DNA from: Terriglobales bacterium
GTDB lineage: Bacteria > Acidobacteriota > Terriglobia > Terriglobales > Acidobacteriaceae
Direction of reading: 5' to 3'
DNA: 64,000 nt
NCBI GenBank assembly: GCA_025936825.1
Contig: JAICSO010000004.1
Span: forward strand, 62,001 to 126,000
Shown here in pieces: positions 1-64,000 of the stretch. The position numbers and the translations under genes were made by a program. Numbering within the stretch: position 1 is the stretch's first letter; each line of letters opens with the position of its first letter. Below the pieces are notes generated by a model. It saw nothing but the letters and a program-made list of their open reading frames with translations, ran no database searches and was not told the origin of the DNA.

Positions 1-804
1 TACGCCTTGGGGGCTCTTGCGAATAATTCGCGCGCCGCCAAGCTTCGCGGTACTTGTGGTTCCACCCGCCAGGGCGATGGCCTGTAGGACGCTCAGTTTG
101 CCGCCGTTGTCCATGAGAAAGCCACTGGGGCGGTTTACGTCGCCAACCACGTAGATCACGTCGGCCCGGCGCACCATGACCGTGTCGCCGGGATAAACCG
201 GAACATTGCTGTCTGGATGGTCCTCGAGATTCCGCGAGATGGGCACAACAATCGGTTTATCAGGTGCGGCTTTGTGAGTAACGGTGATGCTGGTTCCGGC
301 CGCGGGGCTCAAGCCGCCCGCAGCCGACAACAGATTGAAAAGACGTTGCTCACCGAGCACCGGATAGACACCAGGTCTTGAGACTTCACCGAGAATACTC
401 GTGCCATCCGAACTGTATTCGGAGACGAACACTTGCACATGAGGATTTCGGACGAACCCTCCGTGCTCGAGCCGCTGCTCGATGGCTTTTTCCGCCTCAT
501 CAACTGTAAGCCCTTCCACATGGACCTGATTCACGAGAGGCATGTCGATGTCGCCGCTGTCGCCGACGCGCGTGCGCGTGTTCAGTTCAGGCACATCGTA
601 AACGTTCACTTCTACCAGGTCGCCTTGTCCGAGGCGAATGCTGGCATCCAGATTGCGAGCTTGAGGAGAACTACTTTTGGCGGCAGTTGACGCCGGAATT
701 GCGGCGTTACTTGCAGGCGTGCTCGTGTTCGTGACCTGGGCTGCGCACAATACAGCCGAAGCTGTGAACAGAACCCATCTTACCGACAGCACTCCGAATC
801 GCAT
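1..804 (-). CDS. Wza-like polysaccharide export protein, C-terminus cut by window edge
   Basis: The frame is open from an ATG at 804 to the first base of the window, giving 268 codons with no stop. The N-terminus has a hydrophobic secretion signal ending near an Ala-Ala-Gln. Residues about 53-130 match the polysaccharide export domain (IRLGQGDLVEVNVYDVPEL, then a GDIDMPLV segment). Residues about 135-190 (LGEVSRPGVYPVLGEQ) and from about 220 (VYVVGDVNRPSGF type) look like SLBB sugar-binding repeats. Members of this family form the outer-membrane or periplasmic channel for exopolysaccharide or capsule. It is divergent from the sugar-phosphate transferase at 1003, which fits one surface polysaccharide locus continuing to the left. 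The true length and any C-terminal domain are outside the window. Confidence 0.88.
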   Translation of the reverse strand, partial: MRFGVLSVRWVLFTASAVLCAAQVTNTSTPASNAAIPASTAAKSSSPQARNLDASIRLGQGDLVEVNVYDVPELNTRTRVGDSGDIDMPLVNQVHVEGLTVDEAEKAIEQRLEHGGFVRNPHVQVFVSEYSSDGTSILGEVSRPGVYPVLGEQRLFNLLSAAGGLSPAAGTSITVTHKAAPDKPIVVPISRNLEDHPDSNVPVYPGDTVMVRRADVIYVVGDVNRPSGFLMDNGGKLSVLQAIALAGGTTSTAKLGGARIIRKSPQGV

Positions 805-1002
805 TTGGTGCGGAGTCTAGCACAGCGAAGATGCGCGAAAGCTTGTGAATTCCAGGGCGTACACAAATCGGAAACAGCGATCCAGGGTACCTGCTAAGAG
901 AATAGTTGCCGGCGTGGAACCGCCGTATATTCGCAAGCAGCGGTTCTTCATGAGCACTGGGACTCAGCCAGCCAGCTTCGTCAGAGTCGGAGGTTCACAG
1001 AC

Positions 1003-2553
1003 TTGACTCTGGTCTATCTCGGAACGTTTGTTGGGGCCCTGCTGCTTGCGTTCGTTTCCACCAAAGTAGTCCGGGACCTCGCCAACCGGCACAACTGGGT
1101 GTCGGCGCCGCACAACTCTCGACATCTTCATACTCAAGCATTGCCGCGGCTGGGCGGCGTCGCCATTGTGTTCTCGTTCCTTTGCGCGACCGGCATCGGG
1201 GTGGCATTGCAGCGGATCTTTCATCCGGAAGCGGGTCTCCACCTCAGCTCGCTGCTTACAATTTTGCCCCCAGCGCTGCTGATCTTTCTGCTCGGCGTGT
1301 ACGACGACCTGAGGACCGCGGGTCCATATCTTAAGTTCGGAGTGCAGGCTATTGCGGCCGCCATCCTGTTTGCCGGAGGGTTGCGGATCTCCGATATCCC
1401 GCTTCTGTTTGGCTCACACCAGTTCTCCTGGTTTGTGGGGCTGCCGCTCACCATTTTTTGGGTGATGGCAATTACAAACGCTTTCAACCTGATCGACGGA
1501 TTGGACGGACTCGCGGCAGGTTCGGCGCTTTTCTCGACGTTGGTGATGTTCGTGGTGGCGACACTCGGAAATATGTCGTTGGTGTCGCTGGTGACGCTGG
1601 CCCTGGCAGGTGCGGTGCTCGGGTTTCTGCGCTACAACTTCAATCCGGCAACGATTTTCCTGGGCGATTGCGGTAGCCTATTTGTAGGTTTCCTGCTGAG
1701 TGCGTTGTCGTTAAAAGGCGCGCAGAAGGCGCCAACGTTGATCGCGGTCGCGATTCCGCTGGTGTCGTTTGGGCTGCCGATTCTCGAAACTACGCTCTCC
1801 ATTGCGCGGCGATTCATCAGCGGACGACCAGTGTTCACCGCGGACCGCGAACACATCCATCACAAACTGCTGGAGCACGGCTGGTCACATCGGCAAGTGG
1901 TGATCATCCTTTACGGTGTGTCAGCGGTATTCGCTTTACTCAGTCTCTTTCTGTTATGGCCTACGGGCAGCACGCTCGGGCTTGTGCTGGCGGTGCTGGG
2001 AACCGGAATCTGGCTGGGAGTGCAGCATCTCGGGTATCTGGAGTTCGGTGAGATTCGCCGCGTGGCCCAGCGTACCATCGAGCAACGGCATGTTTTCATC
2101 AACAATCTCGCAGTACGGCGGGCGGTTGAGGAGTTAAAAGTAGCCGACAGCGTCCACCAGATTCACAGCATTCTGACCGCTGCATTCGACAGTAACGACT
2201 TCGATGGATTTGAATTGCGCCCAAGTTCGACGACCGGCACCCGCGGTTTGCATGTGCTCGAAACTTCTGTGCCGAAGTTTTCCTGGAGAAGAGCTGGGGC
2301 GCGAATCACCCCCGAGTTCGAAAATGCCTGGAGCCTGACGCTCGATCTGGTGAGCACTGGAAACCGTCACTGCGGGAAAATGACGATTTTCCGCCACTAC
2401 TCGACACGCGATCTTCACTTGGATATCAATCTCCTGACCTCGGGGTTTGCCACTACCCTCGCCGATGCGCTGCAAAGAACGACGATCGAAGAAAATGAAT
2501 TCATCGCCGCCGCGGAAGAACCTGCTCTGATGTCGGCGCAAGCAGCTGGGTGA
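1003..2553 (+). CDS. WecA/TagO-type undecaprenyl-phosphate sugar-1-phosphate transferase
   Basis: Integral membrane enzyme that would transfer a HexNAc-1-phosphate from a UDP-sugar to undecaprenyl phosphate, the first step of a surface polysaccharide. Family motifs are in order: Asp101-Asp102 (VYDDLRTAG), NAFNLIDGLDGLAAG at 159-173, FLGDCGS around Asp222, and HIHHK at 284-288. The TTG start is supported by GGAGGT at 988-993. At 516 aa it is longer than the usual 320-380: about 170 extra residues follow the last membrane segment and form a soluble, presumably cytoplasmic tail that I do not recognise. WecA/TagO and MraY share this fold; absence of MraY-specific context and the HIHH loop favour WecA/TagO. 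Sugar specificity cannot be read from sequence. Confidence 0.9.
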   Translation: MTLVYLGTFVGALLLAFVSTKVVRDLANRHNWVSAPHNSRHLHTQALPRLGGVAIVFSFLCATGIGVALQRIFHPEAGLHLSSLLTILPPALLIFLLGVYDDLRTAGPYLKFGVQAIAAAILFAGGLRISDIPLLFGSHQFSWFVGLPLTIFWVMAITNAFNLIDGLDGLAAGSALFSTLVMFVVATLGNMSLVSLVTLALAGAVLGFLRYNFNPATIFLGDCGSLFVGFLLSALSLKGAQKAPTLIAVAIPLVSFGLPILETTLSIARRFISGRPVFTADREHIHHKLLEHGWSHRQVVIILYGVSAVFALLSLFLLWPTGSTLGLVLAVLGTGIWLGVQHLGYLEFGEIRRVAQRTIEQRHVFINNLAVRRAVEELKVADSVHQIHSILTAAFDSNDFDGFELRPSSTTGTRGLHVLETSVPKFSWRRAGARITPEFENAWSLTLDLVSTGNRHCGKMTIFRHYSTRDLHLDINLLTSGFATTLADALQRTTIEENEFIAAAEEPALMSAQAAG

Positions 2554-2663
2554 AGTTGTAGCTTCCTTCTCGAAATCGAGAGTACCTGTCGCGATACTTT
2601 GCTGAGGGCCGACGCCACGATACCTTATTCGTTCTTGTCCACTGCCCGGAGGAATCTTGTTCG

Positions 2664-3443
2664 ATGTCCGCACGAATCTCGCCCAGCCAAGTACACTTCC
2701 TCTCCCTTTCGACTGCCATTTTTTGTGTCCAGTGCGAACTGATTAGCGCCAATACGACGCCGCGTTGCCTGGCATGCGGCAGCAAGGCGGTGCTGGGGCT
2801 GTCACGCCTGTTTGGCGGTTCTTTGCGCGGGCAGGCATCGGCACGGCTCATCGAGGATGATGAATTAAATCGCCTCGTGCGGCAGTTGCTGTGTACGGTG
2901 CCGGGATCGGACCAGGGCGAGGAGAATTTTGTCTTCGCTGGATCACACCTCGAAGACGCACACTTGGCAGCTCACCAACCGCAGATGCCAATTTCCAAAA
3001 TCGACCTGGAACCGGCGATCGGGGTGATCACCGAACGCGCGCAGGTTCTGACCGGGGCTAGCGGGGCCGCAATTGCTCTCCGGAGAGGAGATGAAGTGAT
3101 CTGTCGCGCCCGTGCCGGAAGAACTGCGCCGGACCTGGGCGTGAGACTCCAAACCGACTCAGGCGTTTCGGCCGAATGCTTGCGGAGCGGCGAGGTCGTG
3201 CTGTGCAATGACGCGCATTCCAACCCGCGTGCCGATCGCGCTAGCTGTGAGCGACTGGGAGTGCGATCGATCCTCGCAGCTCCGCTGCGGCAATTACACC
3301 GGACAATGGGTATATTCGAAGTGCTCTCGCCCGCACCCAATGCCTTCGACACCCAGGACGTCGCCACTATGCAGCTACTTTCCAGCATGATGGTTACGGC
3401 GATTACCCGCCTGTCGCGCCTGGTTCCGATTTCGAGACAGTAA
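2664..3443 (+). CDS. zinc-ribbon plus GAF-domain protein
   Basis: A 259-residue soluble protein. Four cysteines at 21, 24, 35 and 38 form a CxxC-x10-CxxC zinc ribbon. Residues about 110-250 form a GAF domain, with a conserved block DSGVSAECLRSGEVVLCNDA and a closing ILAAPL...GIFEVLSP segment. GAF domains bind small ligands or mediate dimerisation in signalling proteins. There is no attached kinase, cyclase or DNA-binding domain. The GAF domain is clearly paralogous to the one in the next gene (ICRARAG, GV/FSxEC, R-DRxSC-xLGxRSI and GI-EV-SP are shared), suggesting tandem duplication followed by different domain gains. An SD-like GGAGG lies 11 bases before the ATG. Ligand and target are unknown. 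Confidence 0.75.
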   Translation: MSARISPSQVHFLSLSTAIFCVQCELISANTTPRCLACGSKAVLGLSRLFGGSLRGQASARLIEDDELNRLVRQLLCTVPGSDQGEENFVFAGSHLEDAHLAAHQPQMPISKIDLEPAIGVITERAQVLTGASGAAIALRRGDEVICRARAGRTAPDLGVRLQTDSGVSAECLRSGEVVLCNDAHSNPRADRASCERLGVRSILAAPLRQLHRTMGIFEVLSPAPNAFDTQDVATMQLLSSMMVTAITRLSRLVPISRQ

Positions 3444-3516
3444 CCTGTTACCTCCACTGTCCTTCTTATTTCCTGGCGAAGCAGCTTTGCTGGGTTAAGA
3501 TGGAACCAATTTCTGT

Positions 3517-5100
3517 ATGCACAGGGGAGCCAGGCTGGACCCGCCGGATACTTCCATCTTCGGACGTGACCGGAGGCGCTCGCGTCGCCATCGCGTACAT
3601 TCTCCTGCTTACGCGAACCTGAGCGGCAGTGCGCAGGGATCTGTAGTCGAACTCAGCGAAATTTTGGACATCAGCGAAGGCGGCATGTGCATTCAGGCAT
3701 CGTCGCAGATGAAGATCAATCGCCTGCTGCCACTGTGCCTTGAACTATCTGCGACCGGATCGCGGGTGTACCTGGTGGGCCACGTCGTGTGGTCGGAAAG
3801 TTCAGGAAAGACAGGAATCCGCTTTCCTGAGATTTCTGAACCTGAGCTGAAACAGCTCAAGACTTGGCTGGAGGCCAATGCCAATGCCGAGGCGGCCGTG
3901 CAGGTCAGTGTTTCGCAGGCTTCGGAAGCGACGGAGCCGCATCCTGTCCAGTCGAAGCCAACCTCGTCCCCGAGCTACACCTCGCTGGTCAGCGAGTGGG
4001 TTGAGATCGAAAAGGACGTCGATTCATGTGGTCCAGACCTCGATCCGGCGTTACACATGATCGCTCAGCGCGCGCTCACGCTGACGTGGGCGAGCGGTAC
4101 AGCCATTGCACTGATCAACAGCTTAGATCCATCGGAGATGATTTGTCGCGCACGGGCTGGCAGTGATTCACCCGAAATCGGCGCGCGCCTGGACAGCAAC
4201 ACGGGGTTTTCCGGAGAGTGCGTTCGCAGCGGCATGGCCATCGTTTGCGACGACACCGAGAACGACTCGCGCGTGGACCGCAGGAGCTGCCGCGCGTTAG
4301 GGATTCGGTCGATCGTGGCGTGCCCGGTGAAGCGCAAGAATGAGATCATCGGCATTCTGGAAGTGTTCTCACCCGAACCGGCGGCATTCTGGGAGAACGA
4401 TGTCACCGTGCTGCAGCGGCTGACGGGTTTCATCGTTCGCGCGGTGGACCGCGCCCAGCATGTCCGCCATGACGTGCTGGCATTTTCGGCCCCAATCAGC
4501 GATGCGGGTGCAGCGACGCTTGCCGATAGTGTGCCGGCATTTGTACAAGGCGCAGTGCGGAGATTTCCGCTTAGGGCAGCGCTCATCGTCGCCGGAATCC
4601 TGTGCTTCGGCACCGCGATTTGGTTCCTGGCACCGTGGGTCTCAAAGCTGGCGGGATCGAATTCGCCATTTTCGATTCCCTCGTCCGCAGAGGCAGATTC
4701 TTCTGGTGGCGCGTACGCATCGATGAGCCTGCAGGATGTGAAGCGACTGGCAAACCAGGGCGACCCGCGCGCGGAATATACGCTGGGCAGGCGCTACGCC
4801 AATGGAGATGGCGTGCCGCGAGATTACCGAGCGGCGAAGGACTGGTACCTTGCCGCCGCCGAGCAGGGCCACATCGCCGCGCAAAGCAAAGTAGCGGCAG
4901 CATTCTGGTCGGGTCAGGGCGCGCCGCAGAATTATGCCAAAGCCTACTATTGGGCTCTCCTAGCACAGGCAGGGGGCGATAAGACGGCCCCGTCGCTGGT
5001 GATGACCAGTGCAGCGCGCCTGAGCCCGGCCGAGATCAAAGCCGAGCAAAAACAGGCGGATCAGTGGCTGCATTCGCACCACATCGGCAAGGCCGAGTAA
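3517..5100 (+). CDS. PilZ-GAF-transmembrane-Sel1 repeat protein
   Basis: A 527-residue multidomain protein. Residues about 18-115 are PilZ-like: an RRRSRRHR basic stretch, then LDISEGGMCIQ (the D/NxSxxG element). This is the usual signature of cyclic-di-GMP binding. Residues about 175-310 are a GAF domain closely related to the neighbour at 2664. A single hydrophobic segment (IVAGILCFGTAIWFLAPWV) at about 352-370 precedes two Sel1-type repeats (AEYTLGRRYANGDGVPRDY, then a shorter one) in the last 130 residues. Topology is probably PilZ/GAF in the cytoplasm and Sel1 repeats outside, an inference from a single anchor. It may link c-di-GMP sensing to envelope or polysaccharide assembly encoded upstream. 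Confidence 0.8.
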   Translation: MHRGARLDPPDTSIFGRDRRRSRRHRVHSPAYANLSGSAQGSVVELSEILDISEGGMCIQASSQMKINRLLPLCLELSATGSRVYLVGHVVWSESSGKTGIRFPEISEPELKQLKTWLEANANAEAAVQVSVSQASEATEPHPVQSKPTSSPSYTSLVSEWVEIEKDVDSCGPDLDPALHMIAQRALTLTWASGTAIALINSLDPSEMICRARAGSDSPEIGARLDSNTGFSGECVRSGMAIVCDDTENDSRVDRRSCRALGIRSIVACPVKRKNEIIGILEVFSPEPAAFWENDVTVLQRLTGFIVRAVDRAQHVRHDVLAFSAPISDAGAATLADSVPAFVQGAVRRFPLRAALIVAGILCFGTAIWFLAPWVSKLAGSNSPFSIPSSAEADSSGGAYASMSLQDVKRLANQGDPRAEYTLGRRYANGDGVPRDYRAAKDWYLAAAEQGHIAAQSKVAAAFWSGQGAPQNYAKAYYWALLAQAGGDKTAPSLVMTSAARLSPAEIKAEQKQADQWLHSHHIGKAE

Positions 5101-5130
5101 CCGAGAACGATGATTCAGAAACTCGTGTCC

Positions 5131-5212
5131 TCCGCTAAAGCGGACTCGACTGTCCAGCTTTACTTCGCCCGCACTTACGGGCGGGGCTAATTAAGTTCCG
5201 CCGCTGCGCGGC
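5131..5212 (+). repeat. two-hairpin palindromic repeat, copy A
   Basis: The gap 5101-5313 holds a small hairpin (TCCGCT AA AGCGGA, 5131-5144), then a two-hairpin element at 5166-5212: stem CGCCCG/CGGGCG, linker GGGCTAATTAAGTTCC, stem GCCGC-TGC-GCGGC. The linker is almost identical to two copies near 57.4-57.7 kb while the stems differ but remain paired. It is not protein coding. It resembles REP/BIME-type dispersed elements, though no transposase of the REP-associated type is in the window. Confidence 0.7.
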
Positions 5213-5313
5213 TAGGGCGAATATATCGCAGAGGCGGTGCTCGCCATGCCGTTCCTTACAGCTCGGACTACTTTCCGTTTCACTCTGCTCTAAAATAGAG
5301 GCAGAGGTTTCCG

Positions 5314-6435
5314 TTGTCCTCCCTCCGCGAAGTACTCAACCAGAACGTCAGAGAAGGCGAACTTTACGAGCCGATTGAGCGGAATCGCATCCGCTGTTTC
5401 GCCTGCGGGCATTGCTGTCCCATTGCTGAGGGACAAGCGGGCGTGTGTAAAGTCCGCTTCAATCAGGGCGGGAAGCTGTATGTGCCTTGGGGTTACGTCG
5501 GCGGAGTGCAGTGCGATCCAATTGAGAAGAAACCATTCTTCCATGCCTACCCGGGTGCGCTGGCGTACAGCTTTGGCATGCTGGGATGCGACTTGCACTG
5601 CTCGTATTGCCAGAACTGGGTGACCTCACAGGCGCTACGCGATCCGCACGCGGTTTCTCCGCCGCTGGAAGCGTCTCCGGAGTTGCTGGTGCAAGATGCG
5701 TTGCGGCAGGGCGCGAAAGTTCTGGTTAGTACTTACAACGAACCGCTAATCACCGCCGAATGGGCGGTCGAAATGTTCAAAGCTGCTCGGGCCGCGGGAC
5801 TTAAGACAGCTTTCGTGTCGAATGGAAACGGCACACCACAAGTGCTGGAATACTTGCGGCCGTGGATTGATTTCTACAAAGTCGACCTCAAAAGCTTCGA
5901 CGACCAGCACTATCGGCAGCTGGGCGGACGAATTGGCCCGATCCTCGATACCATTCGCAGCCTGCACTCGATGGGAATTTGGGTCGAGATTGTCACGCTA
6001 TTGATTCCGGGGTTCAACGATTCAGACGACGAGCTGCGGCGGCTGACCGAATTTGTTGTCAGCGTTTCGCCGGATATTCCGTGGCACGTGACCGCATTTC
6101 ACAAAGATTACAAGATGTCCGACCCGGCGGATACGAAGGCATCGGACTTGCTTCGAGCGGCAGAAATTGGGAATTCAGCGGGGCTGCGATATATCTATGC
6201 GGGGAATCTGCCAGGCCGAGTAGGTGATCTCGAGAACACTCACTGCCACAACTGCCGACACGTGCTGATTCGCCGCTACGGATACTTCATCGAAGAGTAT
6301 CGGCTAACTCAGGACGGCCACTGCCCCAAGTGCCAAATTAAAATTCCCGGATGCTGGGCAGAAAGGTTTGAAGGTCAAATTGCCGACAGGCCATTCTTGC
6401 CGGGCAGACGTAGCAAGCTGGTGGAAATCAGCTAA
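5314..6435 (+). CDS. amrS: AmmeMemoRadiSam system radical SAM enzyme (AmrS-like)
   Basis: Radical SAM protein of 373 residues. The cluster motif is Cys92-x3-Cys96-x2-Cys99 (GCDLHCSYCQNW), preceded by a Cys-rich N-terminal block (C28, C31, C34, C35, C45) and followed by a C-terminal CxxC...CxxC zinc-type knuckle. This architecture, with the PWGYVGG and GLKTAFVSNGNGTP segments, is characteristic of the AmrS family, co-distributed with AMMECR1 and Memo proteins. The radical reaction it performs is not established. The start is TTG with GAGG six bases upstream. No AMMECR1 or Memo gene is visible within the window, so partners must be elsewhere. It sits between a signalling gene and the methionine synthase pair with no evident operon link. 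Confidence 0.85.
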   Translation: MSSLREVLNQNVREGELYEPIERNRIRCFACGHCCPIAEGQAGVCKVRFNQGGKLYVPWGYVGGVQCDPIEKKPFFHAYPGALAYSFGMLGCDLHCSYCQNWVTSQALRDPHAVSPPLEASPELLVQDALRQGAKVLVSTYNEPLITAEWAVEMFKAARAAGLKTAFVSNGNGTPQVLEYLRPWIDFYKVDLKSFDDQHYRQLGGRIGPILDTIRSLHSMGIWVEIVTLLIPGFNDSDDELRRLTEFVVSVSPDIPWHVTAFHKDYKMSDPADTKASDLLRAAEIGNSAGLRYIYAGNLPGRVGDLENTHCHNCRHVLIRRYGYFIEEYRLTQDGHCPKCQIKIPGCWAERFEGQIADRPFLPGRRSKLVEIS

Positions 6436-6481
6436 GAACGTGTGGGGACGGGCGTCCAGGCCGAGCAGCGCTCGGCAGTTA

Positions 6482-9204
<2,723 letters not shown>

Positions 9205-9208
<4 letters not shown>

Positions 9209-10338
9209 GCCTGACTCGCAATCTCGCTCGGGGGAGCGGGAGATTCGTAGGTGAGCTGCGTGCCGAATTTTCGCGGAGGCTTCCCCTCGAGCGCTTTTGC
9301 GATGGCCGCGATGTGCTCGGGAGTGTTTCCGCAGCAGCCGCCGGCGATGTTGATCAGGCCGCCATCGGCAAACTCAGAAAGATATCGCGCCATGTCAGGA
9401 GGACCCAAGTCAAAGCCTGTTTCGGACAGAGGATTCGGAAGCCCGGCATTCGGATATGCTGAAACCGCCACCGTCGCCTTTTCCGAGAGTTCCTCCAGAA
9501 ATGGGTACATGAGATCTGGGCCGAGCGAACAGTTCAAACCGACAGACAACGGCTTCACGTGCCGGACCGCGTTCCAGAACGCCTCCGGCGTTTGCGCGGA
9601 GATCATAGTTTCGCCGCCACGTCCTACTGCGGCGGAAATCATGACGGGAAGCTGTTTGGCTTGCTCATCCAGCACTTCACGAATCGCAACGAGCGCCGCT
9701 TTGGCGTTGAGAGAATCGAATATCGTTTCCACCAACAGGAGATCTACGCCACCGGCAATGAGCGCGCGCACCTGATTGGCGTAGGCTGCCTTGACCTGAT
9801 CGAAAGTAACCACGCGAAATCCGGGATCGTCTGCATCCGGCGAGTTGGAGAGAGAAACGGTGAGAGGCCCAATGGCTCCTGCCACAAAGCGCTGCCGCCC
9901 GGTCGCGGTTGCAACGCGATCGGCCCATTCGCGGCACTGTTTCGCGGACTGCTCATTGATGTCCCAGGCCAAACCCTCGAGAAAAGGATCGCCGACGATC
10001 TTTGAGTAAAACTCGGGATCCTTGCGGCCTCCGTGCTCGCGCGGATCGTCCACGAAAAACTCGCTCTGGGCGATGCTCGTGGCGCCGAAGGTGTTCGTTT
10101 CGATTATGTCCGCACCAGCCTCCAGAAACCGACGGTGGATGTCGCATATCATCTTCGGCTGAGTCAGTGAGAATAGATCGCCGTTATTTAACAGGCCCTT
10201 CTTGGCGTCCTTGAAGCGCTCGCCGCGGATGTCGGCCTCTTTCATCCCATAGGTGCGGATCGTCGTGCCCATCGCTCCATCAATGATGGCGATACGATCT
10301 TCGAGAATCTTTTCTAGAGGATGTTGAGCGCGTTTCAT
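9205..10338 (-). CDS. homocysteine S-methyltransferase module of split MetH
   Basis: Zinc-dependent homocysteine-binding barrel: [16 protein letters not shown] near the N-terminus, GLNCSLGP supplying the first thiolate, and [11 protein letters not shown] supplying the Cys-Cys pair. I start at ATG 10338 because the open frame upstream runs into a short-word repeat (10355-10382) and gives no conserved sequence. The stop codon overlaps the start of the downstream pterin/B12 subunit as GTGA, so the two are translationally coupled and probably form one enzyme from two chains. In Escherichia coli these modules are one polypeptide. It could alternatively act alone with S-methylmethionine or betaine, but the coupling argues for MetH function. 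No SAM or cobalamin riboswitch is recognisable upstream. Confidence 0.88.
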
Positions 10339-10354
10339 GTTGTTATCTTCGTTG

Positions 10355-10382
10355 TTGGTCCTTGGTCCTTGGTCATTGGCCG
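10355..10382. repeat. heptamer word array TTGGTCC, left arm
   Basis: Units TTGGTCC, TTGGTCC, TTGGTCA, TTGGCCG in exact 7-bp register, just upstream of the methyltransferase start codon. An array of the reverse-complement type lies at 10550-10577. Confidence 0.7.
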
Positions 10383-10440
10383 AAACACAACGCGGAGCTG
10401 ATCGGTTCGCCAACGAATTTCTTTACCTCGTTTTGCTTTT

Positions 10441-10469
10441 GGCTAAAAGCTAGGAGGCTAAGAGCTCTT
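10441..10469. repeat. heptamer word array GGCTAAA/AGCTAGG
   Basis: Units GGCTAAA, AGCTAGG, one extra A, GGCTAAG, AGCTCTT. The same word family (AGCTAAA) recurs at 48134-48213 between rpoN and hpf, 38 kb away. Confidence 0.55.
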
Positions 10470-10478
10470 TATACACAA

Positions 10479-10507
10479 ACGCCGGCCCTAGGATTGGGAC
10501 CGGCGTC
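10479..10507 (-). terminator. terminator downstream of nuoI
   Basis: GC-rich stem CGCCGG(C)CC / GG(A)CCGGCG. Read on the minus strand it is followed by TTTGTGT. It lies about 80 bp past the nuoI stop codon and separates nuoI from the split methionine synthase. Confidence 0.6.
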
Positions 10508-10530
10508 AGACTCTCACCACGATTATTGAA

Positions 10531-10577
10531 CTCTCAATCTCCCAATATTGCCAATGGCCAAGAACGAACGACCAAGG
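10531..10577. repeat. octamer then heptamer word array, right arm
   Basis: CTCTCAAT and CTCCCAAT (8-bp register) run into GCCAATG, GCCAAGA, ACGAACG, ACCAAGG (7-bp register). The latter is the inverted partner of the TTGGTCC array at 10355. Confidence 0.55.
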
Positions 10578-10585
10578 ACTGCTTT

Positions 10586-11116
10586 CTACTCTCCCGGAGC
10601 CGCTTCTGCGGGTGCCCCGCCGATCACTTCAGCGGTGTTGAACACCGGATTCGATCCCAGGTGTGCGGGCTTTGCTGCCAGCAGCTGCTCTTTGCGATAG
10701 ATCAGGTTTGTTGCATTGAAAGTTGCGAGTTCGAACCCGTGGCCGTGCGTGATGGCGTCAGTCGGGCAAGCTTCCACGCAATAGCCGCAGAAAATGCAAC
10801 GGTTGTAGTCGATGTTATAGACCTTGGCGTAGCGCTCGGCGCCGCTGACCCGGTTCTCAGCTGTGTTCTCGGCGGCTTCAATATAGATGCAATTGGCTGG
10901 GCAGTTGGCCGCGCAAAGGAAGCAGGCCACGCACTTCTCCAGACCATTCTCGTCGCGTTGCAGCACGTGGACGCCACGGTAACGCTCCTGGAAACGGGCA
11001 CCGCGCAAGGCACCTTTTCCGTCCGGATAGTTCTCCACAACCGTCGGCTGGAACATCTCCTTGAAGGTGATGCTCATGCCCTTGGCGATTGCGGCAATGT
11101 TCTCGAGGATCGGCAT
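10586..11116 (-). CDS. nuoI: NADH-quinone oxidoreductase subunit I-like 2x[4Fe-4S] protein
   Basis: 176 residues with the two tetranuclear cluster motifs of complex I subunit I: CVACFLCAANCPANC and CIFCGYCVEACPTDAITHG, both complete CxxCxxCxxxCP signatures. The N-terminal VENYPDGKGALRGARF and the HVLQRDENGLEKCVAC segment are typical of NuoI. In complex I this subunit carries clusters N6a and N6b between the peripheral arm and quinone site. No other nuo gene is adjacent: the flanks are metH and a regulator. It may therefore serve a complex assembled from scattered genes, or be a second copy. A terminator follows at 10479. Confidence 0.85.
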   Translation of the reverse strand: MPILENIAAIAKGMSITFKEMFQPTVVENYPDGKGALRGARFQERYRGVHVLQRDENGLEKCVACFLCAANCPANCIYIEAAENTAENRVSGAERYAKVYNIDYNRCIFCGYCVEACPTDAITHGHGFELATFNATNLIYRKEQLLAAKPAHLGSNPVFNTAEVIGGAPAEAAPGE

Positions 11117-11329
11117 ACGACATTTAGTATAGCAAGCGTCCTACGTGGAGACAGGCAGCCCGGCTGTCTAGACATTGCTCGCTTTCACCGCGACGGAGTA
11201 CAACTCCACCTCTCGTCCCTATCACGGGGTTCCCCGGGCGCACGCTGAGCTTTATGCAGTCTCGGCGGTGACTTCGGATTTAGAGGCTGTTACCAACCTA
11301 AGCTTCTTATTGCCAACAGCGCAAAGCAT

Positions 11330-11346
11330 TTGGTAACGGTAACCAA
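11330..11346. promoter_or_regulatory. 17-bp near-palindrome, candidate operator
   Basis: TTGGTAACGGTAACCAA is symmetrical except for one base pair around a central G. It lies 50-65 bp upstream of the helix-turn-helix gene starting near 11397, with a related half-site GTTACCAA at 11289-11296. This is the expected placement for autoregulation by an XRE-type repressor, which is an inference. Confidence 0.45.
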
Positions 11347-11396
11347 TTACGGCTGTTATATGTGAAACGTCGATATCGCTGGCGTTCGACCGCGAG

Positions 11397-11675
11397 TTGC
11401 TCAAAGATATGCGTGTGGCACATCGGAACAACGCCGGAAACCGACTTCGCGCCACGCGCGAGGAGCTAGGTATGAGCTTGCGTGACGTGCATCGCGCGAG
11501 CGCCTATATCGCACGGGAGTTGCACAATCGCAATTTCGCCATTCCCAGCAGCCGGCTTCACTTCTACGAAACTAGTAAGTCAACGCCGAGCATCTACCGC
11601 CTATACACTCTTGCGCGACTGTACGGCCGCAAGTTGGCGGATGTCCTCGCGTGGTATGGCGTTCCGGCTCGCTAG
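11397..11675 (+). CDS. XRE-family helix-turn-helix regulator
   Basis: Small DNA-binding protein (92 residues from the TTG at 11397, 88 from the ATG at 11409; the choice is open because neither has a strong SD). The sequence GNRLRATREELGMSLRDVHR followed by a long insert, then TPSIYRLYTLARLYG, has the shape of an XRE/Cro-type helix-turn-helix with a lengthened loop between helices 2 and 4. No ligand or oligomerisation domain follows. It is convergent with mnmG, two bases from its stop codon. The palindrome at 11330-11346 is a plausible own operator. Confidence 0.7.
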   Translation: MLKDMRVAHRNNAGNRLRATREELGMSLRDVHRASAYIARELHNRNFAIPSSRLHFYETSKSTPSIYRLYTLARLYGRKLADVLAWYGVPAR

Positions 11676-11676
11676 C

Positions 11677-14061
11677 CTAAACGTGCGCGGCGGCCTGGTC
11701 GCGGCGTTTAGCCTGGATTTCGATATAGACATTCACCAGAGAGACTGCCGCGGGAGTGACTCCGGGTATGCGCGAGGCGTGGCCGAGGGTCCGGGGGCGA
11801 ATTTTAATCAGTTTCTCTTGCATCTCGCGGGAGAGTCCACTGACTGAGCGATAGTCGAACCACTCTGGAATGTTGCGCTGCTCGGCTTTTTTCAGCCGCT
11901 CGATCGCGCGCTGCTGTTGCTGGAGATAGCCTTCGTACTTGATTTCGGTCTCGACCGATTTGAGTTCGTTGCGGAGAGCTGAGGAAAGTTTGCCGTACGT
12001 CGTATATCGTACGTCGTAGGGTGAGGCAATGTCGTTGCTGGTTCGTCGTTGGTCGTTCACAAGAGCGTCGGCCACCGCAGGTCGGGCATCGGGCGCTGGA
12101 CGGGGCGGGCTCGAGTTTGTTCGTGCCGAAGCGAGTTCATCTGCCTGGGCTTCAGTCCTTGAGAAGAAATCAGGAACAATTTCTCGCAAGATCGGCACGA
12201 GGTGCTCGATCGTTATCTCCGGGCGCTTAAGCAGTTGTGCGAGCGGCTGCCCGATAGCCGACGATAGGCCGATATTCGGTTGGGAAACAGCAGGTTCCTC
12301 GACTGCGTTTCCGTTTCGCGGTTGCGAATCGGAATGCTCGCTCGGAGTGACAGACGTCAGGTCTGAAGCTGGGCTTGCGTACGACTCACGACCTACGATG
12401 TAAGACGACTCCTGCTCTGGCCCAATGCTGAGTGCTGAATGCTGAGTGCTGATGCTCCCCAGCATCTCAGCCGTCGCTCGCGTCGTCTGTAGCACTTTCT
12501 TGAGCTTCTCCTGCCGCTGTTGCTTGGCCAAGTAGTCGGCCCAGGCCTCATCCGAAATCAAGCCTACGCGGCGACCGTGTGGAGTGAGTCGCCGATCCGC
12601 GTTGTCGATGCGCAAGTGCAGCCTGAACTCTGCACGCGAAGTGAACATCCGGTAGGGCTCGTTCGTGCCTTTCGAAATCAGATCGTCAATGAGAATTGCC
12701 GTGTATCCTTCGGTCCGGTCGAGGATCAGCGGCAGCTCGCCTTTCACTTTCAACCCAGCGTTGATCCCCGCCATCAGCCCCTGGCAGGCGGCCTCTTCGT
12801 AGCCTGACGTGCCATTGATCTGACCCGCGAGGAACAGCCCGGCAATTTTCTTCGTCTCCAGCGTGCGCTCAAGTTCAGTGGGATCGATCGCATCGTATTC
12901 GATTGCGTAGCCCGGACGCAGCATTTCCGCGCTTTCGAGACCCGGCACCGACTTCAGGATCGCAAGCTGTACCTCCACGGGCAAGGACGTGCTCATTCCA
13001 TTGACATAAATCTCATGCGTCTTCAAGCCTTCGGGCTCGAGGAACAGCTGGTGTGTGGTCTTGTCCGGGAATTTGACGATCTTGTCTTCGATGGAGGGGC
13101 AGTAGCGCGGCCCAATCGACTGAATCTGCCCGCTGTACATAGGGGATCGGTGAACGTTCTCGCGGATCACGCGGTGCGTTTCTTCGGTGGTCCATGCGAT
13201 GTAGCAAGGCACCTGCGAATCGTGATGAGCCACACGGGTAGTGCGGAAACTGAATGGCGTCGGATCCGGATCGCCTGGCTGCACTTGGAACTTTGACCAG
13301 TCAATTGTGCGACCATCCAGGCGAGGTGGTGTGCCGGTCTTCAGACGGCATCCGCGCAGGCCGAGTTTCTTCAATGCTTCTCCGAGCAACACAGCCGGCG
13401 GCTCGCCGGAGCGTCCGGCAGGATATTGCTGCTCTCCGCAGTGAATCAGGCCGTTGAGGAAGGTTCCAGTGGTGATAATTACTGCCCTGGCGCCAACAGT
13501 GCGGCCGTCGCGGAGCTTGATGCCGAGGACGCGGCGTGGAAAATCGTCGTCGGCCTTCGGTCGTCGGTCGTCGGCACGTCTGTCGTTGGCAATACCGTCG
13601 TGCGTCGCACGTCGTGCGTCGTGCGAAGTCTCTTCCTGCTGATTGCTGAGTGCTGAATGCTGAGTGCTCTCAAGAATCAGCTCCGCTACTTCCGCCTGCT
13701 TGATCTTCAGGTTGGGCTGCGATTCCAACACCTCGCGCATCTTTAAGCGATAAGCCTGCTTGTCGCACTGAGCGCGCGGCGACCAGACCGCCGGACCACG
13801 GGACGTGTTGAGTAGTCGGAACTGGATTCCGACTGCATCGGTGACTTCGCCCATGATTCCGCCGAGCGCATCCACCTCGCGAACGAGATGACCTTTCGCG
13901 ATTCCCCCCACCGCGGGATTGCAGGACATCTGTGCAATCAGGTCGACGTTCAGCGTGTAGAGCGCGGTCTTCAGACCCATGCGTGCGCAGGCAACCGCGG
14001 CCTCGCAGCCGGCATGCCCGGCTCCGACTACAACTACGTCGAATTGTTCCGTGAATTGCAC
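11677..14061 (-). CDS. mnmG: tRNA uridine-5-carboxymethylaminomethyl modification enzyme MnmG with repeat-derived insertions
   Basis: MnmG (GidA) works with MnmE to modify wobble uridine 34 of certain tRNAs using FAD. The Rossmann motif [37 protein letters not shown] and [14 protein letters not shown] are intact, as is the C-terminal segment [17 protein letters not shown]. The protein is 794 residues where about 630 is usual. The excess lies in three blocks, about residues 131-172, 537-610 and 635-690, encoded partly by 7-bp word arrays otherwise found in intergenic gaps (TGCTGAG, CGTCGTG, GTCGTTG types). They yield odd peptides such as [13 protein letters not shown]. All insertions keep the frame. 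The conserved KRPEIT segment survives between the last two blocks, so the enzyme is probably functional. Confidence 0.9.
11994..12058. repeat. heptamer arrays inside mnmG (block 3)
   Basis: Units CGTACGT, CGTATAT, CGTACGT, CGTAGGG, a spacer, then GTCGTTG, CTGGTTC, GTCGTTG, GTCGTTC. These encode the low-complexity segment at about residues 668-689 of MnmG. Confidence 0.7.
12378..12453. repeat. heptamer arrays inside mnmG (block 2)
   Basis: Units CGTACGA, CTCACGA, CCTACGA, TGTAAGA, CGACTCC, then at 12426-12453 TGCTGAG, TGCTGAA, TGCTGAG, TGCTGAT. The first set is an approximate inverted partner of the CGTACGT set at 11994. Confidence 0.7.
13546..13671. repeat. heptamer arrays inside mnmG (block 1)
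   Basis: GTCGTCG-type units (13546-13580), CGTCGTG, CGTCGCA, CGTCGTG, CGTCGTG, CGAAGTC (13596-13630) and TGCTGAT, TGCTGAG, TGCTGAA, TGCTGAG, TGCTCTC (13637-13671). The last set uses the same word as 12426-12453. Confidence 0.7.
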
Positions 14062-14202
14062 TTAAATCGAATTTGGCCGTCGCAGTGTCTGGGCGGCACA
14101 GAACTGGAATTCAACCCTTCTCCTATTCTACAGGGCAACTTTGCGCAGACCCATTGGGTCATCCTGCTGCAAACAAGGGCCTCGCCCGTGTATATTTTTG
14201 CC

Positions 14203-14790
14203 GTGCCCCGTGAAACGACGCTCGACCCACGACAGGAGATCCTCCGCACCTCTGCTCGCCTGTTTCAGCAGCAGGGATATGACGCCACCTCCATGAACGA
14301 TGTCGCCGCCGCGCTGAGACTGAGCAAAGGCGGCCTGTATCACCATTTTCAGAGTAAGGAAGAAATTCTCTTTAACCTGATGAACCACGCCATGGACATC
14401 ACGGAAGAGAGAGTGCTCAAGCCTGCCAAGGCCGTTCCCGACCCGGTAGAACGGTTGCGTACGCTCATTCGGTTGCACATCGCGGTGGTGTTGAGCGAGC
14501 GAGACCGAGAGATCACGGTTATGCTTCACGAAAACCATCCGCTATCGCCGATGCTGCGCAAGCGCATCAACATGCGAAAGAAGGACTACATCCACTTCGT
14601 GGAAAACCTTGTGGCGGAAGTGCACCGCCTTCGCGGATCAAAAGGGACTGTTACTCCGCGCGCGGCGGCGTTTGCGCTCCTGGGCATGATCAACTGGATC
14701 TACCAGTGGTATCGGCCTGAGGGCGCGCTGCAGGAAGACGCGCTGGTTCAGCAATACACGGAAATTTTCTTTCAGGGGGCGCTGGGGTGA
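14203..14790 (+). CDS. TetR/AcrR-family transcriptional regulator
   Basis: About 195 residues. The N-terminal helix-turn-helix is canonical: RQEILRTSARLFQQQGYDAT, then MNDVAAALRLSKGGLYHHF and SKEEILFNLM. The rest is an alpha-helical ligand-binding domain with a TetR_C-like segment ending MINWIYQWYRPEGAL, common in regulators of fatty-acid or CoA-ester metabolism. I chose GTG 14203 because the longer open frame overlaps the start of mnmG and has no conserved sequence; GTG 14188 is also possible. It is divergent from mnmG and convergent with the ChaN-like gene, so its targets are not indicated by context. Confidence 0.82.
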   Translation: MPRETTLDPRQEILRTSARLFQQQGYDATSMNDVAAALRLSKGGLYHHFQSKEEILFNLMNHAMDITEERVLKPAKAVPDPVERLRTLIRLHIAVVLSERDREITVMLHENHPLSPMLRKRINMRKKDYIHFVENLVAEVHRLRGSKGTVTPRAAAFALLGMINWIYQWYRPEGALQEDALVQQYTEIFFQGALG

Positions 14791-14812
14791 TCTGATGAGA
14801 CCGTCGTTCTGA

Positions 14813-16126
14813 CTATCCTCTCAAGAACATCCTTCTCACCGTAGACCTCGGGGTTCGCCCAGCAATATAGGATTGGTAGAGTTCTTCGCCCGCATCATTT
14901 TCGCAATGGACCTGGGTAGGTTCGGGGCACAATAATCGCGATCCGAAATGCGCGAGCGTATTGGATGCGATCGACAGATTTGAATTTCCGGATGCACCCA
15001 AGCCATGGCACACGTGATACAAGAACCGCGCCGCTTCGGCGGCAACCTGCGGCATGTTGAATTCACGAATGAAGAACTGATTGGTATCCGGAACGTAGCG
15101 GCAGCCAGTCTCGATGGCTCGTGTGATGCGGGCGCACTCACCCATGAGCGTCGATGGATTTCCATCCTCCGACTCGACGCTCACTACTTCCGGCAATGAG
15201 TCCGCGAGATACTTCGGTTGCGTGCCATTGTGGGGAGAGTCCAACCGGAAGCCAAGAGCGCGCGCCAGCGAGAAGATCACGTTGTAGACAGCGGGCGCGA
15301 AGTCGGTCTGATCATCGCCGTTCCAGCGCTCAAGACAGAGCCGATAACTCTCGTATTTTTCCAGCGGGCTGGAGTTGAAGACGCAAATCGTGTCCGGGCC
15401 GATGCTCGCTGCAGCGGCATCCTCTCCCACGGCCTGCCAGTACAATGTGTCGACGTTTTGCAGGATGGTGAGGAGAGATTCGTCTGGCAGATTCTGCCTG
15501 ATCAGCTTCGGTAAGTGCTCCGGTGCCAGGTGCGATTCGCCGAATAACACGACAATCGCTGCATCGGGGTGTTCCCGACGGGCTTCACCGACCTTGGCTG
15601 CTGCATGCCGATCGCGAGACCGGATACGGCGCATATCGTCGCGGGGCATGCAATCGAGCCCGTAGATCGCTTCTGCGTGATCGCGGGCGGCTGACAGCAA
15701 GTCGTAGGACGGCTGCCACTCGTATCCCCATTCGCGGTCGAAGCGCAGGCGTTTGCGAAGTTCTTCTTCGCCGATCTCGCGGCGCCACCAAGACTCAACG
15801 ATTCCCTGGTCGCGCGACAGCACGGCTTCGAGGCACAACACTACCGAACGCTTGGCTGAGACCTTCTCAATTACGCTCGCAGCGTAGCGCGGCGAGGCTG
15901 CGAGCGCGTGGTAGTCGCCTATCAGCACGATGTTTGCCTCATTGATCTTCTGATCGACTGCTTCCGGGCTGAGCGCCTTCTCGTACTGGCGGAAGGCTTG
16001 CGTAAATTCGCGCAGGTATTTGCGTCCGCCGCAGGAATCCCGCAGCACAATTTCGCGCCGCACGGCTGCGAGCGCGTGCATTTGTGCCGCCGACCGCCGT
16101 TCCCCCGCCTTGGAGTTCCTCTTCAT
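14813..16126 (-). CDS. ChaN-like (haem-binding uptake, DUF399-type) protein
   Basis: 437 residues. The N-terminal half matches the Cofac_haem_bdg/ChaN family: NEANIVLIGDYHALAASPRY, VVLCLEAVLSRDQ, a WGYEWQPSYDLLSAARDH segment, GLDCMPRDDM and VVLFGESHLAPEHLP, with the conserved histidines in the GDYH and GESH motifs. Known ChaN proteins are iron-regulated lipoproteins, but this one has no signal peptide or lipobox, so it is probably cytoplasmic. The C-terminal 180 residues are unassigned. I start at ATG 16126 because upstream codons run into a repeat at 16176-16215. Function in this host is unknown. Confidence 0.72.
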   Translation of the reverse strand: MKRNSKAGERRSAAQMHALAAVRREIVLRDSCGGRKYLREFTQAFRQYEKALSPEAVDQKINEANIVLIGDYHALAASPRYAASVIEKVSAKRSVVLCLEAVLSRDQGIVESWWRREIGEEELRKRLRFDREWGYEWQPSYDLLSAARDHAEAIYGLDCMPRDDMRRIRSRDRHAAAKVGEARREHPDAAIVVLFGESHLAPEHLPKLIRQNLPDESLLTILQNVDTLYWQAVGEDAAAASIGPDTICVFNSSPLEKYESYRLCLERWNGDDQTDFAPAVYNVIFSLARALGFRLDSPHNGTQPKYLADSLPEVVSVESEDGNPSTLMGECARITRAIETGCRYVPDTNQFFIREFNMPQVAAEAARFLYHVCHGLGASGNSNLSIASNTLAHFGSRLLCPEPTQVHCENDAGEELYQSYIAGRTPRSTVRRMFLRG

Positions 16127-16175
16127 CTCGATTTGACTGTGGCTCGTTCGCTGCCTATGCTCGAAAGTCGGTCGC

Positions 16176-16283
16176 GTCAAGGTTTCAAAGTTTCAAGGTT
16201 CCCAATGTTTCAACCTGAGTACCTAGGGCGCCGCACACAATCTTTTTGACCTTGAAACCTTTGAAACATTGAAACTTTCAGAC
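16176..16283. repeat. inverted pair of GTTTCAAG-type octamer arrays
   Basis: Left arm 16176-16215 carries AAGGTTTC, AAAGTTTC, AAGGTTCC and AATGTTTC; right arm 16248-16283 carries TTGAAACC, TTTGAAAC, ATTGAAAC. About 30 bp separate the arms. The pair sits between the ChaN-like gene and ubiX, and the same word occurs at 50033-50107. Confidence 0.7.
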
Positions 16284-16291
16284 CTTTACGC

Positions 16292-16891
16292 ATGTCCACA
16301 GTTCCTAAAAACCTGACCATCGCTGCGACCGGCGCCAGTGGCGCAGTCTTCGTACGCCATCTGCTGCAAGCCGCGGAGCGCGACGACCGCGTCGAGACTG
16401 TCAACTTCATCACCTCCGACAGCGCCTTGCGCGTCATGGCCGAAGAACTCGAGCTTCGCGGACGCAACAATCTCGTCGAGCAGCTGCTCGGAACCGCTTC
16501 CCGCAAGATTCAGCAGCAGGCCAATGCCGATATTGGCGCCAACGTAGCCAGCGGTTCCTACCCCGCGGAAGCGATGGTGGTTCTGCCCTGCAGCGTCGGG
16601 ACATTGGCCCGTATCGCGAACGGAGTCGCTTCGCATCTCATCGAACGCGCTGCCGACGTTTGTCTTAAGGAAAAACGTCCGCTGGTGCTCTGCGTCCGCG
16701 AAACTCCGCTGAATAAAATCCATATCCGTAACATGTACCGCGCCGCCGACGCGGGCGCGACCATCTTTCCGCTGATTCCCGCTTACTACTTCCTGCCCGC
16801 CTCGCTCGACCAGATGGCGCATGAATTCGCCTGTCGGGTCCTCGCACACATCGGCCTTCCACAATCCGATGCCTACCGCTGGAAGGGCTGA
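16292..16891 (+). CDS. ubiX: flavin prenyltransferase UbiX
   Basis: 199 residues. LTIAATGASGAVFVRHLL is the phosphate/FMN-binding start of the UbiX/Pad1 flavoprotein fold. PCSVGTLARIANGVASHLIER and RPLVLCVRETPLNKIHIRNM are hallmark family segments. UbiX prenylates FMN to give the cofactor of UbiD decarboxylases used in ubiquinone biosynthesis and aromatic acid decarboxylation. No ubiD is in the window. It lies directly downstream of a hairpin-forming octamer repeat and is transcribed away from the ChaN-like gene. Confidence 0.92.
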   Translation: MSTVPKNLTIAATGASGAVFVRHLLQAAERDDRVETVNFITSDSALRVMAEELELRGRNNLVEQLLGTASRKIQQQANADIGANVASGSYPAEAMVVLPCSVGTLARIANGVASHLIERAADVCLKEKRPLVLCVRETPLNKIHIRNMYRAADAGATIFPLIPAYYFLPASLDQMAHEFACRVLAHIGLPQSDAYRWKG

Positions 16892-17051
16892 GCCGCAAAA
16901 ACGCACAAATCGGCCAGTATCTGAGGGAGAATTTCAGTCTAGGAGCACGGAAGTGCGGGCAACAGGTTCCGGTCGGACATGTACGGCTGGAGTCTGGGGA
17001 ACTGGGGCCGTCTTATCGACAATGATTTAATCGGGGCTCGCCCCGTGCCGC

Positions 17052-17516
17052 ATGGCAATGACACTTGCTTCGACAACCGGCGTAGAAACGACGAAACGGA
17101 CGCCAAAGGTGTATTCAAGTCCGCTGCTGAGCCTGGCTGTCGTCGGCGGGTTCGGACTGCTGCTGTTCCTCTTTTCCGCCGGAAAGACAGTGCTTGATCG
17201 CTTTTATCGGACGCAGGGCCGAGAGATCGTTGCCACCGTCACATGGTGTGGCTACACGTCTTCGGCAAATTCCCGAAGCGTGCGCTATACGTTCACCTTG
17301 CCGGATGGGCGCAGCTTCCGGGGAAGTCAAACGGGGTATGGTGGAATCGTGGGGGAGCCAATTCTCGTTGCTTATCTGACCTCAAATCCTTCTTTCAACC
17401 GCGTTGCGGGAGCCGAACGCCGGGGGCAGAAGTGGCTGCCGTTCCTGGCGATCGCTGGAATATTTTTCATGTTTGCCGGTGTGCATTCTTACAACGTCCT
17501 GCGACGACAACGGTGA
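17052..17516 (+). CDS. DUF3592-like membrane protein
   Basis: 154 residues with hydrophobic segments at about 25-45 and 127-146 flanking a compact extracytoplasmic or cytosolic beta-rich region (VATVTWCGYTSSANSRSVRY, TFTLPDGRSFRGSQTG, GEPILVAYLTSNPSFNRV). That arrangement, with the P-IxVxYLpxNPs-nrv element, matches DUF3592. No enzymatic function is known for the family. It stands alone between ubiX and the heme O synthase. Confidence 0.65.
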   Translation: MAMTLASTTGVETTKRTPKVYSSPLLSLAVVGGFGLLLFLFSAGKTVLDRFYRTQGREIVATVTWCGYTSSANSRSVRYTFTLPDGRSFRGSQTGYGGIVGEPILVAYLTSNPSFNRVAGAERRGQKWLPFLAIAGIFFMFAGVHSYNVLRRQR

Positions 17517-17950
17517 CAAAAAGACCGGCCCGCCGCGACTAACTTGCAACCACGACGAGCCGGCTCAAGCTCACTGCTGTCTTACCGATGAGCAAGTCCA
17601 GAATGCTACAGCTACGCGCGGCAGAAAAGCGCCGCAATATGCCAGAGCTCAATTCCCCGCGCGAGTAGCTGCTGCTTAAGTTGGATTTCATTTCGAGGCC
17701 TCATCCTGAGCGAAGCCGTAGTTTAGGCGGAGCGAAGGATCTAGCGTGGGGCATCGACGCTGCACGCAAGATCCCTCGCCCCGCTGGTGAAAGCGCGGGG
17801 TTCGGGAAGACACCCTTCCGACTGATTCAGAAGTCTCTAATTGGGCGTACCCGCGAGTAGCTGACCTGCACATGCGCGCTCTGAAGTGATATCTTTGTTG
17901 TTACAGTTTTTCGTGGACAGTTCCGGCCGAGCACAACCAGTTCAGCCTCA
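17517..17950. other. gene-free gap with dispersed repeat
   Basis: No convincing gene in 434 bp. The stretch 17695-17820 contains the phrase CATCCTGAGCGAAGCCG, then GGAGCGAAGGATCT, and a hairpin-like CCCCGC...GCGGGG pair. This looks like a dispersed non-coding repeat rather than regulatory DNA. Confidence 0.5.
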
Positions 17951-18874
17951 ATGCCATCGATAAGGGAGCGGATGAAAGAGAGCGCCATAGCTTTCGCTGA
18001 CGATCAGCGCACGTCTTTAACAGACCGTCTCTTGGAAAAAGCGCGGGACTATTACGTACTGACCAAGCCGGAAGTCAATCTACTGATCCTCATGACCACC
18101 TCGGCCGGGTATTACCTCGGGACACGAGGTTCTTTCCATTTCGCGGGACTGCTCAATACCCTGATCGGCACGCTACTGGTCGCCAGCGGCACGGCAACAT
18201 TGAATCAGTGGATGGAGCGTGTCTGGGACGGGCAGATGCGCCGCACCGCACGCCGTCCACTGCCATCAGGACGGGTGAGTTCGACCGAAGCGTTCGTGTT
18301 CGGAATGCTGCTGAGCTTGGCCGGTGGACTCTACCTGGCGCTGTTCGTGAATCGGTTGTCCTCGCTTCTGGCTGTGTCCACGCTGCTGAGTTATCTGCTG
18401 ATTTACACGCCGCTGAAACGCCGCACACCGCTGTGCACGCTGCTGGGCGCATTTCCGGGAGCCATGCCGACCCTGATCGGCTGGGCGGGGGCTTCGAACG
18501 CGGTCACGATGTCGGCAATGTTCCTTTTTGCGGTGCTGTTCCTGTGGCAGTTCCCGCACTTTCTGGCGATCGCGCTGATGTATCGCGAGGATTATGAGCG
18601 CGCAGGCTATCAAATGCTGCCGCGGTTCGACGCTGACTCGCGGTTTACGCGGGCCGAGATCCTGATTTTTACGGTCGCTTTGATTATCACAACCTTATTG
18701 CCCGGAGCAGGACTCCTGTACTCGGGTTCTATGCTGCTGGCCGGGGCATTTCTTCTCTTTTATTCTCTGCGTCTGGCGAAATCGTCTTCGCGCCTGATGG
18801 CCAGCCGCCTCTTGCATGCGTCGGTGATTTATCTCCCCGTTGTGCTCGTCGTGATGGCGTTAGCAAAGCGATAA
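17951..18874 (+). CDS. ctaB: protoheme IX farnesyltransferase (heme O synthase)
   Basis: UbiA-superfamily membrane prenyltransferase of 307 residues that converts heme B to heme O for terminal oxidases. The first Asp-rich motif is represented by NQWMERVWDGQMRRTARRPL, the strongly conserved CtaB/CyoE signature (N-x2-E/D-R-x2-D-x2-M-x-R-T-x2-R-P). KPEVNLLILMTTSAGYYLG and PHFLAIALMYREDYERAGY, the second motif region, are also typical. Several hydrophobic helices follow. No cytochrome oxidase genes are adjacent. The second ATG at 17972 is an alternative start. Confidence 0.9.
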   Translation: MPSIRERMKESAIAFADDQRTSLTDRLLEKARDYYVLTKPEVNLLILMTTSAGYYLGTRGSFHFAGLLNTLIGTLLVASGTATLNQWMERVWDGQMRRTARRPLPSGRVSSTEAFVFGMLLSLAGGLYLALFVNRLSSLLAVSTLLSYLLIYTPLKRRTPLCTLLGAFPGAMPTLIGWAGASNAVTMSAMFLFAVLFLWQFPHFLAIALMYREDYERAGYQMLPRFDADSRFTRAEILIFTVALIITTLLPGAGLLYSGSMLLAGAFLLFYSLRLAKSSSRLMASRLLHASVIYLPVVLVVMALAKR

Positions 18875-18959
18875 AAGGTTCTTCTTGCGCCGGCAGCTCC
18901 TCACACGCAACGTCTCGCCCGTACTAGCCCTCCAATGGAAATCTCAATTGAGAGGATAT

Positions 18960-19859
18960 ATGCCTACAGACGTCAAACCTCATTCAATACTGATCGATCC
19001 GCGAGAGGCGGGACCGAAGCCGCCGTACAGCAACCGTCGCCAGCCGACTCCGGGCTCCGAAGAATTAATGGACCCGCAAGCCGATCATGGTGAGCAGTCG
19101 TACAAAGGATGCAGCAAATTGCAAGGTGCTGCAGCCCTGATCACGGGCGGCGACAGCGGTATTGGCCGCGCGGTCGCGTTGGCGTTTGCCCGCGAAGGAG
19201 CTGATGTTCTGATTTCGTATCTCAACGAACACGATGACGCCGAGGAAACCGCAGAGTTGGTCCGCGAGGCCGGTCGGAAGGCAGTCACGGTTGCCGGCGA
19301 CATCGGTTCTCAAGAGCACTGCGAGAAACTGGTGAACCGCTCCATCAGGGAATTCGGAAGCTTGGACATTCTGATCTCCAATGCGGCCGTGCAAAGCGTG
19401 CACGAGGATATAGATGAGTGGAGCACGGAGGAATTCGACCGAACTTACAAGACCAATGTGTACGGGATGTTTTATCTCTGCCGGGCAGCGCTGCCGAAAA
19501 TGCCGGCGGGCGGATCAATCATCGCGACTACTTCCGTACAGGCGTTCCAACCCACAGGCCAGCTGCTTGCCTATTCCTCCACGAAGGGTGCGATCAAGAC
19601 GTTCATCGAGGGCTTATCCGAACTCGCCATCCAGCACGGCGTTCGTGTGAACGGGGTTGCTCCAGGGCCGGTTTGGACGCCGTTAATCCCATCCACCATG
19701 CCGAAAGACAAAGTAAAGGAATTTGGCAAAAACACGCTATTCGGACGCGCCGCGCAGCCGGCGGAACTCGCGCCTGCTTACGTTTTCCTGGCCTCGAACG
19801 ATGCCCGCTACATTACGGGATCAATCATCGATGTGACGGGAGGCCGCCAGATCGTCTGA
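18960..19859 (+). CDS. SDR-family oxidoreductase (YghA-like)
   Basis: 299 residues from ATG 18960, which has GAGAGG four bases upstream; the open frame extends further 5' without conserved sequence. The Rossmann motif ITGGDSGIGRAVALAFAREG, the NAAVQ element, the catalytic S...YSSTKGA set and the C-terminal GSIIDVTGGRQIV are intact. The N-terminal 45-residue extension (DPQADHGEQSYKG-type) is characteristic of the YghA/YhdF subgroup of NAD(P)-dependent classical SDRs, whose substrates are not well defined. It is convergent with recQ, the two stops being adjacent (19859/19860). Confidence 0.85.
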   Translation: MPTDVKPHSILIDPREAGPKPPYSNRRQPTPGSEELMDPQADHGEQSYKGCSKLQGAAALITGGDSGIGRAVALAFAREGADVLISYLNEHDDAEETAELVREAGRKAVTVAGDIGSQEHCEKLVNRSIREFGSLDILISNAAVQSVHEDIDEWSTEEFDRTYKTNVYGMFYLCRAALPKMPAGGSIIATTSVQAFQPTGQLLAYSSTKGAIKTFIEGLSELAIQHGVRVNGVAPGPVWTPLIPSTMPKDKVKEFGKNTLFGRAAQPAELAPAYVFLASNDARYITGSIIDVTGGRQIV

Positions 19860-21596
19860 TCAGGCAGCCTTCTGGACGTAGTTGGCACGAACGCGCTTCT
19901 GGCCCGTGTGCCCGAAATCGATGGTGAGGTTCTCGCCGGAGATTTCCAGCACCTGGCCGGTGCCGAACCGTCGGTGTTTTACGCGATCTCCAATTCCATA
20001 CAAGGGAGTGCGCAGCGCAGTAGCTGTGGGCTGCTTAGGACTAGGCGGACGCGAAGTTCCAGCGGGCGTCGGCGCTTGCGCGATGCGTAGCGTGTCTTCA
20101 GCCTTTGTCCGACAATTGTCGCAATGGCCACAGTCCTTACCGGACTCTTCGCCGAAGTATTCCCGGAGCACGCGCATTCGGCAAAAAGTGGTTTCCGCAT
20201 AGCGCATCATCGCGTCCAGTCGCTCGCGGTCCCTGAGGTGGCGGCGCTCGTATTCGCTCAAGAAAGACGACATCTCCTCAGGCGACGGGAACGTGCGCGC
20301 GCACCTGATCCTTCCCGCCCTGCGCTCAATAATGCCCGCACTTTCGAGCTGGGCGAGGATGACCTTCACCTTGCGCTGAGGCAGACCGGAAGCTTGCGTC
20401 AGATCTGCCGCGGAAATAGTTCTCCCCTCACTAGCAGTTGTTGCTACAAGGTCGTAAATCTTCTGCGAGTGTTCTCGGCGCGGATACTTTCCGCCCAGGA
20501 AATAGCCCTGGATCTTGCGGTCTTCGAGTCGATACAGCAGAGGACAACGCGCCGGCTTGCCATCACGCCCGGCTCGGCCAATCTCCTGGTAGTAGCTTTC
20601 CATCGAGTCGGGAAAATTGTAATGAATGATGAATCGAATGTCGGGCTTGTCGATTCCGAGGCCGAATGCCTTGGTGGCAACGATCACTTTGAACTCTCCC
20701 GCCATGAATCGCTGCTGGGTCTGCTCGCGTTCGCGCGGCTTCATTTTCCCGTGGTATCGGCCGGCATTTACGCCTTCATCACACAGCCATTCATACAGTT
20801 CATTAGCTGCCCGTACCGTCGCCAGGTACACGATTCCGGTGCCTTCCGCTTCGGAGAGAATCTGGGAAATGCCCTGTCGCTTCGCCGAGCCATTGACGGT
20901 GCGAAAAACCTCCAGGAAGAGATTCGAGCGCTCAATACCTGTGTCAACGACGACCGGGTGTCTCAGTCCGAGTTGCTGGATGATGTCCTGCTGGACATCG
21001 GGTGGAGCAGTTGCAGTAAGAGCTAACACAGGCGGGTCGCCGAGGCTGCGGATTGCATCGCGCAATGCGAGGTATGCCGGCCGAAAATCGTGTCCCCATT
21101 GCGAAATGCAGTGTGCTTCGTCAACGACGAAGAGTGAAACGCCGCCTTGGCGTAGCAGATCGCGGTACTCGGCATTTTCCAGCCGCTCTGGTGTGACATA
21201 GATCAGGCGGTGTTCGCCCTCCGCGATGGCATTACGCGCATCGCGTTCTTCCGCGCTGGTTAGAGTGGAATTCAGCTCTGCCGCGCCAATCTCTGCTTCT
21301 TCCGCCTTCTCCGTCTGATCTTGCATCAACGAGATCAGGGGAGAGACAACGATGGTTGGTTTGGGCAAAAGCAGTGCAGGAACCTGGTAGGTGAGCGACT
21401 TGCCGCTGCCCGTCGGCATCAGGCCAAGAGTATCCTGGCCGGAAAGGACAGACTCGAGGATCTCACGTTGTCCAGGACGAAAGCGTGTGACGCCGAAGCG
21501 CTCGGCTTCGGTGCGGATCCGCTGCCAGTCGATCGCAGATGCTTGCGACTTACGGCGTGAACGAGGGCCTGCGGCGCTTGCCGCCCGCTTGCTCAC
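19860..21596 (-). CDS. recQ: RecQ ATP-dependent DNA helicase with C-terminal Tudor-like domain
   Basis: 578 residues. Walker A LMPTGSGKS at about 59-67, DEAHCISQWGHDFRPAY near 160, LTATAPP, and YYQEIGRAGRDGKPARC (motif VI) define a RecQ superfamily 2 helicase unwinding 3'-5'. The RQC zinc site is CRMRVLREYFGEE followed by CGHCDNC. There is no HRDC domain. Instead the last 45 residues (YGIGDRVKHRRFGTGQVLEI) resemble the DUF3553/UvrD-C Tudor-like fold, seen in PcrA/UvrD where it contacts RNA polymerase. Start is GTG 21596, overlapping by four bases the stop of the small ORF 21593-21748, so expression is probably coupled. Confidence 0.9.
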   Translation of the reverse strand: MSKRAASAAGPRSRRKSQASAIDWQRIRTEAERFGVTRFRPGQREILESVLSGQDTLGLMPTGSGKSLTYQVPALLLPKPTIVVSPLISLMQDQTEKAEEAEIGAAELNSTLTSAEERDARNAIAEGEHRLIYVTPERLENAEYRDLLRQGGVSLFVVDEAHCISQWGHDFRPAYLALRDAIRSLGDPPVLALTATAPPDVQQDIIQQLGLRHPVVVDTGIERSNLFLEVFRTVNGSAKRQGISQILSEAEGTGIVYLATVRAANELYEWLCDEGVNAGRYHGKMKPREREQTQQRFMAGEFKVIVATKAFGLGIDKPDIRFIIHYNFPDSMESYYQEIGRAGRDGKPARCPLLYRLEDRKIQGYFLGGKYPRREHSQKIYDLVATTASEGRTISAADLTQASGLPQRKVKVILAQLESAGIIERRAGRIRCARTFPSPEEMSSFLSEYERRHLRDRERLDAMMRYAETTFCRMRVLREYFGEESGKDCGHCDNCRTKAEDTLRIAQAPTPAGTSRPPSPKQPTATALRTPLYGIGDRVKHRRFGTGQVLEISGENLTIDFGHTGQKRVRANYVQKAA

Positions 21597-21748
21597 TTCT
21601 TGGGGCCGCTGGTGCTCTTCTTTCGGCCGCCAGAGTTCTTCTTGCTGTCCCGTGCGCCACTTTGCGCGCCTGCCCCGGCGTGACCTGCTCCGCCCCGATG
21701 AGAACTTGCGCTACCCGCGCCCGACTCTGCCCCACTGCGTTTCAGCAT
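21593..21748 (-). CDS. small basic Gly/Ser/Ala-rich protein, coupled to recQ
   Basis: A 51-codon ORF with ATG at 21748 preceded by GGAGG at six-base spacing, the best ribosome binding site in the neighbourhood. Its TGA overlaps the GTG start of recQ (GTGA). The product starts MLKRSGAESG and ends KKSTSGPKK; it is rich in Gly, Ser, Ala, Lys and Arg and probably disordered. It may be a real nucleic-acid-associated small protein or a leader ORF whose translation delivers ribosomes to recQ. I recognise no family. Confidence 0.55.
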   Translation of the reverse strand: MLKRSGAESGAGSASSHRGGAGHAGAGAQSGARDSKKNSGGRKKSTSGPKK

Positions 21749-21822
21749 GTTTGCCTCCACAGGTTAGGTGCGGCGCACACGGAGGCTGTTGCCTTGCCTT
21801 GTAGTTGACCAAGGGCCAGGTG

Positions 21823-22170
21823 CTAAGCGCTGCGCAAACGTGGGCTGCGGCGAGCAGACTTCGAAGCAGTTTTTGACTTGCTCTTCCGGATTTTGTGCGA
21901 ACGAGTTGGCTCAGCCAGCTTGATTGGCGGAGCGGCCACAGGTCTTGGCGGCGAGGCGACCTGTCGTTCGAATGGCGCGGGCCTCAGCATTGTAGGTCTC
22001 GGCACCTGCTGTAGGCGCGGACGCTCAGGATTCTCGTCCGACTCATCGTGACGAGGTACCTCGCGCAAACGGCGCACCAGGGCAAGACGCTTGTAGGGAT
22101 CTTTCTCGGTCATGGCATCAACGTACAGTTGAAGCCAGTTCTTTGGCTCTTGGGCAATGAGTTCCTGCAT
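21823..22170 (-). CDS. hypothetical small protein
   Basis: 115 residues. The N-terminal 40 residues (QELIAQEPKNWLQLYVDAM, then EKDPYKRLALVRRLREVPR) are predicted helical and look like a real, conserved-type domain. The C-terminal half is Pro-rich then Lys/Arg/Ser-rich (KSKSKTASKSARR) and probably disordered. No known motif. It lies upstream of the small basic ORF and recQ on the same strand, so the three could be cotranscribed. Confidence 0.5.
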   Translation of the reverse strand: MQELIAQEPKNWLQLYVDAMTEKDPYKRLALVRRLREVPRHDESDENPERPRLQQVPRPTMLRPAPFERQVASPPRPVAAPPIKLAEPTRSHKIRKSKSKTASKSARRSPRLRSA

Positions 22171-22322
22171 ATGTATATGAACGTTGTTCCCGCGAATAAT
22201 TGCAGATCAGGTGAGACCTGCTGCTACCTAATGAATCTGATGCGGGGAGGCGCCGAAAAGATGCGGGATCGAGAGAATCTGAAACGGAGCTTCCCGGGAG
22301 GCGGGTTGGAGGTGAAAGGCAA

Positions 22323-22350
22323 GCAGGATGCAGAGGTCCCTGCATCCTGC
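22323..22350 (-). terminator. terminator-like hairpin downstream of glnK
   Basis: Perfect 11-bp stem GCAGGATGCAG / CTGCATCCTGC with a 6-base loop. On the minus strand it is followed by TTGCCTTT. It lies 40 bp past the glnK stop. Confidence 0.6.
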
Positions 22351-22390
22351 CCGGTCGTCGCTACGTTTTGGCCGACGCATACGACAGACA

Positions 22391-22729
22391 TCAAACGGCA
22401 GCGGCACCTCGCTCCTGGCTGCGAATGCGGATCGCTTCCTCTACCTTGTAAAGGAAGATTTTTCCGTCGCCGATCTTGCCGGTGGACGCATTCGTAATGA
22501 TCGCGTTCACGGCGGCTTCCACAACGTTGTCCTGCAGCACGGTTTCCAGCTTCACCTTGGGCAGAAGGTCCACACTGTACTCGCCACCGCGATAGCTTTC
22601 CTTGTGTCCCTTTTGCCGTCCGTGTCCTCGAACTTCGGAAACCGTCATGCCCTCGACGCCGATATCGATGAGCGCCTTCTTCACGACATCAAACCGGTTG
22701 GGCTGAATGATTGCTTCAATCTTTGTCAT
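22391..22729 (-). CDS. glnK: P-II nitrogen regulatory protein GlnB/GlnK
   Basis: 112 residues, the standard P-II length. MTKIEAIIQPNRFDVVKKAL, then GMTVSEVRGHGRQKG, the T-loop GGEYSVDLLPKVK with Tyr51 (the uridylylation or adenylylation site), and the C-terminal GDGKIFLYKVEEAIRIR are all canonical. P-II trimers sense ATP/ADP and 2-oxoglutarate and block AmtB. The gene follows amtB by 69 bp on the same strand with CAGGAG ahead of the ATG, so it is probably the GlnK-type partner of that transporter. The order amtB-glnK is reversed relative to the common glnK-amtB. Confidence 0.93.
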   Translation of the reverse strand: MTKIEAIIQPNRFDVVKKALIDIGVEGMTVSEVRGHGRQKGHKESYRGGEYSVDLLPKVKLETVLQDNVVEAAVNAIITNASTGKIGDGKIFLYKVEEAIRIRSQERGAAAV

Positions 22730-22798
22730 GTTGGCTCCTGGATATTTTTGGCTGCGGCAGCCGGAGGGGAACCCCAGCTGCCGCGGCGGGCAACGTCG

Positions 22799-24424
22799 TT
22801 AGCCGGTCGCGCGACTGAGCGATCCGACGGATGACCGGGCGTGAGCAGACTGCGCCATGGGCAGTTCCTGCTCCATGCCGGCAGGCGCGCCAATCGCGGA
22901 GATGACGTACTCCGGATAAGCTGAGATGCCGTGCTCGTGCAGGTCCATGCCGTAGGTTTCCATCTCCGCGGGGAGCCGCAGGAGGCCCATCGCATTCACC
23001 ACCAACATCACGACCATCGCGATAGAAAATGTTGCCAGCGTGACGCAGGCACTACCAATGATTTGGGCTTTCAGCACCTGCATGCCGCCGCCGTAGAACA
23101 GGCCCCTCAGCGGAGCGGAGTTATCGGCACCCAGCGGTCCAGTAGCTCCGTACTGACCGCAGGCGAACAGGCCGAGCGAGATTGTTCCCCAGATGCCGCA
23201 GACACCGTGCACCGGGACAGCGCCGATGGGATCATCAATTCGCAGCCACTCGAGCAGGTCGACTGCGAGAATGACCAGGACGCCCGCAATTCCTCCGAGA
23301 AGCACCGAACCGGTCGGACTCACCCAGTAGCAGGGACAAGTGATCGCGACGAGGCCGGCGAGGAAGCCGTTGGTTGTGTAGCTCGCGTCCCACTTCTTGA
23401 ATTTGAAGTAGCCGTAGAGAATTGAGGTAAGGCCTGCGGCGCAAGCAGCGAGTGTCGTGTTGGCCGCGACTCGACCAATGCCGACCAGGTCCATCGCCGA
23501 GAGCGTGCTGCCGGGATTGAACCCATACCATCCGAACCACAGGATGAGGCCGCCACTGACTGCGATAGTCAGATCGTGCGGCAACATCGGCTGGCCCCCG
23601 TCGCGCTTGAACTTGCGGCCAAGGCGTGGGCCGAGAACAATCGCGCCCGCCAAGGCGATAAATCCGCCAATGGTGTGAACGACGGTCGATCCGGCGAAAT
23701 CATGGAACCCAATCCCCAGCGACGAGTAAAAGTGGCCATCACTACCCATCAGCGCGAGCCAGCCGTCCGGACCCCACGCCCAGTGACCGATGATCGGGTA
23801 GATGAAACCGGTCACGCAGAAGCTGTAGAGGAGATCGCCGACGAACCCGGTGCGGCCAATCATCGCTCCTGAGGTAATGGTCGAACAGGTATCAGCGAAT
23901 GCAAATTGGAAAATCCACACCGCCAGGAATGCGACGCCGGTTGTCTCATAGGTGGCCGGAGCGCCTTGCAGGAAGAACCAGTGATAACCGATGAACCCGT
24001 TACCGTGGCTGAACATGAAGGCGAAGCCGATGGCGTAGAACAGGATTCCGCAAAGACACGTATCGACTACGCACTCGACTAACACATTTACGGTTTCTCG
24101 CGACCGGCAGAATCCGGCTTCGAGCATGGTGAAACCAACCTGCATGCCGAAGACGAGGAACGCTGCTACCAGCGTCCACATGGTGTTTACCGGGTTCACG
24201 AGGTCGGAGGCTTTGACCTCGGGCGTTCCGGTGTCCGCATAGACATGTGTGAAGAACAGGCCGCTCACGACAAACATGAGCAGCAGTACAAGTCCTACGC
24301 CGAGCACTTTGCCGGTAAGCAGCGTACCGCCGTACCGGCGCCACTGCGGGTCTTTCAGTCGCATGCGCAATCGCGACACTTTCTGAGATAGCGATAACTT
24401 CTCCGTCGGCCTCTTAGCGATCAT
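22799..24424 (-). CDS. amtB: ammonium transporter AmtB
   Basis: About 541 residues from ATG 24424, which has AAGGAG nine bases upstream; the longer frame lacks this. FGMQVGFTMLEAGFCRSRET, the DFAGSTVVHTIGG segment with the first pore histidine, LILWFGWYGFNPGS and VHGVCGIWGTISLGLF with the second pore histidine define the Amt/MEP/Rh channel family. An N-terminal extension of about 70 residues with one hydrophobic segment precedes the usual 11 membrane helices and may be a signal. The C-terminal tail (ETYGMDLHEHGISAYPE) is the cytoplasmic region that contacts GlnK. Cotranscription with glnK is likely. Confidence 0.93.
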   Translation of the reverse strand: MIAKRPTEKLSLSQKVSRLRMRLKDPQWRRYGGTLLTGKVLGVGLVLLLMFVVSGLFFTHVYADTGTPEVKASDLVNPVNTMWTLVAAFLVFGMQVGFTMLEAGFCRSRETVNVLVECVVDTCLCGILFYAIGFAFMFSHGNGFIGYHWFFLQGAPATYETTGVAFLAVWIFQFAFADTCSTITSGAMIGRTGFVGDLLYSFCVTGFIYPIIGHWAWGPDGWLALMGSDGHFYSSLGIGFHDFAGSTVVHTIGGFIALAGAIVLGPRLGRKFKRDGGQPMLPHDLTIAVSGGLILWFGWYGFNPGSTLSAMDLVGIGRVAANTTLAACAAGLTSILYGYFKFKKWDASYTTNGFLAGLVAITCPCYWVSPTGSVLLGGIAGVLVILAVDLLEWLRIDDPIGAVPVHGVCGIWGTISLGLFACGQYGATGPLGADNSAPLRGLFYGGGMQVLKAQIIGSACVTLATFSIAMVVMLVVNAMGLLRLPAEMETYGMDLHEHGISAYPEYVISAIGAPAGMEQELPMAQSAHARSSVGSLSRATG

Positions 24425-24574
24425 CCTTCTCTCCTTGAAATGGGTTTGCTGGTGTCTGAGCAGCTGAGTTCTTGACCGCGATATTGGGAAACTAACGGGT
24501 GACGAGAAGAGGGACAATCATCCTTAGGTAGGGTTTTAATCGAAAAAACTTATGAGAGAGATAACGAGGCCGGA

Positions 24575-25195
24575 CTACTGACGCGGGTTTTGACGCAGCC
24601 GGTCGGCCATCCGGACTAATTCCGGCAGCGAGCCTGCCTGCATTTTCTGCATGACACGGCTGCGGTGAATCTTCACTGTTGGCTCACTCAGATCAAGTTT
24701 CCAGGCGATCTCTTTGTTCGAGAGGCCTTCAGTGACGAGATCCATCACTTCAGCTTCACGATTTGTGAGATCGGCGAAGTGCGCCTGCATGGCGGCGCTC
24801 TCGGCGCGTTGCTGGAGGTAAGCACGGTCTTTCTCGAGCCCGCGGTACACGGCAGAAAGTAGATCTGCCTTCTGGAAAGGCTTGGTCAAGAATTCGATTG
24901 CGCCAGCTTTGACGGCGCGCATCGCGGTAGGAATGTCTCCATACGCGGTGATGAAGACAATCGGAATCTCGATTTGTGCCCGGTGTAGATGCTGCTGAAA
25001 CTGCAGGCCGGTAGTGCCGGGAAGCTGCAAGTCGAGCACCAGGCAACAGCTCGTGTCCGGACGTCCTCTGCGAAAGAAGGCCTCAGTGGAAGCGAATGCC
25101 TGCGCGCGGATGTTGACGGCTTCGAGCAGGTTCGTGACTGCATCGCGCACCGACTCATCATCGTCGATCACGAACACCATGTCCGAATCAGTCAT
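24575..25195 (-). CDS. FixJ/NarL-type response regulator
   Basis: 206 residues from ATG 25195, which overlaps the kinase stop codon by eight bases. Receiver domain: FVIDDDESVRDAVTNLLE with the acidic pocket, phosphoacceptor Asp in LVLDLQLPGTTGL, then Thr (FITAYGD) and Lys (FLTKPFQ). C-terminal LuxR helix-turn-helix: LTNREAEVMDLVTEGLSNKE and IAWKLDLSEPTVKIHRSRV. This is the FixJ architecture. Gene overlap with the kinase shows that they are a pair; adjacency to amtB-glnK hints at nitrogen or redox control but is not proof. Confidence 0.9.
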   Translation of the reverse strand: MTDSDMVFVIDDDESVRDAVTNLLEAVNIRAQAFASTEAFFRRGRPDTSCCLVLDLQLPGTTGLQFQQHLHRAQIEIPIVFITAYGDIPTAMRAVKAGAIEFLTKPFQKADLLSAVYRGLEKDRAYLQQRAESAAMQAHFADLTNREAEVMDLVTEGLSNKEIAWKLDLSEPTVKIHRSRVMQKMQAGSLPELVRMADRLRQNPRQ

Positions 25196-26327
25196 CTGCG
25201 TCGTCCGGATGGATGGGAATGGTGAATTCGACAATGGTTCCGCCTTGTGGACGCGCGGCTGCGGTTATCTGCCCCTTGTGTGCCTCTACGATCGACCGAG
25301 TAATGGAAAGCCCAACGCCGATGCCGTGTGGCTTGGTGGTAAAAAAGGGCTCGAACATTCGCTCGCGCAACTCTCCTGCGAGGCCCACGCCGCAGTCCTC
25401 GACCCGGATGACGAGTTCATCGTGGCGGTTTTTACGAGACATCAAAAAGATTCGTTTGTCGTCGATAACGGAGTCGTTCAGAGCATCCATGGCGTTCACG
25501 ACGAGATTTAAGATCACCTGCTGAATCTGCACTCGATCGACGCGCACATGAGGGAGTGACTGCTCCAGCAGAATGTGAATCTGCACACTGCGCCGTCTCG
25601 CCTCGTCACGAACTAGAACCATCATCTCGTCAATGATGTCGTTGATGTTCAGCCACTCTTTTTCCGGAGGACTTTTGCGGAACAGCGAACGGATCCGGTC
25701 CAGGACCGCGACCGCGCGAGTGCTGTCCCGCACAATGCCATCAGCACTACGGCGTGCTTTCTCCACATTAGAAGCACCAGCAGAAAGCCACTCCAGGCAT
25801 GCTTGTGCATTGGTAACGACACCTGTTAGGGGCTGGCCAATTTCATGCACCACGGAGGCCGTCAGCTCCGCCATGCTCAACATGCGCGACAGATGCGCAA
25901 GTTCGCCCTGGGTCTTCATGAGGGCAGCTGTGCGTTCCGAGACACGCAGTTCCAAATCGTTGCGCGCTTGCACGAGGGCCTGCTCAGTCTTCTTCTTCGA
26001 TGAACTGACCCAACTCGCGACCACAGCGCAGGCCACAAACGCGCCAAAATAGGCCTCCGCCGAAGGACTGATCGAAAAGGAATTAAAGGGCGGAACGAAG
26101 AAATAATCCACCAGCACGGTTGAGAGCACGACAGAAAGCAGGCCCGGTCCTGTGCCGCCGAACCACGCGCTCGCCATCACTGCGCCAAAGAAGAAGAACA
26201 AGAACGGGTAAGGAAAGAACCGCTGTAGAAGAAAACTGAAGAGGAACGACACTCCCACGAAAAGAAGTGCGGCGCCATAGAACGCAAGAAGGGGTCGCGA
26301 CCGTGCCCACAGCTTGGGACGCGGCAT
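25188..26327 (-). CDS. sensor histidine kinase with DUF4118-type membrane domain
   Basis: About 379 residues. Residues 10-110 contain four hydrophobic helices with AWFGGTGPGLLSVVLSTVLV and a DYFFVPPFNSFSISPSAE loop, typical of the DUF4118/KdpD-like membrane module. A short coiled coil (EQALVQARNDLELRVSERTA) leads to the dimerisation/phosphoacceptor box VVHEIGQPLTG with His161. The ATPase domain has N box VILNLVVNAMDAL, G1 VEDCGVGLAG, F box and G2 GIGVGLSITRSIV. No PAS domain, so the signal may be membrane-sensed. Start chosen at ATG 26327. Confidence 0.88.
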   Translation of the reverse strand: MPRPKLWARSRPLLAFYGAALLFVGVSFLFSFLLQRFFPYPFLFFFFGAVMASAWFGGTGPGLLSVVLSTVLVDYFFVPPFNSFSISPSAEAYFGAFVACAVVASWVSSSKKKTEQALVQARNDLELRVSERTAALMKTQGELAHLSRMLSMAELTASVVHEIGQPLTGVVTNAQACLEWLSAGASNVEKARRSADGIVRDSTRAVAVLDRIRSLFRKSPPEKEWLNINDIIDEMMVLVRDEARRRSVQIHILLEQSLPHVRVDRVQIQQVILNLVVNAMDALNDSVIDDKRIFLMSRKNRHDELVIRVEDCGVGLAGELRERMFEPFFTTKPHGIGVGLSITRSIVEAHKGQITAAARPQGGTIVEFTIPIHPDDADD

Positions 26328-26488
26328 GGCAGATGTCGAATTCAGGGTTCTCCTCGAGTGAAGATCGCCCGGATAGGTCAGTGCCGCGGGAATAGAGGCT
26401 CCTTTGAGTGAACTCGCCCACCAATTAAGCACGAATCATTGGAGAAGTGCTAAAGATCGCGGAATGCTTATTACGAAAACGAGGGCTA

Positions 26489-26508
26489 CCAATACCACTC
26501 GGTATTGG
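26489..26508. promoter_or_regulatory. 8-bp inverted repeat CCAATACC-ACTC-GGTATTGG
   Basis: Perfect 8-bp arms with a 4-base spacer, about 160 bp upstream of the histidine kinase start. Size and symmetry fit a dimeric regulator site, possibly for the cognate FixJ-type regulator. Function inferred from position only. Confidence 0.4.
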
Positions 26509-26631
26509 CATTCTGGCTCTCATCGACGAGGGAGAGCGCGTGAGTACTACGTAAGTGGATTGTCAGTTCTGGGCGGGCGCATGTCCAATTGAAACTTTTT
26601 ATGAGAGATATTTGGGCCAGCCTTAAAAGCA

Positions 26632-26661
26632 AAAAGGCCAGAGCCGAGGCCCTGGCCTTTT
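26632..26661. terminator. bidirectional terminator
   Basis: AAAAGGCCAG / CTGGCCTTTT stem with an inner GCC-GA-GGC. It gives a T-run on the minus strand just after the M48 gene and a T-run on the plus strand. Confidence 0.75.
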
Positions 26662-26675
26662 CGTGAAAAGCTGAG

Positions 26676-28424
26676 TTAGTTCTTGCTCCCCGTCGCCGGT
26701 GCGTTCTGCGCGGTAGCCGTGTCTGCGCCCAAGCGCGAGAGACGCGGGAAGAATGGCGTCAATTCGAAGGGTAGCTTGTCGCGAGCGGAGGTGTAAGAGA
26801 CCGGAGCCGCTTTAATCATGTCCACTTTGTCGAGCCACGGATCGAGTTTGATGCGACCGCCGAGCGGAAGCGCGGCGATCTGATCGAGTTTGTTCTCGTC
26901 CAACGCCGGCGCGGAAGTCATCAGCCCGCTGAGGCGGATGATCTGTCCATGATCATCGGTGAAGCCGTTGCCCAAGTGCGCGGTTAGCAACGCAGAGAGC
27001 TGTGGAGCACGCGCTTGTAGTTGCTTGAGATAGAGTCCTGCTGCGCCCAGTTTTTGTGCGTATGGAGAATTCTTCAGCAGTTCGACTGCTTTATCATCCG
27101 CAGCTTTCTCTTCTTCCGGATTGTGCCGGAAGCCGAAATTCTGATAGGTCGACTCATCCGAAAACAACATGCGGTCGGTGAAGGCAAACTTGCTGCCCAG
27201 GTTGTGACCGAGGACGATGTGCGCCAACTCGTGCGACAGCACAGCGGCCAGACTCGCCTCATCCGGCAGCGTGTCGATCAGTCCGCGGCTGATGATGATG
27301 GTGTTGCCGACGCTGAAGGTTTCCAGCGGGCTGGTGACCATCACGCGAGCACGCACCGGACGCGGCAGGTCGATATTGTTCGTAATTTCGATGTTATTGA
27401 CGACAGTCTGAAGGACTTTGTCGACATCTCCCGCTGGGGCAAGCAATCCTGCCTTCGGCAAACGGTCGAGGACGTTGTCTTCCGCCTGCTGTTGCCATGC
27501 TCGCTGTGCTTCCAACGGCGACAAATCCTGAGCATTGGCGCTGACATCTTTCACATCTTCGACCGTCAAATCCGTCAATTCATCATCGCGGCTGTTCTTC
27601 ATCACCGCGTATCCCCAGATGCGGGATTGTGCCTTGAAGGCCAGTTTGTCGCGCGAACCGTAGCTGAAATCGCCTTCTTCGCTGTAGATGTAAGACGGAA
27701 TCCAGTAGCCTGGCACCAGGTTCAGGCGCCAGCTGTCCATGTGGAAGTAGAACGCGTTCTTGGGACGCGGCACGTAGGTGCCGTTCAAACGAACGATGTT
27801 GTAATCCTGATCTTCTACCCAGATCTGGCCCTGGAAAAGGCCCGTGCCGGCGTTCTTCTTGGGGGTGACTTCGAATACCATGGTGCGAACTTCCCCGAGA
27901 AATTCGCGACGAACATAGTGGAAGTCGTAGTGGGCGCGATCGAAATTCTGGCGATCGGCGAAGATCATCCACGAAAAGCCCATCGGCTGATACTGAATGC
28001 GGAACAGCTTGGTGACACCGCCCATCAGGGTGCGCTGGAAACTCGTCTCTTTGGTCAGGTAATCGCGACGATCAACGTCGGAAAGGTCGAGGCGGCCAAG
28101 GAAATAGTGGTCCTCTTTTGGCACCGCGCCGAGCTTGGTGTCAGGCTGTAGATTCTGCAGGTAGGTTTCCACCAGCGGCGTGCGATCATGCAGGAATTGA
28201 ATCAGAGCGTGTTCGCGCTCAATGATGGCATCCACTACCTGATCGACACTGACCGGGGTGCGTGGCGCTTGTGACGCCAGGGCGAGGCCGGGAGTGGTCG
28301 AAACCGGCTTCACAGCCGAGGGCTGCGAGCCGGCTGGCTGGCTTGCCGAATCAGCGGCCTGTTGCGCGCTCGCCGTCATCGCGAGCAATACCACAGCGGA
28401 GAGAATCCAACCCCAGCGTTTCAT
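26676..28424 (-). CDS. exported M48-family zinc metalloprotease
   Basis: About 582 residues beginning with a signal peptide (MKRWGWILSAVVLLAMTASA). The catalytic zinc site is SHELAHIVLGHNLG at about 397-410, with the third ligand probably the Glu-rich EEEKAADDKA near 438. The first 300 residues are a beta-rich region with FLGEVRTMVFEVTPK and YWIPSYIYSEEGDFSYGS elements, similar to outer-membrane lipoprotein-processing folds. M48 proteins of this type act in periplasmic quality control. The TonB gene lies 31 bp upstream on the same strand, so both may belong to one envelope operon. Confidence 0.85.
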   Translation of the reverse strand: MKRWGWILSAVVLLAMTASAQQAADSASQPAGSQPSAVKPVSTTPGLALASQAPRTPVSVDQVVDAIIEREHALIQFLHDRTPLVETYLQNLQPDTKLGAVPKEDHYFLGRLDLSDVDRRDYLTKETSFQRTLMGGVTKLFRIQYQPMGFSWMIFADRQNFDRAHYDFHYVRREFLGEVRTMVFEVTPKKNAGTGLFQGQIWVEDQDYNIVRLNGTYVPRPKNAFYFHMDSWRLNLVPGYWIPSYIYSEEGDFSYGSRDKLAFKAQSRIWGYAVMKNSRDDELTDLTVEDVKDVSANAQDLSPLEAQRAWQQQAEDNVLDRLPKAGLLAPAGDVDKVLQTVVNNIEITNNIDLPRPVRARVMVTSPLETFSVGNTIIISRGLIDTLPDEASLAAVLSHELAHIVLGHNLGSKFAFTDRMLFSDESTYQNFGFRHNPEEEKAADDKAVELLKNSPYAQKLGAAGLYLKQLQARAPQLSALLTAHLGNGFTDDHGQIIRLSGLMTSAPALDENKLDQIAALPLGGRIKLDPWLDKVDMIKAAPVSYTSARDKLPFELTPFFPRLSRLGADTATAQNAPATGSKN

Positions 28425-28455
28425 GTTTATTCTCTTTGACCTTCTTTCCAAAAAC

Positions 28456-29484
28456 TTAGGACGCTAGCTGAAACGTGACGTGCACGATTGCAGTCGAGTC
28501 GACTGCCGAACCATTGCGCTGCGCCGGCTTGAACTTGATCCTGTTAGCCGCAGTAACCGCCGCTTCGTCGAGTCCGTGCCCGAGACCGCGAACCACGCGG
28601 TTCACACGCAATTGGCCGTTCGCCCCAAACAATACTTCCAGCAGAACCTCCCCTTCCAGGTTCAGCTTGCGTGCTTCGTCGGTGTAAATCGGCTTGGGCT
28701 TGAAGACGATTTCCACCGGGAACGTGGTCGCCGAAGTGTCTTCGATGTTGCGATGAGTGTTGGCTGCAATCTGCTGGGACGCGAACCCAGAAGCTTGCAC
28801 TCCCTGGCCACCTCTGCGTCCATCGCCGTTGCTGGGCTGTGCGACTCCGTTGCCAAATCCGGCACTCGCAATTGTGCCTTTGATTCCTTTTGCGCCACCA
28901 GTGCCATTACCGGTTCCAGCGCCTTCGGGCAAATCGAACGATCCCAGCTTGGCGGCGGTCAACTTCGCGCCCTGCTTGCCTTCGCCAGGAAGTCCGTTGG
29001 GATCGCCGAAGCCGCCGGTCTGCACCTTCTCAACAGGAGCATTGACGGTCGGGGTGGCCGAACTGCCAAAAGACCCGGTATACACAACGCGGGGCATCGG
29101 GGCCGCACCGGACACAACTTTGGGCGCTTCAAAGTTCACGGGCTGGATTTTGGGAGGCTCGACTTTCGCCTCCTCGACTTTTGGCCTGGTCAATTCACGC
29201 GGCACCACGATCTTCGGAGTCTCGAAATGCGCTTCCGGCAGCAGCTTGACGTTTCTCGGCTGCGGCTTGAGTACGGGCGGTTTCTCCGGAACCAGGTCCG
29301 GCCGCGGCACGATCTCCGTGACCGTGTACTTCGCCAGCAGGCCCATGCTATCGGGCCAAATGAGCCGCGAAATTAACATCAGCAGCACGATGAAAAACAC
29401 GAAGCCGTAGCTGAGTACGAACTTCCGCCAGTCAAGTTTCTTCTCGGGCAATAGCCCAAGCGTAAGCATTTCATTCGACCGCAT
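28456..29484 (-). CDS. energy transducer TonB
   Basis: 342 residues from ATG 29484, preceded by GGAG at eight-base spacing. One N-terminal membrane helix (VLSYGFVFFIVLLMLISRLI), a long Pro/Lys-rich periplasmic linker and a Gly-rich stretch lead to the TonB C-terminal domain PKPIYTDEARKLNLEGEVLL, ending RIKFKPAQRNGSAVDS. It should couple proton motive force to outer-membrane receptors such as the Oar-like protein at 34929. ExbB/ExbD are not in the window. Confidence 0.9.
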   Translation of the reverse strand: MRSNEMLTLGLLPEKKLDWRKFVLSYGFVFFIVLLMLISRLIWPDSMGLLAKYTVTEIVPRPDLVPEKPPVLKPQPRNVKLLPEAHFETPKIVVPRELTRPKVEEAKVEPPKIQPVNFEAPKVVSGAAPMPRVVYTGSFGSSATPTVNAPVEKVQTGGFGDPNGLPGEGKQGAKLTAAKLGSFDLPEGAGTGNGTGGAKGIKGTIASAGFGNGVAQPSNGDGRRGGQGVQASGFASQQIAANTHRNIEDTSATTFPVEIVFKPKPIYTDEARKLNLEGEVLLEVLFGANGQLRVNRVVRGLGHGLDEAAVTAANRIKFKPAQRNGSAVDSTAIVHVTFQLAS

Positions 29485-29646
29485 TTGCTTGCTCCAAAGA
29501 GACACCCGTACCTGGGGAGAAAACATCCGGGCGCTTCTCTAAGCTAAGGGAAAACAGTACACGGGAAAACGTCCCCGCCGCTGGTGTACTTCGGTAATCG
29601 AGGTCGCACGAATGGAGACAGTTACCCGAAATGACCTGCCAACTGC

Positions 29647-31014
29647 TCATACTCGACGACGAAGGGTGAAAGCGTAGTAAATGGGAATGCCTGCCAAAAT
29701 GATCAGACTTCCCACGATTGAATAACGTAAGTTGCTGCTGAAAGTGTAGTAGAGGAGCGCCCCCGACGCCACAATAAAAAGTGCCGGAGACACCGGATAT
29801 TGCCACCCTTTTGTACCTGTTTCTAAGGCGTATGTCCTAGAACGGAAAACAAATAGCGCGCTGCTCGCCGCCACGTAGGATAGCCACTCCGCGAACAGGG
29901 CTAGCGTAAAAAGTTGGCGAAAACTTCCGCCAATGACGAGGAAAACAACCGATAGGACTGCTTGAAAAATCGTTGCCGTATGGGGCGTGTGGAAACGCGG
30001 ATGAATTCTTGCAAGCGCCGAAAAGAAATTGCCGTCGCGCGAGACCGCAAATGCCATTCGCGCACCGCTCATCGCCACCCCATTCAGGGAAGTTAGTAGT
30101 GAGACGACGATGGCGGCCGACACGACTACTCCCGCGGAGATCCCCAGTGCCGAATGAGTAACTGCGTCGGACATTGGGGAGGATGATTTTCCGATCGCCA
30201 ATGCGGGCAGGGCATATTGCACTGCGACGCTGACCATCAGGTACAGCGCAGCGATCACTCCGAAGCCGCCAATCATTGCCAGTGGAATGGTTTTTTCTGG
30301 TGAGCGGACTTCCTCGGCAATCATGTTCAAGTCGCTCCAGCCGTCAAACGCCCACAGCGCCGCAGCGACGGCGAGTACGAAACCTCTCAGGCCGCCCGTC
30401 GCGCCGGAGTACTGCTCAGCGAAATGCGACCAGCTTCCACGGGAGGTGAAAGCGATCGTGGCAACCGCGACGATGACCAGGATTTTTAGCGCGGTGAATG
30501 CAAGCTGAAAATTTCCCGCGCGGCGAATGCCGATGTAGTTCAGAAAGGAGACGAAGCCGACGATCAGGATCGCGATCGCTTTGCCGGCGTTGGTGAGGTG
30601 TTGGTTGGGGAGGATTAGAAAAGAAAGAGAAGAGAAGTTTCCCAGGACCTGGACGATTCCGGTGGAGATCGCGGCCAGCGAGGAAGGCTTCACCACGATG
30701 GTCCAGATCCAGGCGCAGAGAAATCCAGCGAGGGGTCCGTAAGCGTCGCGGATGTAAACATACTCGCCGCCGGCCTGCGGCTTCATCGCGCCGAGTTGCG
30801 CGTAGGTGACCGCGCCGCAAAAGGAGAAGAGGCCACCGACAATCCAGGCAAGAAAGACGAGGTGCGTGGAGCCGATATCCTTCATCATTTCGGCGGGGAC
30901 GAGAAAGATTCCGCTGCCAACCACCACACCGATGACTACCGACGCCGCATGCATCGTTCCCAAGTCGCGGACAAGACCGGGCCCGGTTGTGGTGGACTGC
31001 TGGGGAGCAGGCAT
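29647..31014 (-). CDS. APC-superfamily amino acid permease
   Basis: About 455 residues with roughly 12 hydrophobic helices. ASVVIGVVVGSGIFLVPAEM is the helix 1 unwound GSGIF substrate-binding motif of APC transporters, and YAQLGAMKPQAGGEYVYIRD is the conserved second-helix region. WAFDGWSDLNMIAEEVRSPE and the SLNGVAMSGARMAFAVSRDG block are typical of the LAT-type/APC amino acid exchangers. Substrate cannot be assigned. I take ATG 31014; an upstream TTG would overlap the preceding gene. Confidence 0.87.
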   Translation of the reverse strand: MPAPQQSTTTGPGLVRDLGTMHAASVVIGVVVGSGIFLVPAEMMKDIGSTHLVFLAWIVGGLFSFCGAVTYAQLGAMKPQAGGEYVYIRDAYGPLAGFLCAWIWTIVVKPSSLAAISTGIVQVLGNFSSLSFLILPNQHLTNAGKAIAILIVGFVSFLNYIGIRRAGNFQLAFTALKILVIVAVATIAFTSRGSWSHFAEQYSGATGGLRGFVLAVAAALWAFDGWSDLNMIAEEVRSPEKTIPLAMIGGFGVIAALYLMVSVAVQYALPALAIGKSSSPMSDAVTHSALGISAGVVVSAAIVVSLLTSLNGVAMSGARMAFAVSRDGNFFSALARIHPRFHTPHTATIFQAVLSVVFLVIGGSFRQLFTLALFAEWLSYVAASSALFVFRSRTYALETGTKGWQYPVSPALFIVASGALLYYTFSSNLRYSIVGSLIILAGIPIYYAFTLRRRV

Positions 31015-31039
31015 GACGGGGAGTATAAGGGAAGCGGCT

Positions 31040-31510
31040 TCACCTTCGTCGAGAAGACGCTTGGTCAAGAAGACGCGGAAGATCCGATAACTTTTCGCAA
31101 TCTGAGAACCTACCTTCTTGCGAAGTACCCGTTATAACCAACGCTCTTAAATGCGGGGATCCGGCGATTCCCTTCTTCGTGGTGCCCACGTCGATGAGGC
31201 CCCACCCTCCAGCATCGCCCGCCTTGCCGTGCCGTCGAAACCAGAACTTCGCGCACAGCGGCCAATCCCGAACCAGATCGTCTGGTGGTTTGAGATCACA
31301 GTCGCTTGGTGCCCACCGCACCGTCATCACGTGTGCAGGACCCGAGCGTAGCCACTCGTCCAGGCGCTGGTGAGAGAGGGTGGGGTCGAGCGCAGTGACA
31401 TCCAGCGCTTTGGCGTAAAGAACCACACCGCGGCTCGTATAAGACTGTCCCACGGCGCTCCAAGGGAGGACCGCAATGAATAACAGAGCAGGTAAATGGG
31501 CAACCTTCAT
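31040..31510 (-). CDS. hypothetical exported protein
   Basis: 156 residues from ATG 31510, with a clear signal peptide (MKVAHLPALLFIAVLPWSAV). The mature part has DEWLRSGPAHVMTVRWAPSD and two cysteines but no motif I recognise. It lies between dcd and the APC permease on the same strand, 67 and 25 bp apart, so cotranscription is possible. Confidence 0.6.
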   Translation of the reverse strand: MKVAHLPALLFIAVLPWSAVGQSYTSRGVVLYAKALDVTALDPTLSHQRLDEWLRSGPAHVMTVRWAPSDCDLKPPDDLVRDWPLCAKFWFRRHGKAGDAGGWGLIDVGTTKKGIAGSPHLRALVITGTSQEGRFSDCEKLSDLPRLLDQASSRRR

Positions 31511-31577
31511 CTGCGCGTATTCCGTTACTACTTGCGCCCAGAGCCGAGGACCACGGGCCAACTACCCGACGACGGCT

Positions 31578-32129
31578 TCACAGCTTCGGCAGCACGATCC
31601 CCTTCTGCGCCTGATATTTTCCCTTGCGATCCGCGTAGCTGGTTTCGCAGATCTCGTCCGACTGGAAGAAAATAATCTGGCACAGGCCTTCGTTGGCGTA
31701 GATCTTGGCCGGAAGCGGCGTGGTGTTTGAAATCTCCAGCGTGACAAAGCCTTCCCACTCGGGCTCGAAGGGCGTGACATTCACGATGATCCCGCACCGC
31801 GCGTAGGTTGATTTGCCAACGCAAATGGTCAGAATACTGCGTGGAATCTTGAAGTATTCGACCGACCGCGCCAGCGCGAATGAATTCGGGGGCACAATGC
31901 AGACGTCCGAAGTGATATTTACAAACGAGCGCTCGTCGAATTTCTTGGGATCAACAGTTGTCGAATTGACGTTCGTGAAAATCTTGAACTCGTCAGCCAC
32001 ACGCAGGTCGTAGCCATAAGAAGACAGGCCGTAGGAAATCACGCCCTCGCGCACCTGCTTCTCAGAAAAAGGATTGATCATGCCCTGCTCGAGGGCCATT
32101 TTGCGTATCCAGCGGTCACTCTTCAGCAT
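31578..32129 (-). CDS. dcd: dCTP deaminase
   Basis: 183 residues, the usual length. [50 protein letters not shown] and [19 protein letters not shown] cover the trimeric Dcd/dUTPase fold, including the S-x-AR-G active site and catalytic Glu in the FEPEWEG loop. It makes dUTP from dCTP for thymidylate synthesis (or dUMP if bifunctional, which the motif alone does not decide). It lies 16 bp from the octamer array of the four-helix-bundle gene. Confidence 0.93.
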
Positions 32130-32144
32130 GGAACTCCTTGGGGA

Positions 32145-32176
32145 ATTGAGTCATTGAGACATTGAATCATTGAGTC
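32145..32176. repeat. octamer array ATTGAGTC x4, left arm
   Basis: ATTGAGTC, ATTGAGAC, ATTGAATC, ATTGAGTC in exact 8-bp register. The TGA stop of the four-helix-bundle gene is inside it. Confidence 0.8.
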
Positions 32177-32559
32177 TGAAAACCTTGCTTCGAGGTTCGG
32201 AGTGACGCTCCGAAAACTGCTAATAATTCATTTGCTTCTTTCAGGAGATCATTGGTGCGATCCGCGCTTAGGACCCCCGTTTCGATCAACAGTTCGAGCC
32301 AGAAAACGGTTTCGTCAGCTTCCTCCAGTACAACTCCGAGCCTTGAAACAAACTCTGCTTTGGATCGCGCGCGGCATACCGCCCGGTAATTCGCGGCGAC
32401 CGATGTGCCAGAACGAAGGACCTGTTTCCCGAGCGTCTGCGCGTCCGGGGTGTGCGGCAATGAACGGTAGAGCTTCACCACCCGAATGGCAAACTCTTTC
32501 GTTCGCTGTTTGAGCTCAGCCGCCTTCTGCAGAGAATTTGGCACGCGGAGGGGTTCCAA
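32167..32559 (-). CDS. four-helix-bundle (S23/IVP-type) protein flanked by inverted octamer arrays
   Basis: 130 residues of the four-helix-bundle family also found inside 23S rRNA intervening sequences and related to DGR accessory Avd proteins. KEFAIRVVKLYRSLPHTPDA, GKQVLRSGTSVAANYRAVCR, AEFVSRLGVVLEEADETVFW and LLKEANELLAVFGASLRT cover all four helices. The start is probably TTG 32559; a GTG six codons later is possible. The start touches the right octamer array (32561-32608), and the stop lies inside the left one (32145-32176). That places the whole gene in the loop of a potential hairpin, as in rRNA intervening sequences. Function of free-standing members is unknown. Confidence 0.8.
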   Translation of the reverse strand: MEPLRVPNSLQKAAELKQRTKEFAIRVVKLYRSLPHTPDAQTLGKQVLRSGTSVAANYRAVCRARSKAEFVSRLGVVLEEADETVFWLELLIETGVLSADRTNDLLKEANELLAVFGASLRTSKQGFQTQ

Positions 32560-32560
32560 T

Positions 32561-32608
32561 GACTCAATGCCTCAATGACTCAATGCCTCAATGATTCAAT
32601 GACTCAAT
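32561..32608. repeat. octamer array GACTCAAT x6, right arm
   Basis: GACTCAAT, GCCTCAAT, GACTCAAT, GCCTCAAT, GATTCAAT, GACTCAAT. GACTCAAT is the exact reverse complement of ATTGAGTC in the left arm at 32145. Confidence 0.8.
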
Positions 32609-32725
32609 CTGCTTTGGCTGGAACCAGAATCTTACGGGATACTGGCAGGCGTTGACAATCTGGATTATGTTCCTTAGCATCAAGCACTTGAAGCTGTTCC
32701 AACTTTTCCACGCGGCGAGGCGGAC

Positions 32726-32995
32726 GTGATCAAGCTCGACATCATCAACGAAGTGGTCAACCGGACGGGCATCACCAAGACCAAGGCAGAAATGGCGGTT
32801 GAAACCGTCTTCGAAAGCATGAAGCGCTCGCTGGCAAAGGGCGACCGCATCGAGTTGCGCGGCTTCGGAGTGTTCAACGTGCGCCCGCGCAAGACCGGCA
32901 TCGGACGCAACCCTCGCACCGGCGCCGAAGTGTCCATTCCTCCCGGCAAGGCCGTGCGGTTCAAACCTGGCAAAGAGCTCCAGTCGATCGAGTAG
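32726..32995 (+). CDS. HU/IHF-family DNA-binding protein
   Basis: 89 residues. KGDRIELRGFGVFNVRPRKT followed by GRNPRTGAEVSIPPGKAVRF is the DNA-binding beta arm of the HU/IHF family; the RNPRTG tip with the intercalating proline is intact. VNRTGITKTKAEMAVETVFE is the N-terminal helical dimer region. The arm sequence leans to IHF-like rather than HU, but this is uncertain. Starts at GTG 32726. Its TAG overlaps the next gene's GTG by one base. Confidence 0.9.
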   Translation: MIKLDIINEVVNRTGITKTKAEMAVETVFESMKRSLAKGDRIELRGFGVFNVRPRKTGIGRNPRTGAEVSIPPGKAVRFKPGKELQSIE

Positions 32996-33558
32996 TGACT
33001 CCCGCCGACCAGACCGCGTTCGACCTGACAAACAAACTCGTGGCTGGTGAAGACGGTGAGGTGTCATCGCACCTCGCCATGTTGCTGGAGAAGTCCTCCC
33101 CGTTAGCTGACAGCGAGGAGCACTATCGCTGCATTTTGCCCCCAGAACTCGCTGGTCTCACCTTTTCCGCGGAGACTAGAGACCAGATTATCGCGATTCT
33201 TTGCGCGGAGATCTTACGTAATCCCAAAGAGTCCCTGATCGCAGCGATTTCGTTCACAGGAGCGGATTCGGCAATCAAGACCGCCGTGAAAATTCTAATC
33301 ACGCCGCCGCGTATGCTTACCCTCGGCGAAATCTGGGGAGCATTGTCTCTCGTGACGAAGTTCCTTCCGTATCGTCTGAGTGACGACGTAGAATTCCTGT
33401 CAAAAACTGAGTTGGAAAGGCTGATTCAAAGAGTAAGGGAACTTAAGAGTATCGAAGAAGGTGGAGCAGGAGAGGAGAGATCCGCGCGAGTCGGCATCAA
33501 AGTGCATGCTGCCGAGTTCCTGAGAAGCCTTAGCTTATATGGAATAGTCGTAGTCTAA
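32995..33558 (+). CDS. hypothetical protein coupled to the HU/IHF gene
   Basis: 187 residues. The GTG start shares one base with the stop of the HU/IHF-like gene (TAGTG), a classical reinitiation arrangement. The sequence is mostly helical with no transmembrane segment or known motif; RDQIIAILCAEILRNPKESL and SKTELERLIQRVRELKSIEE are the clearest segments. The coupling suggests expression with, and perhaps a partner role for, the nucleoid protein, which is inference. Confidence 0.6.
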   Translation: MTPADQTAFDLTNKLVAGEDGEVSSHLAMLLEKSSPLADSEEHYRCILPPELAGLTFSAETRDQIIAILCAEILRNPKESLIAAISFTGADSAIKTAVKILITPPRMLTLGEIWGALSLVTKFLPYRLSDDVEFLSKTELERLIQRVRELKSIEEGGAGEERSARVGIKVHAAEFLRSLSLYGIVVV

Positions 33559-33566
33559 AGATCGCA

Positions 33567-33629
33567 GCTCGTGGCTCACCGCTCATCGCTCACCGCTCAT
33601 CGCTCACTGCTCACTGCTCACTGCTCCCA
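33567..33629. repeat. heptamer array GCTCACC x9
   Basis: Nine consecutive 7-bp units: GCTCGTG, GCTCACC, GCTCATC, GCTCACC, GCTCATC, then three GCTCACT and GCTCCCA. It fills most of the gap between the hypothetical gene and the M50 protease. No reverse-complement arm is seen nearby. Confidence 0.8.
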
Positions 33630-33659
33630 CCGTTCTTCGATAGAATGTACTGAGTCCCC

Positions 33660-34703
33660 ATGCCTGACCAGCCCTCCCCAGAAATCCTCACGCCCAGCGA
33701 AGTGTATTCGCCGCATTCTGAGGAAGTGGTGTATTACACGCGGCCGCAGCATAGGTACTGGCTCAACCTGTTGCTGCTGTTCGCGACCTTCTGTACAACC
33801 TTGGTGGTCGGGGCGCGGTTGCAGTGGAATTTCGATCACGCCTTACCGGCGTTTCCACTTGATAAGAGCCTGTTTCCGCCATTTCTCTGGGCGATCAAGG
33901 GGCACTACTTACTCCTTGGCCTACCATTTTCGCTGACACTAATGGCGATCCTGCTCGCACATGAACTGGGTCACTACCTGTATTGCGTGAAATATCGAGT
34001 CGACGCCACACTGCCATTCTTTATTCCATTTCCCAGTCTGATTGGTACGCTCGGCGCGTTCATTCGCATTCGTTCTCCATTGCGCTCCCGAAGAATTCTT
34101 TTTGACATCGGCATTGCTGGGCCCATTGCGGGGTTCGCAGTAGCTCTCCCTGTTTTGATTTTTTCGCTCGGCAGGTCGCACGTTGCGCCACTAGGCCAAT
34201 CAATTCCGCGGATTGATCTCGGCTTGCCGCTTATCTTTTCTATCGTGCGCAAGCTTCTGCTGGTGTTCGGCAATGCGGGAGCGCTTGCCAATATCCCCGC
34301 GAGCAGAATTCTTCTGCATCCGGTCGCAGTGGCCGCTTGGGTGGGAATGTTTGCAACGTCGTTGAATCTTCTTCCGGGCGGTCAGCTCGATGGCGGGCAC
34401 ATCGTGTTCGCGGTTTCTCCGCGCTGGCACAAAACCGTATCACGGGTGACGATTTTGGCTCTTATCCCCCTCGCGTTGTTCTGTTGGACGGGTTGGATCG
34501 TTTGGGCGATCTTGTTGCGCATAACCGGCATGCGGCATCCATCTGTGGCTGAGTGGCCCGGGATTGGAACAGGACGGCGGGTGCTTGCGGTTCTCGCTCT
34601 ACTGATGCTTGTGCTCACGTTCTGGTATTCGCCCATCACTTCAACCGATGGACCACAGTCATTGCTGGGCACGATTCAGTCGTTTATGCCCGCCCATCAC
34701 TGA
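33660..34703 (+). CDS. M50-family site-2 protease-like membrane metalloprotease
   Basis: 347 residues, multi-spanning. LLAHELGHYLYCVKYRVDAT carries the HExxH zinc site at 101-105 within a membrane helix, and NLLPGGQLDGGHIVFA near 240 carries the third ligand (the N/D-x-DG motif). FIPFPSLIGTLGAFIRIRSP and GIAGPIAGFAVALPVLI are typical of the group without a PDZ domain. Such enzymes cleave membrane-embedded substrates, for example anti-sigma factors; no candidate substrate is adjacent. Confidence 0.87.
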   Translation: MPDQPSPEILTPSEVYSPHSEEVVYYTRPQHRYWLNLLLLFATFCTTLVVGARLQWNFDHALPAFPLDKSLFPPFLWAIKGHYLLLGLPFSLTLMAILLAHELGHYLYCVKYRVDATLPFFIPFPSLIGTLGAFIRIRSPLRSRRILFDIGIAGPIAGFAVALPVLIFSLGRSHVAPLGQSIPRIDLGLPLIFSIVRKLLLVFGNAGALANIPASRILLHPVAVAAWVGMFATSLNLLPGGQLDGGHIVFAVSPRWHKTVSRVTILALIPLALFCWTGWIVWAILLRITGMRHPSVAEWPGIGTGRRVLAVLALLMLVLTFWYSPITSTDGPQSLLGTIQSFMPAHH

Positions 34704-34928
34704 AGCAAATTCCTGGCCGCTTGGCCTCAAAGAGCAGCTGCGGGACGTCCTTATCTTCATCCACTCACGCTTCGCAATCGCGAATCCTCCTCCGAATTCA
34801 AGAATCCGGAGACTCTGTGCTGAGTTGATCCGCCTGTAAACCCCTTGCTGTAAGCACACCAGCAACACAGCAGTGGCCCAGAGTTTGCACTCTTTGCAGT
34901 AGAAATCCAGCTTTTTCGAGGACGAATT

Positions 34929-37900
34929 ATGCAAGTGAGTCGCACCATCTACTCTGTTCTGGTTCTTTTGCTAGCGGGAGTACTCAGCATTCCCGCCGTA
35001 GGACAATCACTTGTTTCCGGCGACATAGCCGGAACCATCACAGATCCCTCCGGCGCTGTGGTCCCCAATGCGACAGTGACATTGAAGAATAACGGCACGG
35101 GACAAACGCAGACCTCCACAACGAATTCCTCCGGCGCGTATCGTTTCTCGCTACTGCCTCCAGCTCAATACACCGTTTCGGCAACTGCGTCCGGATTCCA
35201 GAATGTGGAAAAACCAGTCACCGTGGCTGTCGGGCAAGCAACGCAATTGAATTTGCAACTCGCCGTCGGTGGAAGCAGCCAAACCGTCGAGGTGACTGCC
35301 GAAGGCGCGGTTGTCCAGACGGAGAACGGAAATATTTCGACGACCTTCACCCCGGAACAGGTCGAACTGGTTCCGAACCCCGGCAATGATTTGAGCTATA
35401 TCGTGCAAGCTGCTCCCGGCGCGGTAATGAACACGCAAGCGGGTTATGGGAACAGCGCGATGTTTGGCTTGCCGGCGACTTCGAATCTGTTCACCGTCAA
35501 CGGCATGAACGAGAATGATCCCTTCCTCAACCTGAACAACTCCGGTGCGACGAACCTGCTGTTAGGGCAGAACGATGTTCAGGAAGTCAGCGTAGTGAAT
35601 AACGGATACTCGGCCCAGTACGGTGGTCTCGCGGGTGCGAACGTCAATTACGTGACAAAATCCGGCACCAACAACTGGCACGGGAGCGTCAATTATTTCT
35701 GGAACGGGCGGGCGATGAATGCCAACAGTTGGTTCGACAAGCAGGCGCAGATTTCAAGTGGCCTGCCCAACCGTGCACCGTTCGACAACGCCAACCAGTG
35801 GTCGGCTTCTGTCGGCGGCCCCATTATCAAGAACAAGACCTTCTTTTTCGTTGATTATGAAGGGTTGCGCGTTCTTCTTCCCACGAGCACGCTGGTACAG
35901 ATCCCCAGCCCGCAGTATCAGGCTGCAACGCTGGCCAACATCGGGGCGACCGCTCCTGGGCAACTGCCGTTCTACCAGAACATGTTTAATCTCTGGACCT
36001 CCGCTCCCGGCGCTGCAAACGCCGGCCCGATTCCCGGAGGAAGTGACGGTTGCGATGGAACCATCAGCTTGGGCGCCGGCGTCCCGTGCGCGGTCGCGTT
36101 CAGGTCCACCGCGGGGAACTTTACTCACGAGTCGTTGCTGACGGCGCGCGTCGATCAGAACATAAGCGACAGCGATCATATCTACGGACACTTCCGCAGC
36201 GACCACGGCCTACAGGCCACCTACACAGACCCGATCAACTCCGTATTTAATGCGCAGAGTGACCAGCCGCAATACGAAGGGCAGTTGAACGAAACTCACA
36301 TCTTCAGCAGCAACGCAACCAACCAATTCATCCTCGCAGGATCCTGGTACAGCGCGATCTTCAAGCCCGCGAATATGTCAGCGGCAACCGCGCTCATGCC
36401 CTACCGGCTACGCTTCTCCGGCGGCACGTTCTATGACCTCGGTCGCGATCTCAACGACTGGCCTCAGGGGCGCAATGTCACGCAGTACCAGATCATTGAC
36501 GACTTCTCGAAAGTTATCGGCAAGCACAACATCAAAGTTGGGATGAATTTCCGTCGCAACGATATCACTGACTATTCGCCGGGCTTGTTCACGACGGGTG
36601 AAGTGATCGGTGAAGATCAAGCAAGCTTTTTCTCCGGAACTGCTGGCCTTTTCACGCAAGCATTTAATACCCGCTCCACGCAGCCGATCGCGCTGTATGG
36701 TCTGGGCCTCTACGCTCAAGACGAATGGACAGTGAAGCCGACTTTGAGAGTTACGCTGGGTCTTCGAGCGGAACATGATTCAAATCCGGTCTGCCAGACC
36801 AATTGCTTCGCCAGGTTGACAACGGATTTCATGGCGGCGTCGCACGATCCGAGTCAGCCCTACAATCAGGCAATTCGCACTGGAATTCACCAGGCGCTGC
36901 CGTCCTACACCGGTATCGGATGGGAGCCGCGCCTGGGATTTGCTTGGACACCACGAGGTGCCGGCACCAATACCGTCCTCCGCGGCGGAATCGGAATCTT
37001 CCATGATTTCTTCCCCGCAACCGTGGCAGACAGCTTCCTGAATAATCCGCCACTCTACAACCAATTCTTCGTTGGACCGGGCAACGTTGCACCAGGTGCT
37101 GGAAGCGTTCAAAGCATCGCCGCTGCCGCAAACTCCGCGTTTGTCAGCGGATTTGCGAGCGGTGGAACACTTGCAAGCATAAGCGGCTCGAATCCCTTCT
37201 TCGTGCCTCCCTCGCTCTTTAACTCGGCACGGTCAATCCATGCTCCGCAGTACCAGGAGTGGAACCTGGAACTGCAGCAAGGATTCGGTCAGAAGACCTC
37301 GCTGAGCGTCAACTACGTCGGCAATCACCAGATTTATGGGCCGCTGCAAAACGGCGGTCTGAACGCGTTTTGCGACGTAACTTGCCTCGGCGAACTTGGT
37401 GCAACAACGACTCAGTTCTCAGACTTGCCTGGGGCCGCGCCGGATCCACGCTTCGGTACTATTACCCAGATCTCCAGCAGCAACGTTGGCAACTACAATG
37501 GAGTCACACTCTCGTTGCAGCGGCGTTTCTCCGCGTTGCAATTCCAGGCGAACTACACCTATAGCCACGCGCTCGACATCGTTTCCAACGCTGGCATTCT
37601 GCCGTACAACTTCAACACCAACGAAAGCACTTTGAATCCGCAAGATCCCTTCAATTACAAGCGCTACAACTACGGCAACGCTGACTACGACGTCCGCCAC
37701 ACCGCCAGCTTGAACTACGTGTGGACGACGCCGAAGCTCAAGGGTTGGGTAGGGGCAATTGCCAGTTGGACAGTTTCGGGAACAGCCTTCTGGCGGACCG
37801 GTCTGCCAGTCACGGCCTATGACGACAACGCAAGCAGCATTCTGAATGGGTTCAACTACGGAATCAGCGCAGGTGATCCGGTATTCGCGAATCAGTTGAA

Positions 37901-38279
37901 TTCCGGACCGGTGGTCTGCACCAGTGCTGCGGTTATCAGTTCGTGCCTGAACTCGACAACGCAGTTTTCGCCGGCCATTAACGGATGGGGAAATCAGCGC
38001 CGCAATCAGGTGTGGGGCCCGCACTACTTCGACACCGACCTGAGCGTGACGAAGAACTTCCATCTTCCGATCAGCGAGGCCAGCAATCTCGGTATCGGGC
38101 TTCAATTCTTCAACATCCTGAACCATCCGAACTTCGATCAGCCGGATGCCAATATTTCCAGTTCGACGTTCGGCCAGATCATCAGCACGGTCAGCGTACC
38201 TACCAGCATTTTGGGATCATTCCTCGGTGGGGATGCTTCGCCGCGGTTGATTCAGGTGAAAGCAACTTTGAGCTTCTAG
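34929..38279 (+). CDS. Oar-like TonB-dependent receptor with carboxypeptidase-regulatory domain
   Basis: 1116 residues with a signal peptide (MQVSRTIYSVLVLLLAGVLS). Residues about 28-120 form a Cna-B/carboxypeptidase-regulatory-like domain (GTITDPSGAVVPNATVTLKN, then SGAYRFSLLPPAQYTVSA). A plug region (LFTVNGMNENDPF, GANVNYVTKSGTNNWHGSVN) is followed by a large beta-barrel with many aromatic-ended strands, ending in a C-terminal aromatic strand (IQVKATLSF). GAGGA lies six bases before the ATG. This is the large family that is expanded in Acidobacteriota, of unknown substrate (probably oligosaccharide or peptide). A terminator follows. Confidence 0.88.
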   Translation: MQVSRTIYSVLVLLLAGVLSIPAVGQSLVSGDIAGTITDPSGAVVPNATVTLKNNGTGQTQTSTTNSSGAYRFSLLPPAQYTVSATASGFQNVEKPVTVAVGQATQLNLQLAVGGSSQTVEVTAEGAVVQTENGNISTTFTPEQVELVPNPGNDLSYIVQAAPGAVMNTQAGYGNSAMFGLPATSNLFTVNGMNENDPFLNLNNSGATNLLLGQNDVQEVSVVNNGYSAQYGGLAGANVNYVTKSGTNNWHGSVNYFWNGRAMNANSWFDKQAQISSGLPNRAPFDNANQWSASVGGPIIKNKTFFFVDYEGLRVLLPTSTLVQIPSPQYQAATLANIGATAPGQLPFYQNMFNLWTSAPGAANAGPIPGGSDGCDGTISLGAGVPCAVAFRSTAGNFTHESLLTARVDQNISDSDHIYGHFRSDHGLQATYTDPINSVFNAQSDQPQYEGQLNETHIFSSNATNQFILAGSWYSAIFKPANMSAATALMPYRLRFSGGTFYDLGRDLNDWPQGRNVTQYQIIDDFSKVIGKHNIKVGMNFRRNDITDYSPGLFTTGEVIGEDQASFFSGTAGLFTQAFNTRSTQPIALYGLGLYAQDEWTVKPTLRVTLGLRAEHDSNPVCQTNCFARLTTDFMAASHDPSQPYNQAIRTGIHQALPSYTGIGWEPRLGFAWTPRGAGTNTVLRGGIGIFHDFFPATVADSFLNNPPLYNQFFVGPGNVAPGAGSVQSIAAAANSAFVSGFASGGTLASISGSNPFFVPPSLFNSARSIHAPQYQEWNLELQQGFGQKTSLSVNYVGNHQIYGPLQNGGLNAFCDVTCLGELGATTTQFSDLPGAAPDPRFGTITQISSSNVGNYNGVTLSLQRRFSALQFQANYTYSHALDIVSNAGILPYNFNTNESTLNPQDPFNYKRYNYGNADYDVRHTASLNYVWTTPKLKGWVGAIASWTVSGTAFWRTGLPVTAYDDNASSILNGFNYGISAGDPVFANQLNSGPVVCTSAAVISSCLNSTTQFSPAINGWGNQRRNQVWGPHYFDTDLSVTKNFHLPISEASNLGIGLQFFNILNHPNFDQPDANISSSTFGQIISTVSVPTSILGSFLGGDASPRLIQVKATLSF

Positions 38280-38298
38280 CTGAGGGTGAGAAACAGCA

Positions 38299-38328
38299 AG
38301 CCCCGGCTTTGTCCGGGGCTTTTCTTTT
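38299..38328 (+). terminator. rho-independent terminator of the Oar-like receptor
   Basis: Stem AGCCCCGG / CCGGGGCT followed by TTTCTTTT, 20 bp past the stop codon. Confidence 0.85.
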
Positions 38329-38340
38329 CACTCTTGGGCC

Positions 38341-39681
38341 TTACTCGTCTTCGACCACTCGCGCCGTCATCTCTTGTGCGGGTTCGCCGCCGACCATGCC
38401 TTGCGCGACAATGAGCCGGCGAGCTTCGACGCGCAGTTTCGGCAGGCGGACACCGAAGATCGCCGCACCGCCGACCGCGGCGATCGCGCCGATGCTAACT
38501 GTGATGGGCGCTGATAAGCGCTCTGCCAATGCACCCCCGAACAGCGCACCGAATGGCGCCATGCCCATAAACATCATGGAGTAGACCGACATCACACGTC
38601 CGCGAAGGTGGTCCGGCACCATCGACTGGATCAGCGTGTTCGAAGACGACATCTGCAACATCATGCAGAAGCCCACCGGAACCAGAAGCGCGGTGGAAAG
38701 CCAGAAATATCTGGACAATCCAAAAGCCACCAGGCTGATGCCAAACCCCGCGCACGAATAGGTGATCCAGCGTCCCAAGCCGTAAACGCCGGTGCGAGTC
38801 GCCAAGGTGAGGGCGCCCAACAGAGCCCCTACTCCGGTAGCTCCCATCAGAATGCCAAGGGCACGCGCGCCACCGTGCAATACCTTGTCCGCAAATACGG
38901 GCATCAGCACGGTGTATGGCATTGCAACAAGGCTAACTAGCCCGAGTAGCAACAGAATGGCACGGATCGGGGCGGTGTTCCGCACGAAACGGAAACCTTC
39001 AATGATGTGCGCGAGCGGAGGTCCGGACGATTGCGGTCGCCGCGGAGTCAATCTCATCAAGAGCAGCCCGGTGATCACCGCAATGTAGCTGATCGAATTA
39101 GCCGCGAAGCACCATCCCTCCCCGATCTTGGCCACCAGAATGCCGGCGACCGCAGGGCCGACGATGCGCGCCCCGTTGAACATCGACGAATTGAGGGCGA
39201 TGGCGTTGATGAGGTCATCTTTGCCAACCATTTCGACCAGGAACGCCTGCCTCCCCGGGATGTCGAATGCGTTCACCACGCCCAGGAGCGCTGCCAGAAC
39301 AAAGATTTCCTTGATGGTTATGCGGTTCGTGAGGGTCAGCGCCCCGTAAATTCCCGCCAGGACCATCGAGCACGCCTGGGTTGTGATAATGACTTTGTGC
39401 CGGTTGTAGCGGTCGGCAACGATGCCCCCCAGGGGCGCTGCCAGGAAAACAGGAATCTGGCTCGCGAACCCCACCGAGCCCAACAAAAGTGACGATCCAG
39501 TCAGGCGGTACACAAGCCATGCTTCCGCAATGCTTTGCATCCATGTGCCAATGAGGGAGATCAATTGTCCGCTGAAAAAAAGCTGGAAATTACGATGACG
39601 CAGAGCGCGGAAGGTCGTGCTCAGGCGCCGTCGGTCCTGCTGGGGTTCGACATTTGGGCCTGGAGAATTCGAAGAGGGCAC
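38341..39681 (-). CDS. MFS transporter, EntS-like exporter
   Basis: About 446 residues from a tentative GTG 39681; the frame extends to 39822 but then overlaps the PilZ gene. TTFRALRHRNFQLFFSGQLI, SLIGTWMQSIAEAWLVYRLT and the helix 2-3 signature PLGGIVADRYNRHKVI mark the EntS/DUF894-type major facilitator group. About 12 membrane helices with a C-terminal tail. This group exports siderophores or small toxic compounds. Start is the uncertain point because no SD sequence is visible. Confidence 0.82.
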   Translation of the reverse strand: MPSSNSPGPNVEPQQDRRRLSTTFRALRHRNFQLFFSGQLISLIGTWMQSIAEAWLVYRLTGSSLLLGSVGFASQIPVFLAAPLGGIVADRYNRHKVIITTQACSMVLAGIYGALTLTNRITIKEIFVLAALLGVVNAFDIPGRQAFLVEMVGKDDLINAIALNSSMFNGARIVGPAVAGILVAKIGEGWCFAANSISYIAVITGLLLMRLTPRRPQSSGPPLAHIIEGFRFVRNTAPIRAILLLLGLVSLVAMPYTVLMPVFADKVLHGGARALGILMGATGVGALLGALTLATRTGVYGLGRWITYSCAGFGISLVAFGLSRYFWLSTALLVPVGFCMMLQMSSSNTLIQSMVPDHLRGRVMSVYSMMFMGMAPFGALFGGALAERLSAPITVSIGAIAAVGGAAIFGVRLPKLRVEARRLIVAQGMVGGEPAQEMTARVVEDE

Positions 39682-39796
39682 GTTCGTTCTTATGATGCTG
39701 GCCCTAGTGCATGTTATGCAACTGGGCAGGCCCGGATAGTCACTTTCTGGGGACTTCCCAAGAAGCTGCAGGGCAAGGTAGATTGTTTCTCCTACC

Positions 39797-40168
39797 GTGA
39801 GCGCCACCGAGCCAACGCGCATCGAACGCCGCAGTGGGCACCGTTTCGAGCAGTATCAGGTGCCGGTTCAACTACAAACCAGCGATGGGCAGTCTGGAAA
39901 CGGGTTCACGCTAAATCTCAGCTCGCGCGGCGCGCTCATCCGTACGGATTTTGTCCTGAGCCAAGGACAGACAATCGAGATCACGCTCGCGATGCCGGCC
40001 GAAATCACAATGGGTGAAAATCCTGGCGTGCGATGCCGTGCGCGAGTGTTACGGGTCGAGGCTGCAGCCGACCACAGTCAGCCCACGATTGCCCTCAGGA
40101 TCGAGCACTACGAATTTCTTGCCCGCGAAGTCGCGCCCGTGCACCACGAAGTCTTCCACGCGGTGTAG
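39797..40168 (+). CDS. PilZ-domain protein
   Basis: 123 residues from GTG 39797. RIERRSGHRFEQYQVPVQLQ provides the RxxxR-type motif and TLNLSSRGALIRTD the D/NxSxxG motif of PilZ c-di-GMP receptors. Nothing else is attached. It is divergent from the MFS gene and convergent with the cyclase-like gene at 40170, two bases apart. Confidence 0.82.
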   Translation: MSATEPTRIERRSGHRFEQYQVPVQLQTSDGQSGNGFTLNLSSRGALIRTDFVLSQGQTIEITLAMPAEITMGENPGVRCRARVLRVEAAADHSQPTIALRIEHYEFLAREVAPVHHEVFHAV

Positions 40169-40169
40169 T

Positions 40170-42356
40170 TTAGGTAGTTCCTGCTGCTGAGCCCTTCTCT
40201 ACAGACTTATACACGGCGTCGTTTGTGCAGAGCTCATATAGAAGCGATTCGGTCCATTGCACAAGGTTGAAGTTCCCGGTCTCGACCATGGGAATGCGCG
40301 CGCTGCGAACGATGATGCGGCGGAAAACGTCAGCTGCGACCGGCACCAGGCCGGTGTAGTAAGAATTTTCTTCAGTGCCCCAGAGTTGCGGGAAATTCAC
40401 TTCGACTGGGGACAATGAAATCTCTTCCTTGAGCCGCAAGAAAGCCGCTTCGCTCATGCGGATGCCGTCCACGTTGTAGCGCATAGGCTCCGTAATTGTG
40501 CTCTCGCTGCTGCGGAATTCGTAAGCGTTGAACGGCACGTCCGTCCCGTGCAGGGCCTTTCGCATCCGCTTGTCGCAGGAGGAGAGACGGTCGCTCTCAT
40601 TCAAGGCGTCGGAAATCATGATGCGGTGTTCGCCATCGAGCAGGTACATGGGAGAGGAGTTCTGGTAAGAGATCCCGATTCCAAGTTCCAGGGCGGGCAA
40701 TGCTGCACGTTTCAGCAGATGATTGTATCCGCCGACAATCTCCACCATCTCGCGGGCTAGGACGCAAGTGCGTGCCACCGAAAGCCCAGGGTCGCCCTCG
40801 TGCTCCAGCAGTGCAAGGATCACCGCGTCACCTTCAACGAAGACTTTCGTAGCCCCGTACTTTGGCAGCAGTTTGTTCACGGGATCATAGAAATTCAAGC
40901 TGAAATATGATGCCGGGTTCATGTCGCGCTCCAGCAAGGACTTGGTCAGCCGCGAGGAGTCGCGAACGTCCGCCTTGAGTATCACGTGGCGCGCTACCGG
41001 CTTTTCCGCCTGTGACTTTTCTTCTGATTCGAGGAAAAAAGCGTATAGCGTGCCATTCAGCTTGGACAGTTCTGAAAGCTTTTCGCTTGAGATCAGGTTG
41101 ACTTTTTCCTGCGCGGCGTTCAGCACTTCCAGTCGACGCATGTCCCGGTAGTAAAGCAGGAAATCCCGCAAATAACGTGCCGCAAGCTTAGCGCGCTGCA
41201 TTCCGCTGACTTGAGACATACGACTGAGTGCGGACGTGAACCGGTCGATCGGCAACTTGCTGTATTCCGATGCCAACTTCTCGACGCGTTCCTTGTCCTT
41301 CTTGCGCACCAATGCATATTTCAGCTGCTGTGGATCGAGCAGGGGAGCGAAATCCTTGATGAGCGGCAAGACTTCGTACGAGGCGACTGCATAATCGAGT
41401 AGTGCGTCACGTTCGAGTAGCGATACCCACATTTCCAGCCGCTGTTTTTGCACACGATCGTCAGGCTCGCCGGTGCCGACAAGTTCGTTCGCATTCTCCG
41501 GAGCTGCCAGCCAGCCTTCGAACCAAGGGCTTTCCGCTTCTTCCGCTTGCGACGCAATCGCTTTCAGGAATTCACAAACTAAACCGCGGATATTGCCGAT
41601 GGAATCCGGATCGTTTTCGAATCCGCCGACGAGAACGTAGTGCTCCGCTTGCAGATATGAGTCGCGCGCGTCCTCCTGGAAGATGAGCTGGGTCAAGAAC
41701 ACGGCGTAGTCGCTCGTGGACTTTTCTCCAAAAAGCGAACGCCGCATACTGGCCAAGTTTTCGCGCTCGATCTCGCGCAAAATGCGGAACAGTTCCTGCG
41801 CCGTTTGGCGCAGAACATGTTTCTTTGCGATCTGAAATCCCGCCACTCGTTCCCGATATTCGAGAGCTTTCTGTTGGCGCAGGCCTTCGTAGGACTTCAG
41901 CGTGTTGCGGCAGCGCTCCAACACATTGGAAAACTGGGTGCTCAGCTCTGTGCGCAAAAACTTCAGAATCGCCGCCCGCCCTAATGCATCAATCGTCAGG
42001 TCGCTGCGTGCCTTCGCTTGGTTCAGGATCGACTTATGAAGGTCCAGCAGCAGAAGCTTGAGATCAGGTTTCTTACGCGAGGCAACAGGGACGAACTTAG
42101 CGAGCGCGTTCCGGGCCTTGGTCGATGCTCCCGTGTCGGCGGCAAGGATATTCTCCACGCCGCCAAACTTCATGATGAGTGCAGAAATCTGGTTGCGAGC
42201 ACCCTCGCAGAACGTCGGACTGAGCCACACGTCGTGGCGGACATTGTCGATGCCGAGATGCAAGCCATCGAGGTGGAGTACGGGTGTGTACGACGCAAGC
42301 CGCGGTGGCGGAAGTTCGACCGGGGAGCCGAGTTTGAAGATCGGGATGCGAGGCAC
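40170..42356 (-). CDS. large protein with class III nucleotidyl cyclase-like domain
   Basis: 728 residues, no signal peptide or membrane helix. Residues 1-450 are mostly helical and unassigned. Residues about 455-600 resemble a class III adenylate/guanylate cyclase core: LKADVRDSSRL supplies Asp463, FVEGDAVILALL supplies Asp510 (47 residues later, near the usual metal-ligand spacing), GIGISY follows, and ISDALNESDRLSS contains Asn586-x3-Arg590, matching the transition-state N-x3-R pair. The substrate-selecting lysine is not at the usual place, so nucleotide specificity or activity is uncertain. It could be an active cyclase or a degenerate sensor. The PilZ gene abuts it on the opposite strand. 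Confidence 0.65.
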   Translation of the reverse strand: MPRIPIFKLGSPVELPPPRLASYTPVLHLDGLHLGIDNVRHDVWLSPTFCEGARNQISALIMKFGGVENILAADTGASTKARNALAKFVPVASRKKPDLKLLLLDLHKSILNQAKARSDLTIDALGRAAILKFLRTELSTQFSNVLERCRNTLKSYEGLRQQKALEYRERVAGFQIAKKHVLRQTAQELFRILREIERENLASMRRSLFGEKSTSDYAVFLTQLIFQEDARDSYLQAEHYVLVGGFENDPDSIGNIRGLVCEFLKAIASQAEEAESPWFEGWLAAPENANELVGTGEPDDRVQKQRLEMWVSLLERDALLDYAVASYEVLPLIKDFAPLLDPQQLKYALVRKKDKERVEKLASEYSKLPIDRFTSALSRMSQVSGMQRAKLAARYLRDFLLYYRDMRRLEVLNAAQEKVNLISSEKLSELSKLNGTLYAFFLESEEKSQAEKPVARHVILKADVRDSSRLTKSLLERDMNPASYFSLNFYDPVNKLLPKYGATKVFVEGDAVILALLEHEGDPGLSVARTCVLAREMVEIVGGYNHLLKRAALPALELGIGISYQNSSPMYLLDGEHRIMISDALNESDRLSSCDKRMRKALHGTDVPFNAYEFRSSESTITEPMRYNVDGIRMSEAAFLRLKEEISLSPVEVNFPQLWGTEENSYYTGLVPVAADVFRRIIVRSARIPMVETGNFNLVQWTESLLYELCTNDAVYKSVEKGSAAGTT

Positions 42357-42433
42357 GGCGCAGATGCTCGAACTGGCCCCAGCTCAGCGCAGGGGATCAG
42401 CCATTTCCGCATGAAATCTGACGCTGAGCTGAC

Positions 42434-42453
42434 CAGTAGCTGTCCAGCTACTG
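42434..42453. promoter_or_regulatory. 20-bp palindrome CAGTAGCTG-TC-CAGCTACTG
   Basis: Perfect 9-bp arms with a 2-base spacer in the 275-bp gap between the cyclase-like gene and the acyltransferase gene, about 80 bp upstream of the cyclase-like start. A second inverted pair TACCTTCG / CGAAGGTA lies at 42471-42527. Candidate operator by position. Confidence 0.4.
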
Positions 42454-42631
42454 CAAGCCTACTACGGGTGTACCTTCGGACAATGTTACCCAAGGTGACT
42501 GTCCATTCGGACCCTGTACGAAGGTAAGGGGCAGGAAGTTGTTTTCGCCATTGAGGCGCAGAGGGCACAGGAGCAACGGGAAATCATTGGATCTAGCGAA
42601 TCGCGAGCTTTTTGGTGGTGCATTCTCTGGC

Positions 42632-43804
42632 TCAGACTTTGAGGAAAACACCTCGCCGATACAGAATCGCCATCACAACCCAGCACAGAAGGACATAGGC
42701 CAGAGAGTATGCCAGGGAGGCATTCGCGGCACTGGCCCAGGGCGCGAACAGACGGGTGTAGAGGTAATCTTGCAACGACGGGCCGGCACCAACCCTGATC
42801 GCGTGCAACGCGGAGGCCAGCACCTCCGAGAACACGTAGGCAGCGATGGCGTTTTTCCCAAACACGAGAATCGGAGTAGTCCATCCCCTCCGGAACTGCT
42901 TAATATCCGCAAGCCAGTAGCACAGCGCCAGACAAACCAGAGCGATCCCCGCCGTGAACAGGACAAAGGAACTTGTCCACAACTTTTTGTTGATGGGAAA
43001 CCATAGGTGCCAGGTTCGTCCGAGGACAATGAGCACTGCTCCCGCGATCGCTATGCCGAATGCCTTCGCGGCGCCTGATCTTGCCGACCTTAGCCACTTG
43101 CCCGTCAGGAGTCCGAGGAGGCATCCACCAACCGCGGGAATGGTGCTTAGCAGCCCTTCGGGATCGCGCACGCGCTCGTACAAGTGGCCCATAAGCAGCT
43201 TGCGATCGAGCCATGCAACCAGGTTGCGATCTGGATCGAGCAGGGGAATATCTCGACCGGGAATTCCATAGCCAGGCACGGCCACATGCCGCATCAGCAC
43301 CCAATACCCCGCCAGGCAAGCAATCGCGACCGCGAGTTGGGTTCGCCATTCGGTCCACAGTTCGAGGACGGAGGTGACTACGTAGCAGATAGCGATTCTT
43401 TGCAGCACACCGTAGATTCGCAGGTGCGCCGGATCAAAGCGCGTGGGGAATCCGTTGATGAACAGTCCGAGAGCGAATAGGGCTAATCCGCGCCACAGTA
43501 CGTGGGCGAACAGCTTGCCACGCGAGTCGCCGCGCTGAAGGCGCGAAGTGAACGAAAAGGCCATTGCTACGCCGACAATGAAAACAAATGAAGGGAACAC
43601 CAGGTCAGTTGGTGTCCACCCGTTCCAAGCGGCATGCTTCAAGGGCCAATACGCAGCGGGACCGTCGCCGGGGTCGTTGACCAAAATCATTAACGCGATG
43701 GTCAGGCCGCGAAACAAGTCGAGAGACATCAAGCGGCTTGAGACCGGCGCGGTCCTCTCCTTGCTCGCAGTAACATCCGTCAATGTCGCTACGTTGCTCG
43801 ACAT
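42632..43804 (-). CDS. HGSNAT/NagX-like membrane acyltransferase (DUF5009-type)
   Basis: 390 residues, about ten hydrophobic helices. SRLMSLDLFRGLTIALMILV, WNGWTPTDLVFPSFVFIVGV and GILQRIA-like VLQRIAICYVVTSV are the hallmark segments of the heparan-alpha-glucosaminide N-acetyltransferase-like family (SLD-RG, TDL-FP-F). These proteins acetylate a sugar amine across the membrane using cytosolic acetyl-CoA; bacterial members lie with amino-sugar or glycan catabolism. The creatininase gene lies 12 bp upstream on the same strand, suggesting an operon. Confidence 0.82.
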   Translation of the reverse strand: MSSNVATLTDVTASKERTAPVSSRLMSLDLFRGLTIALMILVNDPGDGPAAYWPLKHAAWNGWTPTDLVFPSFVFIVGVAMAFSFTSRLQRGDSRGKLFAHVLWRGLALFALGLFINGFPTRFDPAHLRIYGVLQRIAICYVVTSVLELWTEWRTQLAVAIACLAGYWVLMRHVAVPGYGIPGRDIPLLDPDRNLVAWLDRKLLMGHLYERVRDPEGLLSTIPAVGGCLLGLLTGKWLRSARSGAAKAFGIAIAGAVLIVLGRTWHLWFPINKKLWTSSFVLFTAGIALVCLALCYWLADIKQFRRGWTTPILVFGKNAIAAYVFSEVLASALHAIRVGAGPSLQDYLYTRLFAPWASAANASLAYSLAYVLLCWVVMAILYRRGVFLKV

Positions 43805-43816
43805 CTTTATCCGGGC

Positions 43817-44683
43817 CTACTGCTTCGTGTCCAGCGGATGCTTGGCTTTCTCGAAGAATTCGTTCTGCAATTTCAAGCTCGTTTGATCCGCTTTAACGGC
43901 TTTGATGGAATCGACGATAGCTTTGATCCAGTTGTCCATCTTGTATTGCCCGAGCTCATGGGTGGCGGCAGAACCTTCGCCGGAGTAGTGGTTAGGAAAT
44001 CGCGCATACCACCAGATCCCCGTGTAGAGATTGTCGGGCAGATGCAGCCTCGCCTGATCTGCGCCAGACTGGCTGTTGGCGCGGTCCATGTGCACGAGGT
44101 CGGGACGCGAAATCATCATGGTCGAAGTTTCGGACTCGCCAGCGTGCATATCCATGGTCGTCTTTTTCGGAGGACCGCCGGGAGGGGTTTCCACCAGACC
44201 AAGGACGTACACAACATAGTCATGTGGGGTTTCGAGCTGACTCTGGGCGAAGTATGGAAGCAGGTACTCATTGCCACCATGCCCGTTGACGATGATCACC
44301 TTCTTACAGCCGTTGCGCGCCATCTCGTTGGTGGTCTCCTGCAGGAGTTCCAGTTGCAGGTGACTGCTGTAGGCCACGGTGCCCGGCTGATGTTGCGCCT
44401 CGAAGATCTGGCCGAAATAGTACTCCGGAAAAACGACCGCATATTCCTGCTCCGCGGCATGCAACGCGGCGTAGCGCACGTCGAGGAGGTCCGTACCTAA
44501 CGGGAGGTGTGGCCCGTGCTTCTCAATGATTCCGAACGGCAGGAGGCAGGTGCCGCCAGAGCGGGCAATACCCTGCGCAAAATCAGGAGCGGTAAGTTCT
44601 TCCCAATGAACAGACAGTTTCTGTTGAGCGGTAGCAGTCAACGGCAGTACGAGGAGAAGAGCAAAGAATGGAAATTTTCCCAT
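43817..44683 (-). CDS. exported creatininase-family amidohydrolase
   Basis: 288 residues with a signal peptide (MGKFPFFALLLVLPLTATAQ). LLPFGIIEKHGPHLPLGTD, then EYYFGQIFEAQHQPGTVAYS, and VIIVNGHGGNEYLLPYF are the canonical creatininase metal-binding segments (E-xHG-HLP--TD and NGHGGN). MDMHAGESETSTMM supplies the HAGexET element. Family members open cyclic amides; an exported form suggests periplasmic substrate. Followed closely by the HGSNAT-like gene. Confidence 0.88.
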   Translation of the reverse strand: MGKFPFFALLLVLPLTATAQQKLSVHWEELTAPDFAQGIARSGGTCLLPFGIIEKHGPHLPLGTDLLDVRYAALHAAEQEYAVVFPEYYFGQIFEAQHQPGTVAYSSHLQLELLQETTNEMARNGCKKVIIVNGHGGNEYLLPYFAQSQLETPHDYVVYVLGLVETPPGGPPKKTTMDMHAGESETSTMMISRPDLVHMDRANSQSGADQARLHLPDNLYTGIWWYARFPNHYSGEGSAATHELGQYKMDNWIKAIVDSIKAVKADQTSLKLQNEFFEKAKHPLDTKQ

Positions 44684-44856
44684 GGTGTGCCTCAGCGGCG
44701 CATTCTAGCACTTTCGGCCATTGACCGAACGGCCAATGCGCCGACGCGATGCCGATTTGGGCGATGGACCACAAACCGCAGCGCCAGATTACCAACGTCA
44801 CCTCGGGAATTGCTCGAATAGGGAGACAATAAGCACAAACGAGGGGGGCAGTGTCC

Positions 44857-45786
44857 ATGAAGAAACTGCGCTTTGTCGTGTCCTTGACGACACACGACAA
44901 CGATTTTCAGATGGAGCAGGCCGCAGCCGCGCAGCAAGCAGCGAATCGCCTGGGTGTAGATATTGAAATCCTCTACGCCGACAACGACGCGATCCAGCAG
45001 AGCCAACAGTTGCTTCAGATCATCCAGTCGAAGGGGGCTCTGCCAGATGGAATCCTTTTCGAACCTGCCGGAGGCACTGGCTTCCCGCAAGTGGCCAGAG
45101 CAGCAGCGGCGGCGGGGATCGGTTGGGTGGTGATGAATCGTGAAGTCGATTATCTGACCGATTTGCGCCGCGCGTACAAAGTGCCGATCTTTTGCATCAG
45201 TTCCGACCACGAAGAGATCGGCCGCATTCAGGGGAAGCAGGTTGCGGCATTGCTGCCGAAGGGTGGTTCGGTGCTCTTGATCCAGGGCCCGGCGGAATCT
45301 ACCGCTGCCAAGCATCGCATGACCGGCCTTTACGACACCAAACCTGTGGATGTGCAGGTCAAGGTTATGAAGGGCAACTGGACCGAAGCCGGTGCCTACA
45401 AGGCTGTTAGTTCGTGGCTGAAGCTTTCGACCTCGCTACAAACCGCATTGGATGTTGTCGTTTCACAGAACGATGCCATGGCGATCGGCGCGCGCAAGGC
45501 GTTCCAGGAGATTACTGATCCCAACGTACGCGACCGCTTTGCTCATTTGCCCTACATTGGCATTGATGGCGTCCGTACCACCGGGCAGGAGTGGTTGAGA
45601 AAAGGCCTTCTGAACGCAACCGTGGTGGTTCCACCCAATACGGATCTAGCAATTCAGATGCTCGCCCACGCGGTTCAGACGGGAATCATTCCTCCCGAGA
45701 GAACCATGACCGTGCCGAAATCGATACCGACTGTCGAGGAACTGGCAAAAAAGCCGGTACAGACAGCAAAGTCGGCGGGAGCGTAG
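44857..45786 (+). CDS. periplasmic-binding-protein-like sugar-binding protein without signal peptide
   Basis: 309 residues from ATG 44857, eight bases after GAGGGGGG. RFVVSLTTHDNDFQMEQAAA, DGILFEPAGGTGFPQVARAA, VPIFCISSDHEEIGRIQGKQ and VVVSQNDAMAIGARKAFQEI match the type I (Peripla_BP_4, RbsB-like) sugar-binding fold. No signal peptide or lipobox precedes it, and no ABC permease or ATPase is nearby. It may act in the cytoplasm as a sensor or be exported some other way. A strong terminator follows. Confidence 0.75.
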   Translation: MKKLRFVVSLTTHDNDFQMEQAAAAQQAANRLGVDIEILYADNDAIQQSQQLLQIIQSKGALPDGILFEPAGGTGFPQVARAAAAAGIGWVVMNREVDYLTDLRRAYKVPIFCISSDHEEIGRIQGKQVAALLPKGGSVLLIQGPAESTAAKHRMTGLYDTKPVDVQVKVMKGNWTEAGAYKAVSSWLKLSTSLQTALDVVVSQNDAMAIGARKAFQEITDPNVRDRFAHLPYIGIDGVRTTGQEWLRKGLLNATVVVPPNTDLAIQMLAHAVQTGIIPPERTMTVPKSIPTVEELAKKPVQTAKSAGA

Positions 45787-45809
45787 GGTAGCAAAATTGT
45801 GAGGAAGAG

Positions 45810-45837
45810 AGCGGGCCTGATCAGCCCGCTTTTTTTT
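45810..45837 (+). terminator. rho-independent terminator
   Basis: AGCGGGC / GCCCGCT stem with a CTGATCA loop followed by seven or more T, just after the sugar-binding gene. Confidence 0.9.
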
Positions 45838-45886
45838 GGCAGGCGAATCGCCCCAAACCGTGCTGTGAGCTTGTTATAGTTCCGGC

Positions 45887-46249
45887 ATGCCAACTCTCAT
45901 TGCTCAGCCGACGCGAATCGAAGCCGCCGGAAACAAACCTAAAATCATTGATGAATACATTGGCCGTGTGAACAGCGAAACGTCTGCGGCCAGCGTGGCG
46001 CACATGCGCAGTCCGGAAGGCTGGGTCGAGCCGGGACAGACTCCTGAGTTCGTGGAGTTCACCATCGTGCTGAAAGGTCTTCTGCGCGTTCAGCACAAGA
46101 GCGGCGTCTTCGATGTGCGTGCCGGGCAAGCGGTCGTAACAAACCCTGGCGAATGGATCCAGTACTCGACTCCGAACGCTGGGGGCGCGGAATACATCGC
46201 GGTTTGCGTGCCGGCATTTTCGCCTGAAACCGTCCATCGTGACGCATAG
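45887..46249 (+). CDS. cupin-domain protein
   Basis: 120 residues. VEFTIVLKGLLRVQHKSGVF followed by GQAVVTNPGEWIQYSTPN is a single cupin_2 barrel; one conserved metal-binding motif is incomplete (no clear HxH), so metal binding is uncertain. A TATAGT hexamer ends seven bases before the ATG and no SD is visible, so the transcript may be leaderless. Confidence 0.75.
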   Translation: MPTLIAQPTRIEAAGNKPKIIDEYIGRVNSETSAASVAHMRSPEGWVEPGQTPEFVEFTIVLKGLLRVQHKSGVFDVRAGQAVVTNPGEWIQYSTPNAGGAEYIAVCVPAFSPETVHRDA

Positions 46250-46298
46250 GGCTCCACCCTCTCGGGCCATGTTCCTCCCTGTGCAAAGAAAGCCATAA

Positions 46299-46382
46299 CC
46301 GCAAAGAACGCAAGGCGCGCAAAGAAAAACAAAACAATTCTTTATTACCAGGTTTGCTTTGCGTCCTTTGCGATCTTTGCGG
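46299..46382. repeat. inverted pair of CCGCAAAGA nonamer arrays
   Basis: CCGCAAAGA, ACGCAAGGC, GCGCAAAGA (46299-46325) face GCTTTGCGT, CCTTTGCGA, TCTTTGCGG (46356-46382). CCGCAAAGA and TCTTTGCGG are exact reverse complements; a 30-bp A/T-rich loop separates the arms. Confidence 0.8.
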
Positions 46383-46463
46383 TTCCATGTTGGTGAGGAG
46401 CAAAGGGGGAAGAAGCTAACCCTTCCTCGGCGTCTCCGTCTAACCCACATCAGGAGAACGGTC

Positions 46464-47321
46464 ATGCAGAACAAACGCAATCTTGCTACCTGGCTGGGCG
46501 CGGTGCTTGGGATCGTAATGGCGCTGGCGCTGAACGCCACGTTGGCGCACGCCGCGGACAACGACTTCGTTAAAGAGGAATTCCACAAGACCTACCCGCT
46601 GTCGGCGAATGGCCGGTTCTCGCTGCAGAACATTAACGGCCCTGCGCACATTTCGGCGTGGGACCGTAACGAGGTAAAGGTCGACGCGGTCAAGCGTGCC
46701 GACGACGAAGAAGGCCTCAAGAACATGGAGATTCGCGTTGACGCTCACCCGGACTCGGTTTCTGTCGAGACCAAGTACCTCTCGCAAGAGGATCGCTGGA
46801 ACAACCATCGGTATAACCACTATTCGAGCGTGGAATACACCATCACGGTACCGCGAAATGCGAAGCTGGACGAGGTTCAGTTGATCAACGGGGAACTCGA
46901 TATTAACGGCGTGCTCGGCGAAGTTCGCGCACAGTGTATTAATGGAAAGCTGGTGGCGACTGGACTGACGAACCGAGCCAAGCTATCCACCGTGAACGGG
47001 ATGCTCGACGCCAAGTTCGACCGCGTGACCGCGGAAAGCTTGGATCTTCAGTCAGTCAATGGACATATCCAGCTGACACTGCCTTCCGACGCCAAGGTGA
47101 GCCTCGACGCGAACACCGTCCACGGCGGGATCTCCAATGAGTTTGGATTGCGCAGCACCCATCACATGGTCGGGCATGAAATGCAGGGGACGCTGGGCGG
47201 CGGCGGAACTCGCATTCACCTGAGCAATGTGAACGGAGCGATTGAGATTCGGCACGCCAATGATGGTAAGTCGGTGAGCCCCGCAAAGAGCGAAGGCGGG
47301 GATGATCAGGACGAGATCTAG
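46464..47321 (+). CDS. exported DUF4097-family beta-strand repeat protein
   Basis: 285 residues from ATG 46464 with AGGAGA at six-base spacing; the longer frame lacks an SD. Signal peptide MQNKRNLATWLGAVLGIVMA ... AHA. The mature part is a right-handed beta repeat: FSLQNINGPAHISAWDRNEV, INGELDINGVLGEVRAQCIN, and LSTVNGMLDAKFDRV, matching DUF4097 'putative adhesin'. Its role in the envelope is not known. Its TAG stop is within the CTAGCCA word region. Confidence 0.8.
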   Translation: MQNKRNLATWLGAVLGIVMALALNATLAHAADNDFVKEEFHKTYPLSANGRFSLQNINGPAHISAWDRNEVKVDAVKRADDEEGLKNMEIRVDAHPDSVSVETKYLSQEDRWNNHRYNHYSSVEYTITVPRNAKLDEVQLINGELDINGVLGEVRAQCINGKLVATGLTNRAKLSTVNGMLDAKFDRVTAESLDLQSVNGHIQLTLPSDAKVSLDANTVHGGISNEFGLRSTHHMVGHEMQGTLGGGGTRIHLSNVNGAIEIRHANDGKSVSPAKSEGGDDQDEI

Positions 47322-47484
47322 TGGCTAGTAAGAACAACACGGGAAGTCGTCCACAAACTCCGGACTGGACCTTTCAGAATGACCTTGGTTTTGGCTTAGG
47401 GTGCTTTTGGAGTTTGGGGAATACGCACCCCAACGAGTTCGGGTTTTAACTAGCCACTAATCACTAGCCACTAGCCACTGCTCC
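47319..47484. repeat. CTAGCCA heptamer array with inverted left half
   Basis: TGGCTAG at 47322-47328 faces CTAGCCA, CTAATCA, CTAGCCA, CTAGCCA, CTGCTCC at 47450-47484. The loop is about 120 bp and contains no gene. Confidence 0.65.
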
Positions 47485-48095
47485 TACGGCGCTTCAATCA
47501 ACTCCATCTTGCCGTCGCGCGTGCGGTGCAGGACCATCACCTTGCCCTTGGGATCGCGAAAAACGAAGACGTCGCGATCGCGAAAGTGGGCTTCCTTAAT
47601 AGCCTCTTCCAGGGTCATGGGACGCAATGCAACAGCCTGATCGGTGCGCACCAGGTGGACTTCGGTTGACTTCGCCACCGCGGGGAATTTGTGTACGACC
47701 ATCGAAGCAGTGGGTGCAGGGCTGGACGCGCCTGCTGCTGCGGCCTTCGCCGCTGGTTGAGACTCTGCCTCACCGTTCCACTTGCCATTCTTGCCGTTGT
47801 TGCGGCGCTTCTTAGTGATGATTCGCGTCTTGTTGCGGAGTGCTTGCTTTTCCAGGTGCTCGAGGGCCTCGTTGATGGCGGCCTTCATATCGCCCGCTTC
47901 GGCAAGACCTACAAGCGGCCCGACGCGAGATGCAATCGTGATTTCGGCTTTGTTGCGGCGCTTCTCGACCGCGAGAATCACCTTGGTATCGAATCTATTG
48001 CGAAGTATTTTGCGGATCTTGGTGAGACCAGCTTCTACGTCTTTGCGGTTTGTGGGAGTTACTTCGTAGTGCCTGCCAGTGTATTCCACGTTCAT
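47484..48095 (-). CDS. hpf: ribosome hibernation promoting factor, long form
   Basis: 203 residues. N-terminal domain MNVEYTGRHYEVTPTNRKDV, then RFDTKVILAVEKRRNKAEIT and DMKAAINEALEHLEKQALRN, is the S30AE/RaiA fold that sits in the decoding centre. A 45-residue Ala/Pro-rich linker joins the C-terminal dimerisation domain (LRPMTLEEAIKEAHFRDRDV, FVFRDPKGKVMVLHRTRDG). The long form alone produces 100S dimers. It follows rpoN, the usual neighbour of short hpf in other phyla. Confidence 0.92.
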   Translation of the reverse strand: MNVEYTGRHYEVTPTNRKDVEAGLTKIRKILRNRFDTKVILAVEKRRNKAEITIASRVGPLVGLAEAGDMKAAINEALEHLEKQALRNKTRIITKKRRNNGKNGKWNGEAESQPAAKAAAAGASSPAPTASMVVHKFPAVAKSTEVHLVRTDQAVALRPMTLEEAIKEAHFRDRDVFVFRDPKGKVMVLHRTRDGKMELIEAP

Positions 48096-48133
48096 GGATC
48101 GGCTCCGGCTTGATTTAGAAACGAAGCTTAGAT

Positions 48134-48213
48134 GTTAGCTTTTAGCTCTTAGCCTTTAGCTTGAACCAAAACCGTTTTAGCTAAAAGCTGAGAGCTAATG
48201 GCTAAGAGCTATT
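48134..48213. repeat. inverted pair of TTTAGCT/AGCTAAA heptamer arrays
   Basis: GTTAGCT, TTTAGCT, CTTAGCC, TTTAGCT (48134-48161) face AGCTAAA, AGCTGAG, AGCTAAT, GGCTAAG, AGCTATT (48179-48213). The rpoN stop codon lies inside the right arm. Same word at 10441. Confidence 0.8.
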
Positions 48214-50032
48214 TCTTCACTCTCCTCTGATGCGTACTGGGTATTTTCATGTCTTCCCTGTACTTCGCGACTGTACGGCGAGTGACTTGAATCCCCTGCG
48301 ACTGCAAAATTTTGGTGATCTGATCGTCGGTGAGCGGCTTGGTCGGATCTTCGTCTTCGATCAGCTTTTTTACCCGACGTTTAAGGATCAGTAGCGAGGT
48401 GCCGCCGCCTTCCGGCCCATTCACGCTCTCGCTGAAGAAGTACCGCAACTCGAAGACACCCTGTGGTGTGTGCGCATACTTATTGGCCACAGCGCGGCTC
48501 ACGGTAGACGGATGCACTCCAATTTCTTCGGCGACTTCCTTGATCATCATCGGCTTGAGCTGGTCGATGCCGCGTTCCAGGAAATCCTGCTGCCGCGCGA
48601 CGATGGTGTAGCAAACCTTCATGATCGTCTGCTTGCGCTGCTCGATGTTCTTGATCAGCTGAACCGCGCTCTTGAAACGCTCTTTCACGTAGTTGCGTGT
48701 GTCGCGGTCGTTCCCTTCTTTGCTAAGCAGCTTGCGGTAGGAGGAGTTTAGCCGCAGCGTCGGTACATCGTCGTCGTTCATGACCACGATCCACTCGTCG
48801 CCGTGCTTCACGAACGCAACATCCGGTTCAATAAGACGCGCCTGCACTTTGTTGTAGCGCAGGCCAGGACGTGGATCGAGGGTGCGGATGTAATCCAGAG
48901 CTGTCTGAATCGCTTCAATCGGACGATTGATCGCCTTCGAAATTTCCTTGTGCTGCTTGTTCTGCAGCGCCTTCAGGTGCTGATCGACAATGGCGATTGC
49001 GTCACTCAGAGTCTGTGCGGTTCCGTTGCCGTTCCCGGTGCGCTCGTACTGGGCCTGGTGATAGCGCAGTTGGTACAGCAGGCACTCGCGTAAGTTGCGG
49101 CAGGCGACACCCGGAGGATCGAGTTGGCGAACAACCTCAATGGCCTCATGCAATTCGTCGCGAGTGAAACTCGGCTTGTAGGTGGGGCGTGTGCCGTTGC
49201 TCGATGCAGCTGCTGGTTTCTCTGCGGCCGGTTCCGCTGCTGGTTGTACTGCTGCGGCTGATGCACTCAGCGGAGAACTCGAGTGGCCGTTCGCGCTGTA
49301 GTTTGCGGAACCGAGTGGCGGTTCACCCTCTTCGGCGACCAGCGTGGCGCCGACTACGTCTGCGCCATCTGCTGCAAAGGAACGATCGGGAATTTCCGCT
49401 GGCTCTTCCGAGCCCTCGGCCTCGCCGATCCCAAGCGCTGTCGCTTCTTTGACCAGGTGCTCCGATTTCGCCGCGTCCTGTTCCGGCGAGGACGGTGCCA
49501 CTTCGCCCAGCATCTCCTCGTCGCTGGCGATCAGGTAGCCATCTTCGTTCAGGTTTCCAATGATGATCTCGGACGCCTCGCGCACTTCAGGGCTAGTCGG
49601 AATGGATCCCAACTGCCACATCAGGTGATCGGTCAGAGTACTGGGCTTGGAAAGGAAATTCTCGAACGAAGGCCGCTCAATCTCTTCAAAGTCGCCGGGG
49701 CTGCGGAAACCCGGATCGAGATAGTCCTTGAAGAACGATCCGAAATCGATTTCTTCGAAAGAATCCTTCTTTTCGTCCGTGGTGGGCGAGGGAGCCTCCT
49801 CGGAAACTGTAGAGACGCGCTCGCGTTCTTCCTCGCGCCGACCCACGTCGTCAATCAGCGGGATGGAATCTTCAAGCTCTTCGAGGACGGGGTTCTCCAC
49901 CATCTCGGCATTGATCATGTCCTTGAGCTCAAGCTTGTTGAGCGCAAGCACGCTGACCATCTGCACCAGGCCAGGGGTGAGGATCTGGCGCTGGGAGACT
50001 TTCAGGTGAAGTTTGGGCTGTAGTAAGACCAT
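48209..50032 (-). CDS. rpoN: RNA polymerase sigma-54 factor RpoN
   Basis: 607 residues. Region I is the Gln/Leu-rich activator-interacting segment LQPKLHLKVSQRQILTPGLV. The core-binding region starts after about residue 290, and VAEEIGVHPSTVSRAVANKY and YFFSESVNGPEGG precede the RpoN box TRRTVAKYREDMKIP that binds the -24 element. The protein is longer than the usual 450-500 because of an acidic and Ala/Ser-rich region II of about 170 residues. No sigma-54 -24/-12 promoter was found upstream of amtB. lptB lies directly upstream. Confidence 0.95.
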   Translation of the reverse strand: MVLLQPKLHLKVSQRQILTPGLVQMVSVLALNKLELKDMINAEMVENPVLEELEDSIPLIDDVGRREEERERVSTVSEEAPSPTTDEKKDSFEEIDFGSFFKDYLDPGFRSPGDFEEIERPSFENFLSKPSTLTDHLMWQLGSIPTSPEVREASEIIIGNLNEDGYLIASDEEMLGEVAPSSPEQDAAKSEHLVKEATALGIGEAEGSEEPAEIPDRSFAADGADVVGATLVAEEGEPPLGSANYSANGHSSSPLSASAAAVQPAAEPAAEKPAAASSNGTRPTYKPSFTRDELHEAIEVVRQLDPPGVACRNLRECLLYQLRYHQAQYERTGNGNGTAQTLSDAIAIVDQHLKALQNKQHKEISKAINRPIEAIQTALDYIRTLDPRPGLRYNKVQARLIEPDVAFVKHGDEWIVVMNDDDVPTLRLNSSYRKLLSKEGNDRDTRNYVKERFKSAVQLIKNIEQRKQTIMKVCYTIVARQQDFLERGIDQLKPMMIKEVAEEIGVHPSTVSRAVANKYAHTPQGVFELRYFFSESVNGPEGGGTSLLILKRRVKKLIEDEDPTKPLTDDQITKILQSQGIQVTRRTVAKYREDMKIPSTHQRRVKK

Positions 50033-50107
50033 GTTTCAAGGTTTCAAGGTTTCAATGTTTCGATGGTAAGGGTCGGAAACCCTGAAACCTTCGAAACTTT
50101 GAAACCT
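50033..50107. repeat. inverted pair of GTTTCAAG octamer arrays
   Basis: GTTTCAAG, GTTTCAAG, GTTTCAAT, GTTTCGAT (50033-50064) face GAAACCCT, GAAACCTT, CGAAACTT, TGAAACCT (50076-50107). It occupies the whole gap between lptB stop and rpoN start. Confidence 0.82.
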
Positions 50108-50113
50108 GCTTTG

Positions 50114-50842
50114 CTACACCAGAGAGAAACTCTCCCCTAAATAAACCCTTCTCACTTCCGAATCGCTGCCTAACTGCTCCGGCGTGCCGTGCCGGAAAAT
50201 CTTGCCTTCGTTGATGATGTACGCCCTGTCGGTCACCGACAGCGTTTCGCGCACATTATGGTCCGTGATCAGCACGCCGATCCCGCTCGCCTTCATGTTG
50301 CTGATGATCTTCTGCAGATCCAGCACCGCGATTGGATCGATTCCCGAAAACGGCTCATCCAGCAGGATGAACTTCGGGTTGATGCACAATGCCCTGGCGA
50401 TCTCAACCCTTCTTCGTTCGCCACCGGACAATGCGTACCCGCGGTTCAACCGAATATGTTCCAGCCCGAGCTGGTCGATCAACTGCTCCATGGTCTCGCG
50501 ACGTTCGTGCCAGGAGACAGGCTGGGCCTCCAGCACGGCGAGAATGTTCTCCTCAACCGTGAGCTTCCGGAAAACCGACGCTTCTTGGGGGAGATAGCTG
50601 ATCCCGAACTGCCGCGCCCTGCGGTACATAGGCACGTCGGTGATCTCGTCCTCATTCATGAGGACCCGGCCCGAGTCGGGTGGTATCAGGCCAACGATCG
50701 TGTAGAAGGTGGTGGTCTTGCCGGCGCCGTTAGGCCCTAATAAACCAACAACTTCGCCCTGACTGACGCTGAGACTAACGCCATTTACAACCTGACGGCC
50801 CCGATAGGACTTGCGTATTTCTTCGGCGGCCAGCGTTTGCAT
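50114..50842 (-). CDS. lptB: LPS export ABC transporter ATPase LptB
   Basis: 242 residues. Walker [22 protein letters not shown]-loop [20 protein letters not shown], signature [16 protein letters not shown], Walker [17 protein letters not shown] and the H-loop [11 protein letters not shown] are intact. The [10 protein letters not shown] segment is LptB-specific. It powers LptFG to move LPS along the LptC-A-D bridge; LptFG genes are not in the window. It abuts the lptC/A gene (one base gap) and precedes rpoN. Confidence 0.95.
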
Positions 50843-53350
50843 TTAACGTACCACTTTGGTCTCAGTGACGGCCGGTGACCCCTTGTCACCTTCAACCACG
50901 ACCCTACCATCGCGTCTAAACAAAGTCAACGAAACGGCGGTAATCTTGCCATGTTCGGCATCAAAAATGCTAGGCGGTCCGCCGGTTAGCACAAACTTAT
51001 CATCCGACGCTGTATAGGTGAGGTTCTCGCCGGTGGCGCGGCGGTTGGGTTCGGTGATCACAACCGAGCCGGAGGCGACAATTTTGTCGAGCTTCGATTG
51101 TGGAGCTACGGGCGTGTGTGGGGCAGCCGCCTCGCCCGCCTGAGACTGTGGAGCTACGGAGCCTGCTCTGAGCGACTGAGCGGAGGGAAGGAGTCGAACG
51201 GGCGTCTCGCCCGTAGTGTTCTGGTCAGACTGCCCTTGCACGGGCGAGGACGCCCGTGCCTCCACGCTCTTTGTTGCCGGCGCGAGAAACACGTCCATTT
51301 GCTTCGCGGTAATAGTCAGGTCAGTCCCGCGCACGGTCACTCCGCCATCGAACTGCGCCTTCCGATCGGAGTCCTTGTAGATCAAGTGTGCTGACGTGAT
51401 CGTCACAGGAGTCGCGTTGCCCTTCTTGTCGGTTCCGACCAGGACAGTCGACACCAGTTGATTGCCTTTCGCGTCGGCCACAACCGTTCGCTGCTCCTTG
51501 TGAAATTGGATCGATGGCGCTTCGATTACATTCGCGTTCTGCCACAGGCGCGCATTCCCGGTGTAAGTCGCGATTGCCGGATCCGTTCGCGCCGACATGC
51601 TTTGCGCCGTCACGTGTACCGGATCGGAGGAGGCCAGCAGCGCGCCATTCGGTTCGGCCTTCAGGTCGCTATAGCTGGTCTTCACATCTCCCTGCGCGGA
51701 TGCGTCGCCGGTGTCGCGATTCAGGCGGACTGTGCGCGACGTGGTTTCCATTCCCGCGTCGACAATTCGCGGCGATCCCGTGAGCGTGAGCATCTGGTCA
51801 GCTGGTGTGTAGCGCGCATTGTCGGCGAATGCCTGCTGAGTGCCTGAACGATAGACGAAGTGCCCCTGCTGATCGACGGACTCGATTCCAGTTCCTGGAC
51901 GGAACGCCGCGTCGATGCTGTCGCTGGTGGTGATGCGGTCTGGTTGCGCGACTCCTTTCTGCGGCGCCGCGGGTGAAACTACCTTGGCGTTGGCGGCTCC
52001 GTGGACATTTGAAAGCTGCCCTTGCTTGTCGAACTTTGCAATGAACTTGTCGGCAATGATGTGCGTAGAACCGGGCGCAGTCGCCGGGATTGCCTGCGAG
52101 CTGGCCCGCGGTTTCGTCGACTGCGTGAGCAGGATTTCAGGAGCGCCAATGGTCTCAGCACGCGTCAGTCGTTGATCGGCAACAAAGAAGTCCATCGCGG
52201 GAGAAGTGATCTCGAAGGCAGTGCTGTTTGGCTTTTGGAGCGACTGGCGACCTCGCCCGTCCGATGCTTCAACTGTCGGCGCACTCTGGGTTAGCTTTAC
52301 TCCTCCGTCCCCACGGACTTTGCTCAAGACATTATTGCGTCCAAAGTTCATGATGGCCTTTGCTGAGGATCCTGATAGGGCCTGTGCTCCAGTGCTATGA
52401 AACTGGACATCTCCCGAGAGAATCGCGTCCTTGGCGTCGCCATTCGACTTCATGTTCACATCGAGCCGCTGTGCCGTTATCTCGGTCTGCGTGGGGACGG
52501 ACGCCCTCGTCCGTCCTGGGCGGGCGTCCTCGCCAGCCAGATCGCGCGACGTCAGTTTCACACCACCAGTGGCTATCGCATGATCGAGCGCATTGTCCTC
52601 GTTGAGAAATAGCGTGAGTTCTTCCGCTTGCGCCTGCTGCTCCGGATTTTCAGCGTGCGGATGCGTCAGGACGATCTCGCGCGGCGCCTTCTGCAAGAGC
52701 GCGCGGTCGGCGAGGATCGTACCGGGCGCGGCTCCAGTCATCACGATCTTGATCTGCGATTCCAGTGTGAGGGCCGTGTCTTTGGCGACATACTTCGCGC
52801 CCACGGCCGATCCGCTGGCCTGCGGCACCCGGAAGTCGATTCGCGCTGCGGTCCATGCGTCGCCGCTGTTCTTGTTGAACACCAGATCGCTGGTCTTGAG
52901 GTGAACTGGGTTCTTCAACTCGTGCGGCGCGGTTTGGTCGGGATGCACGATCCCCTGCGGATTGGACTGCAGGTCAATAGAGACCTCGCCCCGGCTGCTG
53001 ACGTTGCCGGATTGCGGATCGTAGTCGAAGGCCTCGCCATACACCTGGTCGAATCGTGACGAGTCGCGGCCATATAGCGTGATAGTCACATCATGCAGTT
53101 CGGTGTGGCCGCCTTCTTTGAATTGCACGGCCTTGCTGGCCTGCAATTTGAAAATGGTGCGCCCCTGCTCGGACTTGGAGATCGTGAACTGGTTCGCGCT
53201 TTGCTGGACCTCGATGCCGAGCTTCTGAACCTGCTTACGCACGTTTTGAACACGATGCCGCAAATGCAGGTATGTCGCGCCCACGACGACGCACACGAGC
53301 ACCAGCGCGGCGACAAACCATCGGCGCAGCCGGGCAATGGAGACGGGCAT
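50843..53350 (-). CDS. LptC-LptA (OstA-like) fusion or multi-OstA protein
   Basis: About 835 residues from ATG 53350; the frame upstream of that runs into a repeat array. One N-terminal membrane helix (WFVAALVLVCVVVGATYLHL) followed by an LptC-type stretch (VQQSANQFTISKSEQGRTIF, then LHDVTITLYGRDSSRFDQVYG). Several OstA/LptA-like jellyroll segments follow, such as DRTILADRALL-like repeats and YTGNARLWQNANVIEAPSIQ near residue 590. It should form the inner-membrane and periplasmic part of the LPS bridge in one chain. Two in-frame stretches are encoded by GC-rich hairpins (see 51198 and 52495). Confidence 0.8.
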   Translation of the reverse strand: MPVSIARLRRWFVAALVLVCVVVGATYLHLRHRVQNVRKQVQKLGIEVQQSANQFTISKSEQGRTIFKLQASKAVQFKEGGHTELHDVTITLYGRDSSRFDQVYGEAFDYDPQSGNVSSRGEVSIDLQSNPQGIVHPDQTAPHELKNPVHLKTSDLVFNKNSGDAWTAARIDFRVPQASGSAVGAKYVAKDTALTLESQIKIVMTGAAPGTILADRALLQKAPREIVLTHPHAENPEQQAQAEELTLFLNEDNALDHAIATGGVKLTSRDLAGEDARPGRTRASVPTQTEITAQRLDVNMKSNGDAKDAILSGDVQFHSTGAQALSGSSAKAIMNFGRNNVLSKVRGDGGVKLTQSAPTVEASDGRGRQSLQKPNSTAFEITSPAMDFFVADQRLTRAETIGAPEILLTQSTKPRASSQAIPATAPGSTHIIADKFIAKFDKQGQLSNVHGAANAKVVSPAAPQKGVAQPDRITTSDSIDAAFRPGTGIESVDQQGHFVYRSGTQQAFADNARYTPADQMLTLTGSPRIVDAGMETTSRTVRLNRDTGDASAQGDVKTSYSDLKAEPNGALLASSDPVHVTAQSMSARTDPAIATYTGNARLWQNANVIEAPSIQFHKEQRTVVADAKGNQLVSTVLVGTDKKGNATPVTITSAHLIYKDSDRKAQFDGGVTVRGTDLTITAKQMDVFLAPATKSVEARASSPVQGQSDQNTTGETPVRLLPSAQSLRAGSVAPQSQAGEAAAPHTPVAPQSKLDKIVASGSVVITEPNRRATGENLTYTASDDKFVLTGGPPSIFDAEHGKITAVSLTLFRRDGRVVVEGDKGSPAVTETKVVR
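51198..51259. repeat. GC-rich hairpins inside lptC/A coding region
   Basis: ACGGGCG-TCT-CGCCCGT (51198-51214) and GCACGGGCG-AGGA-CGCCCGTGC (51238-51259), perfect stems within a low-complexity part of the protein. Confidence 0.65.
52495..52516. repeat. GC-rich hairpin inside lptC/A coding region
   Basis: GGACGGACG-CCCT-CGTCCGTCC, perfect 9-bp stem, followed by GGGCGGGCGTCCTCGCC. It encodes a low-complexity Asp/Ala/Arg/Pro insert at about residues 278-285. Confidence 0.6.
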
Positions 53351-53365
53351 TGAGGATAGTGTAGT

Positions 53366-53428
53366 GCAGTGGGCAGTGACCAGTAGGCAGCGGCTGGTGG
53401 CCAGAGGCCAGCCGTCAGTGGCTAGTGG
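53366..53428. repeat. heptamer array GCAGTGG/CCAGTAG x9
   Basis: GCAGTGG, GCAGTGA, CCAGTAG, GCAGCGG, CTGGTGG, CCAGAGG, CCAGCCG, TCAGTGG, CTAGTGG in 7-bp register immediately upstream of the lptC/A start codon. Confidence 0.75.
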
Positions 53429-53571
53429 CAAATTCCAGTGGCTGGTGAAGCCTCCGCTCACACCAAGAAACATGCGTTGCCTTACCACATTCACTGCGAC
53501 GGGAGGGATACCAAGGTGTTTCGGTTACCCTGCCCTCCGGGTTGGTTGTTGCAATGTGCATGCGACCGGGA

Positions 53572-53630
53572 GGGCACGGCTTTTCAGCCGTGCCGAAAAG
53601 ACCTTATAAAGTCACCGGGCTATAGCCCCG
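53572..53630. repeat. second type of two-hairpin dispersed repeat
   Basis: Stem GGCACGGCT-TTTC-AGCCGTGCC, an A/T-rich linker of about 20 bp, then a palindromic CCGGG...CCCGG stem with GCTATAGC inside. Similar two-hairpin layout to the 5166/57632 family but with a different linker. Confidence 0.6.
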
Positions 53631-53695
53631 GAGCGCATTGGTCAGCCAAATCACAGAGTGCTATCGTTATGTGCTTTCCCCTTCAGGAGACTCGA

Positions 53696-54265
53696 ATGAC
53701 CAGATCTTACTTTGCTCGGACCGGACTCATTGTGGCGTTCCTTCTTGCGGTACTGCCCGCAACCGCCCAGTCCTGGCAATCCCGCTTGAATGAGGAACTG
53801 CCCCTCATGGGCCATCGTAATTGGATCCTGATCGTCGATTCGGCGTATCCGGAGCAGGTCGGCCCTGGGATCGAGACGATTGAGACCAACGCAGACCAGA
53901 TCGAGACAGTTCGCGCCGTCCTCAAGGCGATTGATAATTCCATCCACACACGGCCGGTCATTTTCATGGATGCCGAGCTGCCCTTCGTCCCGGACCAGGA
54001 GGCGCCCGGTGTCGCAGGTTACCGGGCGCAGATCAGCACGCTGCTACATGATTACGAAGTTCACTCGCGCCTGCATCAGGCCCTGATCGACGACATCGCA
54101 AAAGATAGCGAGCAATATCATGTGCTCGTACTCAAAACGCGTCTCACGATCCCTTACACCTCGCTTTTCGTTCACCTAGACTGCAGGTATTGGAGCGCCG
54201 ACAACGAGCGCAACCTGCGCGAAATGATGGGTGCTCCTGCGCCAACTCATCCAAAGCGCCCTTAG
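53696..54265 (+). CDS. exported RbsD/FucU-like protein
   Basis: 189 residues from ATG 53696 with CAGGAGA five bases upstream. Signal peptide MTRSYFARTGLIVAFLLAVL ends at ATA-Q. The mature chain ELPLMGHRNWILIVDSAYPE and VLVLKTRLTIPYTSLFVHLD align by eye with the RbsD/FucU mutarotase core (MGHGDEI..SDAHFPA and ITGE..KYGNIL). Those proteins are normally cytoplasmic ribose or fucose mutarotases, so a secreted one is unusual. The catalytic His appears present (GH) but the Tyr/Asn triad is changed. It precedes the symporter. Confidence 0.6.
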   Translation: MTRSYFARTGLIVAFLLAVLPATAQSWQSRLNEELPLMGHRNWILIVDSAYPEQVGPGIETIETNADQIETVRAVLKAIDNSIHTRPVIFMDAELPFVPDQEAPGVAGYRAQISTLLHDYEVHSRLHQALIDDIAKDSEQYHVLVLKTRLTIPYTSLFVHLDCRYWSADNERNLREMMGAPAPTHPKRP

Positions 54266-54360
54266 CCGCGTTGCCTCCCAGAATGCTCATCACTGCCTAG
54301 ATACCCCTCTACCGCAGCACCTCCGATCGCGCTCCAATCGCGCTACGCTGATCGAAGCAC

Positions 54361-55803
54361 ATGGGCCTCTCCCATCTCGATCTCGCAATCATTGCCGCGT
54401 ATCTCGTCGGCATCACGCTGTTTGGTATTCGCTTCCGTAAAAAACAGCGCACGCTGCGCGACTACTTCCTTGCGGGACGCGACATCCCCTGGTGGGCGAT
54501 TTCGCTGTCGATTGTGGCGGCCGAAACCAGCACGCTGACCATCATCAGCATCCCCGGCCTTGCCTACAATACGAACCTGACGTTCCTGCAAGTCGTAATG
54601 GGATACGTTGTAGGGCGCATCCTCATCAGCTTTGTCCTGCTGCCGCACTATTTCAAGGGTGACCTCTACACCGCGTATGAATTAATCGAGAAGCGTTTCG
54701 GACCGAACCTGCGCACGTTGACCTCCGGACTTTTTTTGTTGACCCGCGCTGCCGCGGAAGGTGTCCGCGTGTACGCAGTGTCCATTGTCGTTTCGATAGC
54801 GCTCGGCACGGGTCAATTAACTTCAATCGCGATCATTACTGTGCTCACGCTGATTTATACGTTCGAAGGCGGCTTGGCGGCGGTGATCTGGACCGACGTC
54901 GTGCAGACCGCGATCTACGTGGGCGGAACGATCGTGGGAGTATTCACGCTTCTCCATTTCGTCCCAGGAGGTTGGGCACACATCCAGCAGATCGCCGCTG
55001 CCGGAGATAAATTCCAAGTCCTCGATTTCACTGCCACTTTCTGGAAGCCGTACACGTTCTGGGCAGGGCTCCTGGGCGGCTCTTTTTTTACGCTGGCGAG
55101 CCATGGCACCGATCAATTGATCGTGCAACGCCTGCTGGCGGCACGCGGCTACAAACAATCCGCGACAGCTCTGATTTCGAGCGGAGTTATCGTCCTGTTA
55201 CAGTTCGCGCTGTTCCTGACGGTTGGCGTGATGCTGTTCGCGTATTATCTTTCGCCGTCGAAAACCTTCGGCACTCCAGACCGGATCTATCCCACGTTCA
55301 TCGTCAGCCGCATGCCGCATGGGATTTCGGGTCTGCTGATCGCTGCCATTCTTGCCGCCGCCATGTCGAACCTCAGTGCGGCCCTGAACTCGCTTTCTTC
55401 CAGCACCATGCTCGATTTTTATTTCCGTCTTCGTCCGGAAACCGACGAGCATCGACGGCTGCGCATCTCGCGCGTGGCCACAGTGTTCTGGGCGTGTGTG
55501 CTGTTTGTGCTGGCAATACTTTGCCTGCACCGCATTCCGAGCGTGGTAGAAGTCGGACTGCAGATTGCTTCGATTGCGTACGGCGCGCTGCTGGGCGTGT
55601 TTTTGTTGGGCGTGCTCACCCGGAGGGCAACCGAATCCGGCGCCATGGTCGGAATGCTTTTGGGATTCTGTGCCGAGGTGTATCTGTGGCAGTTCACACA
55701 TGTGCCCTGGACGTGGTGGGTGATGATTGGGACCACGGTGACGTTTGTCGTCGGATATGCCATCAGCCGATTTGCTGGTGCACCCCGAATCCAGGAGCGA
55801 TGA
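54361..55803 (+). CDS. sodium:solute symporter (SSS family)
   Basis: 480 residues with about 13 helices. [53 protein letters not shown] and a helix 9 [20 protein letters not shown] (with SSSTMLDFY next) match the SSS/SGLT family. Substrates range from sugars to proline; the neighbouring exported RbsD-like and DUF1593 proteins favour a sugar or nucleoside product. The DUF1593 gene starts three bases after its stop. Confidence 0.87.
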
Positions 55804-55805
55804 CC

Positions 55806-57338
55806 ATGCCTTCCCTGAATCTCTGCAATCCCTTTCTATGGCGGCCGGCTGCTGCTTTCTCTCTGGTGGTTGCGACATTTGCTGCTGTTAGTTCGGCACA
55901 AGCTCCTCCTGCAACTCACATCGACGACTTCACGGGCCATCCACGCGTTATCGTCATCAGCGACATTGGTAATGAGCCTGACGATCAGATGTCGCTGGTC
56001 CGATTCCTGATCTACTCGAATGAATTTGAAGTCGAGGCGCTGATTGCAAGCACGTCCACTTGGTAAAAGACCGCCACTCACCCCGAGACCATGCACAAGC
56101 TGATCGATGCGTACGGTGAGGTGCGTCCAAATCTGTTGCTACACGCGAAGGGATGGCCGACAGCCGAGTATTTGCATGTGCACGTGTTCAGCGGACAACC
56201 GGCATATGGCATGGCTGCAACCGGATCGGGCAAGATGTCCCCCGCTGCCGAGGCGATCATTCGTGCGGCTGATCGCGACGATCCTCGTCCCCTATGGATT
56301 ACGATTTGGGGAGGCGCGAATACGCTGGCTCAAGCGTTGCTCCACGTACGTGAGACTCGCACAGCAGAACAGCTCGACAAATTCGTCAACAAATTGCGCG
56401 TGTATTCCATCTTGGATCAGGACGACGCCGGGCCATGGATCCGCCGCGAGTTTCTTCGTCTCTTCTACATCGTCCGTCCTTCCGCTCCGAACGGCGAAGA
56501 GTACGCGTATGCGACGTGGACCGGCATCAGCGGTGACATTTACTACCGCAACTGTCCTGGCGCAGAGGGCACGACCGTGACCAATGAATGGCTGGATGTC
56601 AACGTTCGCAGCAAGGGCCAGCTCGGCAAGATGTATCCGAAGTTCATGTTCATCATGGAAGGCGACACGCCGTCCTTTCTTGGGCTGATCGACAATGGCC
56701 TGAATGCTTATCGCAGACCCGATTGGGGAGGCTGGGGTGGGCGCTATGTTTATCGCCAGCCCTACGGGGAAACTCATCCCATCTGGAGCCAAGGCGGCGA
56801 CGAGTTCTTCCGTACCAAGGCCTCGCAAGACACTGTCACCGGTGTCGATGGCAAGCGGTACACGTCAGATCAGGCAACCATCTGGCGCTGGCGCGAAGCG
56901 TATCAGAACGACTTCGCCGCGCGCATGGACTGGACGGTCAAAGATTTTGCCCATGCAAATCACAATCCAGTGCTGGAAGTGAATGGCCAATCCGGAACTG
57001 CGCCGATCTACATCGATGCCCAGGTCGGCAGACCGATCGTTTTGGATGCGAGTCACAGCAAAGATCTTGATGGCAACAAGCTGCGTTATTCGTGGTTTGT
57101 TTATCCGGAGGCAGGGGGAACAGACACGAACCTTTCTGACGTGAAGATCGAGGATTCGGACACCGCAAAAGCTACTGTCACCGCGGCTGCAGTTTGTCGC
57201 GCGCCATGGCTGCCGGGTTTAGTGCCGTGCAGAGGGGATGGCGTCGCGCACGTGATTCTTGCGGTGACGGACGATGGCACGCCGCAGTTAACGTCGTATC
57301 GACGCATCATTTTGAGAGTCCACCCGACGGAGCACTGA
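55806..57338 (+). pseudogene. DUF1593 nucleoside-hydrolase-like exported protein interrupted by an in-frame TAA
   Basis: Two open segments in one frame, 55806-56066 and 56091-57338, are separated only by a TAA at 56064-56066; 511 codons in total. The first part has a signal peptide and the motif [20 protein letters not shown], the DxGxxxDD-type metal site of the nucleoside-hydrolase-like DUF1593 family. After the TAA the sequence resumes mid-domain (KTATHPETMHKLIDAYGEVR, then LWITIWGGANTLAQALLHVR). A C-terminal immunoglobulin-like region follows. One base change would restore the frame, so this is a recent nonsense mutation, a sequencing error or readthrough. Family function is probably carbohydrate or nucleoside hydrolysis. 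Confidence 0.82.
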
Positions 57339-57380
57339 TTTTTAAAGAGCAGGAACCAACAAATCGATTCTCACTCCAGC

Positions 57381-57422
57381 CCGTAGGGCGGCACATAATT
57401 AGCCCAGCACGTCAGTGCTGGG
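57381..57422 (-). repeat. two-hairpin palindromic repeat, copy C (inverted)
   Basis: Read on the minus strand: stem CCCAGCAC-TGAC-GTGCTGGG, linker CTAATTATGTGCC, second stem GCCC-TAC-GGGC. The first 30 bp are identical to copy B in the opposite orientation. Confidence 0.75.
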
Positions 57423-57631
57423 AAGGCGTGAACACAGATCGGAGTCCATTCAAGGACGGCACCACGCCGCCCCAGAACCCCCTCGAATTTGTGCGGTATT
57501 CCAGCCTCATCCAATATTTGCGACATAACGACAATCCATTGCCGTGAGATCAGCGTTCCTAGGCGACGACTTTTTGTGCATTTGGATTCGCGCGCCGTCC
57601 CTTCGGGACTTACTCTCATTTTTTCTGCTTT

Positions 57632-57685
57632 CCCAGCACTGACGTGCTGGGCTAATTATGTTCCGTCGCTTCGCGACCGGACTCA
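57632..57685 (+). repeat. two-hairpin palindromic repeat, copy B
   Basis: Stem CCCAGCAC-TGAC-GTGCTGGG, linker CTAATTATGTTCC, second stem GTCGC-TTC-GCGAC. Its second stem differs from copies A and C but is fully paired. Confidence 0.75.
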
Positions 57686-57741
57686 TTACGTGATATCCGC
57701 GTCGGGTATTCTGCGTGATCCGGACATATGCCGGTTCAAAA

Positions 57742-57774
57742 AACAAGCCCAGAGCATTAAGCTCTGGGCTTGTT
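57742..57774 (-). terminator. rho-independent terminator of yebC
   Basis: 14-bp stem AACAAGCCCAGAGC / GCTCTGGGCTTGTT with a 5-base loop. The minus strand continues into TTTTTT, 15 bp past the yebC stop. Confidence 0.9.
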
Positions 57775-57788
57775 CAATCCCTGCCACG

Positions 57789-58541
57789 CTATCCCGCTAC
57801 TTCCTCGAGCAACTTCTCATCGATATCAAAATTTGAGTGCACGTTCTGCACGTCGTCGTGATCTTCCAGTGCTTCCATAAGACGAATCATCGTCGAGGCC
57901 TGCTGGCCTTCGAGCTTAATGAAAGTATCAGGAATCATGCTCACACTAGCCGAAGCGGGTTCTATGCCAGCCTTCTTTAAGGCCTCGACCATCCCTTCAT
58001 AGGCGGAGGGAGCGGTCAAGATTTCCCAGTTCTCGCCGTCATCAATCGGCTCATCCTCGCCGTTGTTCTCGATGATGATATTCATCAGATCGTCTGCCGT
58101 TGCGGCTGACTTTGGGATGATGATGTCGCCCTTCTTGCGAAACATGTAAGCGACGGCACCAGCGGAGGCCATGTTTCCGCCGTTTTTGCCGAACACGTGC
58201 CGGATTTCGCTGACAGTACGGTTGCGGTTGTCGGTATTGATATCCAGCAAAATGGCGACGCCACCTGGGCCATAGCCCTCCAGTTGAAATTCTTCGTAGA
58301 CAGCGCCCGGCAACTCGCCCGTACCGCGCTGGATGGCGCGCTTGATGTTGTCGGCGGGCATGTTCTCGCTTTTGGCCGCAAGGATAGCGGTGCGCAGTCG
58401 TGGGTTGGAGTCGGGATCTCCGCCGCCGTTCTTGGCAGCAATACTGATTTCTTTGATAAGGCGGGTAAAAATCTTGCCGCGCTTCGCGTCCAGCGCGCCC
58501 TTTTTGTGCTTGATTGTGGCCCATTTTGAATGGCCAGACAT
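57789..58541 (-). CDS. YebC/PmpR-family protein
   Basis: 250 residues, typical length. [60 protein letters not shown] and [20 protein letters not shown] are the family's hallmark sequences. Members bind DNA as regulators, and some are translation factors that relieve ribosome stalling at polyproline; sequence does not separate the two. Standalone gene with its own terminator. Confidence 0.93.
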
Positions 58542-59004
58542 GGTTATACCCTCGCCTTCGTTGAACTTGTGTGAGCCGGGTTGCCGGCAAAATTGCGTTG
58601 ATTCGGGATCAGGGATCGCCCGTAGGAGACGGCCATGGCACGCCTCGCTTGCCTTGGAAACGAGCAGGCGAACCCAAATTATAGCATGGGCTTAGGGCCG
58701 GTCCGCCCTGGAAGCAGGTATGTGTATGTGAGTAGTGTGAAAGTAGAGGACGCGAGCTCTCTGCAGAGCCGCCGTACCTCGGGTTCGCTGCACCGCACCT
58801 AGCATGGTGCACTCCGACTTCAACGTCCATGTGTGCTGGACTCCGACACTCAGAAACGCTAAAACCCGCGAGTAGAGTTTTTTCAAATTGTTAACAAATC
58901 CGGCCCTTTTCACAGGCTGCGCAGGTCTATAATCCCGCATCTGTAAAGAGCTGCACGGACCGGCAAGTGCCGGCTTCGCACCTTCAAGGTAATCTCCCAG
59001 CGCC
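58542..59004. other. gene-free gap upstream of exported protein
   Basis: 463 bp with no convincing ORF. A promoter candidate is at 58928; CGGCAAGTGCCGG-type small hairpin at about 58960. Otherwise I see nothing in it. Confidence 0.5.
58928..58933 (+). promoter_or_regulatory. candidate -10 box TATAAT
   Basis: Consensus TATAAT 72 bp upstream of the start at 59005. The -35 region (TTTCAC/CCTTTT) is weak, so it is only a candidate. Confidence 0.4.
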
Positions 59005-59508
59005 ATGAAAGTCAGGCAGATCTCGTTGATTGGTTGTTTGTTGTTGGCCGGAGTTCCCATGCTTCCGGCCCAGGTGCATTGGTCTGCGCCGCGTAAGGAG
59101 CCCATTGAGGTGCGTCTTATCGCGCTGGAGGTTGCGTATCCGCGCACATCGTTTTTTGCCAATGACGAAGTGTTTGTCGCTGAGCAGGAACTCGCGAAAA
59201 ACGAATCGCGGTTCGTGAAGCTGGTGTACGACTTCCTTCCTTATCAGAATCCGCTGTCTTCGTTTGGGCTGAGCTACTCGCTGGTGCATCACGTGCAGGC
59301 GGTTCGGGATTCGACCTGCGACGAAAATCTGTGGGAAGTGCGCGAGCTTCAGCACGAATCCGGCGCGGCGGCCACCCAGTTCAAGTACGCGCCTGATTCT
59401 CCTATTGGTGACTTGAATCGTCGTCAGGCCCACCTGCGCTGCTATCGGGTGACGTCGGAAGACTACGAGAAGGCGTCCAGGCAGCCGACCAACGAAGTGC
59501 CATATTGA
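59005..59508 (+). CDS. hypothetical exported protein
   Basis: 167 residues with a signal peptide (MKVRQISLIGCLLLAGVPML) ending near PAQ. Mature part IEVRLIALEVAYPRTSFFAN, ESRFVKLVYDFLPYQNPLSS and a closing CYRVTSEDYEKASRQ are beta-rich and cysteine-bearing but match no family that I recognise. Probably periplasmic. Confidence 0.65.
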   Translation: MKVRQISLIGCLLLAGVPMLPAQVHWSAPRKEPIEVRLIALEVAYPRTSFFANDEVFVAEQELAKNESRFVKLVYDFLPYQNPLSSFGLSYSLVHHVQAVRDSTCDENLWEVRELQHESGAAATQFKYAPDSPIGDLNRRQAHLRCYRVTSEDYEKASRQPTNEVPY

Positions 59509-59564
59509 ACCTGCGTTGTAGTGGCAACCTGCCATCCGACTGACGAACACTGTACGATTGACAT

Positions 59565-59735
59565 GTGAGTAGCTGGAGATTATTGGCTCTGGTTTGCGCC
59601 ATGTTTCTAATGAGCGCATGCAATAAGACTGAGCTCTCGGGCACGTGTGCTCCCATCAGCAGCGCCACGCGCGTGGAGGTGCGGGGCGGGAATTCCTATT
59701 ACGTAATTATTCGTGCCGCCACCTTTAGCCACTGA
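59565..59735 (+). CDS. small lipoprotein
   Basis: 56 residues from GTG 59565. Hydrophobic leader then lipobox LMSAC (Cys18), so Cys would be lipidated, followed by a 38-residue tail (SGTCAPISSATRVEVRGG). No SD is clear and the start is uncertain. I recognise no family. Confidence 0.45.
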   Translation: MSSWRLLALVCAMFLMSACNKTELSGTCAPISSATRVEVRGGNSYYVIIRAATFSH

Positions 59736-59825
59736 TCGTTATGGCCACGATAATTCTCGAAATCAGCCGCGGGGCACCTCGTTCGCTCTTCTCCCAAAAT
59801 ATCCGGGAAGGACTACAATTTGCTC

Positions 59826-60047
59826 ATGCGTCCCCAGATCACCTTTCGCATGAAAGGCACGACCGGGCTGTTGGTAGCTGCTGTGATTATTGTGGCCCTG
59901 CTGATCTGGTTTCCGGGATATTGGTTGTTTTTCGCCGTCAGCGTAGGCCTGGGCGTAGTGATTGCACTCATGCTGTTTCTGCGCAACAAGTACTTCCCCG
60001 TTTCCGATAAGGACGTCGAGAACAAGCACCCGCTCGGGCTGGAGTAG
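59826..60047 (+). CDS. small two-helix membrane protein
   Basis: 73 residues from ATG 59826 with GGGAAGGA upstream. Hydrophobic segments GLLVAAVIIVALLIWFPGYW and FFAVSVGLGVVIALMLFL are followed by a short polar tail. No family recognised. Confidence 0.6.
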   Translation: MRPQITFRMKGTTGLLVAAVIIVALLIWFPGYWLFFAVSVGLGVVIALMLFLRNKYFPVSDKDVENKHPLGLE

Positions 60048-60141
60048 AAGGTCCATGGAACTTGCGGGCAAGGCGCCTGTGCCACGCGGGGCGCCACACA
60101 ACCCCACTTGCAACTTCTTTGCAGAAAATCGAAACTGAGTT

Positions 60142-60732
60142 GTGCGCGTCCTTTCACGATTCCTATGTGCCGCAACCGGGGTTAATCAATTCCCCGCATC
60201 AGCCCTGCCTGAAGTTGCATTTCTCGGACGGTCCAACGTCGGAAAATCGAGCGTCATTAACTCGCTGCTAGGAACAAAAATCGCGAAGACCAGTTCCACG
60301 CCCGGGCGCACGCGATCGATCAATTTCTTCGAAGTCCGATGGCCTGGAAAGCCGCAACCAGAGCTGGTTTTCGCCGACCTGCCCGGATATGGGTATGCCA
60401 AGGTGCCGAAGGAAGTCGCCGCCAGTTGGTCGGCATTCATTGAGCCTTACCTGAAGGAACGGAAGACCCTCGCACTGTGCCTCGCACTGGTCGATTTGAA
60501 TGTTCCTCCGCAGGAAAACGACAAGCAACTGCTGGAATTTCTGGACGGGGCTGGACGCAAAGCCCTGATTGTAGGAACGAAGGCAGACAAGCTTTCTGGC
60601 AACACTCTGCGTCGGGCGTTGGAGAACTTCTCGCACGCCGCTCCGCATGCCCGCGTACTCCCATTCTCTGCGCGCACGGGGCACGGACGAGACGAATTGT
60701 GGCAGGAAATACGGGCGGCGATAAGAGAGTGA
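60142..60732 (+). CDS. engB: ribosome biogenesis GTPase YsxC/EngB
   Basis: 196 residues from GTG 60142. G1 FLGRSNVGKSSVINSLLG, the switch TSSTPGRTRSINFFEV, G3 LPGYGYAKVPKEV and G4 GTKADKLS define EngB, needed for 50S subunit assembly. The frame is intact to a C-terminal RAAIRE. Confidence 0.93.
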   Translation: MRVLSRFLCAATGVNQFPASALPEVAFLGRSNVGKSSVINSLLGTKIAKTSSTPGRTRSINFFEVRWPGKPQPELVFADLPGYGYAKVPKEVAASWSAFIEPYLKERKTLALCLALVDLNVPPQENDKQLLEFLDGAGRKALIVGTKADKLSGNTLRRALENFSHAAPHARVLPFSARTGHGRDELWQEIRAAIRE

Positions 60733-60795
60733 GTGTTGCGCGATTTCGGCAGCGCACGGCTTGCGGCAGTGCCGCAAGATCCTTCTCGTCAGATG

Positions 60796-60828
60796 GGCCG
60801 GAGGATTCGCAAGCCGAATCCTCCGGCC
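60796..60828. repeat. hairpin downstream of engB
   Basis: Perfect 14-bp stem GGCCGGAGGATTCG / CGAATCCTCCGGCC with a 5-base loop. No T-run follows, so it is more REP-like than a rho-independent terminator. A smaller palindrome CTTGCGGCA-G-TGCCGCAAG precedes it. Confidence 0.65.
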
Positions 60829-60931
60829 GAATCAACTCTGGAGCATCGCCGTCGATGGCTGAAGCCATGTCCTCCCAAAGTCATCCGCAGTTTTGGTTTA
60901 TCCTAATTGGTCGATTTGAGAACGGAAGCTA

Positions 60932-61681
60932 ATGGCTGACAAGAAGGTCCTTTTCAAAATCCGGCGCCAGGGCACACCGAATGAGAAGTCGCGCTGGGAA
61001 GAGTTCGAACTGGCGTGGCATCCGGGCATGAACGTGATTTCCAGCATGATGGAAATCGCACGAAACCCGGTGACGCGCGATGGCAAGCCGACCACGCCGA
61101 TCACCTACGACTCCAATTGCCTGGAAGAAGTTTGCGGATCTTGCGCCATGCTGATTAATGGCAAAGCTCGGATGGCCTGCTCGGCATTGATCGACAACCT
61201 GGACCAGCCGATTCGGCTGGAACCGCTTTCGAAGTTTCCTGTCATTCGTGATCTTGCGGTGGACCGCAGCGTCCTGTTCGAGAACCTGAAGCGGGTGAAG
61301 GCATGGGTGCCGGTCGACGGCACCTACGACCTCGGCTCGGGACCACGGGTAACCATGCAAGAGCAGGAAGAGGCGTATCCTCTTTCTCGCTGCATTTCGT
61401 GCTGTTGCTGCATGGAGGTCTGCCCACAGTTCAACGAGCACACCGGATTCGTGGGCGCCGCGACGATTTCCCAGGTACGACTGTTCAACACGCATCCGAC
61501 TGGCGCGGCGTTGAAGCGCGAACGGCTTGCTGCACTGATGGGGGACGGTGGAATCCAGGAATGCGGGTATGCACAGAACTGCGTGGAAGCTTGCCCCAAG
61601 GATATCCCACTCACCCGATCAATCTCCGAGGTCGGCGGGGCAGTGATGAAGCAGGCGCTTGGGGACCTGTTTCGGCGATAA
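60932..61681 (+). CDS. sdhB: succinate dehydrogenase/fumarate reductase iron-sulfur subunit
   Basis: 249 residues. [2Fe-2S] motif SNCLEEVCGSCAMLINGKAR, [4Fe-4S] CISCCCCMEVCPQFN and the [3Fe-4S]-type CGYAQNCVEACPKDIPLT are all present, in the usual order. It carries electrons from the flavoprotein SdhA to the membrane anchor. sdhA and sdhC are not adjacent: engB lies upstream and a repeat tract follows. Confidence 0.93.
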   Translation: MADKKVLFKIRRQGTPNEKSRWEEFELAWHPGMNVISSMMEIARNPVTRDGKPTTPITYDSNCLEEVCGSCAMLINGKARMACSALIDNLDQPIRLEPLSKFPVIRDLAVDRSVLFENLKRVKAWVPVDGTYDLGSGPRVTMQEQEEAYPLSRCISCCCCMEVCPQFNEHTGFVGAATISQVRLFNTHPTGAALKRERLAALMGDGGIQECGYAQNCVEACPKDIPLTRSISEVGGAVMKQALGDLFRR

Positions 61682-62669
61682 CTCAAGATTTCACCGCAGA
61701 GAAAAACAACTTCTCTTCCGCGGATTCACACGGATCAACGCGGATCAAGAACAGAACCCGACGACACTCGGTTGGCGGAATTCCCCTACGCGATCGCGTT
61801 GTGCTCAGCAGCGAAGGTACGACCAAAAAAATCAATCGCGGAGATCGCAGAGTTCGCAGAGAAAGGCAACTTCTTCGCCGAGGATTCGCACGGGTCAACG
61901 CGGATCAAGAACAGAACCCGACGACACTCGGTTGGCGAATTCCTCTCCGCGATCGCGTTGTGCTCAGCAGCGAAGGCGCGACCAAAAAAATCAACCGCGG
62001 AGATCGCTGAGTTCGCAGAGAAAGGCAACTTTTCTTCCGCGGATTCCCACGGATCAACGCGGATCAAGAACAGAACCCGACGACACTCGGTTGGCGAATT
62101 CCTCTCCGCGATAGCGTTGTAGTCAGCAGCGAAGGTACTACCGAAAAAACATCGCTGGCTTCGCAGAGAAAAAGCACCTTCTGTTCCGCGGATCACACGG
62201 ATCTACGCGGATCGAAAAGCAGCTTTGGCGGCGATAATGTAGAAAGCTTTACAGCCGAGTGCGGCGAGAAGCCTCAGATATTTTTGGGTCTTCTTCTCTG
62301 CGTTATCGGCGTGCTCTGCCGTTCAAGGTTTTCCGCGTTTCGCAGATCATGACCGTTGCCCTTGCCGTTTTTCGTAACTATGACCGAACAAGTTTGCCGT
62401 TTTTTGACCTTGGCAATCCAGTCACCGCGAACAAGCCTCGTACACCCTCCGTCGTTCGTACTGATTCCAAAGCAGATGTAGAGTGGCAGCTTTGTAGCTG
62501 GATGCGGCATCTCAGATGCAAGTAAATAGAACGTCGGAAGTTGCAGTAACCGGCGGTAACCAGCAGGCGGTCATTTTCGGGAATCCGGAAGTAACCGAAA
62601 AAAAAGCACTTTTGAGCTTGGATTTTTAAGCTCTTCGCTTACAATAACCTCCTGCTGTGTAGAACAAAA
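61682..62669. other. gene-free gap dominated by tandem repeat
   Basis: Almost 1 kb without a convincing gene. It holds the 159-bp tandem repeat (61696-62215) and, at about 62282-62350, CTTCTCTGCGTTATC and TGCTCTGCCGTTC, an inverted-word counterpart of the CGCAGAGTT words in the tandem repeat. Confidence 0.6.
61696..62215. repeat. tandem repeat of about 159 bp, 3.3 copies
   Basis: Copies begin with GCAGAGAAA at 61696, 61856, 62015 and (partial) 62163. Each contains CGCGGATCAAGAACAG, then ACCCGACGACACTCGG and a run of A's after GACC. Within each unit, 9-bp words such as GCAGAGTTC/GCAGAGAAA recur. Confidence 0.85.
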
Positions 62670-63407
62670 ATGCCAATGCGGAAGAATGCGACACTCGTAA
62701 TTTTCATTCTGGCCATCACCTGCTTCCAGGCATTCGCTGTGCGCCCACTGGTCACCCCGCGCTATCACCGCATTCATCGTTTTCGCCGCGTCCGCTGGAA
62801 TCCCGTATTCAGGCCTTCGCATGAGAGTTTGCTATTGCAGAACGCCGAGATTGATCGGCTGAATTTGCCGCGCATTCGTGACGACAAGCAGCTTGAGGCT
62901 CTGAAGGCGAGCGGCGATCTGGTTCCGATCATTCCGACTGAGGCCCTGCGCATCCAGCCATCTCTCGATCCCAATCGCCGTTATTGCCGGCAGTGGACGA
63001 TGGATTTCCTGACCGACATCAGCCAGGCATACTACAAAGAATTTGGCGATCAGATCCAGGTGAACTCGGCCGTGCGGACTGTGCTCGTGCAGAAGAAACT
63101 GCGCCGGCATAATCGCAACGCAGCGCCCGAGAGCGGCGAGACAGCTTCGTCGCATCTGGCCGGACTTACAGTTGATCTACAACGCCGAGGCCTGACCAAG
63201 GCACAGATCAAGTGGATTCAGGATTACATGCGTCCTCTGAAGGATATGGGCCTGATCGAACCGGAAGAAGAGCGCCGCCACTGGTGCTTCCACATCATGG
63301 TTGGCGGAGCTTACGACCAGTACCGCGCCACCAAGATGCTTGCTGAAAAACAGGACTCCTCGAAAGCACTCCTCGAGATCACCGCTTTGGCAGTGCCGGT
63401 GCAGTAG
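62670..63407 (+). CDS. exported DUF5715-like, M15-type peptidase-related protein
   Basis: 245 residues with a signal peptide (MPMRKNATLVIFILAITCFQ). SAVRTVLVQKKLRRHNRNAA, then ETASSHLAGLTVDLQRRGLT and ERRHWCFHIMVGG, give an S-H-x6-D ... H arrangement like the zinc ligands of M15/VanY D,D-carboxypeptidases. This layout matches the DUF5715 family by eye. It may trim peptidoglycan in the periplasm; catalytic competence is not shown. Confidence 0.68.
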   Translation: MPMRKNATLVIFILAITCFQAFAVRPLVTPRYHRIHRFRRVRWNPVFRPSHESLLLQNAEIDRLNLPRIRDDKQLEALKASGDLVPIIPTEALRIQPSLDPNRRYCRQWTMDFLTDISQAYYKEFGDQIQVNSAVRTVLVQKKLRRHNRNAAPESGETASSHLAGLTVDLQRRGLTKAQIKWIQDYMRPLKDMGLIEPEEERRHWCFHIMVGGAYDQYRATKMLAEKQDSSKALLEITALAVPVQ

Positions 63408-63455
63408 TCCCAACCTTTCTCTCGATTCCAACTTTTGCCTTAAGAGTGCTGGCCG

Positions 63456-64000
63456 CTACTTTCCGAATAGCTTTTTGGCGATCGTGTAATACAGCTCCAC
63501 TGCCTCGCACAACTGCTTCTTTTCCACGTACTCGCCTTCGGTGTGGGCCACGAGAATGGAACCGGGTCCAAGCAGCAGGGGCTGTCCCCAGTTGCTGAGA
63601 GCGGGGATGTCGGTGGTGAACTTTGCCACCATGGTGGGCAGGCCTTCGAAGGTGCGCAGCCGGACGAAAGGGATGTCCAGGGTGAAATCGACGTTCACGA
63701 GATCGCCGACAGCATTGACGATCTGCTCGCGCAATGGCTCCGAGGGAGCAATAAGGCGGAAGAGGAGAAGCGCCCGAGCCTTGTCGGAAATAACATTCGG
63801 CGCCCGGCCCCCTTCGATCATTCCGACGTTCATCGTGCAGGGACCCACATCGGGATCTTCGGGCAATTTCATCGCCCGCAGTCTGTGCAGCGCTTCAACC
63901 AGCTTGTCGATGGCGGAATCTCCTAATTCCGGATAGGCCGAGTGCGCCATTCGGCCGGTCGCCGTCAACTCAACTCGCAGGGCACCTTTAGAAGCCGTGG
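63456..64000 (-). CDS. M20-family metallopeptidase, C-terminal part (start beyond window)
   Basis: The frame is open from the stop at 63456 to the right edge. LTATGRMAHSAYPELGDSAI and NVGMIEGGRAPNVISDKARA are the lid/dimerisation domain of M20 peptidases, such as ArgE/DapE-type deacylases, and FTTDIPALSNWGQPLLLGPG is the C-terminal catalytic part with the zinc-ligand region. It probably removes an acyl group from an amino acid. The N-terminal catalytic half is outside. Confidence 0.85.
   Translation of the reverse strand, partial: TASKGALRVELTATGRMAHSAYPELGDSAIDKLVEALHRLRAMKLPEDPDVGPCTMNVGMIEGGRAPNVISDKARALLLFRLIAPSEPLREQIVNAVGDLVNVDFTLDIPFVRLRTFEGLPTMVAKFTTDIPALSNWGQPLLLGPGSILVAHTEGEYVEKKQLCEAVELYYTIAKKLFGK

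Follow-up and report, generated by a model that had tools for sequence, protein, structure and literature searches.

An S23-family gene enclosed by inverted arrays of short words in a Terriglobales bacterium, a probable copy of a widespread portable unit

The window analyzed here is a 64,000-nucleotide stretch of a Terriglobales bacterium assembly (GCA_025936825.1; contig JAICSO010000004.1, positions 62,001 to 126,000). It contains a small gene of the S23 type, which lies between the genes for a dCTP deaminase (dcd) and an HU/IHF-type DNA-binding protein and is enclosed by two arrays of an 8-nt word (Table 1). The left array is the downstream arm of this minus-strand gene and starts 15 nt from the dcd start, and the right array is its upstream arm. 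TRF resolves both with a period of 8, with 4.0 copies and 83% matches on the left and 6.5 copies and 86% matches on the right. An earlier note on this DNA, made from the sequence alone, had described the arrays as exact inverted words. The words themselves are exact, ATTGAGTC being the reverse complement of GACTCAAT, but the units are imperfect; by eye, the exact word is present in two of the four units on the left and in three of the six on the right, and the variant units are ATTGAGAC and ATTGAATC, and GCCTCAAT and GATTCAAT. The note had also placed the stop codon inside one array and the start codon in contact with the other. The stop codon (plus-strand positions 32167-32169) does lie within the left array, whereas contact at the start holds only if the TTG at 32559 is the true one, because residues 1 to 8 of the protein model have pLDDT values below 50 and an alternative GTG lies five codons inward.

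Table 1. Positions of the S23 unit, its neighbors, and other word arrays and hairpins in the window
Feature	Coordinates	Strand	Basis
Left arm, 4 units of the 8-nt word ATTGAGTC and variants	32145..32176		TRF and flank comparison
S23-type four-helix-bundle gene, 130 codons from TTG 32559, 393 nt	32167..32559	-	PF05635, TIGR02436, model
Right arm, 6.5 units of GACTCAAT and variants	32557..32608		TRF and flank comparison
Neighboring dCTP deaminase gene (dcd)	31578..32129	-	TIGR02274, 166.2 bits
Neighboring HU/IHF-type DNA-binding protein gene	32726..32995	+	PF00216, 101.5 bits
Gene-less hairpin, 8-nt GGTTTCAA-type words, loop 49 nt	16177..16272		Hairpin search
Gene-less hairpin, 7-nt TTAGCTT-type words, loop 19 nt	48129..48211		Hairpin search
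Gene-less hairpin, 8-nt GGTTTCAA-type words, loop 14 nt	50033..50105		Hairpin search
TGCTGAG arrays in ORF 11677-14061	12424-12456, 13637-13668		TRF
GTCGTCG-type arrays in ORF 11677-14061	12031-12058, 13546-13625		TRF

The encoded protein scores 63.8 bits against PF05635 (cut-off, 33.8) and 85.9 bits against TIGR02436 (cut-off, 24), which define the four-helix-bundle "S23" family, named after 23S rRNA intervening sequences (IVS). Its AlphaFold2 monomer model consists of four helices, with a mean pLDDT of 89.1. The nearest solved structure is 2rld (E value of 2e-6; TM score of 0.75 to 0.79 by query), and a second S23 family structure, 2gsc, matches with a TM score of about 0.7; the paper on the latter is said to describe it in its title as five four-helix bundles. 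We know of no catalytic site in S23 proteins. In the six pairs of S23 genes compared, dS is saturated throughout and dN is 0.21 to 0.57, values that are consistent with constraint on the protein. Avd and the ribonucleoprotein of diversity-generating retroelements (DGRs) (4dwl and 8ub7) are also among the fold matches (E values of 0.07 to 0.08), and a Pfam kinship of Avd and S23 is given in the available part of a published account (PMC10053308).

The flanks of the window gene match each other in inverted orientation with a score of 54, whereas the direct orientation gives 16 and none of 200 shuffles exceeds 27. Both this comparison and RNA folding place the gene in the loop of a stem formed by terminal inverted repeats. 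The earlier note likened this arrangement to an rRNA IVS standing outside rRNA. An Rfam search of positions 31500-33200 gave no match, so that the unit lies outside any 23S rRNA gene, and no rRNA was present around 20 other S23 loci scanned; the gene-in-stem layout outside rRNA is thus confirmed. The arms might nevertheless function as RNA, in the manner of those in 23S rRNA: a long transcript stem would be cut by RNase III, and the insert would be tolerated in operons. The 486-nt window transcript folds with its arms as a long stem (RNA z score of -3.4), so an RNA role is possible; some S23 units lie inside operons, and the accessible text on the Coxiella IVS reports that its 28-bp stem is cut by RNase III in vitro (PMC4990558). 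However, the window stem also forms in a DNA model (z score of -4.1), and arm mismatches bring no excess of G.U pairs in coding-strand RNA (112 versus 134; P = 0.18), a result that gives no sign of selection for an RNA stem but does not disprove it. Taken together, we consider arms that work as RNA to be rather unlikely.

The 6.54-Mb assembly contains eight PF05635 matches. For each of these genes, about 350 nt of upstream flank was compared with the reverse-complemented downstream flank of similar length, with 200 shuffles per gene. All eight have inverted arms, with scores of 30 to 60, against at most 29 for the shuffles and at most 23 in direct orientation. No one terminal-inverted-repeat sequence is common to the eight loci; each arm matches its own partner only, except in one pair of loci with related words. 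A wider test used 400-nt flanks and a threshold score of 30. In 864 kb of the same genome, the threshold was reached by five of five S23 genes, by 15 of 729 other genes, and by 4 of 124 size-matched others; the 729 controls are script-called ORFs, and some of the 15 positives score through ordinary dispersed repeats. By Fisher's test against the 15 of 729, the P value is 9e-9 for five of five and 2e-13 for eight of eight. Word arrays would have to be common enough to flank any gene for this to be a coincidence, and 63 strong arrays are indeed present in the 864 kb; yet the rarity of arms around the controls, the fidelity of each arm to its own partner, and the recurrence of the pattern in other phyla make such an explanation barely credible.

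Across the genus, the phylum, a GTDB scan, and viral contigs, inverted arms were found at 124 of 141 tested nonredundant S23 loci, compared with 6 of 2,820 dinucleotide shuffles and 9 of 141 comparisons in direct orientation (the 141 leave out 12 near-duplicates and 2 contig-edge loci, and L024 and L026, the second halves of split genes, were also kept out of the counts). The positives comprise 21 of 23 loci in the genus, 26 of 28 in the phylum, 13 of 16 on viral contigs, and 64 of 74 in the GTDB scan. The phylum test rests on 29 fetched loci, one per genome, from 78 genomes with a match, and the GTDB set consists of the best 80 of at least 481 relatives and is biased to Acidobacteria. According to their record titles, the arm-positive GTDB loci belong to Acidobacteria, Delta- and Betaproteobacteria, Planctomycetes, Chloroflexi, and Hydrogenedentota; Chlorobiota and a Lyngbya are weakly positive, and an Opitutia locus fails. 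The phage collection gave no match. On plasmids, 17 of 20 S23 genes reach 30, one scores 29, and two fail; these are 20 of 30 records, 17 of them cyanobacterial and one each from Gemmatirosa, Azospirillum, and Riemerella. In two genomes rich in PF05635 (G140 and G148), 17 of 28 matches reach the threshold, and the 11 failures include 8 matches under 85 bits and 3 over 100 bits. Two weak armless matches, L257 in G140 and L251 in G148, are 90% identical to each other over the matched part and are perhaps a resident, nonmobile S23 relative. An S23 gene between inverted word arms is close to a rule. The earlier note had asked for flanking arrays around homologues and held their consistent lack to be fatal to its reading; most homologues carry them.

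Arms match within a locus and differ between loci. The two arms of a locus are 89% identical, with a median aligned length of 32 nt, and the period among the 124 positive loci is 7 in 110, 8 in 11, 6 in 2, and 9 in 1. The strand reading into the loop is over half G+T in 105 of the 124; the significance of sign tests on the words is overstated, because the loci have common ancestry and related loci use related words. After rotation, the heptamers have a core of G (61%), T (50%), C or T (86%), A (78%) or G (18%), G (97%), T (60%), and any base, in which the dinucleotide RG is near-invariant. The core holds 4.38 bits of information, versus at most 3.11 bits in 20 random sets of the same composition, with 10 restarts for the random sets and 30 for the real one. 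The idea that words are selected because a period of 7 or 8 brings stop codons into every frame was rejected as a general rule, since stops occur in 45 of 110 heptamers on the ascending strand and 44 of 110 on the descending strand.

Word hairpins are also found without a gene. Those of the window are listed in Table 1, and 864 kb of its genome contain 46 word hairpins with loops of up to 1,500 nt, of which 36 have loops of up to 200 nt and six have loops of 350 to 600 nt. Five of these six loops hold S23, and the six-frame translation of the sixth (C34:219132), inspected by eye, has no S23-like stretch. A second count with loops of up to 250 nt gave 39 hairpins with the same polarity as the S23 arms: 27 have more than half G+T, 26 carry AG in their ascending unit, and 8 carry it in their descending unit. 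Dependence of hairpin density on the presence of S23 was considered and found weak. Samples of the S23-free genomes G090, G154, G040, and G008 (320 kb) and of G060 (one weak match; 100 kb) yielded a poly-G artifact as the sole hit, and samples of G031 and G016 yielded two and three hairpins, respectively, but 100 kb each of the S23-bearing genomes G017, G116, G118 (10 S23 genes), G130, and G122 were free of hairpins.

Other arrays in this genome are arranged differently. At C140:939300-942315 (L001), a nested hairpin has outer ATTGAATC-type arrays that enclose inner GTGAGC-type ones, with no S23. In the window, the TRF arrays at 33574-33626 (GCTCACC) and 47449-47479 (ACTAGCC) have no inverted partner by the hairpin search, and at positions 61695-62149 a 159-nt unit with short words of the CGCGGATCA type in it is repeated in tandem 2.9 times. 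A 794-codon ORF on the minus strand (11677-14061), presumably MnmG/GidA, keeps its frame through several word arrays, which shows that such arrays also occur inside coding sequence.

The site of the window unit was compared among relatives, in which the earlier note had proposed to see whether it is empty. At the corresponding dcd/HU-type site, none of six congeners has S23, so the gene is not found there without its arrays either; the site, however, is not always bare. By eye, four of the six congeners have a gene-less short-loop word hairpin, with AATTTGGT-type words in two, TTAGCT-type words in one, and GTGAGC-type words in one; a fifth has a decayed hairpin, and the sixth has none. At the mlaE site, which carries S23 in the window genome, one congener has a hairpin built from another word and enclosing no gene, and two have no word hairpin, the remaining congeners being cut off or in another context. 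Given the four congener hairpins, the window site alone cannot separate insertion of a whole unit from entry of the gene into an existing hairpin. In the latter case, word hairpins would be independent of S23, born by slippage or separately mobile, and would persist at certain sites, where S23 would enter or be captured by a loop already present, much as rRNA IVS occupy the loops of helices. The hairpins at the dcd and mlaE sites fit this explanation, as does the ratio of 36 gene-less to 5 S23 hairpins in the 864 kb.

Sites without S23 in other bacteria point the other way. In Nostoc sp. ATCC 53789, the plasmids pNsp_a and pNsp_c carry paralogous operons with flanks that are 91 to 98% identical. 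In pNsp_a, the 441-nt and 288-nt genes are separated by an S23 unit with AGTCAGA-type words, and in pNsp_c a different S23 unit, with GGGAAAA-type words, separates the 288-nt gene from the 1,542-nt gene; the reciprocal sites have neither gene nor arms, and the genes there are about 3 nt apart. A possible 5-nt target-site duplication in pNsp_a is indistinguishable from a degenerate word. Similarly, S23 units lie between cas6 and cas4 in the type I-D CRISPR operons of Anabaena sp. 90 (L206) and Pseudanabaena galeata (L260), in both of which the cas6 stop codon is inside a word array, and the S23-free gaps measure about 23 nt in Nostoc UHCC 0302 and about 36 nt in Pseudanabaena ABRG5-3. Dolichospermum UHCC 0315A, which is 99.4% identical to Anabaena sp. 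90 over the aligning 60%, has a different inverted-repeat insert exactly at cas6-cas4, a gene-less one of about 230 nt with TTGGGTT-type inverted ends (L258, about 735-958). Because neither the Nostoc ATCC 53789 sites nor the cas6-cas4 gaps have word arms, prior residence of the hairpin is in our opinion unlikely. With arms at most loci, and with related-flank sites that lack both gene and arms, the portable unit that the earlier note proposed is supported; the empty sites come from plasmid relatives and not from the window copy. No near-identical S23 copies are present within G140 or within G148, so no recent transposition was caught there.

A further S23 unit lies between cas10 and cmr3 in Picosynechococcus PCC 7003 (L209), and S23 inserts in cas operons might inflate CRISPR-association signals; in PMC10910872, the legend of a figure on genes linked to CRISPR includes the 23S rRNA IVP.

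Where a unit is retained, its words change. At the dprA-topA site, S23 is kept in four genomes. Its arms have GAGC-type words in two of them and TTAGCT-type words in the other two, of which one has a split S23 gene; two other congeners have another gene context and no S23. In the window genome, TAGC-type units of the dprA-topA arm run into GAGC-type ones, as if word drift were under way. Together with the dcd and mlaE sites, this means that words at the same site differ between species, with or without the gene. The units of Trichormus variabilis and Scytonema are nearly identical and differ by 14 nt, or two heptads, in one arm only; one arm can gain or lose whole heptads independently of the other.

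The fold kinship with Avd raises a further alternative, in which the units would be retroelements moved in trans by a reverse transcriptase, with S23 as an Avd-like partner. RVT_1 is matched in 35 of 78 S23 genomes and in 17 of 71 genomes without S23 (P = 0.01, uncorrected for descent), which agrees with such a partnership. By the same distribution, a reverse transcriptase is not required, because 43 of the 78 S23 genomes in the sample have no RVT_1 match, and no reverse transcriptase is present in the annotated plasmid neighborhoods of S23 units. We therefore regard a retroelement origin as very improbable.

On balance, positions 32145-32608 are probably a single copy of a portable unit that is widespread and consists of an S23 gene within inverted arrays of 7- or 8-nt words. 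Such a unit would spread by a route that recognizes the format of its ends and not a fixed end sequence, the format being a hairpin or cruciform in which RG recurs every 7 nt along the strand reading into the loop. Recognition by format would leave each copy free to have a word of its own. Words would then drift through slippage of units, and the two arms would be kept alike by template switching or by conversion within the hairpin. The S23 protein, a predicted fold relative of Avd, is the most likely binder of the arms; since S23 is common to the units and 2gsc reportedly forms five bundles, a ring that binds the repeated RG core would be its simplest role. Carried further, S23 units could be a mobile class with format-defined ends, for which an inverted RG heptamer of about three to seven repeats suffices, with any letters at its other positions, and in which an S23 ring reads one RG per 7 nt. 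Many orphan heptamer repeats (TAACTGA, GGGAATC, STRR, and the word hairpins described here) would be solo arms or gene-less offspring, and rRNA IVS would be copies that landed in rRNA. This extension is offered tentatively, as a possibility that we consider less likely than not.

Several known systems resemble these units in part. The S23 model shares its four-helix fold with Avd of DGRs, but, unlike in a DGR, no reverse transcriptase accompanies the window unit; the single RVT_1 match of the genome is on contig C12, and the window is on C68. In RAYT/REPIN systems, a gene between inverted repeats and many gene-less hairpins occur in the same genome, and RAYTs are transposase-like and have a conserved REP sequence. 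The S23 gene in its inverted repeats, with many gene-less hairpins around the genome, is similar, and these hairpins may stand to the unit, as its short relatives, in the way that REPINs stand to RAYT genes; in contrast, S23 has no catalytic site that we know of, and the sequence of its arms varies freely outside the RG core.

The accessible text on the Coxiella 23S rRNA IVS describes a gene of the same protein family in a loop between inverted repeats of about 30 nt, with S23 genes of such IVS sitting in stems and a mobile origin proposed (PMC4990558). Window-type units differ in that they are not in rRNA, their arms are locus-specific word arrays, and gene-less forms are scattered genome-wide. 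Bacterial heptamer repeats, such as GGGAATC in Xanthomonas, GGGGA(C/T)T in Nostoc, TAACTGA in Beggiatoaceae and cyanobacteria, and STRR, are likewise tandem 7-nt words; in the available portions of their accounts, which do not name an S23 gene, they are mostly intergenic, with 70 to 75 inverted pairs in two Xanthomonas genomes, and an unknown repeat-binding mobile protein has been suggested for TAACTGA (PMC4692102, PMC4679880). Unlike those repeats, S23 words form inverted pairs on either side of S23 genes and change between loci. In a literature search that left most subscription journals outside, no report joining S23 genes and heptamer repeats was found. S23 genes in rRNA stems and heptamer repeats are each known; what appears to be new is their joining at most of the S23 loci tested. 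The rRNA IVS has been a protein without a known function and the heptamer repeats have been repeats without a known protein, and the counts presented here join the two puzzles. They point to a small mobile unit, so far overlooked, as the source of some of the bacterial DNA repeats that have lacked an explanation. If this is true, the heptamer repeats gain a candidate protein, new copies settle in short intergenic gaps, including those inside cas operons, and the question becomes a sharp one of how the two arms of an element stay alike while its end sequence varies freely between copies.
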